In this document: positions 1 to 64,000 of the stretch, piece after piece
Layout of the letters: each line of letters opens with the position of its first letter
How positions within the stretch are numbered: the stretch's first letter is position 1
Source: Darksidea phi
Taxonomy: Eukaryota; Ascomycota; Dothideomycetes; Pleosporales; Lentitheciaceae
NCBI GenBank assembly: GCA_030770425.1
Contig: JASJFT010000130.1
Span: 1 to 64,000 of the forward strand
Direction of reading: 5' to 3'
DNA length: 64,000 bases
Notes under the pieces: model-generated
Told to the model about the DNA's origin: nothing
Seen by the model: the letters and a program-made list of their open reading frames with translations, nothing else
Database searches by the model: none
Made by a program: the position numbers and the translations under genes

Positions 1-1623
1 TGTCTTAACAGCAGCTGTCCAAGGAAGTTCTTTTCGTCATCCTTGTCTGCCTTGACGCATGCCAAGCGGACCGAGCTGATAAACCTGCACCGTCTGTAGT
101 GTATTTAGCAGGTACACGATGTCACGCCTACTTCTGCCGGAGGCCCATCGGACCACCCATGGGCCGGCCACGGTCACATGCCGGAGGCTATATAGTCCAG
201 TGTTCCTCCACCACGTCTCCTTAAGAATTCGTCTCATATCTCTCCGAATACTACCCTTTTGCTGCCTCAGCGTTTATGTGCCTGCCTGCCTACTCGTGCC
301 TCACACGAACTGACCCTCCACGAACGCGAGCTGTAGCTCTATAATTACGAGCTTACTATATTCTTCCTTCTAAAAGGTACGAACGTAATCGACGATATCA
401 TTAAGTTCGTACTCTAGATATTCATATACGTAGGCGGCGTCTACTCTATAGGAGTTACGGAGGATAGTACGGTATACGGGTCTACCCGTAGACTAAAGTA
501 GAACGAAGTAGTAATCTACGAATACGGTATATATAAGAAAGTAGAGGGAGTATTCGGTATCCTTATATATAGGCTTTTCGATACTTGGCTATTTCGTAGA
601 AACGTCCTATAGCTACTAGTCCTAACCAGGGCTTAGCGGTTCCGCCGTTCGGTCTTCTAGACGATCTAAAGTAGTACGCGGCAATCGTATATTTAAAGGG
701 CTGCCGCGCGTGTTTACGCTGTCGAACGCGCGAATTATATAAAATAATATAATTAACGCTTTTATATAATTTGGGTAGAGGGCTGTACCTATTTGTATAA
801 TTTTTGGATTTTAGCTTTATACCCCCTGTGTGTTAAAAACAATAATAATACCCACCACATTTTCAGTGCACTGATCAAGTGGCTCCCCAAATAGCTAGCC
901 AACATATACCACAACAACAAGCCACAACCCGATCCGCCTCAAACAAGCCAGCGCATCTCATCACTCCACAGAAAAGCTAATCCCGAAGGCCACAGTACCC
1001 ATCGTCTTATACTGAAGGCTCCGCTACTTTGCATTGACACCCTTTTGCATTAGCTTTACCGACTTCGTACCCTAACCTTTAATATCGATCCCGCTTGTAC
1101 GTACCTTCGGTTGATTGTTAGAATCATATCTAAACTCTCCTAATAGCCCAGAAATCAGAATGTAGCCAGTAAATCGTGGCTGTTATTGCCGAGCATGGCA
1201 TCTCATAAATATGTAGACTACAAGGTGCTTACCCATTAAACCAAGGGTCAAGGTGGATTAAATAGAACGGTCAAGGAATTCACGAAGCAGCAACTGCAAC
1301 ATTCTTTAATCAGATTGGTAACTGAGGAGCGATCCAGCAATGTGGTGTTAGCACCCCACATGCGCGATCCATGGAAGACATCGCCTTTATTGTAACACCA
1401 GAACAATGAACCATAACTAGCCTACAAAACTCCTATCATTCATATTAGAAAAACACCAGTGAGCCTACACAACACAAGAGATTTGCCAATCGCTTTCTGC
1501 GTGACAGTTATGCGTTCACAATGTCACTCCAGACCCCCCAACGATATAAGCATCCTAATCATTCCAACATAACCCTACACCCTCCAAATAAACTAAGCCC
1601 ACGCTACACGGCCAAGTAGAAAG
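1..1623. other. Gene-free left edge with a RIP-like relic
   Basis: I see no supportable gene here. Bases 1-350 are of ordinary composition. About 355-835 are TA-rich with many TA and CGTA steps and very few CA or TG steps, the pattern left by repeat-induced point mutation of an old repeat. About 840-1623 are ordinary AT-moderate intergenic DNA that includes the promoter of the gene starting at 1624. Confidence 0.5.
355..835. repeat. RIP-degraded repeat relic
   Basis: The stretch is dominated by TA, CGTA and TACG steps while CA and TG are scarce. That is the expected end state of C-to-T mutation at CpA on both strands. No protein homology can be read in any frame, so the original element cannot be named. 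The boundaries are estimated from the change in composition. Confidence 0.5.
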
Positions 1624-2748
1624 ATGCCTAAGCGACCCAATCGAACCGTCGCGGCCAAGCTCTTACTATCACCCGCCGACCTGGACCGCTTCCGTATCTG
1701 GCACAACCGCAGCGGTGTGTTTTCCAGCGCGTTGCAATATCACCGCTTCAAGGATCCGCAAGCGCATGGTTACAACACACTCTCTGCCCAAGAAATTTTG
1801 GCCCGTGTATACGCGGACCAGGGCAAGTTCTGCGGCCACCAACTCCATCCAACTGCCAAACAAGCAGGTGGCTACTGCCCCGTGTGCATGGTCTGGTTCT
1901 GTCTTGACTTCTTGGACGCTATCAGGGAGAAGTTCGTCGAGGTTGGAGGGCCGTTTGGGGTAATCAAACGCAAGCGGGCGACGTACTTTGAGCTCCGCGC
2001 AGCATGGTTTACGGCTCGGCTCGAGTTGGCAGCGTTGGCCTCTCGCTATGAGGTGGCGATGGCCATGGAAAAAACTTGGGATATGGAGAGGCCTGGTGAT
2101 GCAAGACATCGCGGGACGACGTATTCTGCCACGGCTGCTATGCAGCTCATGCACAAACGCTACAAGTACCCGGCACCGGTCGCATCTTCTAAGAAAGCTT
2201 CTCGTAGGAAAACTATGATTCCAGACAGAGACAAGGAGAGCAAGCAAAAGAAAACTGTCCGTTTCGCTGCAGACCTTAAACCCTACACAGGCCGCCCTTC
2301 TCATCGCTTCCTCCGACACCATCCCGGCTACGTACCCGGCCGCCACTCAGCACCTCGAGATTCCCAGTGGGAAGATACTTCATTCTATAAAAGCAATTCG
2401 TACGCGCGTCAACAGAGCAAAGTCTTCGTCATCACACAGAGGGCCAACGAAAGCATAGACTTGAACAAACCCGAACAGTGGCCCAAATTTGAAGGTCTGG
2501 CTTGTTTTCACCCGAAAGGCGCAATGATTGAGGAGCCCATAGAAGGGGTGCTAAGGGAAATGTTGCCGAAGGATAGGACCGAATTCTCGCGCGATTGCGA
2601 ATCGGCTAACGGCATTGCGATTATTGTTAACGATGCTAAGACTAGAATCGTGGGCTGTAATTTTTTGACAAGGGACATTGATAATTCACCGTATCCGAGA
2701 GTGTATGAGTGCGAGTGGATTTCGATGAAAGAAGGCGGAGAAGAATGA
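1624..2748 (+). CDS. Hypothetical fungal protein, 374 aa
   Basis: Single-exon reading frame of 374 codons starting at ATG 1624. I do not recognise the family. Around residues 70-95 there is a cluster of Cys and His (a CGHQLH segment followed by a YCPVC segment) that might bind a metal. The middle (about residues 185-235) is rich in Lys, Arg and Ser and looks disordered. The C-terminal third has the mix of hydrophobic and charged residues of a folded domain. No signal peptide or membrane segment is evident. It is convergent with the ATR gene downstream. Codon use resembles that of its neighbours, and the antisense open frame of 225 codons at 1669-2346 is a shadow. Coding status is likely; function unknown. 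Confidence 0.75.
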   Translation: MPKRPNRTVAAKLLLSPADLDRFRIWHNRSGVFSSALQYHRFKDPQAHGYNTLSAQEILARVYADQGKFCGHQLHPTAKQAGGYCPVCMVWFCLDFLDAIREKFVEVGGPFGVIKRKRATYFELRAAWFTARLELAALASRYEVAMAMEKTWDMERPGDARHRGTTYSATAAMQLMHKRYKYPAPVASSKKASRRKTMIPDRDKESKQKKTVRFAADLKPYTGRPSHRFLRHHPGYVPGRHSAPRDSQWEDTSFYKSNSYARQQSKVFVITQRANESIDLNKPEQWPKFEGLACFHPKGAMIEEPIEGVLREMLPKDRTEFSRDCESANGIAIIVNDAKTRIVGCNFLTRDIDNSPYPRVYECEWISMKEGGEE

Positions 2749-3124
2749 CTGTGAGGAGTTAAGCAAACTCATCGTCAGTTAGGAGCGAGTGTTATTTTAA
2801 TAAACTACAGTATCTAAATGTGCATTTGAGCCAAATTACAGGTCGAACATCGCCCAAGGAATGCGTTAAAGTAAACGGAGAGTCGAACAAAAGATTGGTA
2901 AGAAGAGAGAAGCCACTGCCGTTGGGGCTAGCTGGTAGCAAAATCTTAAAGTGATGTCGCATCTACCCTCACGCACGTATTTTTCCTTGATCATAACATT
3001 CCATTTTGTACTCGCAGCACCATCCCAAGATTTTGCCGCAGATCCTACACGAAAACACACCCACGTTTCCCTTCTACACACGCCGACCCGGACAAACTCC
3101 ATTACCCACACGGTCAAGTACACA
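2749..3124. other. Convergent 3' intergenic region
   Basis: 376 bp between two convergent stop codons. It should hold both 3' UTRs and polyadenylation signals. An AT-rich patch lies at about 2785-2840. No gene is seen. Confidence 0.5.
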
Positions 3125-6100
3125 CTAAAAGAAAGCACACCACCCAATATACATAGCCGCCAAGTTCTGCGGGTCCCTCGCTCCCCTCACCAGACTATCC
3201 ACGTATCCCTCCACACTCAACGGCACACTCTCTCCCCGCACAAACCCACCCAACTTTCCACGAACAAGTTCGAGGACCTCCTGTGGCGTTTCCGCCACTC
3301 CTTGAATCCGCTTCTTGCGTTTACCGCCCAGAAAGTCCGCCGTGGGATCATGTACGAAAGTTTCCAAGATGGTGATGAGCGTATCTTCGTGTTGGCGGAG
3401 AAGACTGTATGTGAGCTCTGCGGTCTTGCGGAAAGGTCCTTCGACGCCGGAGGGGCCCATTGCGTCGACCATGTTGTGAGTTAGACGGAACGGGACGAGT
3501 TCTGGTTTCTCAAAGGTGAGACCTTTGTCGAAAAGACAGTTAAAGTCGACGTGGAAGGTACCGCCATTTCCTTCCTCTAACAACACGTTTTCACCGTGCC
3601 TATCGCCTAAGCCTAGTACATGTCCTACGATGCTCATAACAGCGCAAGAGCGTGTGTAACGTAGGCGGGCTGCGAACCAGGCTTCCGGTTCGGGGAAGGA
3701 TTCGACGAACCACTCGTGCAGCACAGGCTGGAACTTTTTGAGGATCTTATCGGTGAAGATGGGGATCTTTGATGGAGAGGAGGAGGCTTCGTTGAGGAGT
3801 AGTCGAATCTCACCGTAGTCGATGTTGATACTCTTTTGGCGGTAGAGGCGAATGATGATGTCGCGCATCGGCTTGAGCCCTTCAACCCACTCGATCGTAC
3901 CACACTCTTCGTTGAGCGGGGTCACGCCATAAGTTTTGATGTAAAGACGGCGCTTGCTAGCTTCAATGTCTCGCTGCAAAGCACGATTAATCATCGCGTT
4001 GAATTCCATGAGACGCTGATCCTTCCGCAAGTCATCCTTAGGTTTGCAGAGAAGCCCGTACTTTCGCCCATCCGAACCTATGACTGTGATTTTTCGTGGG
4101 CGTTGAAGTGAAGACAAGACTAAAACATCGTCTTCGAATTCAGCGATGGTGGTAGAATCCTGTGGAAACGGGTTATGAGCGCGGATCATTCTGCTGTCGT
4201 TACCAGAAGGGAGAGTCGGGATCATGGTAGCCTCGATCGGCACTACCAACGCACAAGGCGCAAGCTTCATCTTAAACCCAAGATCTCGCGACAAGCTGAC
4301 GTGCGATACACGCTGCTCGATAGGAGCATCGCAGGCCAACAGCAAGGCATCCGTAAGTTGTTGACCATGTATGATAAAGTTCCTCAACTCCGTACCACTA
4401 GTTTTCTTTTTGGATTCCTTATTCTTGTTAGCAGAAGTGTGAGCCTCGCCGACCCGGGCACTTACCGCGAGCTTCTTCAAAATTGTGGTACCTCGGGATC
4501 GTCGCTCATCCTGCGTTGAGTGCAACACCGCCAAGAGACTCCACAGAGCCTGTTGGGGGTATTGGCCGGCTACTTTGAGGATAATGAGCTGAAGAACCTC
4601 CCAAACGTTCTTGTTGGAGTGACTGATGCGGGTGATGATCTGTGGGAATGCGGTATACCACGGGTATGCAGGCATGCGTTCACTTGCATATCTCTTGACG
4701 TACTTGTTGATGTGTTCGAGATGGTTGAGTTTATGCTGGTGCATTTCTTTGTCCTTGGGTGAGCGTGGTTGAGCGTTGAGAACCTCGGTGCCCATGTCCA
4801 GCCAGAGCGTAAGGATTTTAGGAATGGTTTGGTAGTAGTACTTCGAGCCATACACCGTCGAGCGAATGTAGTTTTCGATCACCAGCTTCGTCAGCTCTCC
4901 AGCGATAAAATTACCGGCCTGCTTCGCGACTGGTAACGCTTTCTCGGTCTCGTAGAGCTTGAGATAATACCGCCCGAGGTAGTAGTGACCCTTGTCCCAC
5001 TTGGGATACGTCATGATTCCTCTAGCATATTCTTCCTTGAGGAGCGAGCTCTGTGTCTGACCAGCTCTATCCAGCCATTTCGCAAGCAGCAGTAGAGCGT
5101 GAGATTTGACTCTATTTGGAACTAGAGGCCAATCTGTCGTGGTAGTCGTACCGACTGAGACCGAAACTTCCATGGGCACCAAGTCCTTCGCGGTGAAGGA
5201 ACTGCTCGTGATCGCGCTACGAAGGTTCTGAATTGCCTTTCGGTGATGTCCTTGCTTCCATAGCATCTTCGAATACTCGATCTTTGATGCGTCATCACCA
5301 AGTTGGGAAGCATGCAGTATCGAGTTAAAGGCTGCTGGTGTGAAGTCGCCTTTCCGGGCTAGTCTCGAAGTCGTTAACCAGGCGGATGCAATGTCAAGGC
5401 TCGTAAACCCGATACTACGAAGAGTTAGCGTGCTCTAGAAGCGAAACATTAGCTACGGGTACTAACCGAGATAGTTGCATCGCGGCACGCCGTACTCCTA
5501 GTAAATACTGCTTGTCCGAAACGTAGGCCCCCAATATGTCCAATCTTCGGTCCAAGTTCTCAAGTATGACTTCACGATCAGACGTGGAATACGTTGACAT
5601 GCCGCTAATCGTCTCAAGCTCGTATAGGGTATGCAACTTCACTATATGCTCGTGGGCTGCATGTAGCGATGCCGTAGCGGTGGGGGACAACGATTTAGCA
5701 ACTGCCTCACGCAGATCCTCGACAATCTTCTTGAACTCGTCGCCGTTCTTGTGTCGCAACGCAAGCAAAGCCTTGCCAATGCCGACGTTGAACTCAAGGG
5801 ACGCTCCGGTAGAATGCTCAGTAGGTAGAGCAAGGGTTCTCTCGAGTTGATCCCACTTGCCTATCGACCAAGCTGCTTCTGCGGCGAAGGGCATGATAGT
5901 CTGTGAGACGGAGTCAGAAGTGTGGAATCCATCCACGTAATTGAGAATAGCATCTAGGATACGAGTTAGTGGCGGTTAATCTACTAATGTTACGTGACTT
6001 GCCATATTGCCCAGACTCTTTTAGACAAGTGAGCAGGTCAACTTGGGTTTCGGGATCATTGGGTTTTTCCGCAAGCGCGAGCTCATACCAGCTCTGAGCG

Positions 6101-9100
6101 GCTGTCCAACGTCCAGCCTTCCGATGCTCCATGATCTGTTGCTCCGGGTTCAATACCTGAAGATGAGCCGAGATACCCTCTATGCTGTCAGGCTCGTCAA
6201 TCTGAGCATATATGAACTGCAGATGTTGTAGCAAATCATCCTTGGCGAAGTAACCTTGCTTGGCTTCGGCTTTGGCCTGCTCTTCGCGGTAATATTGCTC
6301 CCAGTGGAATAATGCTCGAGCATATGACCCACACTCTACCGCACGGTGAGAGATGACTTTTGCGGGGATCATTTGTAGCAAGCCTTCAACAGCACTGATT
6401 TGTTGCATGGCCTCTATCTCCTCATTCTCCGAAATCCCCCGACCAGTTTTGCCAGCTATGGCCCGTGCTTCTGAGGCCGCTCTTCGTTTCTCTTGTAGCC
6501 AGAGAACAAGATAATCAAGGATCTGGAAGACGTTCTACGTACAGAAGTCAGTGAATGCCACGCCGCGTACGAAGGAGCCTTACCTCGCTACATTGCTTGA
6601 TATTTGTCGTCTCCGCGTGATTAGTCCCTTGCGCATCTGCCTCGAGGATTCTTAACATCTCACGACCAATGTTGTTGAAGGTCTGTTCATCGCCATCTAT
6701 AATGGCATTGACTACTGCAAAGGGTATGATAAAGGTGTCGATGGACAGATCTTGGTGTCGCAATACCTTTGCTATGCACGAAAAAATCTGCTGCGCATTG
6801 TGTTCTTTTGCTCGGAGCAAGAGGTCATAGGTGAAACTTCGAAGCCAAGTAGCATGACTGACCCCGCGACCGAAGATTGGATACTGCACGGGTTGGATCT
6901 TCACCTTGCCACTAATCGTATATCTTGAGTTCAGAAATGGAGTCAGAGCAGTGCGGACAGATTCATCCATCCCGAACCAGATTTGGAACGAAGGCGTAGG
7001 TGGCGACGACTTCTCCTTAGCAGAAGCGAACTCGGGACCAAAGCCGCTGAATGTGCAAAGCTCTTGCATCAAAAAGGCTAGATAGCCCTGCGCTTTGGTG
7101 TTTGATGTGGCTTGGAAGACCTTAATGATCACTTCTTCAAGCATAAATCCAGCAAACTCAAGGACTTCTGTGGCTTTCAAAAAGTTGCTGAGTACGAGAA
7201 TTCGTTTCTTCTCGCGCACGGTTTCCACGCGGTACGGATCAAGACCGCCGATAAGGCCAAGGCATCTTGCGCAAAGACTGGGAATGTCGCCATGGTTCTC
7301 AGCGAATCGAACGCAGATATCGAGTAGAGATCGGCTGAGCATGGTTAAAGCAGGAAGCGGTTTCTGACTGATGGCGGACTGATGAATCAGACTCTGGTTG
7401 GTCTCGAGAAAGGGTACGAGCTCCAATAGCGCTTGTCGTACAACGATGGCATTTTCGTCGTTGCATCGCTTGCTGAAGGTGGTGAGGTGTGTTACTGGGT
7501 CCTCTTTAGCCTTTAGACGGGCTATTTCGCCTTCGAGCTTCGAGAGCACGGGTATTGAGGCCAGTGAAGGTAAGAAACCTATCCGATCTTGTAAGAGTTT
7601 ATTGTGTTTTTGTCGAAGAGAATCCAGAGTTTTGCTGGCCTCTGCACGGGTATCGTCGGCAAAGGATGGCCAATTCTGGACAATCAGTGCGAACGTCTGA
7701 TCAATCACGACCTTCAAGTAGTCTTTTTCAAGAACCCACAAGAGGTCGGACCAAGACCTGAAAGCCTGATCGCACAGATGAACATCGGCCATTGCGGACT
7801 GCAGACATGCTCGAAGCTAGGAGCGTGAGTAGCTGCGTAACAATCAGTCTCGAAATATGACGTACCTGTGGAAGAGCGTAGCTAGAGTCTGGACCAGCGA
7901 CATGAATCAACTCTCTGATAGCTCTTACGCACCTCTTTCGTTCAGTAAGTGGATGGACTCCATTTGGATTTTCGACAACGTCGGAAATGAGAGTCATGAT
8001 GCCCAAGATGTGTTTGCGAACAAATGCCTCCAACTTTGCCTCTGCACTCTTTGACGTCGACTTGCGCTTTCTATCCTTAATGTCATCTAACGCGGCGATC
8101 CTGTGGAATCCAGCATAGAACTAGGCAAGTCAGCTAATATACATAGGCTGAGTAAAGCACCTACCGCTTGCTTGTCACCTTCGTCTTGGTCGGCAGCCAT
8201 CTTTAGTACTTCGAAAGCAGCACTTGCCGACTCCTGCAGAACCAGGTCATGTAACTGATATCTGTTCTCCCGGAAGCCTGGTGCAACGGCAATCAGGGAA
8301 TCCATTGCCCTTCGCTCCACGTCGCCTTCTGCTTGACACAGAAGTAATGCAAGAATGCGAGCAAGATGGTGTCTTGGCTGCATACAAACATCTTCAAGGG
8401 TTGTGTCTTTGGCTTGCGCGATTCTTTCGATGACGTCTTTTCGTTTGTTCAGGACGAGTATCGGAAGAACGTGGCCGTGGATTTCGATTAGAAGCGAGGG
8501 CACCGTCAACCCAGTCAAATTCCCTACAAACTGCGCCTTTTGCGGTTTGTTGTGGATTTCGTTGACGACCTTGAATCCGATAGTCCTCCAGTAAGGGCGC
8601 AGCATCTCCAAAGGTGAAGTTTTGAGATCATCAGCAAGTGATAAAAGCTGAGTCAGTTAGGCACACTGGTTCGCGAGATGGAAAGCTGTTGTGATATACC
8701 TCATTGAACGCGGCGCCGTATACGACGGTATTGGTATGACCCAAATACTCGACAAGTTGACCCAGTATAATTTGAAGCTCCACTTCACTGCATGTCCTGA
8801 GGATAGATTAGCTAAAAATTTGAACGGTACAGTCTTGAACTAACCGCGCAGCCTGCCCATAAGCTATGATCAGCGTTTCCTGGACAGAGGTGACATTTCG
8901 CTTAGTGAGCTCGACAAAGAACTGTATCATCCCTCGACGGTTCTTGTCGCGTACCTTGTCGGGAACGTTATCACCGAGGAATGTCATAAGCGCATGACTT
9001 GGAAATGTTAGCTTACATCATCATTTCGACAATACACTTACGATGCCGCGATTCTCAACTCCCTTAGAGATCTAGTCATAGCATTAATGAGCCAATTCCC

Positions 9101-11226
9101 CAGCGGCGATATCTCCAGGTTGAGGTAGTCGGGATCGGATATGTGAGTGAAGACGCGTCGAATGGCAACTGCCATCAATACCCGCGACTTTGACGACTTG
9201 TCGAACCTCTCTTCCTTAATGATTGCAATCAAAGCAGCAATGACGTCTTTCCACGTTTCGTTTGAGGCATCCTTATCCCAGTGAAACGACACGTCGCGGC
9301 GCTGAGAGTCAGTCGCATCGCACACGATGCAGGTGGACTCTTGCCAGCTCTGTCGATTGCCGAACGGTGGCTGTAGGGATTGTGAACCTGCACAAGCAAT
9401 CTTACCAAAGGCTAATAGTAAGTCGCATTGCTCGCGTTCGGACTCTTGCGGGTCTTCTGACATGTCCAAATACTTAACCCTATACTCATTAGTGGTGCCA
9501 TTTCGTTGTGGAAGAGTACTGACTGAATAATTTGGTGGAGGTTTGACAAATTCAGCACAGGAGACTCGGGTGAGCTGCCGTTAAGAGCCATCATTAGCAG
9601 ACTATATGCACCAGAATCCTTATCTTCTGAGCTTTCGGGCGAGGTCCTACGCCGTTTGGCGGGCCTCTCTTCGTCCATCAGATTCATTTGTCGAAAGCTC
9701 TTAGCAAAGGATAATGATTCCTGGTTGAGCTCGTTACTCGAGAAGCTCCGCGGCTCGTCGGAGCAGAGGGCAGCCCTCAGCTCCTCGACTTCAGCAGGCC
9801 AGTCGCCGGGGGAAGTCCATAGGCATAATGCAAGCTGAAGAATTTAGTCGGGCATTTTGATAAGTACACCAGCGCGACGTACCTGAAGGTCTCGGTGCAA
9901 CGAAGTGAGCCTTGTAACATCCCGACAATATGTAGCTACACTAGGCTCCATAGAACCCAAGATGAGATGTTTCATGTCCCATCGACGACGATCTTCAGAG
10001 CGGTCATGTTCTGGGAGCTCTTCCAGTACGCTACGCAGACGAGCCAACAGGGACGCCAGTCGAATCTGGTTTGGTTCGGAAAGAGGTGACGTCGAACAAG
10101 ACTGTACCACATCCAGCAGACCCGATGTAATAGCTAATCCAGCTCTTTGTGAATTGGCAAACGCGTCTTGTACTTCAGCGTTTGGGAAAGCCAATGTCTC
10201 CAGCTGCTTCATGTACATGGTTTGAATCTCATCTCGACTGGAGTTTGTATCTGTAGTAGGTGACCACTTTCTAAGACTTTGCCACAGGCAGGTGCAAACG
10301 TCCAAAGCCCATGGGCGCAGATGTCCATAAGCGTCGAGGCTGGTGCTCCTTTGTCTAGGGCTAAGGCAGGTTTGGAGCAGAGCTTGATTGAGCCGAAAGC
10401 CAACGTAGATTGCTTGTATCGGTGATGTGATGGTTCTTTGTAAGTCCTGCGGTACAACAACACAATGTTGGACGTCGGGCCAGAAATTGGTGATACTGCT
10501 CGCAGATGGTAATTGAATATTGACGGCCAACAGAGGTGTTTGAAGTACTTCCTCAGTATTCTCCAAGGCAAGTAGAATACCTAATTCTCATTAGCTTAGC
10601 TTCAAGGTCAAAGGTGCGTGAGTCGTCGTACTCTCCACACAGGACCTGTAGAGCTGTATGATAGCCTGGGTCTGGCGCCAGGTGCTAGCGGATCGAGAAA
10701 GAACATCGAGAAATGTGGTCAACAAGTCCTGTACATGTTCATCAATGTTTAAACTGTCGTCTTGCGCTAACAAGCCCAAAAGTTTCGGGAAGAGCCAAAT
10801 AATGATTGGGGCCTTAGAGCTGTCGTCATCATCTTCGCTATGGGTCGGCTTGAGTAATAGATAAGGCTTGTGTTGGAAGATGACCTTAAATGCGGCAATG
10901 CAATGCATGACCAGCTCCTCCAGCTCAATACGGCTCGGACCAAACAGGTCTTGCTTGAAGAAAGGATCGATTCCACCTTTGGCAATAATGCAAACGAAGG
11001 CGATGCATATTGAATCCGGATCGTCCAGCTCCGGCTTCCTGAGAAAGTCTTTCACTTGCTCGACAAATGGCGGCTTATCTGTAAAATCCTGCCGTGTGTC
11101 GGTGTTCGCCGCATTCTGGACGATCTGAGCGGGGATAGTCGATGGCGGCGGAAGTCCGCTGAGATTTCCATTCGGTACAGGCTGTGGAGCTTGTCGCTGG
11201 GTCGAGCCCCCGCCTCTGCGGGCCAT
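3125..11226 (-). CDS. uvsB: ATR/Mec1-type checkpoint kinase (UvsB orthologue), 12 exons, 2525 aa
   Basis: PI3K-related kinase that senses RPA-coated single-stranded DNA with its partner Ddc2/ATRIP and starts the DNA-damage and replication checkpoint in the nucleus. Hand-built exons (complement): 3125-5414, 5467-5953, 5994-6534, 6584-7816, 7866-8120, 8165-8647, 8700-8796, 8845-8997, 9042-9472, 9520-9834, 9883-10580, 10632-11226. All phases agree and the eleven introns are 40-52 nt. The N-terminal two thirds are helical HEAT-like and FAT sequence. The kinase domain is in the last exon: catalytic loop GLGDRHGEN (Asp about 2367, Asn about 2372) and the ATR-type metal motif HVDFN (Asp about 2386). 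The protein ends in a FATC tail, MYIGWCAFF. DFN instead of DFD, the total length and the FATC ending separate it from Tel1, TOR and DNA-PK. Start is the only ATG before the first exon frame, divergent from COX16. No lesion is seen. Confidence 0.93.
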
Positions 11227-11592
11227 GATGCAGGATTATCGAGGGGACATTGTGAGGAGCGAAGAAGGAAGTTCGACAGCTTTGTTGCCCAAGGATGGAG
11301 CAGGTGGGGTTGCTAGTGAGTGGGAGCCTTGACCTGGAAACGCGTCGGTGGTTGGCTCAGCGATAAATCAACGAGGCGAGTAGTCGCAATGGTTCACTCG
11401 TTGCAGTTTGGTGCGTGTAGATGTCTGCCTGGGGTGGCTGTAATGATGCCTATTCGATTCAAAAATGCGCGTCAAACAAAACGCGACATCCCGTGACCCC
11501 GCCAAGCCGCTAACATCTGGAAGTGCTCCGTATCTTCAGATGGACGCGATGATGCGACAATCGCCCACGCAATCAGAACTCCCTCTCCAACA
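11227..11592. promoter_or_regulatory. Shared divergent promoter, ATR kinase / COX16
   Basis: 366 bp between two divergently transcribed start codons. It must contain both core promoters. No TATA box or named operator stands out; the arrangement is inferred from gene orientation. Confidence 0.5.
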
Positions 11593-12026
11593 ATGCGACC
11601 CTCCGCCCTCCTCCGCGGACCCTTCGCCTCCAAATCCTTCCGCTCAACGCTCCCCAACACCCTCGCATCACGGTACCGCAAAGCGCTCACAAAGCACCCC
11701 TTCGCGCTCTTCGGCCTACCCTTCCTCACAACAATAGTAGCCGGGTCCTTCATGCTCACGCCCGCAACAGCACTCCGCTATGAGCGCTACGACCGCAAGA
11801 ACCAGCAGATCACCCAGGAGGAAGCCATGGGGCTGGGGCAGGATCGACGGAAGGTGAATATGAAGGATGAGTATTATGTGAGTATAGCCATGGATGGTGA
11901 GGGGAGTGGATGGGATGGGACAGGCTGACGATGTGTGCGCAGAGGTTACAAGCGAAGGACCTTGAGAACTGGGAACAGCGCCGTGTGAAGCGGCTCCCAG
12001 GTGAGATCGACGGCGTACTCGAATAG
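11593..12026 (+). CDS. COX16: Cytochrome c oxidase assembly protein COX16
   Basis: Small inner mitochondrial membrane protein that helps assemble complex IV (joining of Cox1 and Cox2 modules). Two exons, 11593-11877 and 11943-12026, joined in phase 0 across a 65-nt GTGAGT...CAG intron, give 122 aa. The N-terminus is Arg/Ser-rich as expected for mitochondrial import. One membrane segment follows at about residues 38-58 (FGLPFLTTIVAGSFML). The conserved C-terminal half includes RYERYDRKNQQ, KMKDEYY-like and the exon-2 segment LENWEQRRVKRLPGE typical of the family. Reading straight through the intron would replace this C-terminus with unrelated residues, so splicing is well supported. Length matches fungal Cox16. 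Confidence 0.9.
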
Positions 12027-12663
12027 GATATGTGGGATATAAACATACTGTAAAACGTTGGGCAACATGAAGCATTGGGTACGGCGTTTACGGTATCCAT
12101 TACACTATGGGGCAGCTTGGAATTGTACCCCTCCTCTCGGTCATATGAAATAGGATATACGTATCAAATCAAAATTAGCGACGCGGAAAAAGTAGACCGC
12201 AGCAGAGGAATGCGTCCGACAGGTGTATACGATGGCTATATTCGAGAACAAGCAGAAAGATGGCTGGTATGACTAGAAGTGTGTACTGCTGAATGCATTT
12301 CAACACTGATTATTCCTCCTAAGAGGATGTCCCGTTTTGGGCTCGATTATACGTTGAAGGCAGCTCCACACATCCTGGTATGCTACCGCTACGTAGATGA
12401 CCCGTATTCACCGCCACATGTAAATTCTTCGTCTCTCCTGGATCCGACTATTCGTCTAATTATAAAAATCGCGCTCAACCGACTCTCCAAGGAAATCTAG
12501 AAGGCAGTCGAAAGGTGTAAGAAAAGTGCAGCTGGCAAGAACTAAGCCGAATCATGGAATGACTCCTGCAAATGCTCAGAATGCGACAAACTGATGAATC
12601 GAAGATGTCGTGTTAAGGGCCTAAGCGAATCGTACCCGCGTCCGGTTTCGGAGGCTGACAAGC
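12027..12663. other. Convergent intergenic region
   Basis: 637 bp between the COX16 stop and the HMG-CoA synthase stop. Short open frames at 12075-12500 have no recognisable protein character. Expected to hold two 3' UTRs; nothing else seen. Confidence 0.5.
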
Positions 12664-14257
12664 TTACTGCTTCACCTCGTATGTTCGCCGGAACATGTCG
12701 TCAATGCCAGTGAGGTAGTAGGTGCCAGGGAACAGGTGTTCTGTGCTACCCTCGGGCTTGTAGTTCTTCTTGAGGTGGGCACGCTCGCGAAGGTTGCACA
12801 TCTGCGTTGTATCAGTCAGGCGATCGAGATAATGATAAGCATGAAAAGTGGGCGTACCTCATCAAACGTCTCCGGGGACACGGTGCGTCGGGCCTCCAGA
12901 CGCGCGGTGATGTCGAGCTGCTTCTGCATCTCGGTGATGCTGCCTCTGATCTTCAAAGAAAACAGCGAGGAAGCAAGACCGCTACCGTAGCTGAAGATGC
13001 CAACGCGCTTGCCAATAGCTGCCTGGCTGTCGATGTTGGCGATCATACTAGCCAAGCTACCATAGACGCTGCCGCAGTACATGTTACCGCACATGGTCGG
13101 CACCTGGATGCTGGGCTGGACGCGGGAAGCGAATCGCTTTTTGGCCAGAGCCATGAAGGTCTTCTCGACTGTCTTATCTGTGATGGAGGTTTTGTAGTCC
13201 ATTCCAAGAATTTCTGCAGGTACCTCTGCGAAGATGGGGTTCTTCGGGTCAGCGAGGAAGTCGTTGTAGAGTAGACGCGCGTAAGACTTGTTCACGAGCT
13301 TGCAGTTAGGGGTGTGGAAGCACATGTAGTCGAATCGGTCCAGGGGTGTCTCCAGCTCTTGGGAGTGGCCGTTGATACCATTGGTCCCGTTCGCTTGTGA
13401 CTTCAGAGCCTTCTCGCGGTCGTTGTACGCCTTGTAGCAGGCGTCAGTCGCCTCGGTGTAGCAGCGGTTGGAGAAATGGCCATCCACGTAGGGGTATTCG
13501 CTAGTGAGGTCGGGCTTGTAGAAATCGTAGGCATGGGTGATGTAGGAGCCGCGCAAGCCTGCGTCGAAGGCAAGGGGAGCGTCGGGGCCGATCAGCATAG
13601 CCACGCAGCCAGCACCACCCGTCGGGCGCGCGTTGCCCTTCTTGTACAAGGCGATATCGCCAGCCACCACGACGGCGTCGCGGCCGTCCCACGCCGAGGA
13701 CTCTACCCAATTGATCGAGTTGAATATGGCATTTGTTCCGCCGTAGCAGGCGTTCACGGCATCGACGCCCTCGACATTGAAATTGCCCGACTTCTCGAAC
13801 AGCTGCATCAGGACCGACTTGACCGACTTGGACTTGTCGAGCAGCGTTTCGGTGCCGACTTCGAGGCGGCCAATGGAGTTGGGATCGATATTGTATTTCT
13901 TGAAAAGCGAGGAGAGGGTCGTCAGGGCGAGCGAGTACATATCTGTGCACAATTATGTTAGTAGGGCTCGCGTGCATTGCTGGAGTACAGCACTCGCCAC
14001 GGGGGTCTTACCCTCGCGGTCGTCGCAGAAGGACATCTTCGTCTGGCCGAGGCCAATGGTGTACTTCCCCTGAGAGACGCCATCGAACTTCTCGAGCTCG
14101 GCCTGGGCGACGCACTGGAGAAAGCATTAGAGTCGTCGTCACGGCGCGTGCATGTTGCAGGAAAGTGCAGGTGGCGGGGATTCTGCTGTGCACTTGCCTG
14201 GCTGGGGAAGTATAGCTCAATGGCCTTGATACCGATGTTCTGGGGGCGGGCGGCCAT
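12664..14257 (-). CDS. ERG13: Hydroxymethylglutaryl-CoA synthase, 461 aa
   Basis: Condenses acetyl-CoA with acetoacetyl-CoA to HMG-CoA, the step before HMG-CoA reductase in the mevalonate/ergosterol pathway. Exons (complement): 12664-12801, 12858-13942, 14012-14114, 14198-14257, total 461 aa, the usual fungal size. The catalytic Cys is in NACYGGTNA (about Cys120). The general-acid Glu is in [12 protein letters not shown] (about Glu86) and the catalytic His in CFHTPNCKL (about His264). Start: the protein must begin [20 protein letters not shown]; an in-frame ATG further upstream would add a non-conserved extension. Intron 1 (14115-14197) starts with GC rather than GT (donor GCAAGT): only that splice joins FPSQ to CVAQAE in frame. 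Introns 2 and 3 are canonical. Divergent from the membrane-protein gene at 16226. Confidence 0.94.
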
Positions 14258-15274
14258 GATTGCGGTGTGTTGGAGGAATGGGTGAAGACGAGGAGGATGA
14301 GGAAAGTGGGGAGGAAAGAAAGTGTGCTGGCGGGGCGCGCTCACACCGCTGGTTAAGTAGCAGAGGGGTCGACAGAGGCAAACTTGCGGTCAGAGTAGCG
14401 GCAATTTCCTATTGTGGAGGCATGCGCTCAATCGAGGAGTTAGCTGCTTTTGTATTGTGCGCGGGAGAGGCGGTCCTCAACGAATACAAATTCCGCTCGC
14501 TTGCTGGACAGACTGCGACTTGCTGTGCCGCGGCCAAGCCATCGGCTGGCGGGGGTCGCCATTCCGTTTTGTGTTAATATTGTTTCTTCTTTGAAACACG
14601 TACGGGGGGAACGGCAAACTTTTTCTTTTGCCCTCCGTGGCGTCGTCATTGTTTCCACTGTGATCCGGAGCCACCATGGCGACGGGGCGAGATAATGAGT
14701 CGGTCCCAAGTAATACGAGCCTATCAACCCCATGTGCCTTTAGCGAGACGCAGGGTGGCTGTCGTTGTTCCCTAAACGGTTAGCGCCAGGAACGATTGGT
14801 GAATGCCCACGGCCCTTCTCCCCACCGCGGCTCGCCACCGCCACCATGATTAGGCTGCGATGGCCGTTGCACTCTACATGCATGCTCCGCCTGCGAGCCG
14901 CGCAGCGCTTCTGACGCCTCGACGGATTGGCCATGGTTTAGGATGGCAACGCCCGTTAGGAGTCTTCATGCGGGCTAGTCAGTTACCGATGTTCGATGTT
15001 CCAGCACTGAAGATCCCGGCACGTACCTCGCGCTGCACATGGGGAAACACAACAGCTTGTGCTTTGGAAGTCGACTTCACGGCTTCTTCGCTCCTTCGGT
15101 CGGGACTTTCCCACCTTGGCGCTCTGCGGACGCGTCTCACTTCTCTCGCCGGCACACATACGCATGCACTTGTGACGTGAGATGGTTCTCGCACGTGACC
15201 AGCCCCTCCGAATCCGCTATAGGGAACCAACAGACGACAAGCTCAGCAGACGTCCAACAACAATCGCAACATCA

Positions 15275-15314
15275 TTTGGACAAAGCCAGCAAATTTTGGA
15301 CAAAGCCAGCAAAT
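15275..15314. repeat. Perfect 20-bp tandem duplication
   Basis: Bases 15275-15294 and 15295-15314 are identical (unit TTTGGACAAAGCCAGCAAAT). Two copies only, inside the long divergent promoter region. Confidence 0.9.
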
Positions 15315-15652
15315 CACGCTCCCGTCGTGAACGGCTCCCACACGGCGCGTCTCCACCTATTTGTGGCTCGCTGTTCGCACGACGACATGGCCTGTCCCGC
15401 TGCTTAGAAGTGCTTAAGTGTTCGAGACGGCAGCCCATCCGTAAGCGAATCGTGGAGAAGCAATCTACAATATCCTAGCCACATGGTTACGAAATGACCA
15501 AGACGGGCGGAATTGTTCAATTGCGCGGGTCGTATCCAATCCAGCAAATCTCCACGTGTCCGCCGGCGGCACGAGATGCCAGTTGCATGTTTCGCTGCAG
15601 CGCGACAAGAGAGAAACTCCAGCGTCCCCGCCCGAGCAGCTGTTGGACGACT

Positions 15653-15690
15653 GCGACGGCGACGGCGACAGCAACAGCAGCGACGGCGAC
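15653..15690. repeat. Imperfect GACGGC microsatellite
   Basis: A short run built from GACGGC, GACAGC and CAGCAGC units. It explains the Asp-, Ala- and Ser-rich spurious open frames across this position. Confidence 0.6.
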
Positions 15691-16225
15691 CAGAGGGCAG
15701 GGTGGGCGCACAGGATGGCCTGGGCCAATGCTGGCCGATATTGGTCCGACGTGGCTAAATGCAAGGTCCCCTTCCAATCACCCACGAGCGCTCAACGGCC
15801 TCTGCATGGAATCACGCAAACGGCCATGCAGAAGAGAGCGCAATTGGCTGTGTCGGCGGGCAAGCGGCCTTTTTCATGGCGGCGCTGTGGCTGTTGAAAG
15901 AGAAGCCCATCTGAAACGGGATCTGTAGTGGACGCTAGGCTAGCGTCCAACGTTGGGAAGTGGGAAGTGCCGCGCTGGGGAGGGGGGGCTGCTTCGAGGT
16001 CGGGCCCACGGCTTCCGGCTCAAGTCTGTTCCAGCCAGCCAGCCCTTCACACACCAGCACCACCACTCGCCTCTGCGCATTTCACGACCCGCACCCCATC
16101 GCCCGCGCGCCGACCGCCGCCGTCGAGCGCGAATTGCACCCATTGCTCCCGCAGGACCGACGCTGCGACCTTGGCTCGTGTAGGGGGGCTGTTTGCTGTG
16201 TAGCCCTCTGGGCTGATCAGGGACG

Positions 16226-18495
16226 ATGGATCGACGCAACAGCAAGGACGCCCAGCCCCAGCGGCCGCACGACAACCCCGACATCTTCGACGACGACTAT
16301 GCGCTGGACGACGACGACTTCATGCCCTCCGTATCCGACGGCTTTCGACCGGGCGGCGCGAGCGGGGGCTTGGATGGCGACCGCCAGAATCACGACCGGA
16401 ACGAGCCAACGCGGCCGCAGATCACGACTACACAATCGTCAGACTCCACCGACCTCCGCCGGGTAGCGACGCGGAACAGCACAGCGAAGGTGCCTTTCGA
16501 CCAAGACCCCACGTCTCACGCCAGCCGGCTTGCCAACCTGCACAACCGAGGCCCCAGTTCACAGGTCACGCCGTTACACCATCGGGAGTCGGTCAGCTCG
16601 ACAGCATCATTTGCGACTACGACACGGCCCGAAAGCCCGTTGGGGACTGGCCCGAGTCATCCGTATGGAATGTACCCGCAGAACACCATGGCGCGCAGCT
16701 CGAGCATAGCAACCGCTTCGATAGCACAGCAGCACCCCCAGCGGCCCCTATCACTACAGCGCCCAGCCCACCCATATGGCATGTATCCGCAGAACGTGGT
16801 CGAAGACGAGGAGTCGGTCCCTGTGCCTCAGGTGCAGACCATCCCCGTTGGATTTCCGGGGGCCGCCACGGCGTATCGCAGGCAAATTGGCCCCGATGGC
16901 GAAGAGCAGGACATCATCGGACTAGACGGGCACACCGAACAGCTGCCGCCGTACTCGAGATACCCAGAAGAGGGCCCCACCAAGGCATCCATGGCAGCCG
17001 AGGCGAGCGCCACGTCCGTCGAAGCGGTACCGAACCCGCGGACAGCATCCGATGACGTCCTGTTGGCAGACGAAGCACCCCTCTCCCCCGGGTCGCCTGT
17101 AACACCAATAACACCCGTCGCATCCGTCACTCCCGCCCTGCTGCCACCACAGCGACCCGAGACACAGACCGGGAGTGTGGCCGCCCCCAGGCCCGCTACC
17201 AATTCAGAGTCCGCTTCGCTACTAACCAACGAAGAAGGCGCATCAGAGAAGGCAGAGCCTGCGAAGAGCGTCAGGAAAGTGCATTGGCGCAAGAAGAGGC
17301 TTTGGGGCAAGATACCTGTTACTGTGGCCTTGATTCTTCTCGCCTTACTTGTCATATTTGCCGTCATCCTTGGTGCTGCCATTGGTACATTTCTTGCAAA
17401 ACAAAGGAGGATGAACAAGGATAACGACAACGGCAACAAGAGCAAAAATGGCAAGCATGAGGAACCGTTAGTATTGCTTCAACATCGTACACTTCAACTG
17501 CTTACATTTACAGTGCTTCGCAAGTTTCAGAGCCAGCCAACTCACTCTTCGATGCCACGCCCATCACAACTTCTGTTTCATTAGCCCCGCTGCCCACCGG
17601 TGAATATTTTCTTCCCTTGGGTTCCGCACAAGAAAGCAGCCCCGGCTGCCTTACCCAGGGGAACCAGTACTCTGCCTGGTCATGCAGAATGTCATTCGCT
17701 CCCCTCATTCTCACAATCACTGCTTCAGATCCTCCCACCGCCATTGTGGAGGCGTTTACAACGCCTGATGGAGCTATCCAATACGGACTACAACCTCCCT
17801 CCGTCACCAACATGACCATGCAGCTCGTCACCGACTTGGACTTCAAAGGCTACGGACCAGCATGGCACTTTTCCACCAAGTACGACAAAATAGTAATACT
17901 CACTGCGGATGAGTTTGCAGCTGGCTCATCTCTTCGGAAACGACAAGGCGAGAAACCTTTTCGACATCGCTTCCAGGTGCAACCCGGAGACAGCCCCTGG
18001 GTTTGCAGCTGGAACCAGACGTACATTGAAGGCTACATCTACGCTCAGGACAACTCTACCGCCGCCACCATAGCCGGCGGCTTCCCTACCCCAGACCCCA
18101 CCGATCCCTTTGGACCTACACAGACCACAGACCCGACTGCCTCGGCGCCAGCTATCTCGCCAGTTCCCACCAGCCCCCGGAAACGTCAAGACAACAACTC
18201 TCCGCCTTCGTTCACCCGTCTCCCGTCCTACCCACGCATCGTCAAGATCGAGGAAAGACGCATCCCAGGGGCACCTCAGCCTCTCTGTCAGAAAATGCAA
18301 CTGCTCGAGAACGGACGATTAGCCGCGGCATCACTTGAGAACGGAGGCACCGTACAAGTACTGCTTCAAGAGGAAGATCCCGATATGGGCTACTGGTCGG
18401 AGCCTCCGCCGCCCTCAGAGGTACCCAGACGAAGGAACGTGGAAAAGCGGAGAGATCCCTCTGACTCCTGTCATTGCCAGTGGATGTTCCAGTAA
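16226..18495 (+). CDS. Single-pass membrane protein with C-terminal DUF7820-like domain, 740 aa
   Basis: Two exons, 16226-17466 and 17514-18495, joined across a 47-nt intron (GTTAGT...CAG), give 740 aa; without the intron the frame meets a stop at 17584. Residues 1 to about 350 are acidic then Ser/Thr/Pro-rich and disordered, with HPYGMYPQN occurring twice (about residues 149 and 184). A strongly hydrophobic segment at about 364-391, preceded by the basic KKRLWGK, is a transmembrane helix. The C-terminal half has paired Cys and Trp (CLTQGNQYSAWSC, WVCSWNQTY) and looks like an ordered domain outside the membrane, ending with a Cys-containing tail. I match this layout from memory to the uncharacterised fungal DUF7820 family, which is not certain. 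Function unknown. Divergent from HMG-CoA synthase. Confidence 0.8.
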
Positions 18496-19981
18496 ATATT
18501 TTTGTCAACAAGCGAATCGGCGCAACTGCATATCTTAGCATTTTCAATAGGGTGGGTACGGTCAACATTAGTGTTCAAAAACAATATTACGGGAGTTCCT
18601 GTGAGCACGGGGTGGAGTCGCCACGAAATGATAGGTTTTGGCGTTTCGGAGTCTCATCTTTTTTCTTCGTTTTATTTCGGCAGCTTCTGGCAATATTGCC
18701 TGGCCACTTACGCTTTTCTACCGTTGATCTACGCCTTTTCTCTATATCTTGTCATATTGTTATATTACTGTCAGCTGGACGCGATGCGGCAGCGCGTATC
18801 TTCTCCGCATATACGATCACCATTCTGTTTGGCGTAATGTTTGGCGCGATGGAGGATGGGCATTTGGAGCCCACATGTTGTTAAGATGGAACCATGAATC
18901 TGAATATTGGAGGATCTGAGATTTTGGTGAGGACTCTGTGGATTTGTGGAGGCTATCAGGCTGTGTCCCCATACCGTTATTCTTTTAGCGTAGCAATTCA
19001 AGAAGTGCAATGCAATACGTTGAGAGGTCAAGAAATTTCGAATTCGAATCGTTGCCCTTACCGCGCCTTGCCTTGTGTTTGTGCAATCGCAATTATGCTT
19101 TCCGCGATATGAATGGAGACGTAAAGGGAACAGGGCGGCGTATTGAGTATCTCAAACCTTATACCCATACCACTTCGAAGTAACAGGTAAGCAAGCAAAA
19201 CAAGCACACATGCGAACTAATTAGTATACGCTCTTAATACATATATAACAAGCTTTAAACTCCCTTCACACACACACCCCTGAAAACCTTATCAAACACC
19301 ATTCCAACCCTTAAAACATCTTATAATATTATTTTAAATACATCAACACCTCCCTCTAACAATAGATTCACCATTATTATAATATATGTATAACGTAAAA
19401 CATGTAACCTATCTCTAAGAGGATGATGGAGTGCAACGCTCTGGTTTTAGGCGACCTAGAGCAGACAGCAGCGGGTTCACGTTTCTTGTTACTCTCGAGT
19501 CTGGGAGACTACTGTCGGTACCGCTTCGTATTATGGCACGCGCTACGCCCCTCTTTCATGAGGCTCGGATGAGGGTTGGGTAGGCTGGTGTTTTCACTGC
19601 TGGTTAGGGGTGGTGGGTACAGGGCAAGGCAAGGCTAACGCATGGGCTGGGTGATGGATGTGTATGCAGAATGGATATGTCGATACGTGAGACTACTCAT
19701 GTAGCATGTAGCATGTAGCATGTGGTGCGATGGGATGCATAGCTCAAGCCTTACTCAGTTCAGCCAAAAACGTCAAAGCATAGTCGGAATGGCAACGTTC
19801 AGTGCGGAACGAGAAAATGACTTGCAAGTTATAGCCTAGAGAACAACGTCTGCCGACGCTGTAGCTACACTATCCAGCATAGCTCTAACTATCCTCCCTC
19901 AATAGACCACCCAACTTTTTCATATATCCGCTATCCGTATATACCACCTCGTCCCCCCTCTCACCCCATTTCAACACCGTA
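18496..19981. other. Convergent intergenic region with AT-rich core
   Basis: About 1.5 kb between convergent genes. 19190-19410 is AT-rich and pyrimidine-skewed. A heptamer (CATGTAG-like) is repeated three to four times at about 19698-19722. Bases about 19534-19570 resemble 49479-49512. No gene is seen. Confidence 0.45.
19534..19570. repeat. Short dispersed repeat, copy 1
   Basis: About 37 bp ending in CTCTTTCATGAGGCTCGG matches 49479-49512 with only two or three differences. Surrounding sequence is not obviously shared, so this is a fragment of a larger repeat. Confidence 0.5.
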
Positions 19982-22900
19982 CTACACCGACGTAGTATCC
20001 TTGACCTCGGCAGCTTTCTCCTCCCCACCTCCAACAGCCAGTTTCTCTGCAGCATCCTTCTTAATTTCTTCCTCAACACCCTCTTTTTCCTCCGAGGGTA
20101 AACCACCCGGGACCTTATCCTCAACGAGCGGCTCCGCATCCGTCGGTTCCGCAACAATAGGTTCGGATTTCCCAGCGGTTTGACCCTCAATGGGGTCATC
20201 AGGTGCTTCCGCAGGCTCCTCGACGGCACTTGGGGCGGCGTCCTTGACAAGTGTTGGCTCGAGATCAGCCTCGCCAGGCTCGACGTGCTCCTCCTTCTCG
20301 AGCACATCATCCGCAGCTACAGGCTCCGCGCTCTTCTCAGCAGGTTTCAACGCCTCGTGTAACTTGGCGGACATTTCCGCAGCAGGCACATCTACCTCGC
20401 CATCCGCTCCAATCTGCCAAACAGTGCTAACGAGGTCCAGCGTCAGACTTGGTCGGGCAACCGCGACCTCCGCCGTCACAGTAGCCGCCGGAGCTGGTGA
20501 AGCTGTCGGTTTTCTCCTCTGCGGGCCCTTAGCCCTGCCTTTTCGCGCATCTGTCAGAGGTTTCGGGGGTTCCTTTTCCTCTTCCGGTTCGGGTTCTTTG
20601 GCCTTGGGTGGGCCGAGACCAAGCTTGCTGTTGAGGTCTTTCAAGAAGCCGGCTTGTAGAGCGGTGATCTTGGAACCAGCTGGACGAGCGGGAACGGGGG
20701 GCTTGGCTTTGGGTCGAGTTGTACCCTCAGCACTCTCCTCCGATGCCAAGGTGGGGACCTTTTCCGAGGACTTGGTGAGGGGTTTGCTGGGACGTACAGG
20801 AACTTGCGGCTTTGGTCGCTCTGGAATGACGGGTGCCTTTTTCTCGACTGGAGAAAGTTCTTTGGGCTTTTGAGGCCTTGAGGGGATGCTGGGTTTACCG
20901 ACCGACTGCTTCTCTGTGACCAGCGAGTCGTCGGCGTAATCGCCCGTCTCTTCGGTTTGAGGTCCGCTGACGGTGGTCTCCAGCATGCCATGATCCGGAG
21001 CATCTTCCCAGATATCTTGACTGGGGAAGCGGTGGCGCATTCCTGGGCGAGAGGGCTCACTGAGGTGCTCATTCTCCAGATGCTTGTTGGCAAATCGCTT
21101 TGTGTGCTCCGGGAGGAAGGATTGTTGGTCCTCCTTGGTGAGGTTCTCTTTGCGGTCCTGCTCGGTTTCAGGTTTCTCAAACACCTTTGCGGGGCCAACA
21201 TCGGCAGGGGTAGATGGCTCTTCCGGAGCTTGAGGAGTATCGACTGTGGTCTCTAGCTGAAGACTGCTGGGGGTATCTTCCCAAACGTCTTGGCTCGGAA
21301 AGTGATGGCGGGCGAGATCAGGACGACGCCTGAGCTTGTCCACAGGCGACTTGGCCTCGTGCGAACCTTCATCCTCTTCGGGGAATAAGGGCTCATACTC
21401 TTTCGTCGATTCTAGAGGTGTGCCGGTTCCGTCTAGATGGGACGGGCTAGGGATGAATCGCCGCCCGCCGGCGGTGTTATTTCGGCTAGAACTCCTGCTT
21501 TGAGGGCGTGGCTTGGTAACATATGCGGGTGTGCCGTCCTCATTGAGGGTGTATTCGCCACTACCGCGGCGCTCTAGCTCGGGCGAAACGGCAGGTTGCC
21601 TCCATTCGGCCTCGGTGTTCTTCTCGACCTGGTCGGACGCGAGGATGGGAATGCCATAGCCATGCTCTGTCACCCAGCCACCGGCTTCATCCGCGTTTCC
21701 ACCTTCGGGGCCAAGGTCTTCCTTCGGTGGATCGTATCCACCGCCGTGGACCTTACTGCCGCGATGTGACGGGGGGTCAATATGAATCACATCTTCGTCA
21801 GCGTCGCCCTCACGCGTCTTCTGTTGCGCAGGGGAATCGAGAGGAACGTTTGATTGACGGAGAGAAGACTCAGCAACGGGTGCCGACTTGCCGCTGATGG
21901 ACCCAGGACGGCCCGACGGGGGTTGCGGGGAGGTCATTCTCGAGGCGTACTCCTCAGTCGCCATGTATCCGATCTGCTCGTCAGGCGTTCCGATGGCTTC
22001 TTTAGATGTACCTGCAGTGCATTATTAGTATCAGCCAAAGACTGGCATAGGTGCCATCGATAGCGTACCCAATCCATGTCCATGGGCTTGCGCCTCGCGG
22101 ACCAACTTGTCGAGCTTGTGTGATTCCCAATTGTAGTCTTTCCTGTTCTCCTGAATGTGTGGCCCGTATTCGCCAGCCTTCTCGCGCTTGTGATCTTCCG
22201 GATGCTTTGCGTACCACTGCTGCTCGAATTCGTCTTTTCCGATCTTGCCGTGTCCGTGGAGACCGTAGCTGCCCGGGGGACCGTGGAAGATCTCCCGGCC
22301 ACTCTTGGTCCTGGTGTGATGGCGTGGGGTGGGCTGGCCGCCCTTGTTGAAGAAGCCAATACCAGATGGGGTTCCGCCCTCATACGGTGAGGGAGTGGGC
22401 GCCTGCACGTCGCCAGCATTCGGGTACATGGGCACTTGAAGACCGATTTCTGGAATGCCCTGTTCGTCCTCCCTCTCCTCCTTGTACACCGAGCTAGGGC
22501 GAGTATTACCACCGGTTGAGGAAGCCGAGCCGGCGTTCGTGGACCTATCATCGGACTGGGTTTTGCCAAAGCCCGCAGCTGCAGCCTGGGAGGAATCGGT
22601 GCGAGTCACCGTCTGGATCCTGCTCTTCGCGGTAGAGCTCGGTACTGAGGCTGTGGGTGCATAGAGGGGCAGATCGCCAGCCACCTGGGCTTTCTGCTGG
22701 GGGGCGGCATCGCTCTGATTTGCGAGCGCCTTGGAAAGATCGTCAAAGCTGGCGTACTCGTTGCCCTCTTCGCCAAGCGAGGGAAGGTTGACGCTCGGCG
22801 GGCGGGGTGGCAGCTCGGTGCTGAGGCGGCTCCCCTTCTGCCCGTTTTGTTTATGGTCGAAGGTTGGGTCGTTCAATGGGGAGCGCGTGAAAGCATCTCG

Positions 22901-23044
22901 GTTGGGGGAAATGGAGCGGTCGACGCTGCGCTTGGGGCGTGGTGGGACCTTGGGGACGTCCATGTATGCAGAGCTCGCAGATTGAGCTTGAGTCTGTGCT
23001 TGAGCTCGCGACGGACGCGGGGGTATTTGCGGCGGAGCGCTCAT
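19982..23044 (-). CDS. AIM21: AIM21-like actin-patch regulatory protein, 1001 aa
   Basis: Two exons (complement 19982-22011 and 22069-23044) across a 57-nt intron give 1001 aa. In yeast, Aim21 with Tda2 acts at cortical actin patches, binds capping protein and tunes filament assembly during endocytosis. The protein is almost wholly low-complexity and disordered. It starts with a polyproline motif (PPQIPPRPSR) and has more SH3-ligand-like segments at about residues 705-745 (PSIPSRPQKP, PVIPERPKPQ). The hallmark FPSQD(V/I)WED(T/A)P occurs twice, near residues 563 and 653, each followed by LETTV. A KEDDE-like acidic, Ala/Glu-rich tail follows. Start ATG 23044 is directly before the polyproline motif. 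The long plus-strand frame at 20190-20873 is a compositional shadow. Assignment rests on the repeated motif and overall layout. Confidence 0.85.
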
Positions 23045-24786
23045 TGTGTCGGTTGTGTATGGTGATGGTGGTGGTTGTGATGTTGGAGTGAGGTCTGGGA
23101 GATATGAAGGCTAAGTCGCTAGCTGCTGAATACGATGGTCAGTGACGTGCTCAGCCATAGAACGCGTGAAACAGAGCAAGTGAGATAAGCAGCTCTTCCG
23201 CACAAATCAAAGCCAGCAGCCGTGGGAACAAAAGTCTCAACACCCGCAAGCCCCCTCGGCGATGATGCGAGCTGCGCCAACCCAGCCAATGAGGGCCGCC
23301 GCAATCAAGCCCAGCATCAAACCTGCTCAAGGTCCAGACAAAGCCGGCACTGTCCAGGTGCGTACTCACCTCGATTTGCGCAATTGGGCGCTGTGCGATA
23401 GGCAACGATCAAGAGAACGAGCTCAAGCGGTAGTGTGTGGAGAGGCGCAAACGACGGGCGCAGCGCGGAAGCGTCAAGTCTATATCGAAGCCGTGGACCC
23501 GCAGTGATGCAAGCTCGGATGCGCAGGCCATGCGCGTTTTGCATGCACGCTTCGACGCCCTGGAAACCTGAATGTCCTCGCTTGCCCCGGCCTTTGATAC
23601 CAGACCGCGTCGCCGAGCGTGTATGGAATTTGGTACGGAATTGCCTCTAGGGGCCATTGTATACACGCCAATGTCGCGGCGTGCATTACACGCAACAGCT
23701 GGGGCACCAGAAAGCCCACATGCTCGACGCCCAGCCGCTAGCCTCCATCGGGCAACGCAGCCAGATGGCGATCGTAGCGGGTACGCATCATGGAGCATCA
23801 ACGGCTGTTGTGCGAACGACGCCCGACCACGACGTCCACCGTATCGTCACACGGCAGTCCTTCTGGCCTTCTCTTCACACAGTACAGCCAGCGTACATCG
23901 CCTACTACGGGCATCTGCCGACATCTACAGCGGCGATTCCGGACCGCGCAGGATCTTCACACCAGCTGCATTCGCTCTGCCGCCCACCTCGCTAGCATTT
24001 CCCCGCGGCGGATCACCTGGCGAGCAAGCTTGCGCGGTGCCGTTCCTGGGCCAATCCAGCCATTCATCGTCATACCAAGCGCCAGGTGACATTTCCGCGG
24101 TAACAGTCGTTTGCCGATTGATAGAGCATGCTTGTACCAAGCATCTGGTCGGCTGCAAGGCTATGTGTAGCCCTTCTCCGTGAGCTATGCTACGTGAACA
24201 TATACCTGGTTGCCATGGTTCTGTGGAGCAAGGCTGTTCGCAAACGAGGATAGACCACGATAGATAGATGGATTGCCGACGTTGTGCCATGAGGCTCAGG
24301 GCCCGCTCTCATAGCTCGACCTCCGTCATACGATCATGTGGGACCTGGTGCCGTATGCAGGGCCATTACGTATATCCTCCACGCGACCAGGACATGACAT
24401 CGTTCAGCATCACTGCGACGCCTAGAGCGAACAGCATTGGCGAAGAGACACCTCATAAACATGTTATAATGAAGAATGATATCGAACCAATTGCCGAGCT
24501 CCCGGGCCCACTAGAAACCGGCCAACCCATTCTTTTCGAAAAACGAACGCCCACAAGTCAAACGCCCAGCTATTCGTTAATGATACAAGAAGATGAGCCC
24601 GCAACCTCTCAAACGAGAACCGTGGCCCATGTCGAAGATGAAATCGCCCAGGAAAGCTCGCAAGTTCGTAGTCCACAGGGACTGATCCGCACAACATGTC
24701 CGTGTTCCTTCGTGCATCCTACCGCAATCTCCATCTCAACTGCCTGCTTCGCTTCCAGCGCATCAATCGTCTACCTTGTAACCCTC
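23045..24786. other. Long intergenic region upstream of AIM21-like gene
   Basis: 1.74 kb between the AIM21-like start and the TVP18 stop. It should include the AIM21 promoter and the TVP18 3' UTR. Open frames such as 23572-24183 and 24268-25101 on the plus strand lack conserved character; the second is antisense to TVP18. Nothing else is supported. Confidence 0.45.
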
Positions 24787-25539
24787 CTATATGATCATCT
24801 GTGCGACGCCCTGTCCGCCAAGCGTCTTGCTGCCCTGGAAGGCCTGTCCCTTGAAACCAGCGAGCGCATAGAAGATGGCAGCGAACAGCAAGAAGATGGC
24901 CGGGACGAGCAAGCTGGTCACCATGGCCAACAGGCTCAGCCATTGCACTATGCTCATGACCAAGTAGATAGCGGCGCGCATGTAGTTTGTCTCGAATTTG
25001 CGGATGAAGGCATCGAATTTCGAGGACGTCGGGCAGATGCGGAGGAGGAGCGGTATTTCGATGAATATGATGAGGAAGGAGCATACTCTGCGAGGGTTTA
25101 GTTACATGGCTGCGTCGGTGTGGGAAACGTGTCAACATACAAGCATACGATGCTAAAGGCGATGACGAAGTTGGCGTGGAAGATGTTGGCGATTCCCAGT
25201 GCGAAACAGAGGACTATGCACAACACTCCGGTCCTGCTCCAAGTTAGCAGCTACTTGAATATTTCAGTCCCTCTCCTGCGTTCAATGCCGCCATATGACG
25301 ATGCCCGGGTGTTGCGGATGTGGCGAGGCGCAAGCCCTCGCAAGCCCTCATCTGCATCCTCGAACGGCTGCAGACGGTTACGGATAGGCGCCTCGAGCGG
25401 CGGAAGAAGCAGAACAGATGCGCGACTGACCATTGACCGTAGATACCTGCGCAACAAGCCAAGTCAGCAACAGCCCAACATCTCACACCACAGGCTCCTT
25501 ACTGAAATTCCTCGATCTGAACTCCTCAGCAAGCGTCAT
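24787..25539 (-). CDS. TVP18: Golgi membrane protein TVP18, 148 aa, with a 16-nt micro-exon
   Basis: Small four-helix membrane protein of late Golgi/Tlg2-containing vesicles, involved in vesicle trafficking. Exons (complement): 24787-25087, 25141-25233, 25431-25446, 25503-25539; all phases agree and the sum is 148 aa, the normal family length. It begins MTLAEEFRSRNFSIYGQW and continues with hydrophobic segments in LCFALGIANIFH, SFLIIFIEIPLLLRICP, AAIYLVMSIVQWLSLLAM and LLVPAIFLLFAAIFYALAG, ending GQAFQGSKTLGGQGVAQMII. The second exon is only 16 nt and encodes SIYGQ plus part of Trp; without it the conserved YGQW motif is lost. The intron after it is unusually long for this locus (197 nt). The start ATG is the only one upstream in frame. 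Divergent from TAD2. Confidence 0.92.
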
Positions 25540-26118
25540 GTCTGCGACTGTAGCTCCGCGATAACTCTAGCGATCCGTATGCGCAAAAGTCGAATGGCGA
25601 AAAGGGGATTGGAACGATGTGAAGAGCTGTCTTTCAAGAGCTTTGTCGGCGTTGGCAAGCTCAGCCTCGGACAAACGAATCAAGCGCTGCCTATCCTTCT
25701 TTGGAATATACGGCGGGGGCGACGGCGTACGCGTAAGGCGATGGTGGCGCTGCAATGGAGTTAGATCGGGTCGTGAATGTTTGCTGCTGCCTGGCTGTTT
25801 GACTGCAATGATGATGGGTCTGCGGTCGGTCGGAGGTGTGGGCTTCCACAAGTTCCACGTAACGGGGAGGCGCGGCACGTGCCGACGGATGCGACTCACA
25901 CAGCAACAGTGACAGCAACACCAGAGCCACAAGTCGCAGCTTACGTTTGCACTGTTTATTTTTGAGCTCGGCTGCTGCACCTGGAAAGAGAGCCTGTAGC
26001 GAGAGAGGATTCGCCGCCCTGCCTCGCCCTGCCTAGCCCTGCAACTCTTTTGCACCATCATCCCACCGAGGATGAACAGCCCTGCCAAGCCACATCTGCA
26101 CATCACAACCCTGACGCC
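25540..26118. promoter_or_regulatory. Divergent promoter region, TVP18 / TAD2
   Basis: 579 bp between two divergent start codons. Open frames within it on both strands are short shadows. A CCTGCCTCGCCCTGCCTAGC-type imperfect repeat is at about 26015-26041, just upstream of TAD2. Confidence 0.45.
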
Positions 26119-26824
26119 ATGAACCCGGAGGAAAAAGTGTATCACGAGCGCTTCATGCGCGAGGCCATTGCTATGGTGAATCACCCTCTACGCCAGCCTT
26201 ACGCGCCGACCTCCGCTCTCTTCCGCAGCACAGCAATTGGCTGACTCATTTGCGAGTGACAGGCCGAGCTTGCGCTGAAGAGCGACGAGACGCCTGTTGG
26301 TTGCGTCTTTGTAAAGAATGGCGAGATTATTGGACGCGGCATGAATGAGACGAATCGCACGCTGAATGGGACGAGGCACGCCGAGTTCGTTGCACTGGCG
26401 GGCATCTTGTCGACGATGCCGATCAGCACGCTCAAAGAGACGGATCTCTATGTTACGGTCGAGCCCTGCGTCATGTGCGCGTCCATGTTGCGGCAGTATG
26501 GCATCCGGGCGGTGTACTTTGGGTGCTGGAACGAGCGCTTTGGCGGCACTGGTGGTGTGCTGAACATCCATTCCGAGTGAGTCCATCCAACATCTGGAAG
26601 CAGTGCATGATACTGACTGCACCAGTCCGAGCGTCGACAAGCCATATCCCGTCCACGGCGGTATCTTCAGGGAAGAGGCTATTATGCTACTGCGCAAGTT
26701 CTACGTCCAGGAGAATGAAAAGGCGCCGGAGCCCAAGCAGAAGAAGACGCGGGAGCTGAAGACGGAGATTCTGCCCATGGACATCCACGCGCCGAAGAGT
26801 ACGCCCTCGCCGAGCCTCGTTTGA
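26119..26824 (+). CDS. TAD2: tRNA-specific adenosine deaminase subunit Tad2/ADAT2, 189 aa
   Basis: Catalytic subunit of the Tad2-Tad3 heterodimer, which converts adenosine 34 (wobble) to inosine in tRNA anticodons. Exons 26119-26175, 26263-26576, 26626-26824 join in phases 0 and 2 to give 189 aa. The cytidine/deoxycytidylate deaminase signature is intact: HAE at residues 58-60 (zinc His and proton-shuttle Glu) and PCVMC at 87-91 (zinc Cys88 and Cys91). NERFGGTGGVLN and the DPSVDKPYP segment, created only by the second splice, follow. The tail is Lys/Glu-rich. Without splicing, exon 1 runs to a stop after 41 codons. Start MNPEEKVYHERFMREAI is the first ATG in frame and fits the family. Confidence 0.93.
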
Positions 26825-27255
26825 ACTACCAAGCAGATTCCTTTATCTGCATGCATCGATACCCCTCAGCATACGATCACGTTCCTGTCAGCCCATAGCA
26901 TGTTTCCAGATATAGTCTTGTCTTCTTCGCTCTTCGAGCAGAAGTGTCTTTAGAGTATGGCCTTCTTTTCTCCTTTTCACTTTCATTATCATGCATCGTG
27001 CGCTTGATTTGGCACAATCAGCAGTTCAAATGCAATGTTACCTGGCGCGACGCCAGCCACCTGTAAAACAGTTGCCCAGGCTATGTCATCGAGCGCCCCT
27101 ACTTTCATCTGTGTTTACTCCGCTTCACTCGGTCACTTCACTCCCACCTCTCCAACAGCAACAGCTCTATTCTGATCGCGATCTCTACGAGCTCCACGAA
27201 ATGGCGGGGCCTGCTCCACCGGGGAAGACAATGGATCCTACATGCGGCCAAGAGT
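26825..27255. other. Intergenic region
   Basis: 431 bp between TAD2 and the 2EXR-like paralogue, same orientation. Expected to hold the TAD2 3' UTR and a promoter. Nothing specific seen. Confidence 0.4.
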
Positions 27256-28274
27256 ATGCATCGCGATGCCCATGTAGGTCTACAGTACTAAACACGCATT
27301 GTAAAATTCGTTCTGCCCCCGCGCTCTCAGTTCCTCCGCTTGCGGGCCGAACTGCGCAACAGAATCTACGAGCTGCTTCTCACAAACAACCGCGATCCTG
27401 AGGACCGCATTATCCTTGTCAACAAAATCATGCGTAGAAGGGAACTTCGTAGCCTGCATCGCCAGAACGCGGCGAAGGAGCTCGCCAGAAGCTCCCGGAG
27501 GTGGGGCTTTTATAACCGGAACAGCCCAATGCGTAAGGAACATCAACGTGTCCCTCCCTTAGGTATACCCCCGCTGCTCGAAACCAGCATTCTACGAGTC
27601 TGTCGCCAAACGTATAATGAGGGGATGCATATCTTGTATTCGAATAACATCTTCTCTTTCATCGTCAGAGCAAGCTTGTTCCTGGACTCAATGCATGAGC
27701 TCTTCGGTCGTTGTGTTGACTTCTCCCGTGTTACACAGTTGTGTTTCGAGATCCGGTTTAGAGCGCGCTTGGATGAAAACCCAGTTGCAGAGAGAGACTC
27801 GGACGGAGAGGAAGAGGAAGACAAAGAGGAGGGGCAGAGGAAGACATAGAGGACTCAGATACGGAGGAAGAGAACGACACAAAGGAACATCGAGTACCCC
27901 ACTACCGTTCCAGAGACTCCTTCTCTTTCTCTCCCAACACCATGGACAGCCTCAAGGCTCTGCATATTTGCGTCACGATCCGAAGCACCTGGGGCATCAA
28001 ATTCGCGGCCTTAAGCGCAAAAGACTTCAAGCGCAGTTGGCACTTTGTCCCGTACTATTTCATCAACATAGGAAATCTCATCGCAGCTATACCGACGGAG
28101 GTGGAGAGTGTATCGTGGGGTATGGCAAAAGAACAAAAAAAGAAGCGGGGTTATGGCGGTCAGGCCTACGTGAAGGACTGTGTGCTGAGGGAAATCGATA
28201 AGGCTTATGAGGCGGAGAGGGATGCAGATGTGGAGATGCTCAAAGAGGAGTATTTGAAGAAGAGGGCAGTGTAA
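27256..28274 (+). pseudogene. 2EXR/F-box-like protein, paralogue 1, frameshifted
   Basis: A paralogue of the gene at 39015-40098. Proposed exon 1 is only 27256-27273 (six codons) followed by an intron to 27330; exon 2 opens with FLRLRAELRNRIYELLL, the short N-terminal box typical of 2EXR/F-box-like fungal proteins. IPPLLETSILRVCRQTYNEG matches LPALLETAILAVCRRTRDEG in the other copy. The frame ends at 27849 in a Glu/Lys-rich stretch, but the adjacent frame carries on the acidic run and then the conserved C-terminus (NLIAAIP...YGGQAYVKDCVLREI) to 28274. One missing base in about 27780-27846, for example in the GGGG run at 27831-27834, explains it. Either a sequencing error in a live gene or a genuine frameshift. 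No GT donor makes a credible intron there. Confidence 0.65.
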
Positions 28275-28869
28275 GACTTCCCACGCCGGCGAACAGGCTG
28301 TATGAGGTAGACGCGAGTGCAGGCAGCAAGAAGAAGGTACGACGGGTTTGGTAAATAAGGAAAGCGACCTCGTCGTGAAAAGCGAGGAGGGAAAGGAACG
28401 ACGCACTCGAGACAAAGAAGCTATCACAAACCATACACTAGATAGCATGTTTTAAATTTTTCCCTATGCAGTGAAGCGAGGGTAATATATTTCTTCTTGG
28501 CATCGAACATCGCAAAATACTTTCACTTATTGAATAGCATAGCGCCACGCTCTTTGCCTCATATAATCACAATGCAATCAACGTGCAGTATCGAGTTTAT
28601 TCACCGGACATTAAGGTATCGGGTATATAAGAAAATCATCCCACTGCTTTAGTGATTCGGCAATCTATATCGACATTACAGGGATTACCATTCAAGGCCA
28701 AAGAATCACAGCAAGAAAGGTGAGACTCACAACAACACTCACCTCCAACTCATAGAGATATACAAATTCTAACCTTCATTGAGATTTCCGTAGTATCACG
28801 CCGCTCTACGACTGCTACGAAACACTTTGAGCAACTCAGCTCCTACGGCCACACTCTTGTACGCTCAAA
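28275..28869. other. Intergenic region
   Basis: 595 bp upstream of the Cys/His-cluster family copy A. AT-moderate. No gene or clear TATA box seen. Confidence 0.4.
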
Positions 28870-30501
28870 ATGGCTCAGACACCTTCATATACCAGATACG
28901 ACGTCTATGGGACTGGACCCCTCCCAACCAACCTATACACAGATTATCCTCCGCTCCCCATAAAAGGGTTCATCCTCTGCTGCAAGTGTGCCCAAACCGG
29001 GGTTGACAGAACCGATGCCTCAAGCTGGACGGTAGTTCTATCTTCCCGCGGGACCTCCAATCCCAAATGTGATAAACATGGCCAGCCTCACTTATTGTAC
29101 CCTTGTAAGGATTGCGAGTTCCGTATGGGGGAAAAGCGCGGAACAGATTTCAGGCTCTGCGACAGCCTGCCTGCTCCTGGTCCTCAGAACCAGCTTAGTA
29201 GATCCCGCAACATTGGTACGGGGAACGCTCCGGATCGCACGGGGCTGACGGCTACGAATCCTCGGGCTGAGAGGTTACGTACTTTGCCACCACAGAACCC
29301 TCGTCCTGAGGAGCGAGCACTTCTTTCCTCGTCTCGAACAGACCCCCCATCTGGTCAATATCGAGATTCTGCTCAGAGACGGCCGCTTCAATACGAACCC
29401 GCACCTCGGCTGCCACCTGAGCTGCGGCGGCAAGGGCTTGGTCTACCGTCTCAGCCTCTACCGAGGCAGGGCGTTGTTGAGTATGGCGCACAGTCCCATG
29501 ATAATCCTGGCCAACTGGAGCAAGATCTAATAGAGAGACGATACAATGAAGAGCATGCTCGTCGGGGCGGTTACGATCATGGATTTAGCCGTCCTTCTGC
29601 TCCAACTGCTTCCTCAGGTCAGCATGGCCAAGCTCAGAGATCTCTGAGTGACCTTCGTCAAACTGCCAATCCGCTTCCATACCAATCTCCGTACCCTGTG
29701 TACCAGTCTCCATACCAACCTCTCCCTCCCCCTCAACCTCGAACTCGGCCTTCTAGTCCACATTCCATGCAAGCTCCACCTCAACCGCCACATCAAACTA
29801 CAGGTCAGCCTCCGCGCCAACCAGCGCCTAGGAGTCTTATGTCTGTGGGCAACTTGTTGAATCAAGAGGATCGCGATCCGCTTCAAGCTCGAAACCAGAA
29901 TCGATTCCAAACCCACGGAAGTGGTGAAACTCGAAACCCTCAAGGTTCGCCGGGTAGCCAGAATACTCAAGACCCCCATATCTGACGGGCGCTCCTTCCG
30001 GAAACGACCTTCCAGTACTCGAGGATATCATTTGCTCAGCTGGAAGCTCAGGCGGCGGAACAGGCCGGGGAGCGGGCTTCTGGTGCTGCTGGACAAACCT
30101 ACAACCTGGCTGTTCGTAGCAAAGGTGCCCCATCGCAAGGCAGGAAAAGCTCAGCTCCTTCAAAATCTCCTTCCCGTTCACCTCCACCGGTGCCGACCGA
30201 TGTGGTACGGGGGTTGCAGAGGACGAACCCAACCGGAGGGGGCTATGAGACCAACAAAACTGTAGACACGCTTTCTTCTGCTGCCTCGAAGATATCCGAG
30301 GGCATGAAACGGTTGAATCTGTCGGCGGATCAGCCTGACCGATTTGGAAAAGTCAAAACCAAGGGGGAAGTGGCAGAGAAAAGATTGCCTCGGACGATCG
30401 GTATTAGCGAGAACGTCTCTGCCCCAAAGCGCAACATTTTTTCAAACCCTAAAGATGTAAAAGGCCAACCTTCTACGTCTTCTTTGCGGAAAGGTGGTTG
30501 A
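28870..30501 (+). pseudogene. Cys/His-cluster disordered protein family, copy A, with in-frame TGA
   Basis: One frame, open from ATG 28870 to TGA 29983-29985 (371 aa) and again to TAA-type end at 30501; 543 codons if the TGA is ignored. I do not recognise the family. Residues 37-82 hold C-x2-C (37, 40), C-x2-H (67, 70) and C-x2-C (79, 82), a possible zinc site. A long Pro/Gln/Arg-rich disordered region follows, then the short motif GNLLNQE (about 328). After the TGA the text PETTFQYSRISFAQLEAQ aligns without a gap to copy C (PEKTFERSALTFSQLTAQ), so the stop interrupts a homologous region. It could be a nonsense mutation or a read-through stop (the next base is C). Related copies are at 44540-45902 and 47550-48968. 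Confidence 0.6.
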
Positions 30502-31974
30502 ACTACTCAAAAGACGGCGAAGGTAAAGGAGTGAATATTAAGAAATGAGAGGCAAGTGTCGGGAGGAGAGTAGCACGTAATGGATACGGATGGCGGAAAA
30601 AGGCTTTTGCATTGCGAGGCAGAACACAATATAAGTTGCAAAAGAATATTCGAGGACAATGGTTGCAGGGTATCGATGAGTCTTTTCCAGAGTATTTCTA
30701 GATAGTGACTGCGGTTTTGGTTAAGTATTGCATTATTTTCGGTGTGAGGACGTTACAGCTTCAAAGACTAGAGTAAAAATTATATATGAATAGTTCTACC
30801 GACAACATATCGTACGCTGCATAACCATCTTATCTCCGCTTTGAGCACTTCGCTCTAGAACGTAGCGTACCTTTTCTATCTTTTGTCCTCGAAAAAGACC
30901 TTGTTCACTAACCCTCATGTAAGAGTATATGCTACAGTCAATGCAACTATCGTATGTTGTTGTTGCTTTGAGAGGGAATCACGGAAATGCCGATGGTGCG
31001 ATGGACGGGGGTTATTATTACTCGCACTTATCGCTGTTCGTTGTGAACGATGCTGAACAAAGCAATAGCTGCAAGGCTAAGAGTTGAAGCTAGCATGTCC
31101 ATGCTAGGCTATACTTTGACTCAGAACTTTGCAAACAGAATTAGAATCGCTCGTCAACGCTATTTGAGCTCAAGCATCGTACTGAACCACCGGATATCGT
31201 TTCTCCCAAAGGTCCGGCTTCGGCTCCATCGGCAGAGGTCGATGAGCAGCATCTTCAACCTGGAAGCTGAATCGTCACTGTCATGATCAAATTCAAGCAC
31301 AGGGCTAGACTGTTGCGTCTCCAGTACCTGATTCCAGGCAGCCACTTATATTGTTTCATCAAACTCTAGTCAGTATTACAGCAGCCAAATATCGGTAAAA
31401 GGCTGAAAATCTCACCTCCCCCGATTCCAACACTCAGTCATCCGCTGTCTTAAAGGATACTCCAAGTCTGAGAAGAAAGCCGAGAAAAAGAGAAAGAAAG
31501 AAGCCAAACCTGCCACGAAAGCACGAGCAAGACTAGAACGAAGAGTGAATTATCCAAGCCTGGGTCAAGGCCTTGCCAGAAGATATTTCCAAAGTTACTA
31601 CGGAACCACGGGAGAAGCAAGGGGGAAGAAACTGCCGGACCAGAATCAAGACAAAGTGGCTGAGAAAGCTGGAGCTAAGCGAGAGAGGGCTGAGGCTGCT
31701 CAAAAAAGCTGCGACGGAAGAGCTGCTTGGAAAGTAGCAATCAGGCCGCGGCTCAAGCCAAGGAAGCTAACAAAGCAAAATCGATAAGCGAACCAAGAAG
31801 CCTAAGCCATATATCGGGTATGTGTTATGCGCATGTACATACCAATTTAATATGAGTGAACTGTCCTCTCTTGTCATTGCGCGCTAGCCAAACACTCGGC
31901 CCGGTTCAGTTTCATAGCTGAGATCTCAAACTCTCCCCCTTTGACCCCACGTCGCCTTTCACTTTTTGACAATA
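30502..31974. other. Intergenic region with a Lys/Glu-rich remnant
   Basis: 1.47 kb without a supported gene. At about 31450-31790 overlapping frames read as Lys/Ala/Glu-rich sequence with breaks, loosely like the tail of the Cys/His-cluster family; this may be a decayed gene fragment but I cannot define it. The rest looks like plain intergenic DNA. Confidence 0.35.
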
Positions 31975-33135
31975 ATGACATTTTCCATCCCCATTGAGTT
32001 GATTGAGAGCATTATACGACATTTATCAATAAGCGACCTGGCTTCGTTCTCGCGCGTCTCTCGTTCACTGAACCTTACAGCCATTCCATTGCTCTATACC
32101 GCCATGGAACTCACCCTTGCTCCTATGTCGCCCTCCTTGCGTGCACTGCTGCAGCGACCAGACAATGCACAGCTTACTCATCATGTAATCGTTCACTTAC
32201 GCCCTTGCGAAATCGACAGCGACGAGATGCGCAAAGCAACAAATATCATCGGTCAGATGAGCTCCCTTCGAATCCTGGAATTGCACTACCGCGTCGAGAG
32301 TCCGGTTCTGGATTTTATGCACCGGATCGCGAATTCATCTTTGTCTCAACTTCGATCCTTCCGCCTTCAACCGGAGCCTCCGGAGGGGCCAAGCGATTGG
32401 AAACAAACCGATATTTCCGCCGTCCCGGTCTTTCAACTACACGACTTGCCTCAGGTAGATGAGCTGTATTTGCACGGACTAGTACTTATCGGCAAGTCTA
32501 CCCCAGCAGAGCTTGGCAAATCGTTTCCTACTCGGCGACTTGCATTGAAAGAGTGCCAGATCAAGGCACCGGAACTCGGCTTGCTGCTGCGCCACAGTCC
32601 GGCACTCACCTCACTAGAATGTGGAATCCTGATAGACGCCCAAAAGGCCCGCGAATGGTTCGATCTATCCATCATCTGCCAGGAACTAGCATCTTTACAC
32701 GCTACCTTGAAACATCTGTGCTTTTCATTCGAGCTGGCTACATCGACGGCAATCGACACCGGGAATGAAGGACCTTGGGGCATTCGCTCATCCCTGACGT
32801 CGCTGAAAGCATTTTCCCAGCTGCAAAGCCTTGAAGTGGGCTTTGTCACGCTCCTGGGATGGAACACATCGAGCGCGCCGAAACTTTCGGAGGTTCTACC
32901 GCCTACACTTGAGCAATTGACACTCACTCGAGAAGTGGCATTGTGGTGGGGTTACCAATGGGACGACGTGTTTGAAACGGGTACGATCGGGAGCATGATC
33001 CGAGAGTATGTTGAGGCAAACGCAGGCCATTTACGGGAACTGGTTTTGCATGTTCCTGAGGGGATGGGAGGAATGGAGATTGATGCTTCTGTCACCGGGA
33101 AGGTCATTCTGAAAATCGTCGAGGACGAATTTTAG
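31975..33135 (+). CDS. F-box protein with leucine-rich-type C-terminus, 386 aa
   Basis: Substrate-receptor type subunit of an SCF ubiquitin ligase, by family. Single exon, ATG 31975 (a TTG nine bases upstream is in the same frame but is not a start). Residues 3-40 match the F-box: IPIELIESIIRHLSISDLAS then FSRVSRSLN. Behind it come irregular Leu-rich repeats (SSLRILELHY, LPQVDELYLHGL, ALTSLECGI, LQSLEVGF, LEQLTLTREV) that probably form the substrate surface. No signal peptide or membrane helix. Such F-box/LRR proteins are numerous and divergent in filamentous ascomycetes, so the substrate cannot be inferred. No lesion seen. Confidence 0.82.
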   Translation: MTFSIPIELIESIIRHLSISDLASFSRVSRSLNLTAIPLLYTAMELTLAPMSPSLRALLQRPDNAQLTHHVIVHLRPCEIDSDEMRKATNIIGQMSSLRILELHYRVESPVLDFMHRIANSSLSQLRSFRLQPEPPEGPSDWKQTDISAVPVFQLHDLPQVDELYLHGLVLIGKSTPAELGKSFPTRRLALKECQIKAPELGLLLRHSPALTSLECGILIDAQKAREWFDLSIICQELASLHATLKHLCFSFELATSTAIDTGNEGPWGIRSSLTSLKAFSQLQSLEVGFVTLLGWNTSSAPKLSEVLPPTLEQLTLTREVALWWGYQWDDVFETGTIGSMIREYVEANAGHLRELVLHVPEGMGGMEIDASVTGKVILKIVEDEF

Positions 33136-33398
33136 CGTTACGTGGGTTGAAAATCGCCATCATGAATGAACATCTATTCGAAATATTTCGCATTAAACAT
33201 TCCCTTTTAGTGGCCGAATTAGACCCAGAAAAAGCAAGGATTCTCACTAAGACTATTCTGGATGCATGGTACTCTTGTCATGGTTCTACTTGCCAATGAC
33301 TACGAAAAAAATTAAAAAAATTCCACCCCTCCCCCTGTAAACATGCTCTGGGCTAGCGGGTCATGGTTGTTTGGCAGCCAGCATGATCTTCAACACAT

Positions 33399-34299
33399 TC
33401 AGGACCCGCATACCGGAACGTAGGTAATCTCCACGGGCGTAACAGTGGGGTTAGTCAGCGTGCCTGTCGGAAGAGGCGGGGCCACAATGTTCAAGCTACC
33501 CAAAAACTGAGAACAGCCCCAAGTCGTCCTATCTTCCACATTATTTCCACACGGTTCATATGCTGATGACATTCGTTAGCAGTGATTTGAGTATGAAAAG
33601 GGGAAGGAGTAACATACGCCTCGCGCCTCTCTTTTTAACCCCGCCGTCCCCGTATGCTGCTGCCCGCGTTCCGGCTGGAAGCGTCTTCTTATCGGCATCG
33701 CTCACCGCAGGGTCCAAGTAATACTGGTGCAGAGCCAGGATTTCTGCGCAGGCGGCCTTGTTCGTATGGTGAGACTTCACCCCGTCGCCAATTTCCTTCA
33801 CTAGAGCCATCTGACAGCGCCCAAGTGCCAATTTCACCTGGGCGTTGGGACCTTCAAGGCCGTAGATGAACTTGGGACCTTTCATAGAGCTTGACAAGTA
33901 GATTGTGTTTCCCACGGCGATTAGACCCATCATACCTGGCTCGTTGCTCTTCGTTATGGTGCCTGAATTCTGCACTCCGTTCTTTGGACGTCGTGGTGCA
34001 ATGTCGGCTTGCATCTCATCCCACGCTTGTTTCGCCAGTGCGTAAAGATCGTCGTCTGAGAAGAGATCGGCGACGGGGCCATCATACCGCAGTTTGGATG
34101 ACCAGACGAACTGTGTGGGCGTCGACTTGTCTTGCTTGATACCAAGGCCTGCTGGCGTTTTTGGAGTCGGAGTCGGAGTCGGAGTTTGAGACGGTATGAC
34201 AGTGATTGAAGTGATTGAATCTTGGGCGAATATGGAGAAGCAGAAGAAGAAGAGCAGGAGTAGCCGCATCAGGCGGGTTGGCTCTCCGCTAGATGACAT
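33399..34299 (-). CDS. Secreted protein with CAE...PCG motif (possible deaminase-like fold), 281 aa
   Basis: Exons (complement) 33399-33562 and 33618-34299 join across a 55-nt intron to 281 aa. A hydrophobic LMRLLLLFFFCFSIFA segment just after the chosen ATG (34299) is a signal peptide; an alternative ATG is at 34269, and a longer in-frame extension to 34476 would bury the signal and is less likely. A Thr/Pro repeat (TPTPTPTPKTP) follows, then a folded domain with DDDLYALAKQAWDEM, IYLSSSMKGP, HTNKAACAEILALHQYYL, ARAAAYG-like and, after the splice, YEPCGNN and WGCSQF. The CAE triplet followed by PC and a further Cys recalls the zinc site of the cytidine-deaminase superfamily (C or H-A-E, then PC...C). 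This is a motif-level suggestion only. Divergent from the SGNH hydrolase gene. Confidence 0.72.
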
Positions 34300-34994
34300 T
34301 GTTCTTGTCTGGTGTGTAACGATCGACGGCAACGCTTTGCAAAGAGAAGATGAATGTAAAGAATGAATGTCGAGGAGTTTGACTTGAAGAAGAGATACCA
34401 GAATACTACGCTTCATTTTGTGGTTCATCAGATCTGTATAGCATGATCTGCCGTGGTTCGAAACTAAAAATAACAATACACCGAGATTCGATCAAAAGTA
34501 CGTGAAACACTGGCGGGGGCCTGGGCGCAAACTCCAAAACTATGCAGAGATAGCAAAATACGAAATATATGACGCCATCGACCTCGCTCAGCCTTCGGAA
34601 GGGTGCGGCATGAATGGACTCGGCCCGAACTAGCACTGACCAATTCACAATGCAAAGCTCCTTCTGTAATGCGGTGTTAATTCTCGGCCCGACCGTTGCT
34701 TGACAGCTTGGCTACGTCTTGCGCATTCTTGTCCAACGTAGTCGGTCGTATGAGCACGATTTTAAATCAAGATGGATGAAGGGATATGAAGGGTAGCTCC
34801 CGTCGCGCTTCCTTTCGTTTGTTTCCACGGTCGCATCAACGCATTCTTTAGCTTCAATCTCACCCGCTGCTTTGTTTTTTCTTGTCTGCTGTGTGATATT
34901 CCTATCAACAGCTATCCTCTCATTATTGTTGTTTCTCTTCAAACATATTTGCACCTCAGCAAGACTATAAATTTTCCTTTCAGCCTTGCTCATT
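34300..34994. promoter_or_regulatory. Divergent promoter between two secreted-protein genes
   Basis: 695 bp between divergent starts. A TATAAAT is present at 34966-34972, very close to the start at 34995, so it may lie in the 5' leader instead of being the functional TATA box. Confidence 0.4.
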
Positions 34995-36352
34995 ATGCAT
35001 CACGGCGTACTTTTTCTGGCCGGGCTCGTGGCATTGCAATCGAGTGTTGTTCAATCGTTGCCTTGGCCAATCTCCCTCTTAGGACGCCAGGATCAGCCAA
35101 CTGAGGAACAAGACGTGACGGATATGGACTTCGTGCGCAAGTGGGCTGCAATTGGTGATTCATAGTAAGAAGGTCTCAGTTCGTGCAAGCTAAAGCCGCG
35201 GCTAACACTGCTAGCTCCGCTGGAATTGGAGCCGGGTCAAAGTTGAGCGATTCCGGAAGCTGTGCCCGATATGATAACTCGTACCCTATGCTGTTACAGC
35301 AGTATGAGGAGATGCCAACCAATCCAGCGCCAACCATGGACTATTTGGCTTGCTCTGGCGCCACATCGCCACAGATTCTTAATAGCCAAGTTTCGAAGCT
35401 TGGGACGGGATACGACTTAATCACGCTGAGCTCCGGAGGGAACGATGTTGGCCTCGCTGATATCCTCAATCAGTGCATTTACCAATGGTTCGCCTTAGAC
35501 GTAGTGAATGGGTGCGACGAACAGTTGGACAAAACCGAGAGGCTGATCAGGGACACGCTACCTGGAAATTTTGATGAGCTCACTGCCGGATTGAAGGGCA
35601 AACTCAACGCCAACCGAAAAGTTTTCTGGACCGGGTACGCTAGGTTCTTCGACGATTCAACTACCGACTGTGACAAAGTCACATGGTCGTTCTGGTACAA
35701 TGTGGCCCGCAAGCACTTTCTAACCAAAGCGCGTCGTCAGCGCATGAATGACCTTGTCATTCGCGTCAACGATGCGATCAAAGCTGCCGTCGAGCGTGCT
35801 GGACCTGAATTTGTCTTCGTCGACTATGATCACTATTTCACCCAAACCCAAGGCCGATTTTGCGAAGGCTCGACAAAAGAGCCCGACGCTAACCGGGACG
35901 GCCTTCTGTTCTTCGAATGGGATACGGATAATGGCGTTACCACCTTGACCCGTCGTGGCGCTGACGAACCTGAAATCGATGGCGTTCAAGCCGGCGACTT
36001 GATAGATATTGCCAAGCGTCAAGACAACTCCTCCTCTGGAAACCCAATTTCGTTCGAAGAACAAATTGCCAGCTTTGTGCGGGAAGCCAAGACGGCGAAT
36101 AACAGTCTCGAAGTTGCGCTGCACGACAATAGCGGTGCTGACCCCGCGTATCGGGGACGTGCAATGCTCAGTATTAACGACTTCATTCCGGATAGCATTC
36201 TGAGAGTGTTCCACCCGCAGCCCGCCGGGCATGCTATTATTATGAACTTGCTGGTTTGGCACATTGCTGAGCAGCAGGCTAAATTGCAGAACGTACCATG
36301 GGGACCCGAAAGGGGTACGACTCCAGGCGATACTTGTGCGCTGCCATCGTAG
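34995..36352 (+). CDS. Secreted SGNH/GDSL-type hydrolase, 435 aa
   Basis: Esterase/lipase-type hydrolase, probably extracellular. Exons 34995-35164 and 35215-36352 across a 50-nt intron; the splice creates GDSYSAGIGAG (block I, nucleophile Ser56), which neither exon contains alone. A signal peptide starts MHHGVLFLAGLVALQSSVVQS. Other blocks: SSGGNDVGL (block III, oxyanion Asn) and FHPQPAGH near residues 389-396 (block V, catalytic His390 likely). Cys-rich middle (NQCIYQW, VNGCDEQ, STTDCDK, GRFCEGS) suggests disulfides. An insert with acidic Asp/Glu residues lies before the His block. The substrate cannot be read from the sequence. A continuous frame from 35183 that ignores the intron would lack both the signal and the nucleophile. 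Confidence 0.88.
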
Positions 36353-37607
36353 GACTCGGAGCCTTATATGTAGTTTGATAGAAGAGCTTGCATTTTTTAG
36401 TAATTCAGATACCTTCAATACGGAAATGGATGCCTGACTGCACCTATAACGGACTAGACTGATGTTCGAGGCTGCGCCATCGTGCACGAAACATTTGTAA
36501 CTTGCGCAGCACTGGACCCTCCCCGCTTTTCTTCCTATCTCGGTTGTGGGGGGCATCTGGGCTAGATAGCTGGAATCCAGTTACTAGAGATCGCTCACAC
36601 AAGGTCAAGATGCTCAGGTAAAGGCTGATCCGACAGTAGAAACTCTGCAGACGGTACCGGTGGCCACTCCAGAGAACAGCAGAGATGTGCAGGGATGTGC
36701 GGGTGGATGTGGCGAAGTTTTTTGGAAAGCAGATTGCGAGGAACGCATCTAGATCCAGCGGTGGATGTATTAGCCTATCCTATCTATCTCGCCTTGTTGG
36801 CGTTTGTCTTGTCACGTCGCCTTAGGCAGCATTCTCCATACGTCGAGCTTTATCCTTTCGCTGTGGCGAGCGATGTTTCAGTTGCACGGGTAGTTGTCGA
36901 CGTCGCTCAGCTTGTGGTGCCTGTAGGAATGGGTTGTGGGCGCCTTTTCGGGACAGACGGACGAAGCGGGCGGTCGACGAGTTCATTGGGCACTAGAAGC
37001 TGCGGTATCGTAGCTAGACAAGGCGCGGGCATGCTGAGTGACGGGCGGGGATTCGATTGTTCGAAATGGTGTTGCGTCGGGATGTACAGATGCCAACGTG
37101 CTGGCCTATAACATTGTGTCTCATAAATCAGACACGCCGTAAATTATTCTACGATAGACTCAATAACCCCCGTTGATTACTGATATGCCGCATTCGGATT
37201 ATGAAAGTGCAGAGATTGGGCTGGCAGTATCAGTAATCGCTGCTAGAAAGTTTAGGCAACAACGCGCCTCAACGCCTCTTCCCCTCACCAAATCTGCACT
37301 TCCAGACTCTCCGCACGGGCTTTTGCAAGGGTGAGCATCGCCAATTGGACTGACTGCGTCACACCTGATGAATTCGTTGATGCTGTCGCGAGTTACGGGA
37401 CGAGCATGGGGATTCAACACTTCGCATTTCTCGCGTTTAGCTTTTCGCGCTGTCACGTGCGCCGGTGTCACGACTCTTCATCAACCTGAGGGTCAAGTAT
37501 AAAGAGGTCGCACTTTTTCTTGATCTTCAAAAGTCTTGTTCAAACAATCCTCCTTGCGCAATCAAGCTTAAAAGCACATCTTACACCTCATCTTGCATCA
37601 CTCCACA
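36353..37607. promoter_or_regulatory. Intergenic region with DUF899 promoter
   Basis: 1.25 kb. An open frame at 36695-37111 has no conserved character. The 3' part is the promoter of the DUF899 gene: TATAAAG at 37498-37504, about 105 bp before the ATG, and a CACGTG E-box-like palindrome near 37454. Confidence 0.5.
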
Positions 37608-38369
37608 ATGTCCTCTAAACTGCCCGACCACTCCTTTCTCAGATGGCCCGCCAACGCCTCTGAAGAATACATTACGGCGCGCCGAGATCTCTTGGAGAAA
37701 GAGTACGCCCTCATGGAGCAAGTCGAAGCCGTCGCCACGGCTCGTCGTGCCCTCCCTCCCGGCCCAATTCTGCCCACCTACGTCTTCGAAGAAGGATGCA
37801 AGGACTTGGACTCCAACACTCCACCAAAGCAAATCACCCTGGCTGAAGTGGCCAAAGAGGAGAACAAGCCGCTCGTCGTATATCACATGATGATGGGCGA
37901 GAATGACACAGTAGCTTGCTCCAGCTGCTCCATGTTCGTGGACGGCCTCAATGGAGTCGCAAAGCACGTCACGCAACGCATCAACTTAATCGTGGTCGCA
38001 AAGGCACCTCTTCCTGCACTGCGTGCCTACGCCATGCGTCGCAACTGGACGAACCTGCGCTTCCTGTCCTCCTTCCACAACACATTCAACAAAGACATGG
38101 GCGTTGAGGCTCCGGACTGGATGCCGGAGATTAAGCAGGCACCCGGCACGAGCGTTTTTAAGTATGAAGAGGACATGGGGGATGGAGATGGGAGCGTTAG
38201 GTTTTATTATCACACTAGTGCGATGTTTGGGACGAAGCACGGGAGTGGAAATGGCCCGAGGGGCGATCTGGTGGTTAGGGGAATGGATCTGTTGACGCCG
38301 GTTTGGAACCTTTTCGATCTTTCGCCGGAGGGGAGGGGCGAGAAGGAGTTGGAGTACCCGGCGAAGTAG
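37608..38369 (+). CDS. DUF899 family thioredoxin-like protein, 253 aa
   Basis: Single exon from ATG 37608 (an in-frame TTG 15 bases upstream is not a start). The family is thioredoxin-fold and uncharacterised, often found in bacteria and ascomycetes. Visible family features: RDLLEKEYALMEQVEAVATARRALP at the N-terminus, the hydrophobic strand KPLVVYHMMMG, the CSSCSMFVDGL segment (about residues 104-114, a C-x2-C that would sit at the thioredoxin active-site position), LIVVAKAPLPAL, and NWTNLRFLSS followed by FNKDMGV. C-terminal VWNLFDLSPEGRGE closes the domain. No signal peptide. Preceded by a good TATA box at 37498. Confidence 0.88.
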   Translation: MSSKLPDHSFLRWPANASEEYITARRDLLEKEYALMEQVEAVATARRALPPGPILPTYVFEEGCKDLDSNTPPKQITLAEVAKEENKPLVVYHMMMGENDTVACSSCSMFVDGLNGVAKHVTQRINLIVVAKAPLPALRAYAMRRNWTNLRFLSSFHNTFNKDMGVEAPDWMPEIKQAPGTSVFKYEEDMGDGDGSVRFYYHTSAMFGTKHGSGNGPRGDLVVRGMDLLTPVWNLFDLSPEGRGEKELEYPAK

Positions 38370-39014
38370 CGTAGGGGAAGTATTTGATAAGGGTCGGTCT
38401 GGATGCCTTCAGCTAGCTTACTGTAGTCCGCGGATCTTGTTAACACGGTCCTTCTGTCGCTCGCTCACACCCGTTTCTGTTTATCGTAAAATTGATCAAA
38501 TCTATTCTCGCCAGCAGCGGACTAGTAAAATATTGGCCTCCTCGTCGTGAAATGTGGAACGATGCCGTTTGTGGAGTCGCCCTTGGCGAAGAATTCGAGT
38601 GTCGCTTTGAGTCATCGTCCCGACTTATTCCCACGGAAGTACACATGTTTCTAAGTTATTCCACGAGTTTAGCGACGCGATAGCTACCACTCATTCGATA
38701 GGTTATAACCAAGATCTGGAGCATTATACGAAATACTAAAAATACTACCTATGACCGCAAAAGCAGTTGACGCGATTGCGGTCTAGAAGCCGCGGGGATT
38801 GACCGAGAAACTCGTGAGCCATCGTACGCTCGATAATGAGCTTGTAGTATGGTCTCGTGATAGCGTGGTAGCTTCGAAGAAGACGTTCAGTACCAGCGGG
38901 ACGTCGGCATATGAGCACAGGTTCTGCAGATCGAGATTCTTATTCTCATTCTGAGCAATTTCATCTTGTGACCGTTCCGACCACTCACCCTAGACAGGGA
39001 TCAAAGGCCGAAAA
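38370..39014. other. Intergenic region with a repeat fragment
   Basis: 645 bp between convergent genes. It contains a RIP-altered copy of a dispersed repeat (38648-38702) and an 8-bp perfect inverted repeat with a 15-nt loop (38753-38760 with 38776-38783). The loop core AGCAGTTGACGCGAT recurs at about 46947-46961. Confidence 0.45.
38648..38702. repeat. Dispersed repeat fragment, transition-mutated copy
   Basis: Aligns over about 55 bp with 49630-49685. Most differences are A here against G there, the one-sided pattern expected when RIP hit this copy's opposite strand. The less mutated copy reads FREFDDAMAATHS in one frame, so the repeat may derive from a coding sequence. Confidence 0.55.
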
Positions 39015-40098
39015 TTAAGCAGTAGCATGCTCTGCATCACTATCCTCTCCATCCCCATCGACCGCCAGTCGATCAGTCGCATCAAAATCAAACGGCGCCA
39101 ATACCTCCCTGTCCGCATCGGTACCCCTCAATCCCTCATATGTCTTGAAGATCTTTCTTAGCACGCATCCCTTCGTCGGCTCATACCCACCATAATCACC
39201 ACGCTCCCTTTGCTCCAACGTAAGCCCAAACTGCATCTGAACATGTTTCGGAATCGCCGCAACGAGGTCTTTCATGATATTGTCGTAGTAGCTTGTCCGA
39301 CGCCAGACGCGGTTGAATAGACTGGCCTGTTTGGCGGCAGAACTCTCATTCCGGAAAGTGACGATGATTTGGAGGTGTTTGAGATTGATCATTTTGCGAA
39401 AGGAGGTCCATGTCTCTCCGCGCAGGAAGGGAAGCTGGATCCACGGATTGTTAGGAGTTATGAGAAGGTTGAGCTGAATTTCGACGCGCAGACGTTGAAT
39501 CTGAGAGACGTCTATGCCGCTTGGAAACCAAGCGTGAAACGGCATTTTCTGCTCATCCAACGGGAACATGACCACGAACGTGTTCTCCGAGTATAGAACA
39601 TGGAGACCTTCGTCGCGTGTCCGGCGGCAAACAGCCAAGATGGCTGTCTCCAGTAGCGCGGGGAGATCAGTCACTTTCTGCGCGAGACGGGCATCCGTAG
39701 CGGCCGTGGTATTGAGAAAGTGATATTTCCTAGCAAGAGCTCTCGACTTTTTGGATAGACCCGTAGATACAGGCGTTGGACGCTGGCGACGCTCCTTCCT
39801 ACGTGCAAGATCATTGAGATGTATCTCGTGTTCAATGATTTTTGGAACCTTGACGACAAGACCATCTTTCTGGAGCATCTTCTGCAAGCGTGGAGCTCGC
39901 GTGTTGGTAAGAAGGAAGCCGTAGATCTGATTTCGGAGCTCGCCGGGGAGTTTGAAGAACGGGAAATGCGGTTGATCGGTGGGCAATTCTTGCGGCTGAG
40001 ACTCATCCCTGCGAAGGTCAGCGGGCAAGCGAGGGAAGTTATGGCGTAGTCACCTACATGGCTAATTGGGGAGGAGATGTAATGCTTGCTTCGTTCAT
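39015..40098 (-). CDS. 2EXR/F-box-like protein, paralogue 2, 344 aa
   Basis: Exons (complement) 39015-40008 and 40058-40098 across a 49-nt intron give 344 aa. The first exon encodes only MNEASITSPPQLA plus two bases of the next Met; without it the frame has no ATG, only TTG. The N-terminal box FPFFKLPGELRNQIYGFLL is typical of 2EXR/F-box-like fungal proteins. LPALLETAILAVCRRTRDEG and HVLYSENTFVVMF follow, then a C-terminal segment DLVAAIPKHVQMQF and YGGYEPTKGCVLRKIF, and an acidic tail. All these blocks recur in the copy at 27256-28274, which shares the same short-first-exon layout. No signal peptide or membrane helix. Function unknown. Confidence 0.82.
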
Positions 40099-41089
40099 GC
40101 GGAAGGTATCGGCCGTAGAAGTAATCGGGCGTCAATATGTAGTTCTTAGCTTATCAAAGAGCTCCTACGGAAAGAGAGAGAGAGTGAGTGGGGAAGGCGG
40201 AGGGGGGTGAACAGCACGGACCTAATGGGGAAGGCGCGCCCCACCTTGAGTGAGTGGGTGAGTGGGTTTGATTAACGTCCTATAGACGGCCTTTGGCCTT
40301 ATCTACACAAGCCTGCCCTAGGGTGTAAGGACGCGCCTAAGTACTGCCTATAGGGCGCAATCGCGGGATCGAGTTGTGTAGTTCGCGTCGTACTAATATG
40401 TAGTAAAAGGAGGTGGCCGCTTTCTGCTGGCTTTATATCTTTGTTTATTGCCCTAGTAAGCGTCTTCTGCTCTGCTTTGTTCTTTGTTCTATTTATATAG
40501 TAAAGGAAATAAAAAGAGTGATGTGTGCATGAGGAAAGATGAGTAAAGTAAAGTGATGTAAAGAAAAGTAGAGAAAGTGTCGAGAGAGATAGCTCCCAGG
40601 CCGAACCACAGTCCCATGGCGGACAGGGTGGCTGCTGACCATCCCGTGCGCGCCCCACGCTGGCCCTAGTGAAGGGTATATAAAATTAATGGATATTATA
40701 TAACGTGTCAACTGCGTCTGTAATGATGGGTTTGGGAGTCTATACGTTCATTGGCTCTCCCTTGTGCAAACTAGACTTCCTCGGCGTCCAGACACACAGC
40801 CGAAATTTCGACCGTGCAGCCACTCAGCTGCGTTCTCAAACGAACTGTCCCGAATATCAGCCGGCATTTTCCACGTCCTAATCTAGTAATGTTTTGTTCT
40901 TCGGAGGGCGACCTAGATCTCAGGGATCATTTTCGCCTTCTTTGACGTCGATCCAGACTGGACGGACAAGAGCGTGGAGGTGATTGGCATATCTGCGACC
41001 GCGACGAGGGTAGACGCAAAGTCCTGGTTGCTGGAATACGCCACCCAATCATTGAAACAAGTATCCTGGGTTGATCAGCATGTCTGTTA
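40099..41089. other. Intergenic region with simple repeats
   Basis: 991 bp with no supported gene. A GAGTGAGTGGGTGAGTGGG run lies at about 40247-40268. The segment 40280-40690 has a distinct, mixed GC/TA composition that might be an old element, but no end repeats could be seen. Confidence 0.35.
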
Positions 41090-41761
41090 TCAATCGACTC
41101 GGAGCCATCGCACCTTCCTCTCGGTCCGGATCCGATGCTCGTATGTCGTCTCACAGCCGAACAGATACTTGTTTCGAAGCATAATCCGGACCGCTTTCAT
41201 TTTTGCCCTGTCTTGCTCAAAATCCAAGTCCCGGTTGAAGGTGTTGAATGTGTCCAGAACGCCGATGACGGGCTTGAACATGGAAGTGGCAATGCCCTTC
41301 GGATCTTCGTCGTACGCATCCATCCAGACCTGCTGACGCTCTTCGTCAGAAAGAGAGGTGAAAGAGCGCCACGCGTTTGCAACATGCCACTTGCGAACTA
41401 GCTCTTTGACATGCGGAAGGAGGAATTTGTTCAAGATCGCGCCTTTCCACTGCGACTGCCTCAAGTTCAGCTGCCTGGTCAATGCCCTATGCTCGTGGGA
41501 CCCAGAATTGAGGCCGAGGTACTGAAAGACCTCACTGCTATTATCGAGTTGGTGATGGAGGAGATAGAGCACCTTTGAAGCCTCCGCGACGACTTCTTTA
41601 TTTGTGAAGGTGGTAAGCGCGGGGTCTCGACTTAATCCACTACGCCAGAATCCTTCGGACCGGTGAGGGTCTGATATATGGACGATACATTGGAGCCATG
41701 GGACTTCAGAACCATACGTGATCGCTGCGGGTTCGTCGTCACACTTGCGCTTGGCAGCCAT
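41090..41761 (-). CDS. Hypothetical protein, 223 aa
   Basis: Single exon. The frame is open further upstream (to 42031), but ATG 41761 (MAAKRKCDDEPAAITYG) is preferred because the upstream part is of low quality (Pro/Ser-rich, no conserved look). I do not recognise the family. The body is helical and charged with WRSFTSLSDEERQQVWMDAY and FKPVIGVLDTFNTFNRDL segments, and no signal peptide, membrane helix or metal motif is present. Composition is balanced, which supports real coding. Tandem with the carboxylesterase gene on the same strand, 342 bp away. Confidence 0.55.
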   Translation of the reverse strand: MAAKRKCDDEPAAITYGSEVPWLQCIVHISDPHRSEGFWRSGLSRDPALTTFTNKEVVAEASKVLYLLHHQLDNSSEVFQYLGLNSGSHEHRALTRQLNLRQSQWKGAILNKFLLPHVKELVRKWHVANAWRSFTSLSDEERQQVWMDAYDEDPKGIATSMFKPVIGVLDTFNTFNRDLDFEQDRAKMKAVRIMLRNKYLFGCETTYEHRIRTERKVRWLRVD

Positions 41762-42103
41762 GGTATCTGTAGCGGGGAATATAGATGGCGGGCTGTATGA
41801 GGGAGGTTTAGGGATGGGTAGCGGAGTGGGTTGTAGATAGAACATAGATCTTTGAAAGAATGAAGCCGGCTTCAATACAGGTGAGGTTGGCTGTCTAACA
41901 GTGGCCGCAATCAGGTTCCGGGTAAGAGAGATATAAGTGATAGAAATTTGCGCAAGACACGACATTACCTCCACGAACTGATTGATTTCAAAATTAGGCG
42001 GACGTAAAACCCGGCGAATGAGTGAAGGCACATGGTTGGGAGCTCGTATACGGTGGGAGTTCCAAGTCTTTGTTGCTACCTAAACTTTTCCCTCTTTCAA
42101 AAC

Positions 42104-43755
42104 CTAGTTCTGCACCATGTCCCCATTCTTCCAGAAGAACTTGCACCGGTCACTATTATCATAGTATACATCGTCCAAAGGACCATAGCTCGTATCATTG
42201 ATACTCATCACTTCACCCGTCTTGTAGTCTGGCCAGACAGGTTTGACAGCATTGCTCCAACTCTGAGCATTTGGATCTCCATGGATGGTGAAAGAGATGA
42301 ACCAGTCCTTCATCGCATCCGCCAACGTTAAGTTTATACTAGGATCAGCAGCGGGGTTTAAAATACTGAGATAGGGGAATGTAGAGCCGTGAATCCTTGT
42401 CCCGGCGTCAAAGACCTGTTTGAAGATGGGCGTTTCGCACGCGACGAGTGAAGTCGCAATGTAGTATGTTGGGCAGTTGATTGAAAAGTCACTGCAGGTA
42501 TGTCAACTTAGGACCAGGACGCCAATATTTCGTGTTGAATCTTACCCGAACCATGCTTGCCGATGCCAGAATGTCGAATTAAAAGCAGTGCTGGGATACA
42601 GCTCGTAAAGCATTTTGATGAAGCTCACGCTCGCGTACGGAAAATGCTTCTTCATATCGGCCGTTTCTTCTTCAATGGTGGTCATTGACTGGTTGCTGAA
42701 CGATGTACCCTCCAGCCCCTCCCTGCTCACCAATGTCGGTACTTTGGTGAAATGGCCGGCTTTGAACTCATTGGACGGAAGATCGCGCATTAAATCTCCA
42801 TCGATATACGGACCATAGTACAAGCTGCCGTATCCGTACGCGCCGTTCGCGTAGGCCAATGTGTAAGACGCTTGAGAGGCCATCTTTAGCGTGTCTTCTG
42901 AGACACCTCGAAGGCAGGTGAGGGTAGAACAATTGGCCCCCGAAAGAAGATAGTCGAACTGATTCGCGAGCTGTTCTTCTCTCAGGTACTGTTGCCACCA
43001 CGGGTAGTCTGCAATCGCAGCATGGAACGGAGCCTTCTCAACCCCGCCTTTCCACATCATGTGGCTTGTTACGCTGCCTCCTCCCGCGCTCCCACCCTGA
43101 ATAGTAACCTTCGCCGGATCACCACCAAAAGCCGCGATGTTTTTTGCACCCACTCCATCGCAAAACGCTGATCCAGCAAGCCCACATTTGCCGCACCGCC
43201 CTCGTCAACGTACTTCTTCGACCCAACAAAGCCATACGCGCCTAGGCGATACTGGATGCTTACGAAAATGAAAGTGTTCTTCGCGTGTCGCATCAGCGCA
43301 TACGGCGGGATGATACTCGCATTGCCCGCGATATATCCTCCACCGTGAATGGTGAAAAGAACGGGTAGCTTCGCATCCTTAGCAGTATTTCCGGGCGTGA
43401 AAATGTCTAGCACTAGGCAATCTTCAGAACCTGTGACTGGCATTCCACCTGGCATTTCAGCAATGGTCCATTGCGGATAACCTTGCACACACTGCGATCC
43501 GCGTTTTGTATCGGTAATGGTCGCATTGAGGCCATGCGGTGGCGCGTAAGGTTGCGGTGCTTTCCATCGAAGGGGTCCGATGGGTGGTGCGGCGAATGGG
43601 AGGCCAAGAAACTCGTTGATGTCAAGCGTGTCGTTGTAGTGGGCGCGGTATTTGGCGTACCCCAGGTCCACTACTGCGCCGGTATTGTTTTGTGCAAGCA
43701 CTGCATCTGTGAAAAGAGGTACAAAAAGAGCGAAAAAGCCCAGCGTTTTAGCCAT
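42104..43755 (-). CDS. Secreted type-B carboxylesterase, one-base frameshift
   Basis: Alpha/beta-hydrolase of the carboxylesterase type-B (COesterase) family, acting on esters outside the cell. Exons (complement) 42104-42491 and 42546-43755. ATG 43755 opens a signal peptide (MAKTLGFFALFVPLF). Family blocks: FLGLPFAAPPIGPLRWKAP, SEDCLVLDIFTP, the oxyanion-hole IHGGGYIAG, and the nucleophile elbow GGSAGGG. Two bases before the sum divides by three: the frame breaks at 43140-43145, where a run of six T (six A on the coding strand) needs seven to join AMEWVQK to NIAAFGGDPAKV. With one more base the protein is 532 aa and complete, so an assembly error in a homopolymer is as likely as a real mutation. 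Confidence 0.85.
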
Positions 43756-44539
43756 CTCCACCTAGGAATCGTAGCGAAGGAGACGTCCGACACCGGAAGT
43801 CGGGGCAAAAGTGCGGCTTTCTAAAGCCACCAGTACCGATTGTGAGGTGACGCGTATCTCACTGTCAGCTTCGGAGGAGTGGAGCACTGCATGTTTATAT
43901 TTGTGCTGAAGGATTGCCGTTGCGAGCCGCCTGGACTCCAAGAGGCAATTGATCCGTACACAAATTGATTTGATAGGCTAAGCGATTCGTGGATTGGAGG
44001 TAAGCTACAGGGGCAGGCGTGCACGTGATACCCACCTGTTTATTGAATTGGTTAGTCATTAATGCATAGTGTGGAACTAATCATACGAGCGGATTCGTGA
44101 ATGAGGCGAAGGATGTGTGAATGTTGATGTGCTTAGCATCCAAGTTCGGCACCTCTCTACGTGTACCGCGTGTGCCATACTTTATCTCGGAAGTACTAGG
44201 CTACCCTATTTTAAACCTTTCACGGCATATATTAAGTCTTCACAACGGAGAGTCGTTGGACATGGGAAAGAAAATGGAGCGTTCCCTTTCGCGCGGCGAA
44301 TTAGGCAGGCTCTATGAGTGTATGAGTGTCGCTCAGGGAAGGGAATGGGGTTCACAATGAAGCGCAATTAGGCGCTTGTTAATTTGTTGCCTGTCAATGT
44401 CGAAACATCGCGAAACATGCAACAAGGCTATAGGGCCTCTTTAAGTCCTGATTGAACAGCCCCGAAATCCCAACCCTCCGGACAGCGCCTGGACAAAGAG
44501 ATTTGGGTGCGGAGCTTGGCCGGAGAGGTTTAGCCTTTC
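43756..44539. other. Intergenic region
   Basis: About 780 bp between the carboxylesterase start and the decayed copy B. It holds the carboxylesterase promoter. No clear core element or gene is seen. Confidence 0.4.
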
Positions 44540-45902
44540 CAACGGAGGCGGTATACGGGGATATTTGCTCTGCTACAAATACCATGGCTCTGGTAATCCC
44601 ACTAAAAGGATGTACGCTTATGTATCAGCGCTACCCAGTAGTCGTAGATCTACAGTCAACTATAAGCCATGTTGCCCTACATATGGTCATAATACTTGGC
44701 CGTGTCTGGATTGCAAAAGAGTCCTAGGAGGTTCAAGGCCGCAAACCCGCTCGAAATGGAGATCTTCTATACTTTTGACGGACGTGGTTTGTCACGTGCT
44801 GCACAGTTCGGAAGTTGAGTGCTCTGATTTCTACACAAGCTGAGTATCTAGCTATTTATATAGAGAGAGTCCCTGACACAGACCACCTAGGGACCAGGCT
44901 TGATCAAACGTTTCCCCATTTTCTCAATATTACCGCATTAACCGTTGCTTTTAGGGAATCTCCTCATCGAATAGAGTCCTGAAGCGTTTTGTTGAGCAGA
45001 CAGCCGTGACATGGTTTGTCCCGGAACTGGTGCGAAAACGTTATCCAAATATCACTGGTATTCGTCCTCTAAACCAATCTTAAGTCAATCCCGCAGCAGA
45101 TATGATAGGAAATCCTGCAGGAGGTTCTTCCGGTCGGCAATCTGGACCCTATCCTACAGTGCCTGTAGGGCAAGCATCAGCATTTCTCCAGCAGGGTAAC
45201 CCGCGAGCTCGTGCTTCGGCTGCCCAAGGTCAAGACCGACCGCAGACATCCAACCGTGAAGCTCAGCCTCCATCTACGCAGCGGCGGTTTGTGGAAGGAT
45301 ACCACACATCATATCAAGTACTAGAGGACCCGGCTGAGGATGCTAATCTAGATCTTTATTCACATCCTGACGAAGTCCGGCCTCGGCGGGGCGCGCCGAC
45401 GACCTCCGATAACCCATTTTTCTGTGCAGCTGCTCCAGCACCCCCTCTCCCGTCACGGGGCCAATATGGCCGGTTTCAGCTACGTCCTTTACAACAAAAC
45501 AGTCATGGACAGAATCGGTATCAACCTCAGGGGCCGCCTTTCCGCACTCAGACTCAGACCTCTTCTGGCGTTCAAGGCTTCAGACACCCACACAATATCC
45601 TCATTCAAGGCCCTCTAACCGCAGGTCGTGGTCAGGTTTCCCCAGGCACTGGTCGTGGTCAAGGTTCCAAAGACAACACATAGCATTCTCAATCCCCAGA
45701 CCCGTTGGGCGGCAATTCAATAACCGGATTTCCAGTCCATGCCACCGACAATAGCGCAGCTGGAAAGCTTGACGTTTGAAAGTCTTTCTTTCAACGCTTC
45801 TGAACCTTCTCGTAGTAGTATCGCAACAGATAAAAGAAAGAGCAATGCTATTCGGCCAACCGACTCCGAATCATCTGCGGGAAAGGGGCTTGGGAAAAAA
45901 GT
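44540..45902 (+). pseudogene. Cys/His-cluster disordered protein family, copy B, decayed
   Basis: Homologue of the genes at 28870 and 47550. The N-terminal part (about 44545-44840) reads GYLLCYKY where copy A has GFILCCKC, then PCCPTYGHNTWPCLDC where copy A has KCDKHGQPHLLYPCKDC. Two Cys of the first pair are Tyr here (TGC/TGT to TAC), G-to-A changes at TpG as RIP would make. The same frame resumes at ATG 45102 after stops and continues as Pro/Gln-rich sequence to 45683, including HNILIQG at the place of the GNLLNQE/RDILNQG motif. A different frame (about 45738-45902) carries the TIAQLESLTFESLSF ending. Several stops and a frameshift mean it cannot make the full protein as drawn. Confidence 0.6.
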
Positions 45903-46549
45903 AGGATAAACCTTGGGGAATGGGTGAATTTATAGCAATCACTAAGAGACGTTCTATAACGGCGGAAATGAATCTCTAGACTGCGGTTAGAAAGATAGAG
46001 TAAGGCGTCCCTGTTAGATAGATATTATATATTGATTATTTAATAACGTACATTTCACTATATATCGTACTAGTTTAGTAACTTTGTGAGATTCTAATCT
46101 ATCTTCATGTTTGCTATTGTCTACATTGAAGCATTGTGAGAAAGGTGTTCCCTACGTATCCCCGCACTAAGAGCTCTATAACGGCTCGCATATACTGTCG
46201 CGAACGTAACGGAGATAGCGGCTCCCGGGCCCCAACTTTGGGCAAAGGCGTCAATGGAACCGATGGCCTATGCATCCCCCTTAGATATTGTCATATGGTC
46301 TTAAAATGCGGTAATTATGGAAAGGCTGTGGGAAATTCACGCACAAATGTCGGTTTCGGACGGCAGGAGTTACTGTTCAATATATTAGACACACCGATAG
46401 CATTCAATAGATAGTACCTCCTAACATACAAATCAACACAGAGTGAATAAAGCGAAATTCGTGAATGGCGGATGTAACACGTATTCTAATCCTATTGAAT
46501 GGATAATATTACATTGTGTACAAACAAAGATAGAGTGGATGAACGGGTA
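45903..46549. other. AT-rich intergenic region left of the MITE
   Basis: About 650 bp, AT-rich, with TA-rich runs at about 46015-46100. No gene is supported; an open frame at 46136-46414 has no conserved character. Confidence 0.4.
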
Positions 46550-47369
46550 ACGTGTTCCACCACTCAGTGACTCACACCATCGGTTTGGTAGAAGGAGTTT
46601 TCCCCAGTCTGCAGGATAGGGGCTGCCATGTTGAAGGATAGGAATAGGCTAATCATAGTTAGAAGGGTGAATAGCTCTTGAAGAAGTGGAGGATTCAGTA
46701 CTTGAACAACGACTGATCACTGAGCGGATTTGATTCGATTCGATTGACAGAGCGGATTCGATTCAATTCGATTAATGAGTAGTAGAGATATACAAGCTAT
46801 TCGTACAGGCAGGCCCATATTCGAAGTATAGCTGTTGAGAAGAGTTATTATTAAGCTTGGTAGCGAGCCAAAGTCATCCACGGATCATGAGAAGGCTCTT
46901 GAGCCGCACACGCACACACAAAAGAAAAAATACTCTTACTGCAGAAGCAGTTGACGCGATCACTGGCTCACACCAGTCAGTGACTAGCCCCCAAAACCAC
47001 CAAAAATCGCGAAAACTGTACCCTGATATCTCAACAACGGCTCAATATTAAATTCTAAAATTTTATGAAAACCTTTATATAGCCATTTGAAGACTCTGAT
47101 TTAACTTAGAAGGTAATTCATTAAGTAGTTCTAGAGATACAGCAATTTAGCTTAAAATTGGGGGCCAAAATACGATACCCCGATAATAGCTAGGCCTACT
47201 ACTCTAAGACTTTAATCAGAGGCTTCAAATAGGTATTAAAGCCTAAATACAGAGTTTTAGAATTTATTATTAAGCCGTTGCCGAGATATCAAGGTACAGT
47301 TTTTGCGATTATTGGTGGTTTTTGGGGCTAGTCACTGACTGGTGTGAGTCACTGAGTGGTGGAACACGT
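46550..47369. mobile_element. Foldback MITE (Tc1/mariner-like TA target) with nested insertion
   Basis: The two ends are perfect 30-bp inverted repeats: 46550-46579 and 47340-47369. Each is flanked by TA (46548-46549 and 47370-47371), the target duplication of Tc1/mariner/pogo elements. Removing an inner insertion (46580-46966 plus one copy of a 9-bp duplication), the inverted repeats extend to 115 bp on each side: left 46550-46579 plus 46976-47060, right 47255-47369. The 194-bp interior is itself partly inverted-repeated (about 47082-47101 against 47213-47232), so the whole can fold into one long hairpin. There is no transposase frame. The original non-autonomous element is 424 bp. Confidence 0.82.
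46580..46966. mobile_element. 387-bp insertion nested inside the MITE
   Basis: Flanked by a perfect 9-bp direct repeat CTCACACCA (46571-46579 and 46967-46975) that occurs once in the intact MITE end, as seen from the right-hand inverted repeat. This is a target-site duplication of the length made by Mutator-like elements (hAT elements make 8 bp). No clear terminal inverted repeats are seen. Near its right end it contains AGCAGTTGACGCGAT, also present at 38761-38775. Confidence 0.6.
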
Positions 47370-47549
47370 TAGCTGTGACTGACAGAACGCATACAGTATT
47401 TAAAGAGAAAATTTTTGTTTTTCTAAATATCAGAAACCTGCCTCATTCGTGCCTACTTTTTATTCGATACAAGACTACTACCATATTCGACCGAAGACAC
47501 CCCACGACACTATTCTACCGCTGTAGAACCTCTACATAATACTGTAGTC

Positions 47550-48968
47550 ATGTCGACTGCACTGACAGTAGACCATTGGACACTCGCATTTGGTAATGGT
47601 CCTAAGCCGGAGCGCACTGACTACTACACGGAAAACTACGTTGGCAAGCGTCTTACAGCATATCTACGTTGTCGTGCTTGTAATCCTGACCCCAAACTTA
47701 TGTCATCATGGATCTCCGTTTTTCAACCACCAAAAAAAAAAAAAAAAAAAAAAACCAGGAAACAACCTAGGTCCAACGTGTCCTAGCTGCAATAGAGTTC
47801 TCTGGCTGAATCAAACCGATTGCGATAGATCTCTAGGACGGCATGGGGCAAGGGCCTACGCAGAGTATGACCGCTTTTATGATTGAGACGGGACTTACTG
47901 GGTACCTATCCCAAAACTAGGGAGATACAAAATGCTAGAGATTGAGGGCATCGCCCCTGATGGTTACCAATATGGAACGGGTGCTCTTAACCGAGTGACA
48001 GCTCCTCGGGAATATCCAGTGGAATCATACATGACGACCTCTCCCGTGCAGGGACAGTCGCCGCCCTATCAATTGCCGGCCGGAGGTCAGAAGCGACGTC
48101 AAGAATATAGCCCGCAGGCTCAAGCTCCACTTATGCAACGGCAGCGCCACCATGCTTATACCGCGGATAATATATTCCGACAGGCGATGGCCGTAACGAT
48201 GATCTTTACGATAACCCGGCCCCTTCTGGCTACTCGTCCTTCCCTGTTACGGCTCCGGTACCTCCTTCACCTGCGTATCAACCCCAACGCGGACACACTC
48301 AGACGCACGCCATTCAACAGAACTATCCGGGCCCGAGCACACCTGCATATGGTGTCTCTCAGACGCCCAGGCAACCTCAAAATAACCCGAATCCAGCACC
48401 ACCCTATTCCCAGTCTTATACCAACACATTACCTCGCTCCCAGAGTCAAGTTCCACTTCAATCTATCAATCGCACTGGTATGAACATGCGCGATATATTG
48501 AATCAAGGTACAGCTATCCCCGTTCAGTCATTGCTGAAAAGGGATACTCCGGCACCGCATTCCCGTAATCCTCAATCTGCAAATCAGATCGCTCCAGGTC
48601 CAGGTCGTGGTCAACCTCCAAGTCAATCCCGGACCGGTACAGCTCTAGAAAGAAATGCACCTGGCTCCCGAGCTCTTCGAAGTCCCGGAGTCCGAGACCC
48701 TGCTCAAAACGAAGGAAATCCTTTTGCACAGCCCGTTTTCGTTCCTGAGAAGACATTTGAGCGCTCGGCATTAACATTTAGTCAATTAACTGCACAGGTA
48801 GCAGACATGGCTATTTCAAATGGCCCTGTTAAGGAAGGAGCTTCCAGCAAAGCTGGAGAATCCAGTCTTGACGTGCGAAGCAAGGGTACTTCCTCGAAGG
48901 TTGATTCCAAGGCTGCCAATGCTGCGAAAGAGAAGGAGAAAGGTAGCAAGAAGCATGGGAAGAAGTGA
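47550..48968 (+). pseudogene. Cys/His-cluster disordered protein family, copy C, broken
   Basis: Third member of the family. ATG 47550 starts a frame with LRCRACNPD (first C-x2-C) that meets a run of 23 A (47732-47754). The run pushes translation out of frame; the correct frame beyond it reads GPTCPSCNRVLWLN (second C-x2-C). That frame has an in-frame TGA at 47884-47886, continues through a Pro/Gln-rich part, and needs another one-base shift near 48185 to reach the final frame. The last part has MRDILNQG (about 48486), TFSQLTAQVADM (about 48777-48812) and a Lys-rich tail ending KGSKKHGKK. Three lesions rule out the full product from this sequence. Confidence 0.6.
47732..47754. repeat. 23-A homopolymer inside copy C
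   Basis: Uninterrupted run of 23 A within the coding region. It separates the two halves of the putative metal-binding cluster and changes the frame. Homopolymers of this length are unstable and hard to sequence, so the true length is uncertain. Confidence 0.85.
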
Positions 48969-49629
48969 AAATTGTCGGTAAGTAGGACGAGAACCGATAG
49001 GGCGACTTAGGAACTAGGCTGGAGGGAAAGATTTCTCGGAAAGGATTTATTGGATGCAGGAAATGATATCGAGATTGCTTGGGCTAGGGTAAATTAAATC
49101 GATCTTCTTTGCCAAAGTCCTCGTCGCTGTACAGTAGGGGGCTCCCTGCTAGGGTCCAAGACTTCTTCTTGTCTCGGGGTAGGGTATTGAGCTGACTCAT
49201 TTTTATTGTCGAAAGAGGTCTGTTAATCTTAACACTTGAACGACGTAATCTAGCCACAGCTACATACTAGACTCTGCTATTATATCTTCTTAAGAATTTA
49301 TCTTATCTCTATTCAACTATCACCCTTTCACTATCTTAGGATTTTTACATCTAGCTTTCCTATTGTATCTTATATATTATTAATTAGTGTTAGCTTTCGT
49401 CTAATTAAGTACCGGATAGGCTCTAGTAATTTAACCTTATACTAGAGATAGGTAGTTTATACTTATACCTAGGAGGTAAGCACGCGCCACGTCCTCTTTC
49501 ATGAGGCTCGGGCCGTTGCGCTCGCAGTTATGGCGTGACGGGAGCCTTAGGCAATCACAGGTAATAACTACAACCAACGACCTTCTTAAGTTTCAAGGTT
49601 TTCGGGACGAAATACCTTTTTATGTCACC

Positions 49630-49685
49630 TTTCTGGGTTGTTCCGCGAGTTTGACGACGCGATGGCTGCTACTCATTCGATAAGG
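49630..49685. repeat. Dispersed repeat fragment, less mutated copy
   Basis: Partner of 38648-38702. It keeps G at positions that are A in the other copy. One frame reads FREFDDAMAATHS, which suggests descent from a coding sequence that I cannot name. Confidence 0.5.
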
Positions 49686-52071
49686 TGTGGGTATAGCACC
49701 TCTGCTATGTACAATGTCCTACTATGTTTCGTACGGACATTAGAAAGGGACTCCCACTGTGCAAATCCAAACCAAATTATATTAGTAACAGTCAAGCCTC
49801 CCCATACCGCCAACCGATGGACATAAATTACCAAATCATCACCCAGCATGCCGAAGAATGTCGAAGATGGCCAGGAGACGAAGAAGACGTGACGCAAGAC
49901 GAAAATATGTTGTTAGTATCTCTATATAATCATCCTGGTGGGTATGGTGGAATTTTTGCTATCTTAGCATCAGTACTTATTGTCGTTTGTTTATAGTTCT
50001 TTTTCATATATCACATCCGAAGGAATTTCATCAAATATGGTTAAACCAATCAAGCCTTTTCGAACCTTTCAATGGGCTCAAATTTGCTACTCCTGTGCCA
50101 TGTATCTTCCATATCCGCATTCTCAAGTTGGCGAACCGCCCGACGGTATAGGCTTAACTACCTCAGCTCTCCTGGACGTAGCTAGGCGATTATATGAGGA
50201 AGATGACATGTCGCCTCCTAAGAGGAATATCGGTGAACGAGTTCAAGGTGTGGCAGGGGGCGGATGGGCTGCTGTTGTTTTTGGTTAAGTGTGGTGAGCT
50301 ACCAGATTAGATTTGGCTGCTGAGTAGATCTTACGCAAAAGTTGTTATTGAAGAAAGAACATGGCAGTAGCTACAAATCGATGGCTTCGAATGGAAGGGG
50401 TGGGCAATTGTACAAAGTGTCTTATGCGTCATTGGTCACCCTGTTCACAGCGACTACAGCCACCGGGAGAAAAGCACCCGTATCTCGAGGTGGCCTTCAA
50501 ATGGTTATCACAGAGAATTGCGTGCCAGCTTTCGCAAAAGATGATTGGTTAAAAGAAACATAGAAATACTGGTTGTACATTGGTGTTTGGTTCTTCCTAG
50601 TCTCAACCTTTGTCCGGCCATCCGAAAATACCCTGAACCTTCCTTTTCGAGATATAAGCACATCGTTCTGTTGGTGTTGCCAGCAATCAGCAGCGCGCTG
50701 CACAGCAAATGAGGTAGACCTATCAGCGCGTAGCTTCCCGCGGCTTAATGCAGCCTCATGCTCGGATGCAACCACTGCACAAGGTTACTCTCTAATGTCA
50801 CCCCACGAAGAGGGGTGTTATCTCTCCTCTCCCCGATATAGTACCGCCAATTAAGCACTCGACAGACCCCGTTGCGTCGGTTGCAGTGCTTTGCGTGTTT
50901 AAAGTGATAAATCGAATGCGCGCGCTCGCTTCGCCGGATAAGCAGTCTCACCGAGGACAACGGCGTGCGGAGAGCTTTAGCAAATGGACTTTTGGACTTC
51001 CCCTTACAGCTCTAGACCAATATCGCATCACGGTATGGCCGCTATGGGCCACTGTACGACAGCAGTCTTTCTGCCAACGTTGTATAGGTCGGTGGGTACC
51101 TACTTAGATCTCAACAGGCCCAGGGCAATTTGCCGCTATCCCGGCTGGAAAAAAGCTTAGTGGGGAGATGGAATGCATGAATGGGCCAGCGATCCAACGG
51201 ACAAACAAAGAACCCGGCGGATGTGTACATGGGATAGTTGATAATCTTGCATGGAAGTCTCTAGATTTGCGCTTTCCCGTTACTACACACGCGGCCAGGC
51301 AAATCTCCAAGTTGCTCCTACAAGCCATAGCCGCAGACCAATCACCTCTTTCGTGAGCCCTCCTGTTGCTCCCTTTGAAAAGCTATCACCACAGTCCAGG
51401 TTCAAGACGGAGCGAGTGAAGATAACGCGGGAAAAGGTCATTGATCGACAAGGAGCATACTCAAGTAGGGACACTCGCCGATCCATGGATGAGGTCGCAA
51501 TAAACAGCAGCGCATGCCGCACTAGTATCATAGACACTATCCGCTCTACCCCGCGCCGTCGCCTTAAACAAGAAGGTCGGACATGAAACCCATCATTCCG
51601 AGCGTTTCCATGCTGCGATAAGCAAGCGACACATCCGCCAATTATTGCGGCTATCGACCCACCCCGGAGATATGCAGGGTCAATCCATGGTTACCAGATA
51701 AGGAAGGTGTTGTGCTAAGCGATGCTGCGTGGCACTAGACTCGTGGAATCAGCCTTGTACCCTGGAATGACTTCGCTTGGCGGGAAAGAACATGGCATTC
51801 TCCATGCTATAGCCATTTGTTCGATTGGGCAATGGTATATTGATGCATGCGTCCAAGTTTCGGAGAGGATAGTGACGGGAGAGGTTGACATGCCTCTTCC
51901 ATGCTTGTAGCTCCGATATCGAGACGGAGATGGATAGAAAGGCGAAGGAAAGCAATATCAGCGCACTATCTGGCTGCAGGTGGAGCGTTCTAGCTTCCGT
52001 TCATGACTAGGGCGCAGTTGGGATACTTTCGCATCGTGCACTGCCCGATCAAGAGAGCCTCGATGGACATG

Positions 52072-52078
52072 TATAAAG
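52072..52078 (+). promoter_or_regulatory. TATA box of the deuterolysin gene
   Basis: TATAAAG about 90 bp before the ATG at 52168, a normal distance for a fungal secreted-enzyme gene. Confidence 0.5.
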
Positions 52079-52167
52079 GTTGATGGACTCGTGCAGTTAA
52101 AAGCGTATCATCGACATCTATTTTTCGAGTCATATATTCAATAGCTCTCCCCCAGGCACCTTTCACT

Positions 52168-53311
52168 ATGAAGCTTTTTACTCTCGCTGCCGTTGCTTCT
52201 TTGGCTAATGCCGTCTCAGTCGATTTGAACAAACGCGACCCTACCCTTGATGTCAAGCTGGAGTTGACTGGTAACACGGCTGTCAAGGCCTTAGTCACCA
52301 ACACCGGCTCAGAGGATTTGAAGGTGCTCAAGGCGGGCAGCTTCTTAGACGAGGCGGCTGTTGAGAAGGTTGAGGTTTTCCAGGGCTGTAGGCTACGCCT
52401 TTCCTTTAGGAGTCAATTAGCCGAAACTAATTGGACTAGCCTCCAAGGTCGCGTTCGAGGGTGTAAAGCTCCGCATCAACGTTGCCGGCCTTAGTGAGGA
52501 AGCTTTCCAGGTAATCGCTGCAGGAGAGACTATCGAAACTTCTTTCGACGTTGCAACAGCACACGACCTAGACGCTGGTGGAGTCTTCGAAATTACCTCC
52601 GCTGGAACCCTCAACACCGCGAAAGCTGATTCCACCGAACTATCCGGCGTGGTTAGCTACTCTAGCAATACCATCTCAGCGTCTGTGGATGGTGCCGCAG
52701 CGGCCAAAGTCCGCCGCAACTTTAAGCGTTCCATTGTTCAATCCGACTGCACTGGCTCTAGGCGTACCGCTACTACGACCGCTCTTTCGAACTGTCGCTC
52801 CCTCGCTAACGCCGCCGCTTCGGCTGCGGTTTCAAACTCGGCCAAGCTCAACGAGTACTTCAAGTCAACATCCTCCAGCGTCGCCTCACAAGTCCAAACT
52901 GTGTTCAACAGGGCTGCTAGCGAGTGCGGTTCTTCCACTTCCGGAGCTGCGAAGTACTACTGCACTGACGTGTACGGCGCCTGCAGCAGCAACGTTCTCG
53001 CCTACACTGTCCCCTCCTTGAGTATTATGGTCAATTGCAACCTCTACTTCACTGCCCTACCCGCCCTAAGCCGTTCATGCCATGCCCAGGACCAGGCTAC
53101 GACGACGCTCCATGAGGCTACGCACTTGACCCAGATCAAGGGTACGGATGACCTTGGTTACGGTTACAATAATGCGCGCCAGCTCTCTACATCTCAGGCT
53201 CTCAACAATGCTGATTCATATGCCCTATTTGCCAACGGTAAGTAGCACAATGTTGTACTCCAACTCGGACACTCGACTGACGAAACCACAGCCATCTACG
53301 CGGGATGCTAA
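52168..53311 (+). CDS. Deuterolysin (M35) zinc metalloprotease, 345 aa
   Basis: Secreted metalloendopeptidase of the aspzincin clan, cleaving basic proteins. Exons 52168-52387, 52440-53237, 53292-53311; phases 1 and 1 agree and the sum is 345 aa. Signal peptide MKLFTLAAVASLANA, then a propeptide ending at a Kex2-type Lys169-Arg170, leaving a mature enzyme of 175 aa, the standard size. Catalytic HEATH at residues 298-302 and the third zinc ligand Asp in GTDDLGYGY (about 310-311) are intact. Paired Cys, including the last residue of AIYAGC, fit the family disulfides. The third exon is only 20 nt and supplies that Cys; without the second intron the frame ends early after FANGK. TATA box at 52072. 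Confidence 0.93.
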
Positions 53312-53893
53312 GCGTATCAACATACTGCTCTACTAATGATACAAGAACACTATGACGGATGCGCCTGATATATTGGTTCTTGGTATTTTGTCGGGACTTA
53401 TATGGGGCAAAAGCTGGTAACCAAGCACACATCTGACTACTTTCGTATTGATTTAGCGAGCACGAGGTTAATGAGGAAAATAACATGCTACTTTCCCGAG
53501 ACATTTGTACCATTTTTTAACTGCTGGTCTACTTTTGGCTTTTTGCAGTATCGCTTCATTTACCTATAGGGGTCGCCAAGTTCTCTTACACGCACGCGCC
53601 CAGCCTCATACGAGCCCAACGGCCCCGCGTTTTCGCAAGATAATTCCCTTTAGGCAATAGCCGACTTCTGACCGAGTCCAGATTTGATCCAAAGTGGTAC
53701 GTATACGGGTACCCGCAAACTCGCAGTGCTTACCATTCCATAATAGAGAATTAAAGAATTTATTAATTCGATGCTGATGTATACGAAGGGAGGGAAAAGA
53801 GCCTATAAATACCAGTTAAAAGATAACATTCTGGTCGCCGTGCTCGACTAAATATTCCTTTACACCCACTTTTCAAGTCGCGTTAATTGAACC
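53312..53893. promoter_or_regulatory. Intergenic region with promoter of the cysteine-rich gene
   Basis: 582 bp. TATAAAT at 53804-53810, about 85 bp before the ATG at 53894, is a good core promoter. AT-rich just upstream of it. Nothing else seen. Confidence 0.5.
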
Positions 53894-54303
53894 ATGCACT
53901 TCTTAATCATTGCCGTCGCGGGCCTCCTTTCGTTGGCGGCTTCTACACCTACACCGTCGGATACTGTGAAAACTTGTCAGGCGATTTGCATTCTGAAGGA
54001 GCCCACTTGTGGCAGGGGGAGTGTACGTCTCTAATTTTAAGGCCGCCTCTCGTTCACTGACGTGCTTGTGCATAGTATCCGGATTTCCAAGATCCGTGCT
54101 GGACATGCTGCTCTGATATGCCGGCCCCACAGCCACTGCGCGAGACCTGTTTGGCCATCTGTTATCCCCAGGAAACGAAGTGCTCCGGCAGTTCGGTGGG
54201 TCATTAGGACCGGGAGGACGGAAACCAGTGCTAACATGGATTATAGTACCCTGTAAAGCTGGGCAATTGCTGGACGTGTTGCTCAAAGGAGGGATCTGGT
54301 TAG
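53894..54303 (+). CDS. Small secreted cysteine-rich protein with two tandem repeats, 101 aa
   Basis: Exons 53894-54022, 54076-54195, 54247-54303; introns of 53 and 51 nt, both phase 0, give 101 aa. Signal peptide MHFLIIAVAGLLSLAAS, then TPTPS. The mature part is two copies of one unit: TCQAICILKEPTCGRGS-YPDFQDPCWTCCSD and TCLAICYPQETKCSGSS-YPVKLGNCWTCCSK, the hyphen being the intron position in each. Each unit has six Cys (C-x3-C, C, then C-x2-CC), so twelve in all and probably six disulfides. The introns sit at the same place in both repeats, so the gene grew by duplication of an exon-intron unit. Small size, signal and Cys content fit an apoplastic effector or antimicrobial-type protein; no named family is recognised. 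Confidence 0.8.
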
Positions 54304-56010
54304 CTCAACTTGCTACTGCACAAGTGGGACGTGCGAAGGATGGGTGGGATGACTGCTGGACGGTGGTGTGAAAGTCGTTCGATCGGCTGCGGAATGACAT
54401 GGGTAAAAGGCGGCAATCTGCCAAGCAAGCCTTTCACTACCATGGAAGTCCAATCTGAAATGTGAACAGTGTCTAAGATTGTTGTGTGATGGTGCAGTTT
54501 CTACTTGCGCTTTCAACCGTTTTTCTATATTGTCTTCAGTTCAACTCACCGGTTTTCTTCCCAATGGCCGTCTACGGTATATCCCCTCGGTATCGGCTTG
54601 ATTGAAGGGGAATTCAAAACTTTCGACTGTGACAGCACGAGCATTGTGAGCAAGTCATCAACCTTTTGATTGGTCAATCGATAGATGAATGCTTGACAAT
54701 GCCAACGGAAGCAGGTCCATGTGAGGCCGACAATTCCAGCCGAGTCACAATCCCTAATACGTACCATGTCTTTTCAATCGCATATTCAGTCGATACCCGT
54801 CGCCATCATGGTCTGGAATCAAAGTTCCTAGTGCAAGGCCAAAAAGCTAAAGAATGACTGTCGAATTCAAATTCCGATGGCGCTCATCATAACGGTAGGG
54901 CAGATCTTTGAGTGTATTCTGGAGTCTGGTCTAAGAAGACGTCGCGCTCCTCCCTCCTAGCCGCCGATCAGCAGAGAAGGTACTCAGTTCGCTTCCTCAG
55001 GCCAAGATCTAGAAAGTCTTTGTGCAATCAACGTCAAATGCTTGCAACTGGGGCAGGTTCCGTTCACTGTCATCTTCCCCATTTAGATGAAGGTGTAGCG
55101 ATCGCAACGATAGCCTTTGTACACTTGCGCACCGTAGCCGTCGCTTTGCAGCGCTCTCAGGACAAGTCTTGGTGAATGGCTGGGCGAAAGTGTGCATGCC
55201 TTTTTGACTAGCCGGTGCTCCTTCAGGGAACTTCTGACGAGTTCACGTACAGCGAAGCATGGCGTTCAAACGTCGATCGGATGTTAAGAATATCGGGCAA
55301 ATACGGCCGAATAACAACCACGTCATATACAATGATGGTCTACTTATATCGTTATCATGGAGATGGGCACTCCAAGCATGGAATGGGCATACGTTCTCTC
55401 TCCGGCCCAATGACTCCAATATATACCTGCACGATAAGTTATAGCGATGGGCAGTACACATGTAAGCCCTACAACGAGACTTTTCTAAGGAAATCAAGCG
55501 CCTCGCCAGCCGTAGAGTAGTGGCTTGAACTTGATTTGAAGGAAAGATATAACCGCAAGGCTTATAAGGAGGGCTTTAATTCCTCCAACTGTCGGCTTCA
55601 TAGGACCTTGACAAAACAAAAACAAATTGTTGGCCAATCACTTATGTAAAGCTTTCCTGCATCTAAGTTATTTTATAGATAATTGCATTCACATCCCTAA
55701 TTTTATGTTCTAGCATGGAGAAGAATGACATGTGGCTTGAGAGTGCGCTCATTAAGAGTAAGCCTCTTCGTATTGCTGACATCTAGCTCGCCAAATGAAA
55801 CCACTACCAATGAAGTCGGACCGCCCCTCTTTCGTCCCTGATGTTCTGTCCAATCAGACAGCGGCGAGAAGAGTATCGTATGTGTCGATCAGTACCACAT
55901 CTGTGTGCGCCAAGTGAGGCTGAGTCGGTGGCTTGCGCCGGCCCCGTGGAGCTAGGCAGCCAATATGAAGGAGTCAGTCCCTCTCTTTCCATCATGAATC
56001 CCTATCGAGC
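54304..56010. other. Intergenic region
   Basis: 1.7 kb with no supported gene. Short frames (for example 55215-55520) have no conserved character. The right end must hold the promoter of the kinase-YTH gene. Confidence 0.4.
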
Positions 56011-58301
56011 ATGGCGAGCTCCGGTATCCCCAATGGTAAGCTCCTGATTTTATGTCCAATCTTGCCTGCTCACTGCTGGTTATAGTGGAGGATCTGAGCG
56101 AAAAGTTAAAAGTAATTTGCTCACGCGAATATCTGCGATCATCAATACCGCCTCGAGAGCATCGATATACAAATCACGAAATAGCCCAAGTTTCCGAACT
56201 ACTGGGAGCTCTTAACCAAAGATTATGGATGATTGTCCCTCGCCTCTACATTGTGCTCAGTCACGCAGGCCTCCTTAAGCTCCGGGATCTGTTCTTCTCA
56301 ATGCAACACACGGACGCGCACTTCCCCTATTCTACCTTTACGCTTCCGAAAGGCATAGGACCAGATGATCGGAGCTCCTTTCTTCGAGCTCAAGTTTGCG
56401 TTCTTGCCGGCACCAATCATGTCAGCCAATGGGACCTAGGTGAGCACGTGCGATTCGCAAGCTCGGAACAGGTGCCTTTTGAAAGACAAGCGATACTAGG
56501 GTCAGGGGGCAGTGGCCAAGTCGAGGTGGTAGTTGTACGCTCACAGACGAACATGACCCATGTTGCGTTCCGTACACGATTGGTACGCAAGATTATTAAG
56601 CGGGTGGTGTTTGGGCGGTTCCAACAGGGTTTGGAAACTTTCAAAAACGAGCTCAAAGTGCTAAAGCAGGTTCAACATCGCCATCTCGTAGAAATTATCG
56701 GAAGCTACACCGATCCGACGTACGCCGCTCTGATTATGTCACCCGTCGCTGATTACGACCTGAGCGACTTTCTGAGGTTGGCAATAGGAGACAACCAGAA
56801 ACTGAGCTCGATGCGCACATTTTTCGGCTGCTTAGCAGCTTCTTTAGCCTACTTACATGGGAAAAAGATTCGTCACAAGGATATGAAGCCTTCGAACATA
56901 CTTGTGCAAGGTTCTAATGTCCTTATCACCGACTTCGGGCTTTCAAAAGATTGTAACAATACCAGAAGCACGACGGAAGGCCCGACGGGCAGAACACCGA
57001 AATACTGCTCCCCCGAGGTTGCAGATAACGCACCAAGAAACTATTCATCTGATATCTGGTCGCTCGGCTGTGTGTTTCTGGAGATGCTTACAGTTCTGAA
57101 GGGCTGTGGCATTGACCAGCTTGCAGCATTTATGCGAGAAAACGGCACGTGCATACCATCTTACCATGCGAACATGGCTGCAGTCGCAATGTGGCTGGAA
57201 AAGCTACGCCTGACATATGTCAACGACTCCGACAACGACCTCATCCCCTGGATTCAAGTTCTGCTACAGCATGATCGGGATCTCCGCCCATCAGCAGAAA
57301 CCCTTTCCTCAGAGATCGCGCAAGCTCATTCAATATCTGGAAGGATTGGAGAGTTCTGCGGGATATGCTGCCGAGGTGAGACAGAGGAGTTTGTCGACAT
57401 AGAGATGGAAGACGACCCTTTGTTCGTCCCAGAATCACCACTATTTGAGCCAGAAGGCGAAGATATGAAAATCGCCAGGTCAATCGAAGAGTCCCCGCAC
57501 CCGTTAGTGAGTCTTGATTTGGGGTCCTTCAGGCATCAGCCGCCAACTACAAGGGTTAATACGGCGATGATTACACCAGCTGACACGGAAATTGAAATGG
57601 ATCGATCAGCACGTAGGTTAGCCATCAGTGAATCACCTGCTTTTTGTGCGAAGCACTAATTGACAACAGTGATGACTCCCCATTCAGAAAGTGATGCACC
57701 GACCGCACGAACTGTTCGGGATGTCACACAGGTAATCCCACTTTCGCTTCGCATGTCAGACAACTCGCAAGTGCTAGAGCCACGTTTCTTCATCCTTCGT
57801 TCAAACTCGGCCATGGACATTGAGACAAGTTGCGCATTCGGGGCCTGGACATGCTCAAAGCCTACAAATCAAAGACTTGCGAAAGCCTTTAGAGAGACTC
57901 AAGCTCCTGTGTATCTTATCTTCTCCGTCGTTGGAAGGTTCGTTTATTCCAATGCTATCCATTTGTAATTCAGTTTGCTTACGGATATAGTCGAAAGTTT
58001 TGCGGCGTGGCACAGATGACAAGTCCTATCAATTGGGCTAGAACATTACCGCATTGGGAGTCGCCGGAATGGGATGGGTAAGCTTTGAACCTTTTAAGAA
58101 TATGCAACAGCACTGACCTCTGATAGCAACTTCGATATCGAATGGAAGTCTTACCTAGAGGTTAGTTATGATGAGGTCGGGCATCTACGTATGAAGGAGG
58201 GCAATGAAGGTAATTTTATCACGCGCGTAATGAGCGGCATGGATATATGCAGATCCTCGGGCGAGGAAATGATGCGGCGATTCCAAGTTCCTGGATTTTG
58301 A
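56011..58301 (+). CDS. Ser/Thr protein kinase fused to a YTH (m6A-reader) domain, 693 aa
   Basis: Exons 56011-56035, 56086-57612, 57670-57937, 57991-58077, 58127-58301; every phase agrees, giving 693 aa. Residues about 140-415 are a protein kinase: GSGGSG loop (147-152), Lys177, Glu197, HKDMKPSN (His272, Asp274, Asn279; HKD replaces HRD), DFG (291-293), SPE (317-319), SDIWSLG. An acidic linker follows. Residues about 555-693 are a YTH domain: RFFILRS, AWTC (Trp577), NQRLAKAF, PVYLIFSV, GSRKFCGVAQM, HWESPEWDGNFDIEW (Trp629, Trp634), GHLRMKEG. The Trp residues of the m6A-binding cage appear kept. The join is the 57-nt intron 57613-57669 (GTAGGT...CAG, CTAAT branch site). Without it the kinase would stop at 57659 and a YTH gene would begin about 12 bp later, leaving no room for a terminator or promoter. 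Role unknown; RNA-methyl-mark-linked signalling is an inference. Confidence 0.8.
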
Positions 58302-59699
58302 TCAAGGTTATCATCCGCTGAATTGGAAAGTTGGTTCTTGATCTGAATAGAGAAGGTATTTCGAGTACTAGAAGAAGATTTAGCCCGTCTGAAACACTAT
58401 TTGCATCACTAGCATCGCTGGACTACTTCATTAGAATATCCCTCCAAATCCCCATTCCTTCTGCTAACAGTGTTTACAGCTTCGGTAGCAAGGAAGTAGT
58501 ATTTTTAGTATTTCTTACAAAACGTAAGAGCGTGTTTATTGGTTAATAAACTCCTGGAGCTAGTACCGAAGATTTATAATAACTTTTTACACAATCTTTT
58601 TTGATAAGGAGCGTTTGGTAAAGCCCTCCATAGTTAGGTGAGCCAACTTAATCGATACTTACGATGAAGATATTCTTCTAAGCTCAGTAGCATGAGTTAT
58701 GTTTGGTTGCTATTGAAGATCGCTGGGCCTGTTATCTTCATTACCTCCCTAATATACCACTCTTTTTCTCTTTTTCTCTGTTTATAGCTTCAAATCTTCG
58801 CAGGTGCGCTATCGCATAATTGTTGGGTTCCAGTCTGGTTTATTAGCATACCGGATTCGAGGAAGCTGTTTTGAACTCGCTTACACAGAATTTTGGCTCT
58901 TCCTGATTTCCGAATTCAATCTGCTGCTTTCCTAGTTCTGGGAACAGCTAGCCTTCAGGATTAGCGAAGTCGCTGACTCAGTGAAGATAATTCTGTTCCG
59001 CTAAACACTCTACTATATATAATTTGATAAGCTAGTACTTTGCTAGCTCCAGAACCTCTTTTGCTTTCGATCAGCTGGTTTCTCAATTGCAGCCAGCAAG
59101 ATATGTGGTATTCATGATTGCACGACTCAAACTCCCCGGCCTCTCGATGGTGAATGACATGGTCTTGCATCGATCCTGGACCTTTACAGAGAACAAGAAA
59201 TACGCTTCCTGTTTATACATGTAGGGTGCCGCATCTTCGAAACCTTTCGTTCTTTTAGTGTACTATCCCATTCTGCAGCGACAATTTTCTAGAACTAGTT
59301 AATATATTTACTTCTAGTTGGAGGCTGAAAAGTGCCTGAGCTGGAAAACGAGTGCAGGTTTTATTCACTAGCTAATATATCTAGAGAGAAGTTTATTGAT
59401 GCTTCGAGACTCAAGCTTGGGTTAAATTGAAGGCAAGAAGTCAAGCTTATACGGCTAAGGCGTCTACAGAGATATAAGAACCGTAGCTTGCGGGATTTCG
59501 TATTCTATGCCAGTGACTCACGCATAGAGACGCTGCTTTTCGAACTACACGAGACAACAATTCAGGTTTCGTAATCCAAGGCTCATGATCCTTAGTTATT
59601 AGCACTGCCATTAAAGAATCGCATGAAAGTAGCCAAGGCCTTACATCCATAGCCGGCTGCGAAGTGTTTGTATTCGCATACCTACCCTCCAGCTCGGAT
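58302..59699. other. AT-rich intergenic region
   Basis: 1.4 kb, AT-rich with TA-rich stretches. Only short frames, none recognisable. It may contain decayed repeats. Confidence 0.4.
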
Positions 59700-60960
59700 G
59701 TCGTTGGAGCTAGCGTCGTATGCCCATGGCTCCGCTCACACCTCCTGATGGAGGTCCTAAGCCCTTTCAACATCGGCTGTGTCCTGTTCCCATACGAAAT
59801 CTGGGGCCTATCCCGATCCTTGGTCTTAGAGTTCCCATTCCCTTTCTATGTGTCCGTCATGCGAATGAATCTTTTGTATATGAAGAGCATAGGACCTTTG
59901 CCCTTCCCCGAGTTTCTGTCTGATTGCTTGGAACACACGGTTCTGAGTGCGGATATCGCACCCATTAACACGGCAATAGCTGCCTCGATGAGCAAGAGCA
60001 TAAAGGTCCATTGTATGCTGAATTCGTGTTTTCCGCGGTGTGAGTGGTACAGGCCGCCGACCAGACGGACTAGGCTCACTATGGCAATGATAAGGGATAA
60101 GCAGAGAAAGGTTCCGCTGCGGAGCCTCTGGATTGAGCGAAGGTGCAACATACGGAGGTGGATTATTGGAATACTTGCGAGTGTGAGAAGTTAAATTTTC
60201 GGCTGAGTTCTGGATTGAGGGCTTTTCGTACTCATTATATCGGTGGTGATGTCAAAGGCGAAAAGGAACGTCACGAGGATAACATCGAGAATATGTTCGG
60301 GACAAGCCAGAAGACGTGGTCAGTTTGTATTTTAATAATGGCCCAGCTATTGGTTTGCTTACACGAACTGGTTTTCATGTTAAAATTCGGACATAGAATG
60401 AACGGCTCCACAATGACAAAGGCCCAAGACAGGCCGGTGTATAACACGACGAACCAATGATACCGGGTTAGTTTCCTCGAGACATCCCTGATCAAGCTAT
60501 GGAAGAAAGCTAGAAAGGAGAACATTATGGAGAAGTTCGCTGGTCACGCAAGGCAAAGGAAGATGCTGTTCCATTTCATGATATCAATGAGTGATAAGAG
60601 TTCTTGTGGGGTAAAGGCCACACATCAAGACAGCGCATGAGAGTTTTTACTAGGTACATCTTCTTGTGGTAACTGAAGAGTACTCCGGTGGTGGATATAA
60701 AATATCCTGTCGCAAATATGACAAGCCAGTCATTTAGATAGAACTTTCGACGGGTTGTGAGGCGAAAAGTAATGCGCATGATTGTGGCAAGTGTAGAGAA
60801 TGCTGCGAAGAATCCTACTAGTATCTATGATCTGGTTCATGAGTACTACGCTGTTGTCGAGATTCATTGTTGGGACTCAGTTCGAAGGAACGTTTGTCAA
60901 TCATCCCGGCATGATCAATCTTATACTGCCGCTTTGGGTCCAAAGACGAGTCTGCAGTGA
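59700..60960 (-). pseudogene. Rhodopsin/PTH11-like integral membrane protein, decayed
   Basis: Read on the minus strand, successive hydrophobic blocks occur in the order of a seven-helix fungal rhodopsin/PTH11-like protein: FFAAFSTLATIMRITFRLTTRRKF with YLNDWLVIFATGYFI (about 60810-60680), FSFLAFFHSL then RDVSRKLTRYHWFVVLYTGLSWAF (about 60520-60400), and SGTFLCLSLIIAIVSLVRLVGG with FMLLLIEAAIAVLMGAISAL (about 60110-59930). The frame holding the middle block has a TGA about 60556-60558, shortly before FSIMFSFLAFF, and others follow. No continuous splice model was found, so I treat it as a pseudogene. Exact ends are uncertain. Confidence 0.5.
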
Positions 60961-61217
60961 TGTGGAGTGGGAAAAGCATTTTGGCTAACCGTCTTCTGTG
61001 GGCTAAACGTGATTAGACAGTATCGTACGGCGTCGTTGGAGGATCGAAGCCGAGATATTAATGTTTAATCAAGCATAAAGATCAGATATCCGTGAAAAGC
61101 AACCACGAAGTCGCTGTAGCAGTTTGTGCGACACCGCAATAAGAAAAGGGCAGAAGGACAACAGAAAAAATAACAGCACCTGCCTTCTGACTACAAGTGC
61201 ATCAGATTCAATATGCA
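60961..61217. other. Short intergenic region
   Basis: 257 bp between divergent decayed genes. Nothing specific seen. Confidence 0.35.
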
Positions 61218-62429
61218 ATGGACCGAACGACGACCTTCGCACTTCCTCAAGCAGCACCCATCTACACAATTTCCACTCCTACTACCCAAAAAGTGCATCA
61301 AAGGAATGGATCAGCCGGAAAAGGGTCGGTTTGGGCTGCTCTGCTCCTGAGCGGCTGCGGCTGTTTAGGCTCTCACGTTGTCGAAGCACTTCACTCGGAT
61401 GGGCCTTTCTTCTCCATTTTCGCCGCCAACCGAAATCCAAAACGCTAGCGCATCTCTGAAGCAAACTATAAAAGCTGTGATATCACGGACGGCGCCCAAA
61501 TCCTGAAACTACTCGATGAGGTTCAGCCGGACGTAGTCTTCCATTCGGTAGCACCTGGCGCTAATGAAAGCGAAGAAGTCCAGTACCGCGTCAACTATGC
61601 CTCCACCAGGCAAATGCTCGAGTTGGCGCGCGACCACACCGCTGTAAGAGCTATCATATACTCTAGTTCAGCGAGGTCAATTGCTGCTGAATCGCATACG
61701 CGGTCAACGCCTTTGACCGAAAATATCACCCTCCTGCATAGTCTTTCCTCGAATGGTGGCCCATACGAACGCACCAAGGGCGCGGCAGACGCCCTTATCA
61801 GAGAAATGAATACTCCAGATACGCGAAAGGTCGCCTCGGCGGGATTTGAAGGAGTTCTGCTTACTGCAGTCATTCGCGTCCCAGCGTTGTACGGCCGTCG
61901 AGACTTCAGAACCAGTGCCCGCATTCTAGCGCGTACCAACACTCTCACAGCACATGTTCAGCCGTGAAACGATAAAGCAAAACATGAGTGGTTGTACTTT
62001 GACAACGCCGCCCATGCACATGTGCTAACCGCCAAAGTGCTCCTCGACGATCGCCCTAGAGCCCCGAACGCGCGGGTCGATGGCGAAGCCTTCTTCATCA
62101 CGGACGGCGCACCGGTCGGGTTTTAGGATTTTTCTAGGTAGCTTTGGGCTGCTGCCGGAGATAACAGTTGTGAATATCAGAGCAAGACCAGAGAGATACC
62201 CGTGGGGTTAGCGGTGGTAGTGGCAACTGTGGTGGAATGGGCTCTCTGGATCTTCACTTTGGACAGAGTGAAGACAAATCTTTCCGCAGCTCAGCTGCGC
62301 TACATCAATCGTTGGTTTTGGTGGTTGATCGAAAAAGCAAAAGAGAGGCTGGGATATGAGCCCATTTATGGGATGGAGGAGGGCATCCAAAGGACAGTCG
62401 AATGGTATCAGCATAATAAGGATGAGTAA
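61218..62429 (+). pseudogene. ERG26-like 3beta-hydroxysteroid/sterol dehydrogenase, four in-frame stops
   Basis: One reading frame runs from ATG 61218 to TAA 62429 and matches the short-chain 3beta-HSD family (sterol-4alpha-carboxylate 3-dehydrogenase, Erg26-like) throughout. It contains four stops: TAG 61446-61448, TGA 61965-61967, TAG 62124-62126 and TAG 62139-62141. Family blocks remain: a damaged Rossmann motif (SGCGCLGSHVVEAL, first Gly now Ser), DITDGAQI, PDVVFHSVAPGA, the YERTKGAAD active site (Tyr-x3-Lys), WLYFDNAAHAHV, GEAFFITDG, AAAGD, and a hydrophobic stretch near VVVATVVEWALWIF. The two late TAGs stand where GF-W-DF and R-W-LW are expected (TGG to TAG). No frameshift is needed. 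The protein cannot be made as is. Confidence 0.8.
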
Positions 62430-62759
62430 ATCTCGGATTAACGTCCTAGATTCATCTTAGTCTAGAGCCATTTCTCTACCCCATGTGGAACGGAATTCGA
62501 TGCCACAAATTTTAATGCATGTTCAATGTATGGGCAATTTTGAGCACATTTCGCGCTCGATAGGAAGGTGCCAACCCACGAAAAGTTGTATTAATAAAAC
62601 CTGTGTCACCCCAACATCTTGGGTTCAAAATTGTAACCTCCCCTGGCTCTCATGCTTTGCATCACATCCTCCCAGATTCTGTAACCTCCACCTACTTTTT
62701 TTCTCGCGCGATCCGAAAACACCATGCCCCATCGGGAGGTCGAACGCAACATTTTAGTC
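62430..62759. other. Intergenic region
   Basis: 330 bp between the ERG26-like pseudogene and the P450 remnant. Nothing specific seen. Confidence 0.35.
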
Positions 62760-64000
62760 CTTTTTCTACGTCAAGGATCTTGGTTCTCAATTCTCTCGTT
62801 CTGATCCTGTTCTTGTGGAGAATATGGTGCTTTACTGTAGTGCCCCTCCTCTACCCAGACATGCCCCCAGTTTACCCTTATTGGGTGCCTTGGATGTTTT
62901 CTATAACCCCCTCGCAATGTATCCGCTGATAAAGAACAATTTTCGGCCATCTTTTCAGTTTCATGCGGAACGCAGACAGCACAATCACCAAAGCGAGGTC
63001 GGTCAAACCTGATTTTGATATCCCAACATAACGATACTGAACTGGTGCAGATACTATTTTGGAAATACTCGTGAGCCGTTTGCTTTGGTAATAGCGGGAA
63101 AATACATCTACTTCATCACCTCCGCCAAGGATATATCTAACGTGTTCAAGAACAACCTTCAGCTGACGTTCGATGAACATGTTCCAAATATTTCCATCCG
63201 AGTGGGAATACCGCCTACATCCATCCGAAATCTATGGAAAGGACCTTCAGAGGATGACATCATACGGTCGAACGCGTTTCCTAATACGTCTAGGAAAGTG
63301 TTGCTCTCCAAGGGGAGGTCATATTCAAGACGCAACTCCTTCCGAGGCAGCAGTCAGAGAAGCTCTGGGATACAATTCTAGAATACATCCATACCAAGTT
63401 GTCTTGGGAGTGCCTCGTGAAATCAGTAGCGTTAGAGCGACAAGATGAAGAGAAGGGACCTCCTTGAAACGGCGTTGATCTCAACACTGGTGGGGGGTTC
63501 CTCTATCCCTTTTTTTTTTTTTTTTTTTTTTTTTTGTGTGGAAAGGAACTATTAGAGATTGAGCATCATCTCCTTCAACATTTTGAAACATTCGACGAAA
63601 GTAGCTGGAAGTTGAGCTGCAGGGTACCAAGGCCATGGGCAAACGACATGCTGTCTGAAATGAAGAAAGTGTCAACGGCGCTACAGAAGTATGCAGATAT
63701 TTCTGTAGAGGAGAAGCCCAAAGCATGCTGGATGATTCATATATTGGAAGGGGAACTTAGAAGCGTCAATCTTAGCTCGCGCGACATTGGCCTGCAACTA
63801 TTAATGATATACTCGGTGTAAGTCAAATTCCCCTGGCTATGGTATTGACTATATATAAAAATTTCGTAAGCTTAGCCGAAACTTCACAACACGAATGGGA
63901 ATCCATGGAAGGTCGCGTTTGGGCTCGTTACCCGAATTCTATTCTCGCCCAATCTCCGAAAAGAAATCGAGCGTGAAATCTCTCCTTGTCTGGATGCGGA
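62760..64000 (+). pseudogene. Cytochrome P450, decayed and cut by the window edge
   Basis: Membrane-anchored P450 N-terminal half. Blocks in order: anchor LVLNSLVLILFLWRIWCF and PPVYPYWVPW (about 62775-62890); GHLFSFMRNADSTITKAR (about 62944-62996); a 54-nt intron (62998-63051) to YYFGNTREPFALVIAG; FPNTSRKVLL (about 63280); IFKTQLLP and EKLWDTILEYIHTKL (about 63320-63400); LLEIEHHLLQHFETFDESSWKL (about 63546); a further intron at about 63818-63871; then NPWKVAFGLVTRILFSPNL (about 63901). Lesions: stops at 62924-62929, no clear ATG, a one-base deficit in the GGGG run near 63313, and a 26-T run (63510-63535). The heme-binding Cys region lies beyond the window. Class is P450 of the CYP7/8-like fungal type by look only. 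Confidence 0.68.
63510..63535. repeat. 26-T homopolymer inside the P450 remnant
   Basis: Uninterrupted run of 26 T inside the P450 coding region, replacing the stretch before GKELLEIE. Its true length is hard to establish from reads. Confidence 0.85.

Follow-up and report, generated by a model that had tools for sequence, protein, structure and literature searches.

At positions 56011-58301 of a 64,000-nucleotide stretch of the Darksidea phi genome, hereafter the window, the plus strand holds a single six-exon model encoding 677 amino acids, built from the sequence and from homologues. An N-terminal region, a protein kinase domain, a linker and a complete YTH domain follow one another along this model, both domains being recognised by Pfam (Table 1). 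We read the locus as one gene that probably encodes kinase and reader in a single chain, its splicing being predicted with the help of homologues. An earlier description made from the letters alone (the sequence-only reading) had reported a kinase with P-loop, Lys, HKD, DFG and SPE motifs followed by a YTH domain; the motifs are located as it claimed, and the domain-profile search that it proposed recovers both families in one model.

Table 1. Predicted exons, introns, domains and motifs of the kinase-YTH gene, in window coordinates.
Feature	Position	Strand	Basis
Exon 1 (predicted start codon and first 8 codons, MASSGIPN)	56011..56035	+	spliced model; start without homology support
Intron 1 (50 nt, GTAAGC...TATAG)	56036..56085	+	by sequence only
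Exon 2 (N-terminal region, entire kinase domain, most of linker)	56086..57612	+	single open frame
Protein kinase domain (residues 141-415)	56481..57305	+	Pfam PF00069, 4.6e-38, 131.5 bits
Glycine-rich loop GSGGSGQV	56499..56522	+	sequence
LVRKII (Lys motif)	from 56580	+	sequence
Catalytic loop HKDMKPSN	56874..56897	+	sequence; HxDxKPxN pattern in 46/48 proteins compared
DFGL magnesium-binding motif	56931..56942	+	sequence
SPE motif	from 57009	+	sequence
Intron 2 (57 nt, GT-AG; TAA within CTAAT branch-like site)	57613..57669	+	in-frame similarity to P0001 on both sides
Exon 3 (linker end, ...MTPHSESDAPTARTVRDVTQ)	57670..57731	+	in-frame similarity to P0001 (MTPESE...TPRDLT)
Intron 3 (48 nt)	57732..57779	+	P0001 alignment, C226 copy, sequence
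Exon 4 (YTH domain, first part)	57780..57937	+	spliced model, Pfam
YTH domain (residues 540-672, over three exons)	57783..58283	+	Pfam PF04146, 1.3e-32; nearest solved structures YTHDF1-3
Cage tryptophan W561 (YTHDF1 W411)	57846..57848	+	alignment
Intron 4 (53 nt)	57938..57990	+	same place in C226 copy (by eye)
Exon 5 (YTH domain, middle; SRKFCGVAQM...HWESPEWDG)	57991..58077	+	spliced model, Pfam
Cage tryptophan W613 (YTHDF1 W465)	58055..58057	+	alignment
Cage tryptophan W618 (YTHDF1 W470)	58070..58072	+	alignment
Intron 5 (49 nt)	58078..58126	+	sequence; same place in C226 copy (by eye)
Exon 6 (YTH domain end and stop codon, ends 58301)	58127..58301	+	spliced model

The frame of exon 2 ends at a TAA at 57657-57659, between the two domains. 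The sequence-only reading had proposed that a GT-AG intron with a CTAAT site removes this stop in phase, and the proposal holds: the stop lies inside intron 2, whose removal preserves the frame. Splicing out another three introns yields the full YTH domain, again as proposed; the length of 693 residues given there retains the 48-nt intron 3, and the corrected model has 677. Removal of intron 3 is favoured because P0001, a homologue from Neocucurbitaria sp. VM-36, is without the 16-residue insert (RDLTLPRF against RDVTQPRF in the window), and because a second copy of the gene, on contig C226 of the same genome, has a 52-nt GT-AG stretch at the same point. Retention of intron 2, on the other hand, would leave a kinase without its reader, a possible isoform switch.

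The lysine, the HxD motif, the asparagine, DFG and the glycine loop are all present in the window kinase and are also conserved in its relatives. The catalytic residue set is intact, and phosphotransfer is predicted. The nearest solved structure is ASK1/MAP3K5 (78.6 bits). A scan against NCBIfam returned kinase matches alone, all under cut-off.

The YTH domain scores 112.8 bits against a cut-off of 22.1 and covers profile positions 2-134 of 135. Its closest solved counterparts by sequence are YTHDF1 and YTHDF2. The same holds by predicted fold for the orthologue P0046, whose predicted structure, weak as a whole (mean pLDDT 59.5), was relied on solely for the YTH part and the kinase C-lobe, and the YTH fold is recovered. 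Two cage-type tryptophans had been noted from the sequence; three align with YTHDF1, leaving the cage intact when compared with the cage residues named for YTH domains in the accessible text of a review (PMC6112328). These tryptophans are conserved in 47 or 48 of the 48 proteins compared, and the aspartate equivalent to YTHDF1 D401 in 46 of 48. At two other positions, which we take to be pocket-lining, the family departs from YTHDF1: the window has N547 where YTHDF1 has Tyr (Asp in 38/48 proteins) and T562 where YTHDF1 has Cys (Thr in 43/48). The pocket site equal to YTHDC1 N367 is Asp in the window, as in YTHDF1, and Asp at this position is linked to weaker binding in the accessible text of the review (PMC6112328).

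The non-cage differences from YTHDF1 would suit a YTH domain that acts as a general RNA- or protein-docking module independent of N6-methyladenosine (m6A), so that the kinase would be aimed by unmodified sequence. Mmi1 is the precedent, being cited among YTH domains that read unmodified RNA, in its case an unmodified motif, in the review as accessible (PMC6112328); moreover, the sole MT-A70 gene of the genome is METTL4-like (see below), so mRNA m6A may be sparse. Yet the same text gives Mmi1 an Ala at the N367 place and a blocked pocket, the cage and the D401-equivalent Asp are retained at the frequencies given above, and the closest solved domains are those of YTHDF1 and YTHDF2 and not Mmi1. 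We consider an m6A-independent docking role rather unlikely, and read the YTH domain as one that probably recognises m6A RNA.

Three protein searches with YTH-region queries, accepting E values up to 0.001, yielded 47 distinct database proteins (P0001-P0047), every one of them with precomputed Pfam matches to both PF00069 and PF04146. The window query gave 3 matches among 44 candidates, P0003 gave 43 among 95 and P0002 gave 5 among 44 (the latter two counts including the query itself); the searches covered lengths of 0.55-1.75 times the query, a range that begins above stand-alone relatives of less than about 240 residues. Eight of the named taxa were assigned to a class: Neocucurbitaria and Lasiodiplodia belong to the Dothideomycetes, Oculimacula, Cadophora and Amylocarpus to the Leotiomycetes, and Emericellopsis, Xylaria and Podospora to the Sordariomycetes. 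In the databases, many members bear a kinase name and no other. The search for the same domain order that the sequence-only reading recommended has thus been answered in three classes; its further suggestion of a lineage-specific gene does not survive this distribution, though the kinase type of the window (type A, below) is represented by only four database proteins. Chance juxtaposition of a kinase and a YTH domain is rejected, the pairing being shared by all 47 homologues found. One protein of the second kinase type (type B), P0025, is filed as Lasiodiplodia mahajangana, yet its YTH region shares 70% identity with that of the Emericellopsis query, which may reflect either a mislabelled genome or a transfer.

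The relatives also bear on whether the window holds two neighbouring genes, a kinase stopping at 57659 and a YTH gene starting near 57670, which gene-prediction programs have fused. An in-frame stop does separate the parts, the splicing that joins them is predicted from sequence, and the database models are predictions too. A double gene is nevertheless highly improbable, since each of the 47 homologues, drawn from three classes, is entered as a single chain, both kinase types keep the domain order, and the window linker resembles that of P0001 in frame on either side of intron 2. Furthermore, the C226 copy offers compatible introns at the junction (nine GT-AG choices, including a 70-nt one whose donor is GTAGCG), and P0002 (label 'lgn', from a 2,225-base contig) is listed as one 435-aa chain with both domains, in a record that leaves its handling of introns unstated. 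The case for the fusion goes beyond the splice model, because the C226 copy keeps the order and the 47 database proteins share it.

By their catalytic motif, the kinases attached to these YTH domains fall into two types. Type A (HKD) comprises the window protein, P0001, P0002, P0046 and P0047; type B comprises the other 43 proteins, with HRD in 42 and no motif match in P0026. Type B is found mostly in Sordariomycetes, with Amylocarpus as a leotiomycete member. It has the same domain order and a YTH domain that groups with that of type A, but its kinase comes from another group: the best alignments of the window kinase to type B kinases are 24-27% identical over 214-230 residues, and the nearest solved structure to the kinase of P0021 is Rad53 (122.9 bits). 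Where tested, the type B kinase thus appears Rad53/CAMK-like; in the similarity list (VIA) for P0021, kinases fill the matches listed.

In a careful kinase tree of 26 rows (three type A, nine type B, 14 from Darksidea phi), type A lies amid ten Darksidea phi paralogues and type B with four other kinases of that genome, and the split between them is supported at 100/100. A single kinase origin for the two types was rejected by AU tests both on this tree (p 1.3e-4) and on a quick tree of 38 rows (four type A, ten type B, 24 Darksidea phi; p 2.4e-4), the group being tested having been named after the kinase identities had been seen. The C226 copy groups within type A, and its row was omitted from both tests. 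In the 38-row tree type A forms a kinase clade at 68% SH-aLRT only. The YTH domains behave otherwise. In a tree of 24 rows (five type A, 14 type B and five references on long branches, namely YTHDF1, YTHDF2, YTHDC2, CPSF30 and the canonical Darksidea phi YTH protein), types A and B form one group with support of 98/94, and when the tree was repeated with YTHDF as the sole outgroup, support for the split was 100/100; the references are few and consist of the five proteins named rather than any kinase-free fungal YTHDF-like protein, so that a kinase-free branch inside the group is possible. Type B is nested within type A at 90/84 in the 24-row tree, and type A as a single YTH clade is still compatible with the YTHDF-outgroup tree (p 0.19).

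The trees indicate one YTH clade joined to two unrelated kinases, an observation that is new here. Because the kinases have two origins and the YTH domains form one group, either the kinase was swapped or this YTH was joined to kinases twice. That the pairing recurs with different kinases suggests selection for 'a kinase next to this reader'.

The Darksidea phi assembly (51 Mb, 477 contigs) matches the YTH family at three places, which we take as three genes: a canonical YTH gene on C346, the window gene and the C226 copy. The C346 gene belongs to YTH1, the family of canonical fungal readers that combine an RRM with a YTH domain, and has an RRM_YTH1 domain and a YTH domain nearest to YTHDC2 and CPSF30. 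The window gene has neither, no RRM being found in its model by Pfam at E 0.1. On C226, at about 12090-14225 of the minus strand (L004, L005), a kinase of the same type directly precedes the YTH part, with one TGA and five TAG codons in the matched kinase stretch and DFR in place of DFG; it is a decayed sister copy of the kinase-YTH gene. Since C346 is of the YTHDC2/CPSF30 type and C226 is broken, the window gene is the sole intact YTHDF-like reader found in the genome. The broken state of the second copy also means that the window gene may be dispensable in Darksidea phi.

The window kinase is itself a member of a large family, with 102 matches in the genome, a count that mixes families and exons, and the kinase trees place it amid Darksidea phi paralogues. 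A 440-aa query beginning at an internal Met at 56052 is matched by paralogues from residue 38 to residue 440, the N-terminal region included (44% identity on C17, 50% on C226), and identity is 35-50% in the five longest matches. These paralogues share kinase type and N-terminal region with the window gene but vary in their tails, a YTH tail being present, in a genome-wide YTH search, in the window and C226 members only. A scan for domain families covered ten stretches at paralogue loci. L025 (C17:106342-107127 region, minus strand) has a kinase followed by a HET domain in one frame (PF06985, 6.5e-23). Ankyrin repeats lie in the kinase frame of L017 and in an adjoining frame of L011; T5orf172, presumably GIY-YIG-like, lies in the kinase frame of L021 and in a neighbouring frame of L018. 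L008 has a TPR match below cut-off, L010 a kinase alone and L009 a kinase piece below cut-off, while the scan found no family in L015 and L019. HET domains have an established link with heterokaryon incompatibility.

So many paralogues with changing tails, a sister copy broken by in-frame stops and the DFR change, and the patchy occurrence of type A in four database proteins together raise the question of whether the window gene is decaying as part of an accessory kinase family with rapid turnover, its YTH tail being a passenger without function in this species. We think this distinctly unlikely, given that the window model is without frame breaks, that its YTH part is conserved as well as its kinase part in comparison with P0001, and that the cage is retained in the proteins compared.

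The writer side tells against a working m6A reader, as the mRNA of Darksidea phi may carry little of the mark. The sole MT-A70 match in the genome (C434:160146-160679, plus strand; L036) carries a DPPW motif, and its nearest solved chain is the plant 'Methyltransferase-like protein 2' (7cv6; 95.0 bits, the next 29.4), which we take to be plant METTL4. The METTL4-like character of this gene agrees with the accessible text of a survey that found no writer in Pezizomycotina other than MTA1, which is orthologous to METTL4 (PMC10826363). That survey, which kept proteins of 300-1000 aa, describes in its accessible text a YTH clade restricted to Pezizomycotina and sister to PHO92 (Kim et al. 2023, PMC10826363), and reports PHO92 and YTH1 together in 98 of 498 Pezizomycotina species. 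The clade, labelled 'PHO92 (Pezizomycotina)', may well correspond to the kinase-YTH proteins. Both are YTH clades of Pezizomycotina, and relevant to membership is that the window YTH domain lies nearer the YTHDF than the DC type in our YTH tree; in the accessible main text of the survey, however, the word kinase has 0 occurrences, and it is likewise absent from the accessible main text of PMC11361730. Our literature searches for kinase-YTH proteins found no paper describing one, in line with the sequence-only reading, which knew of none. The architecture is already present in databases but without a description in the literature searched.

To our knowledge, human and yeast YTHDF-type proteins (human YTHDF1-3, yeast Pho92) are without a protein kinase. 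The window protein resembles these readers in its YTH domain, its three-Trp cage and the Asp of YTHDF1, and is unlike them in adding an N-terminal kinase; its binding of m6A, its kinase activity and the control of one part's placement or activity by the other are predictions from sequence. The accessible text of PMC6112328 names no kinase domain for YTH readers.

Our best inference is that the activity or location of the kinase is tied to methylated RNA. The C-terminal YTHDF-like domain would bind N6-methyladenosine in RNA; the N-terminal kinase would thereby be concentrated on methylated ribonucleoproteins; and the tethered kinase would phosphorylate adjacent RNA-handling proteins or itself. 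We give this account, recruitment of the kinase to methylated ribonucleoproteins for phosphorylation there, a probability of roughly 0.6. A tethered kinase is the simplest reading, gating by RNA a bolder possibility. In the latter, m6A would be an activating ligand: binding by the YTH domain would lift an inhibition or pair two kinases, converting the mark into phosphorylation and making the protein a PKR-like fungal RNA-sensing defence kinase. PKR is a kinase activated by dsRNA that combines an RNA-binding part and a kinase in one chain. The parallel drawn is one of functional analogy; the ligand of a kinase-YTH protein would be methylated RNA and not dsRNA. HET and ankyrin domains in some members of the kinase family hint at such a defence role; we nevertheless judge the gating reading unlikely. 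Under recruitment by tethering, as under gating, the cell may read out an RNA mark as protein phosphorylation. If true, this would be a fungal enzyme linking RNA modification directly to protein phosphorylation, and a kinase-reader pairing that has persisted, or arisen anew, across two unrelated kinases. A further consequence would be a possible catalytic output for the Pezizomycotina YTHDF-like proteins, treated only as readers in the accessible text of PMC10826363, and a way to test the role of the METTL4-type writer in these fungi.

The sequence-only reading had placed the gene in an accessory, repeat-bearing region. For the immediate flanks this is unsupported: 53300-55990 and 58310-60300 have no other match in the 51-Mb assembly, by a search that passes over simple repeats and highly frequent words, and the window also carries an ATR-like gene and one for HMG-CoA synthase. 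Strong RIP damage at the locus was rejected, the composite RIP index of the gene being -0.69; the index is slightly above zero in three 2-kb blocks of the window, 1-2000 (0.26), 46001-48000 (0.03) and 52001-54000 (0.08), and the other blocks differ in this. A deuterolysin (M35) metalloprotease gene occupies 52421-53245 on the plus strand, about 2.8 kb upstream of the kinase-YTH gene (PF02102, 1.9e-83). On the minus strand, an ATR-like checkpoint kinase gene lies in pieces at 3125-7816 (PI3_PI4_kinase, FAT, FATC and ATR HEAT regions), and the HMG-CoA synthase gene lies at 12816-13952.
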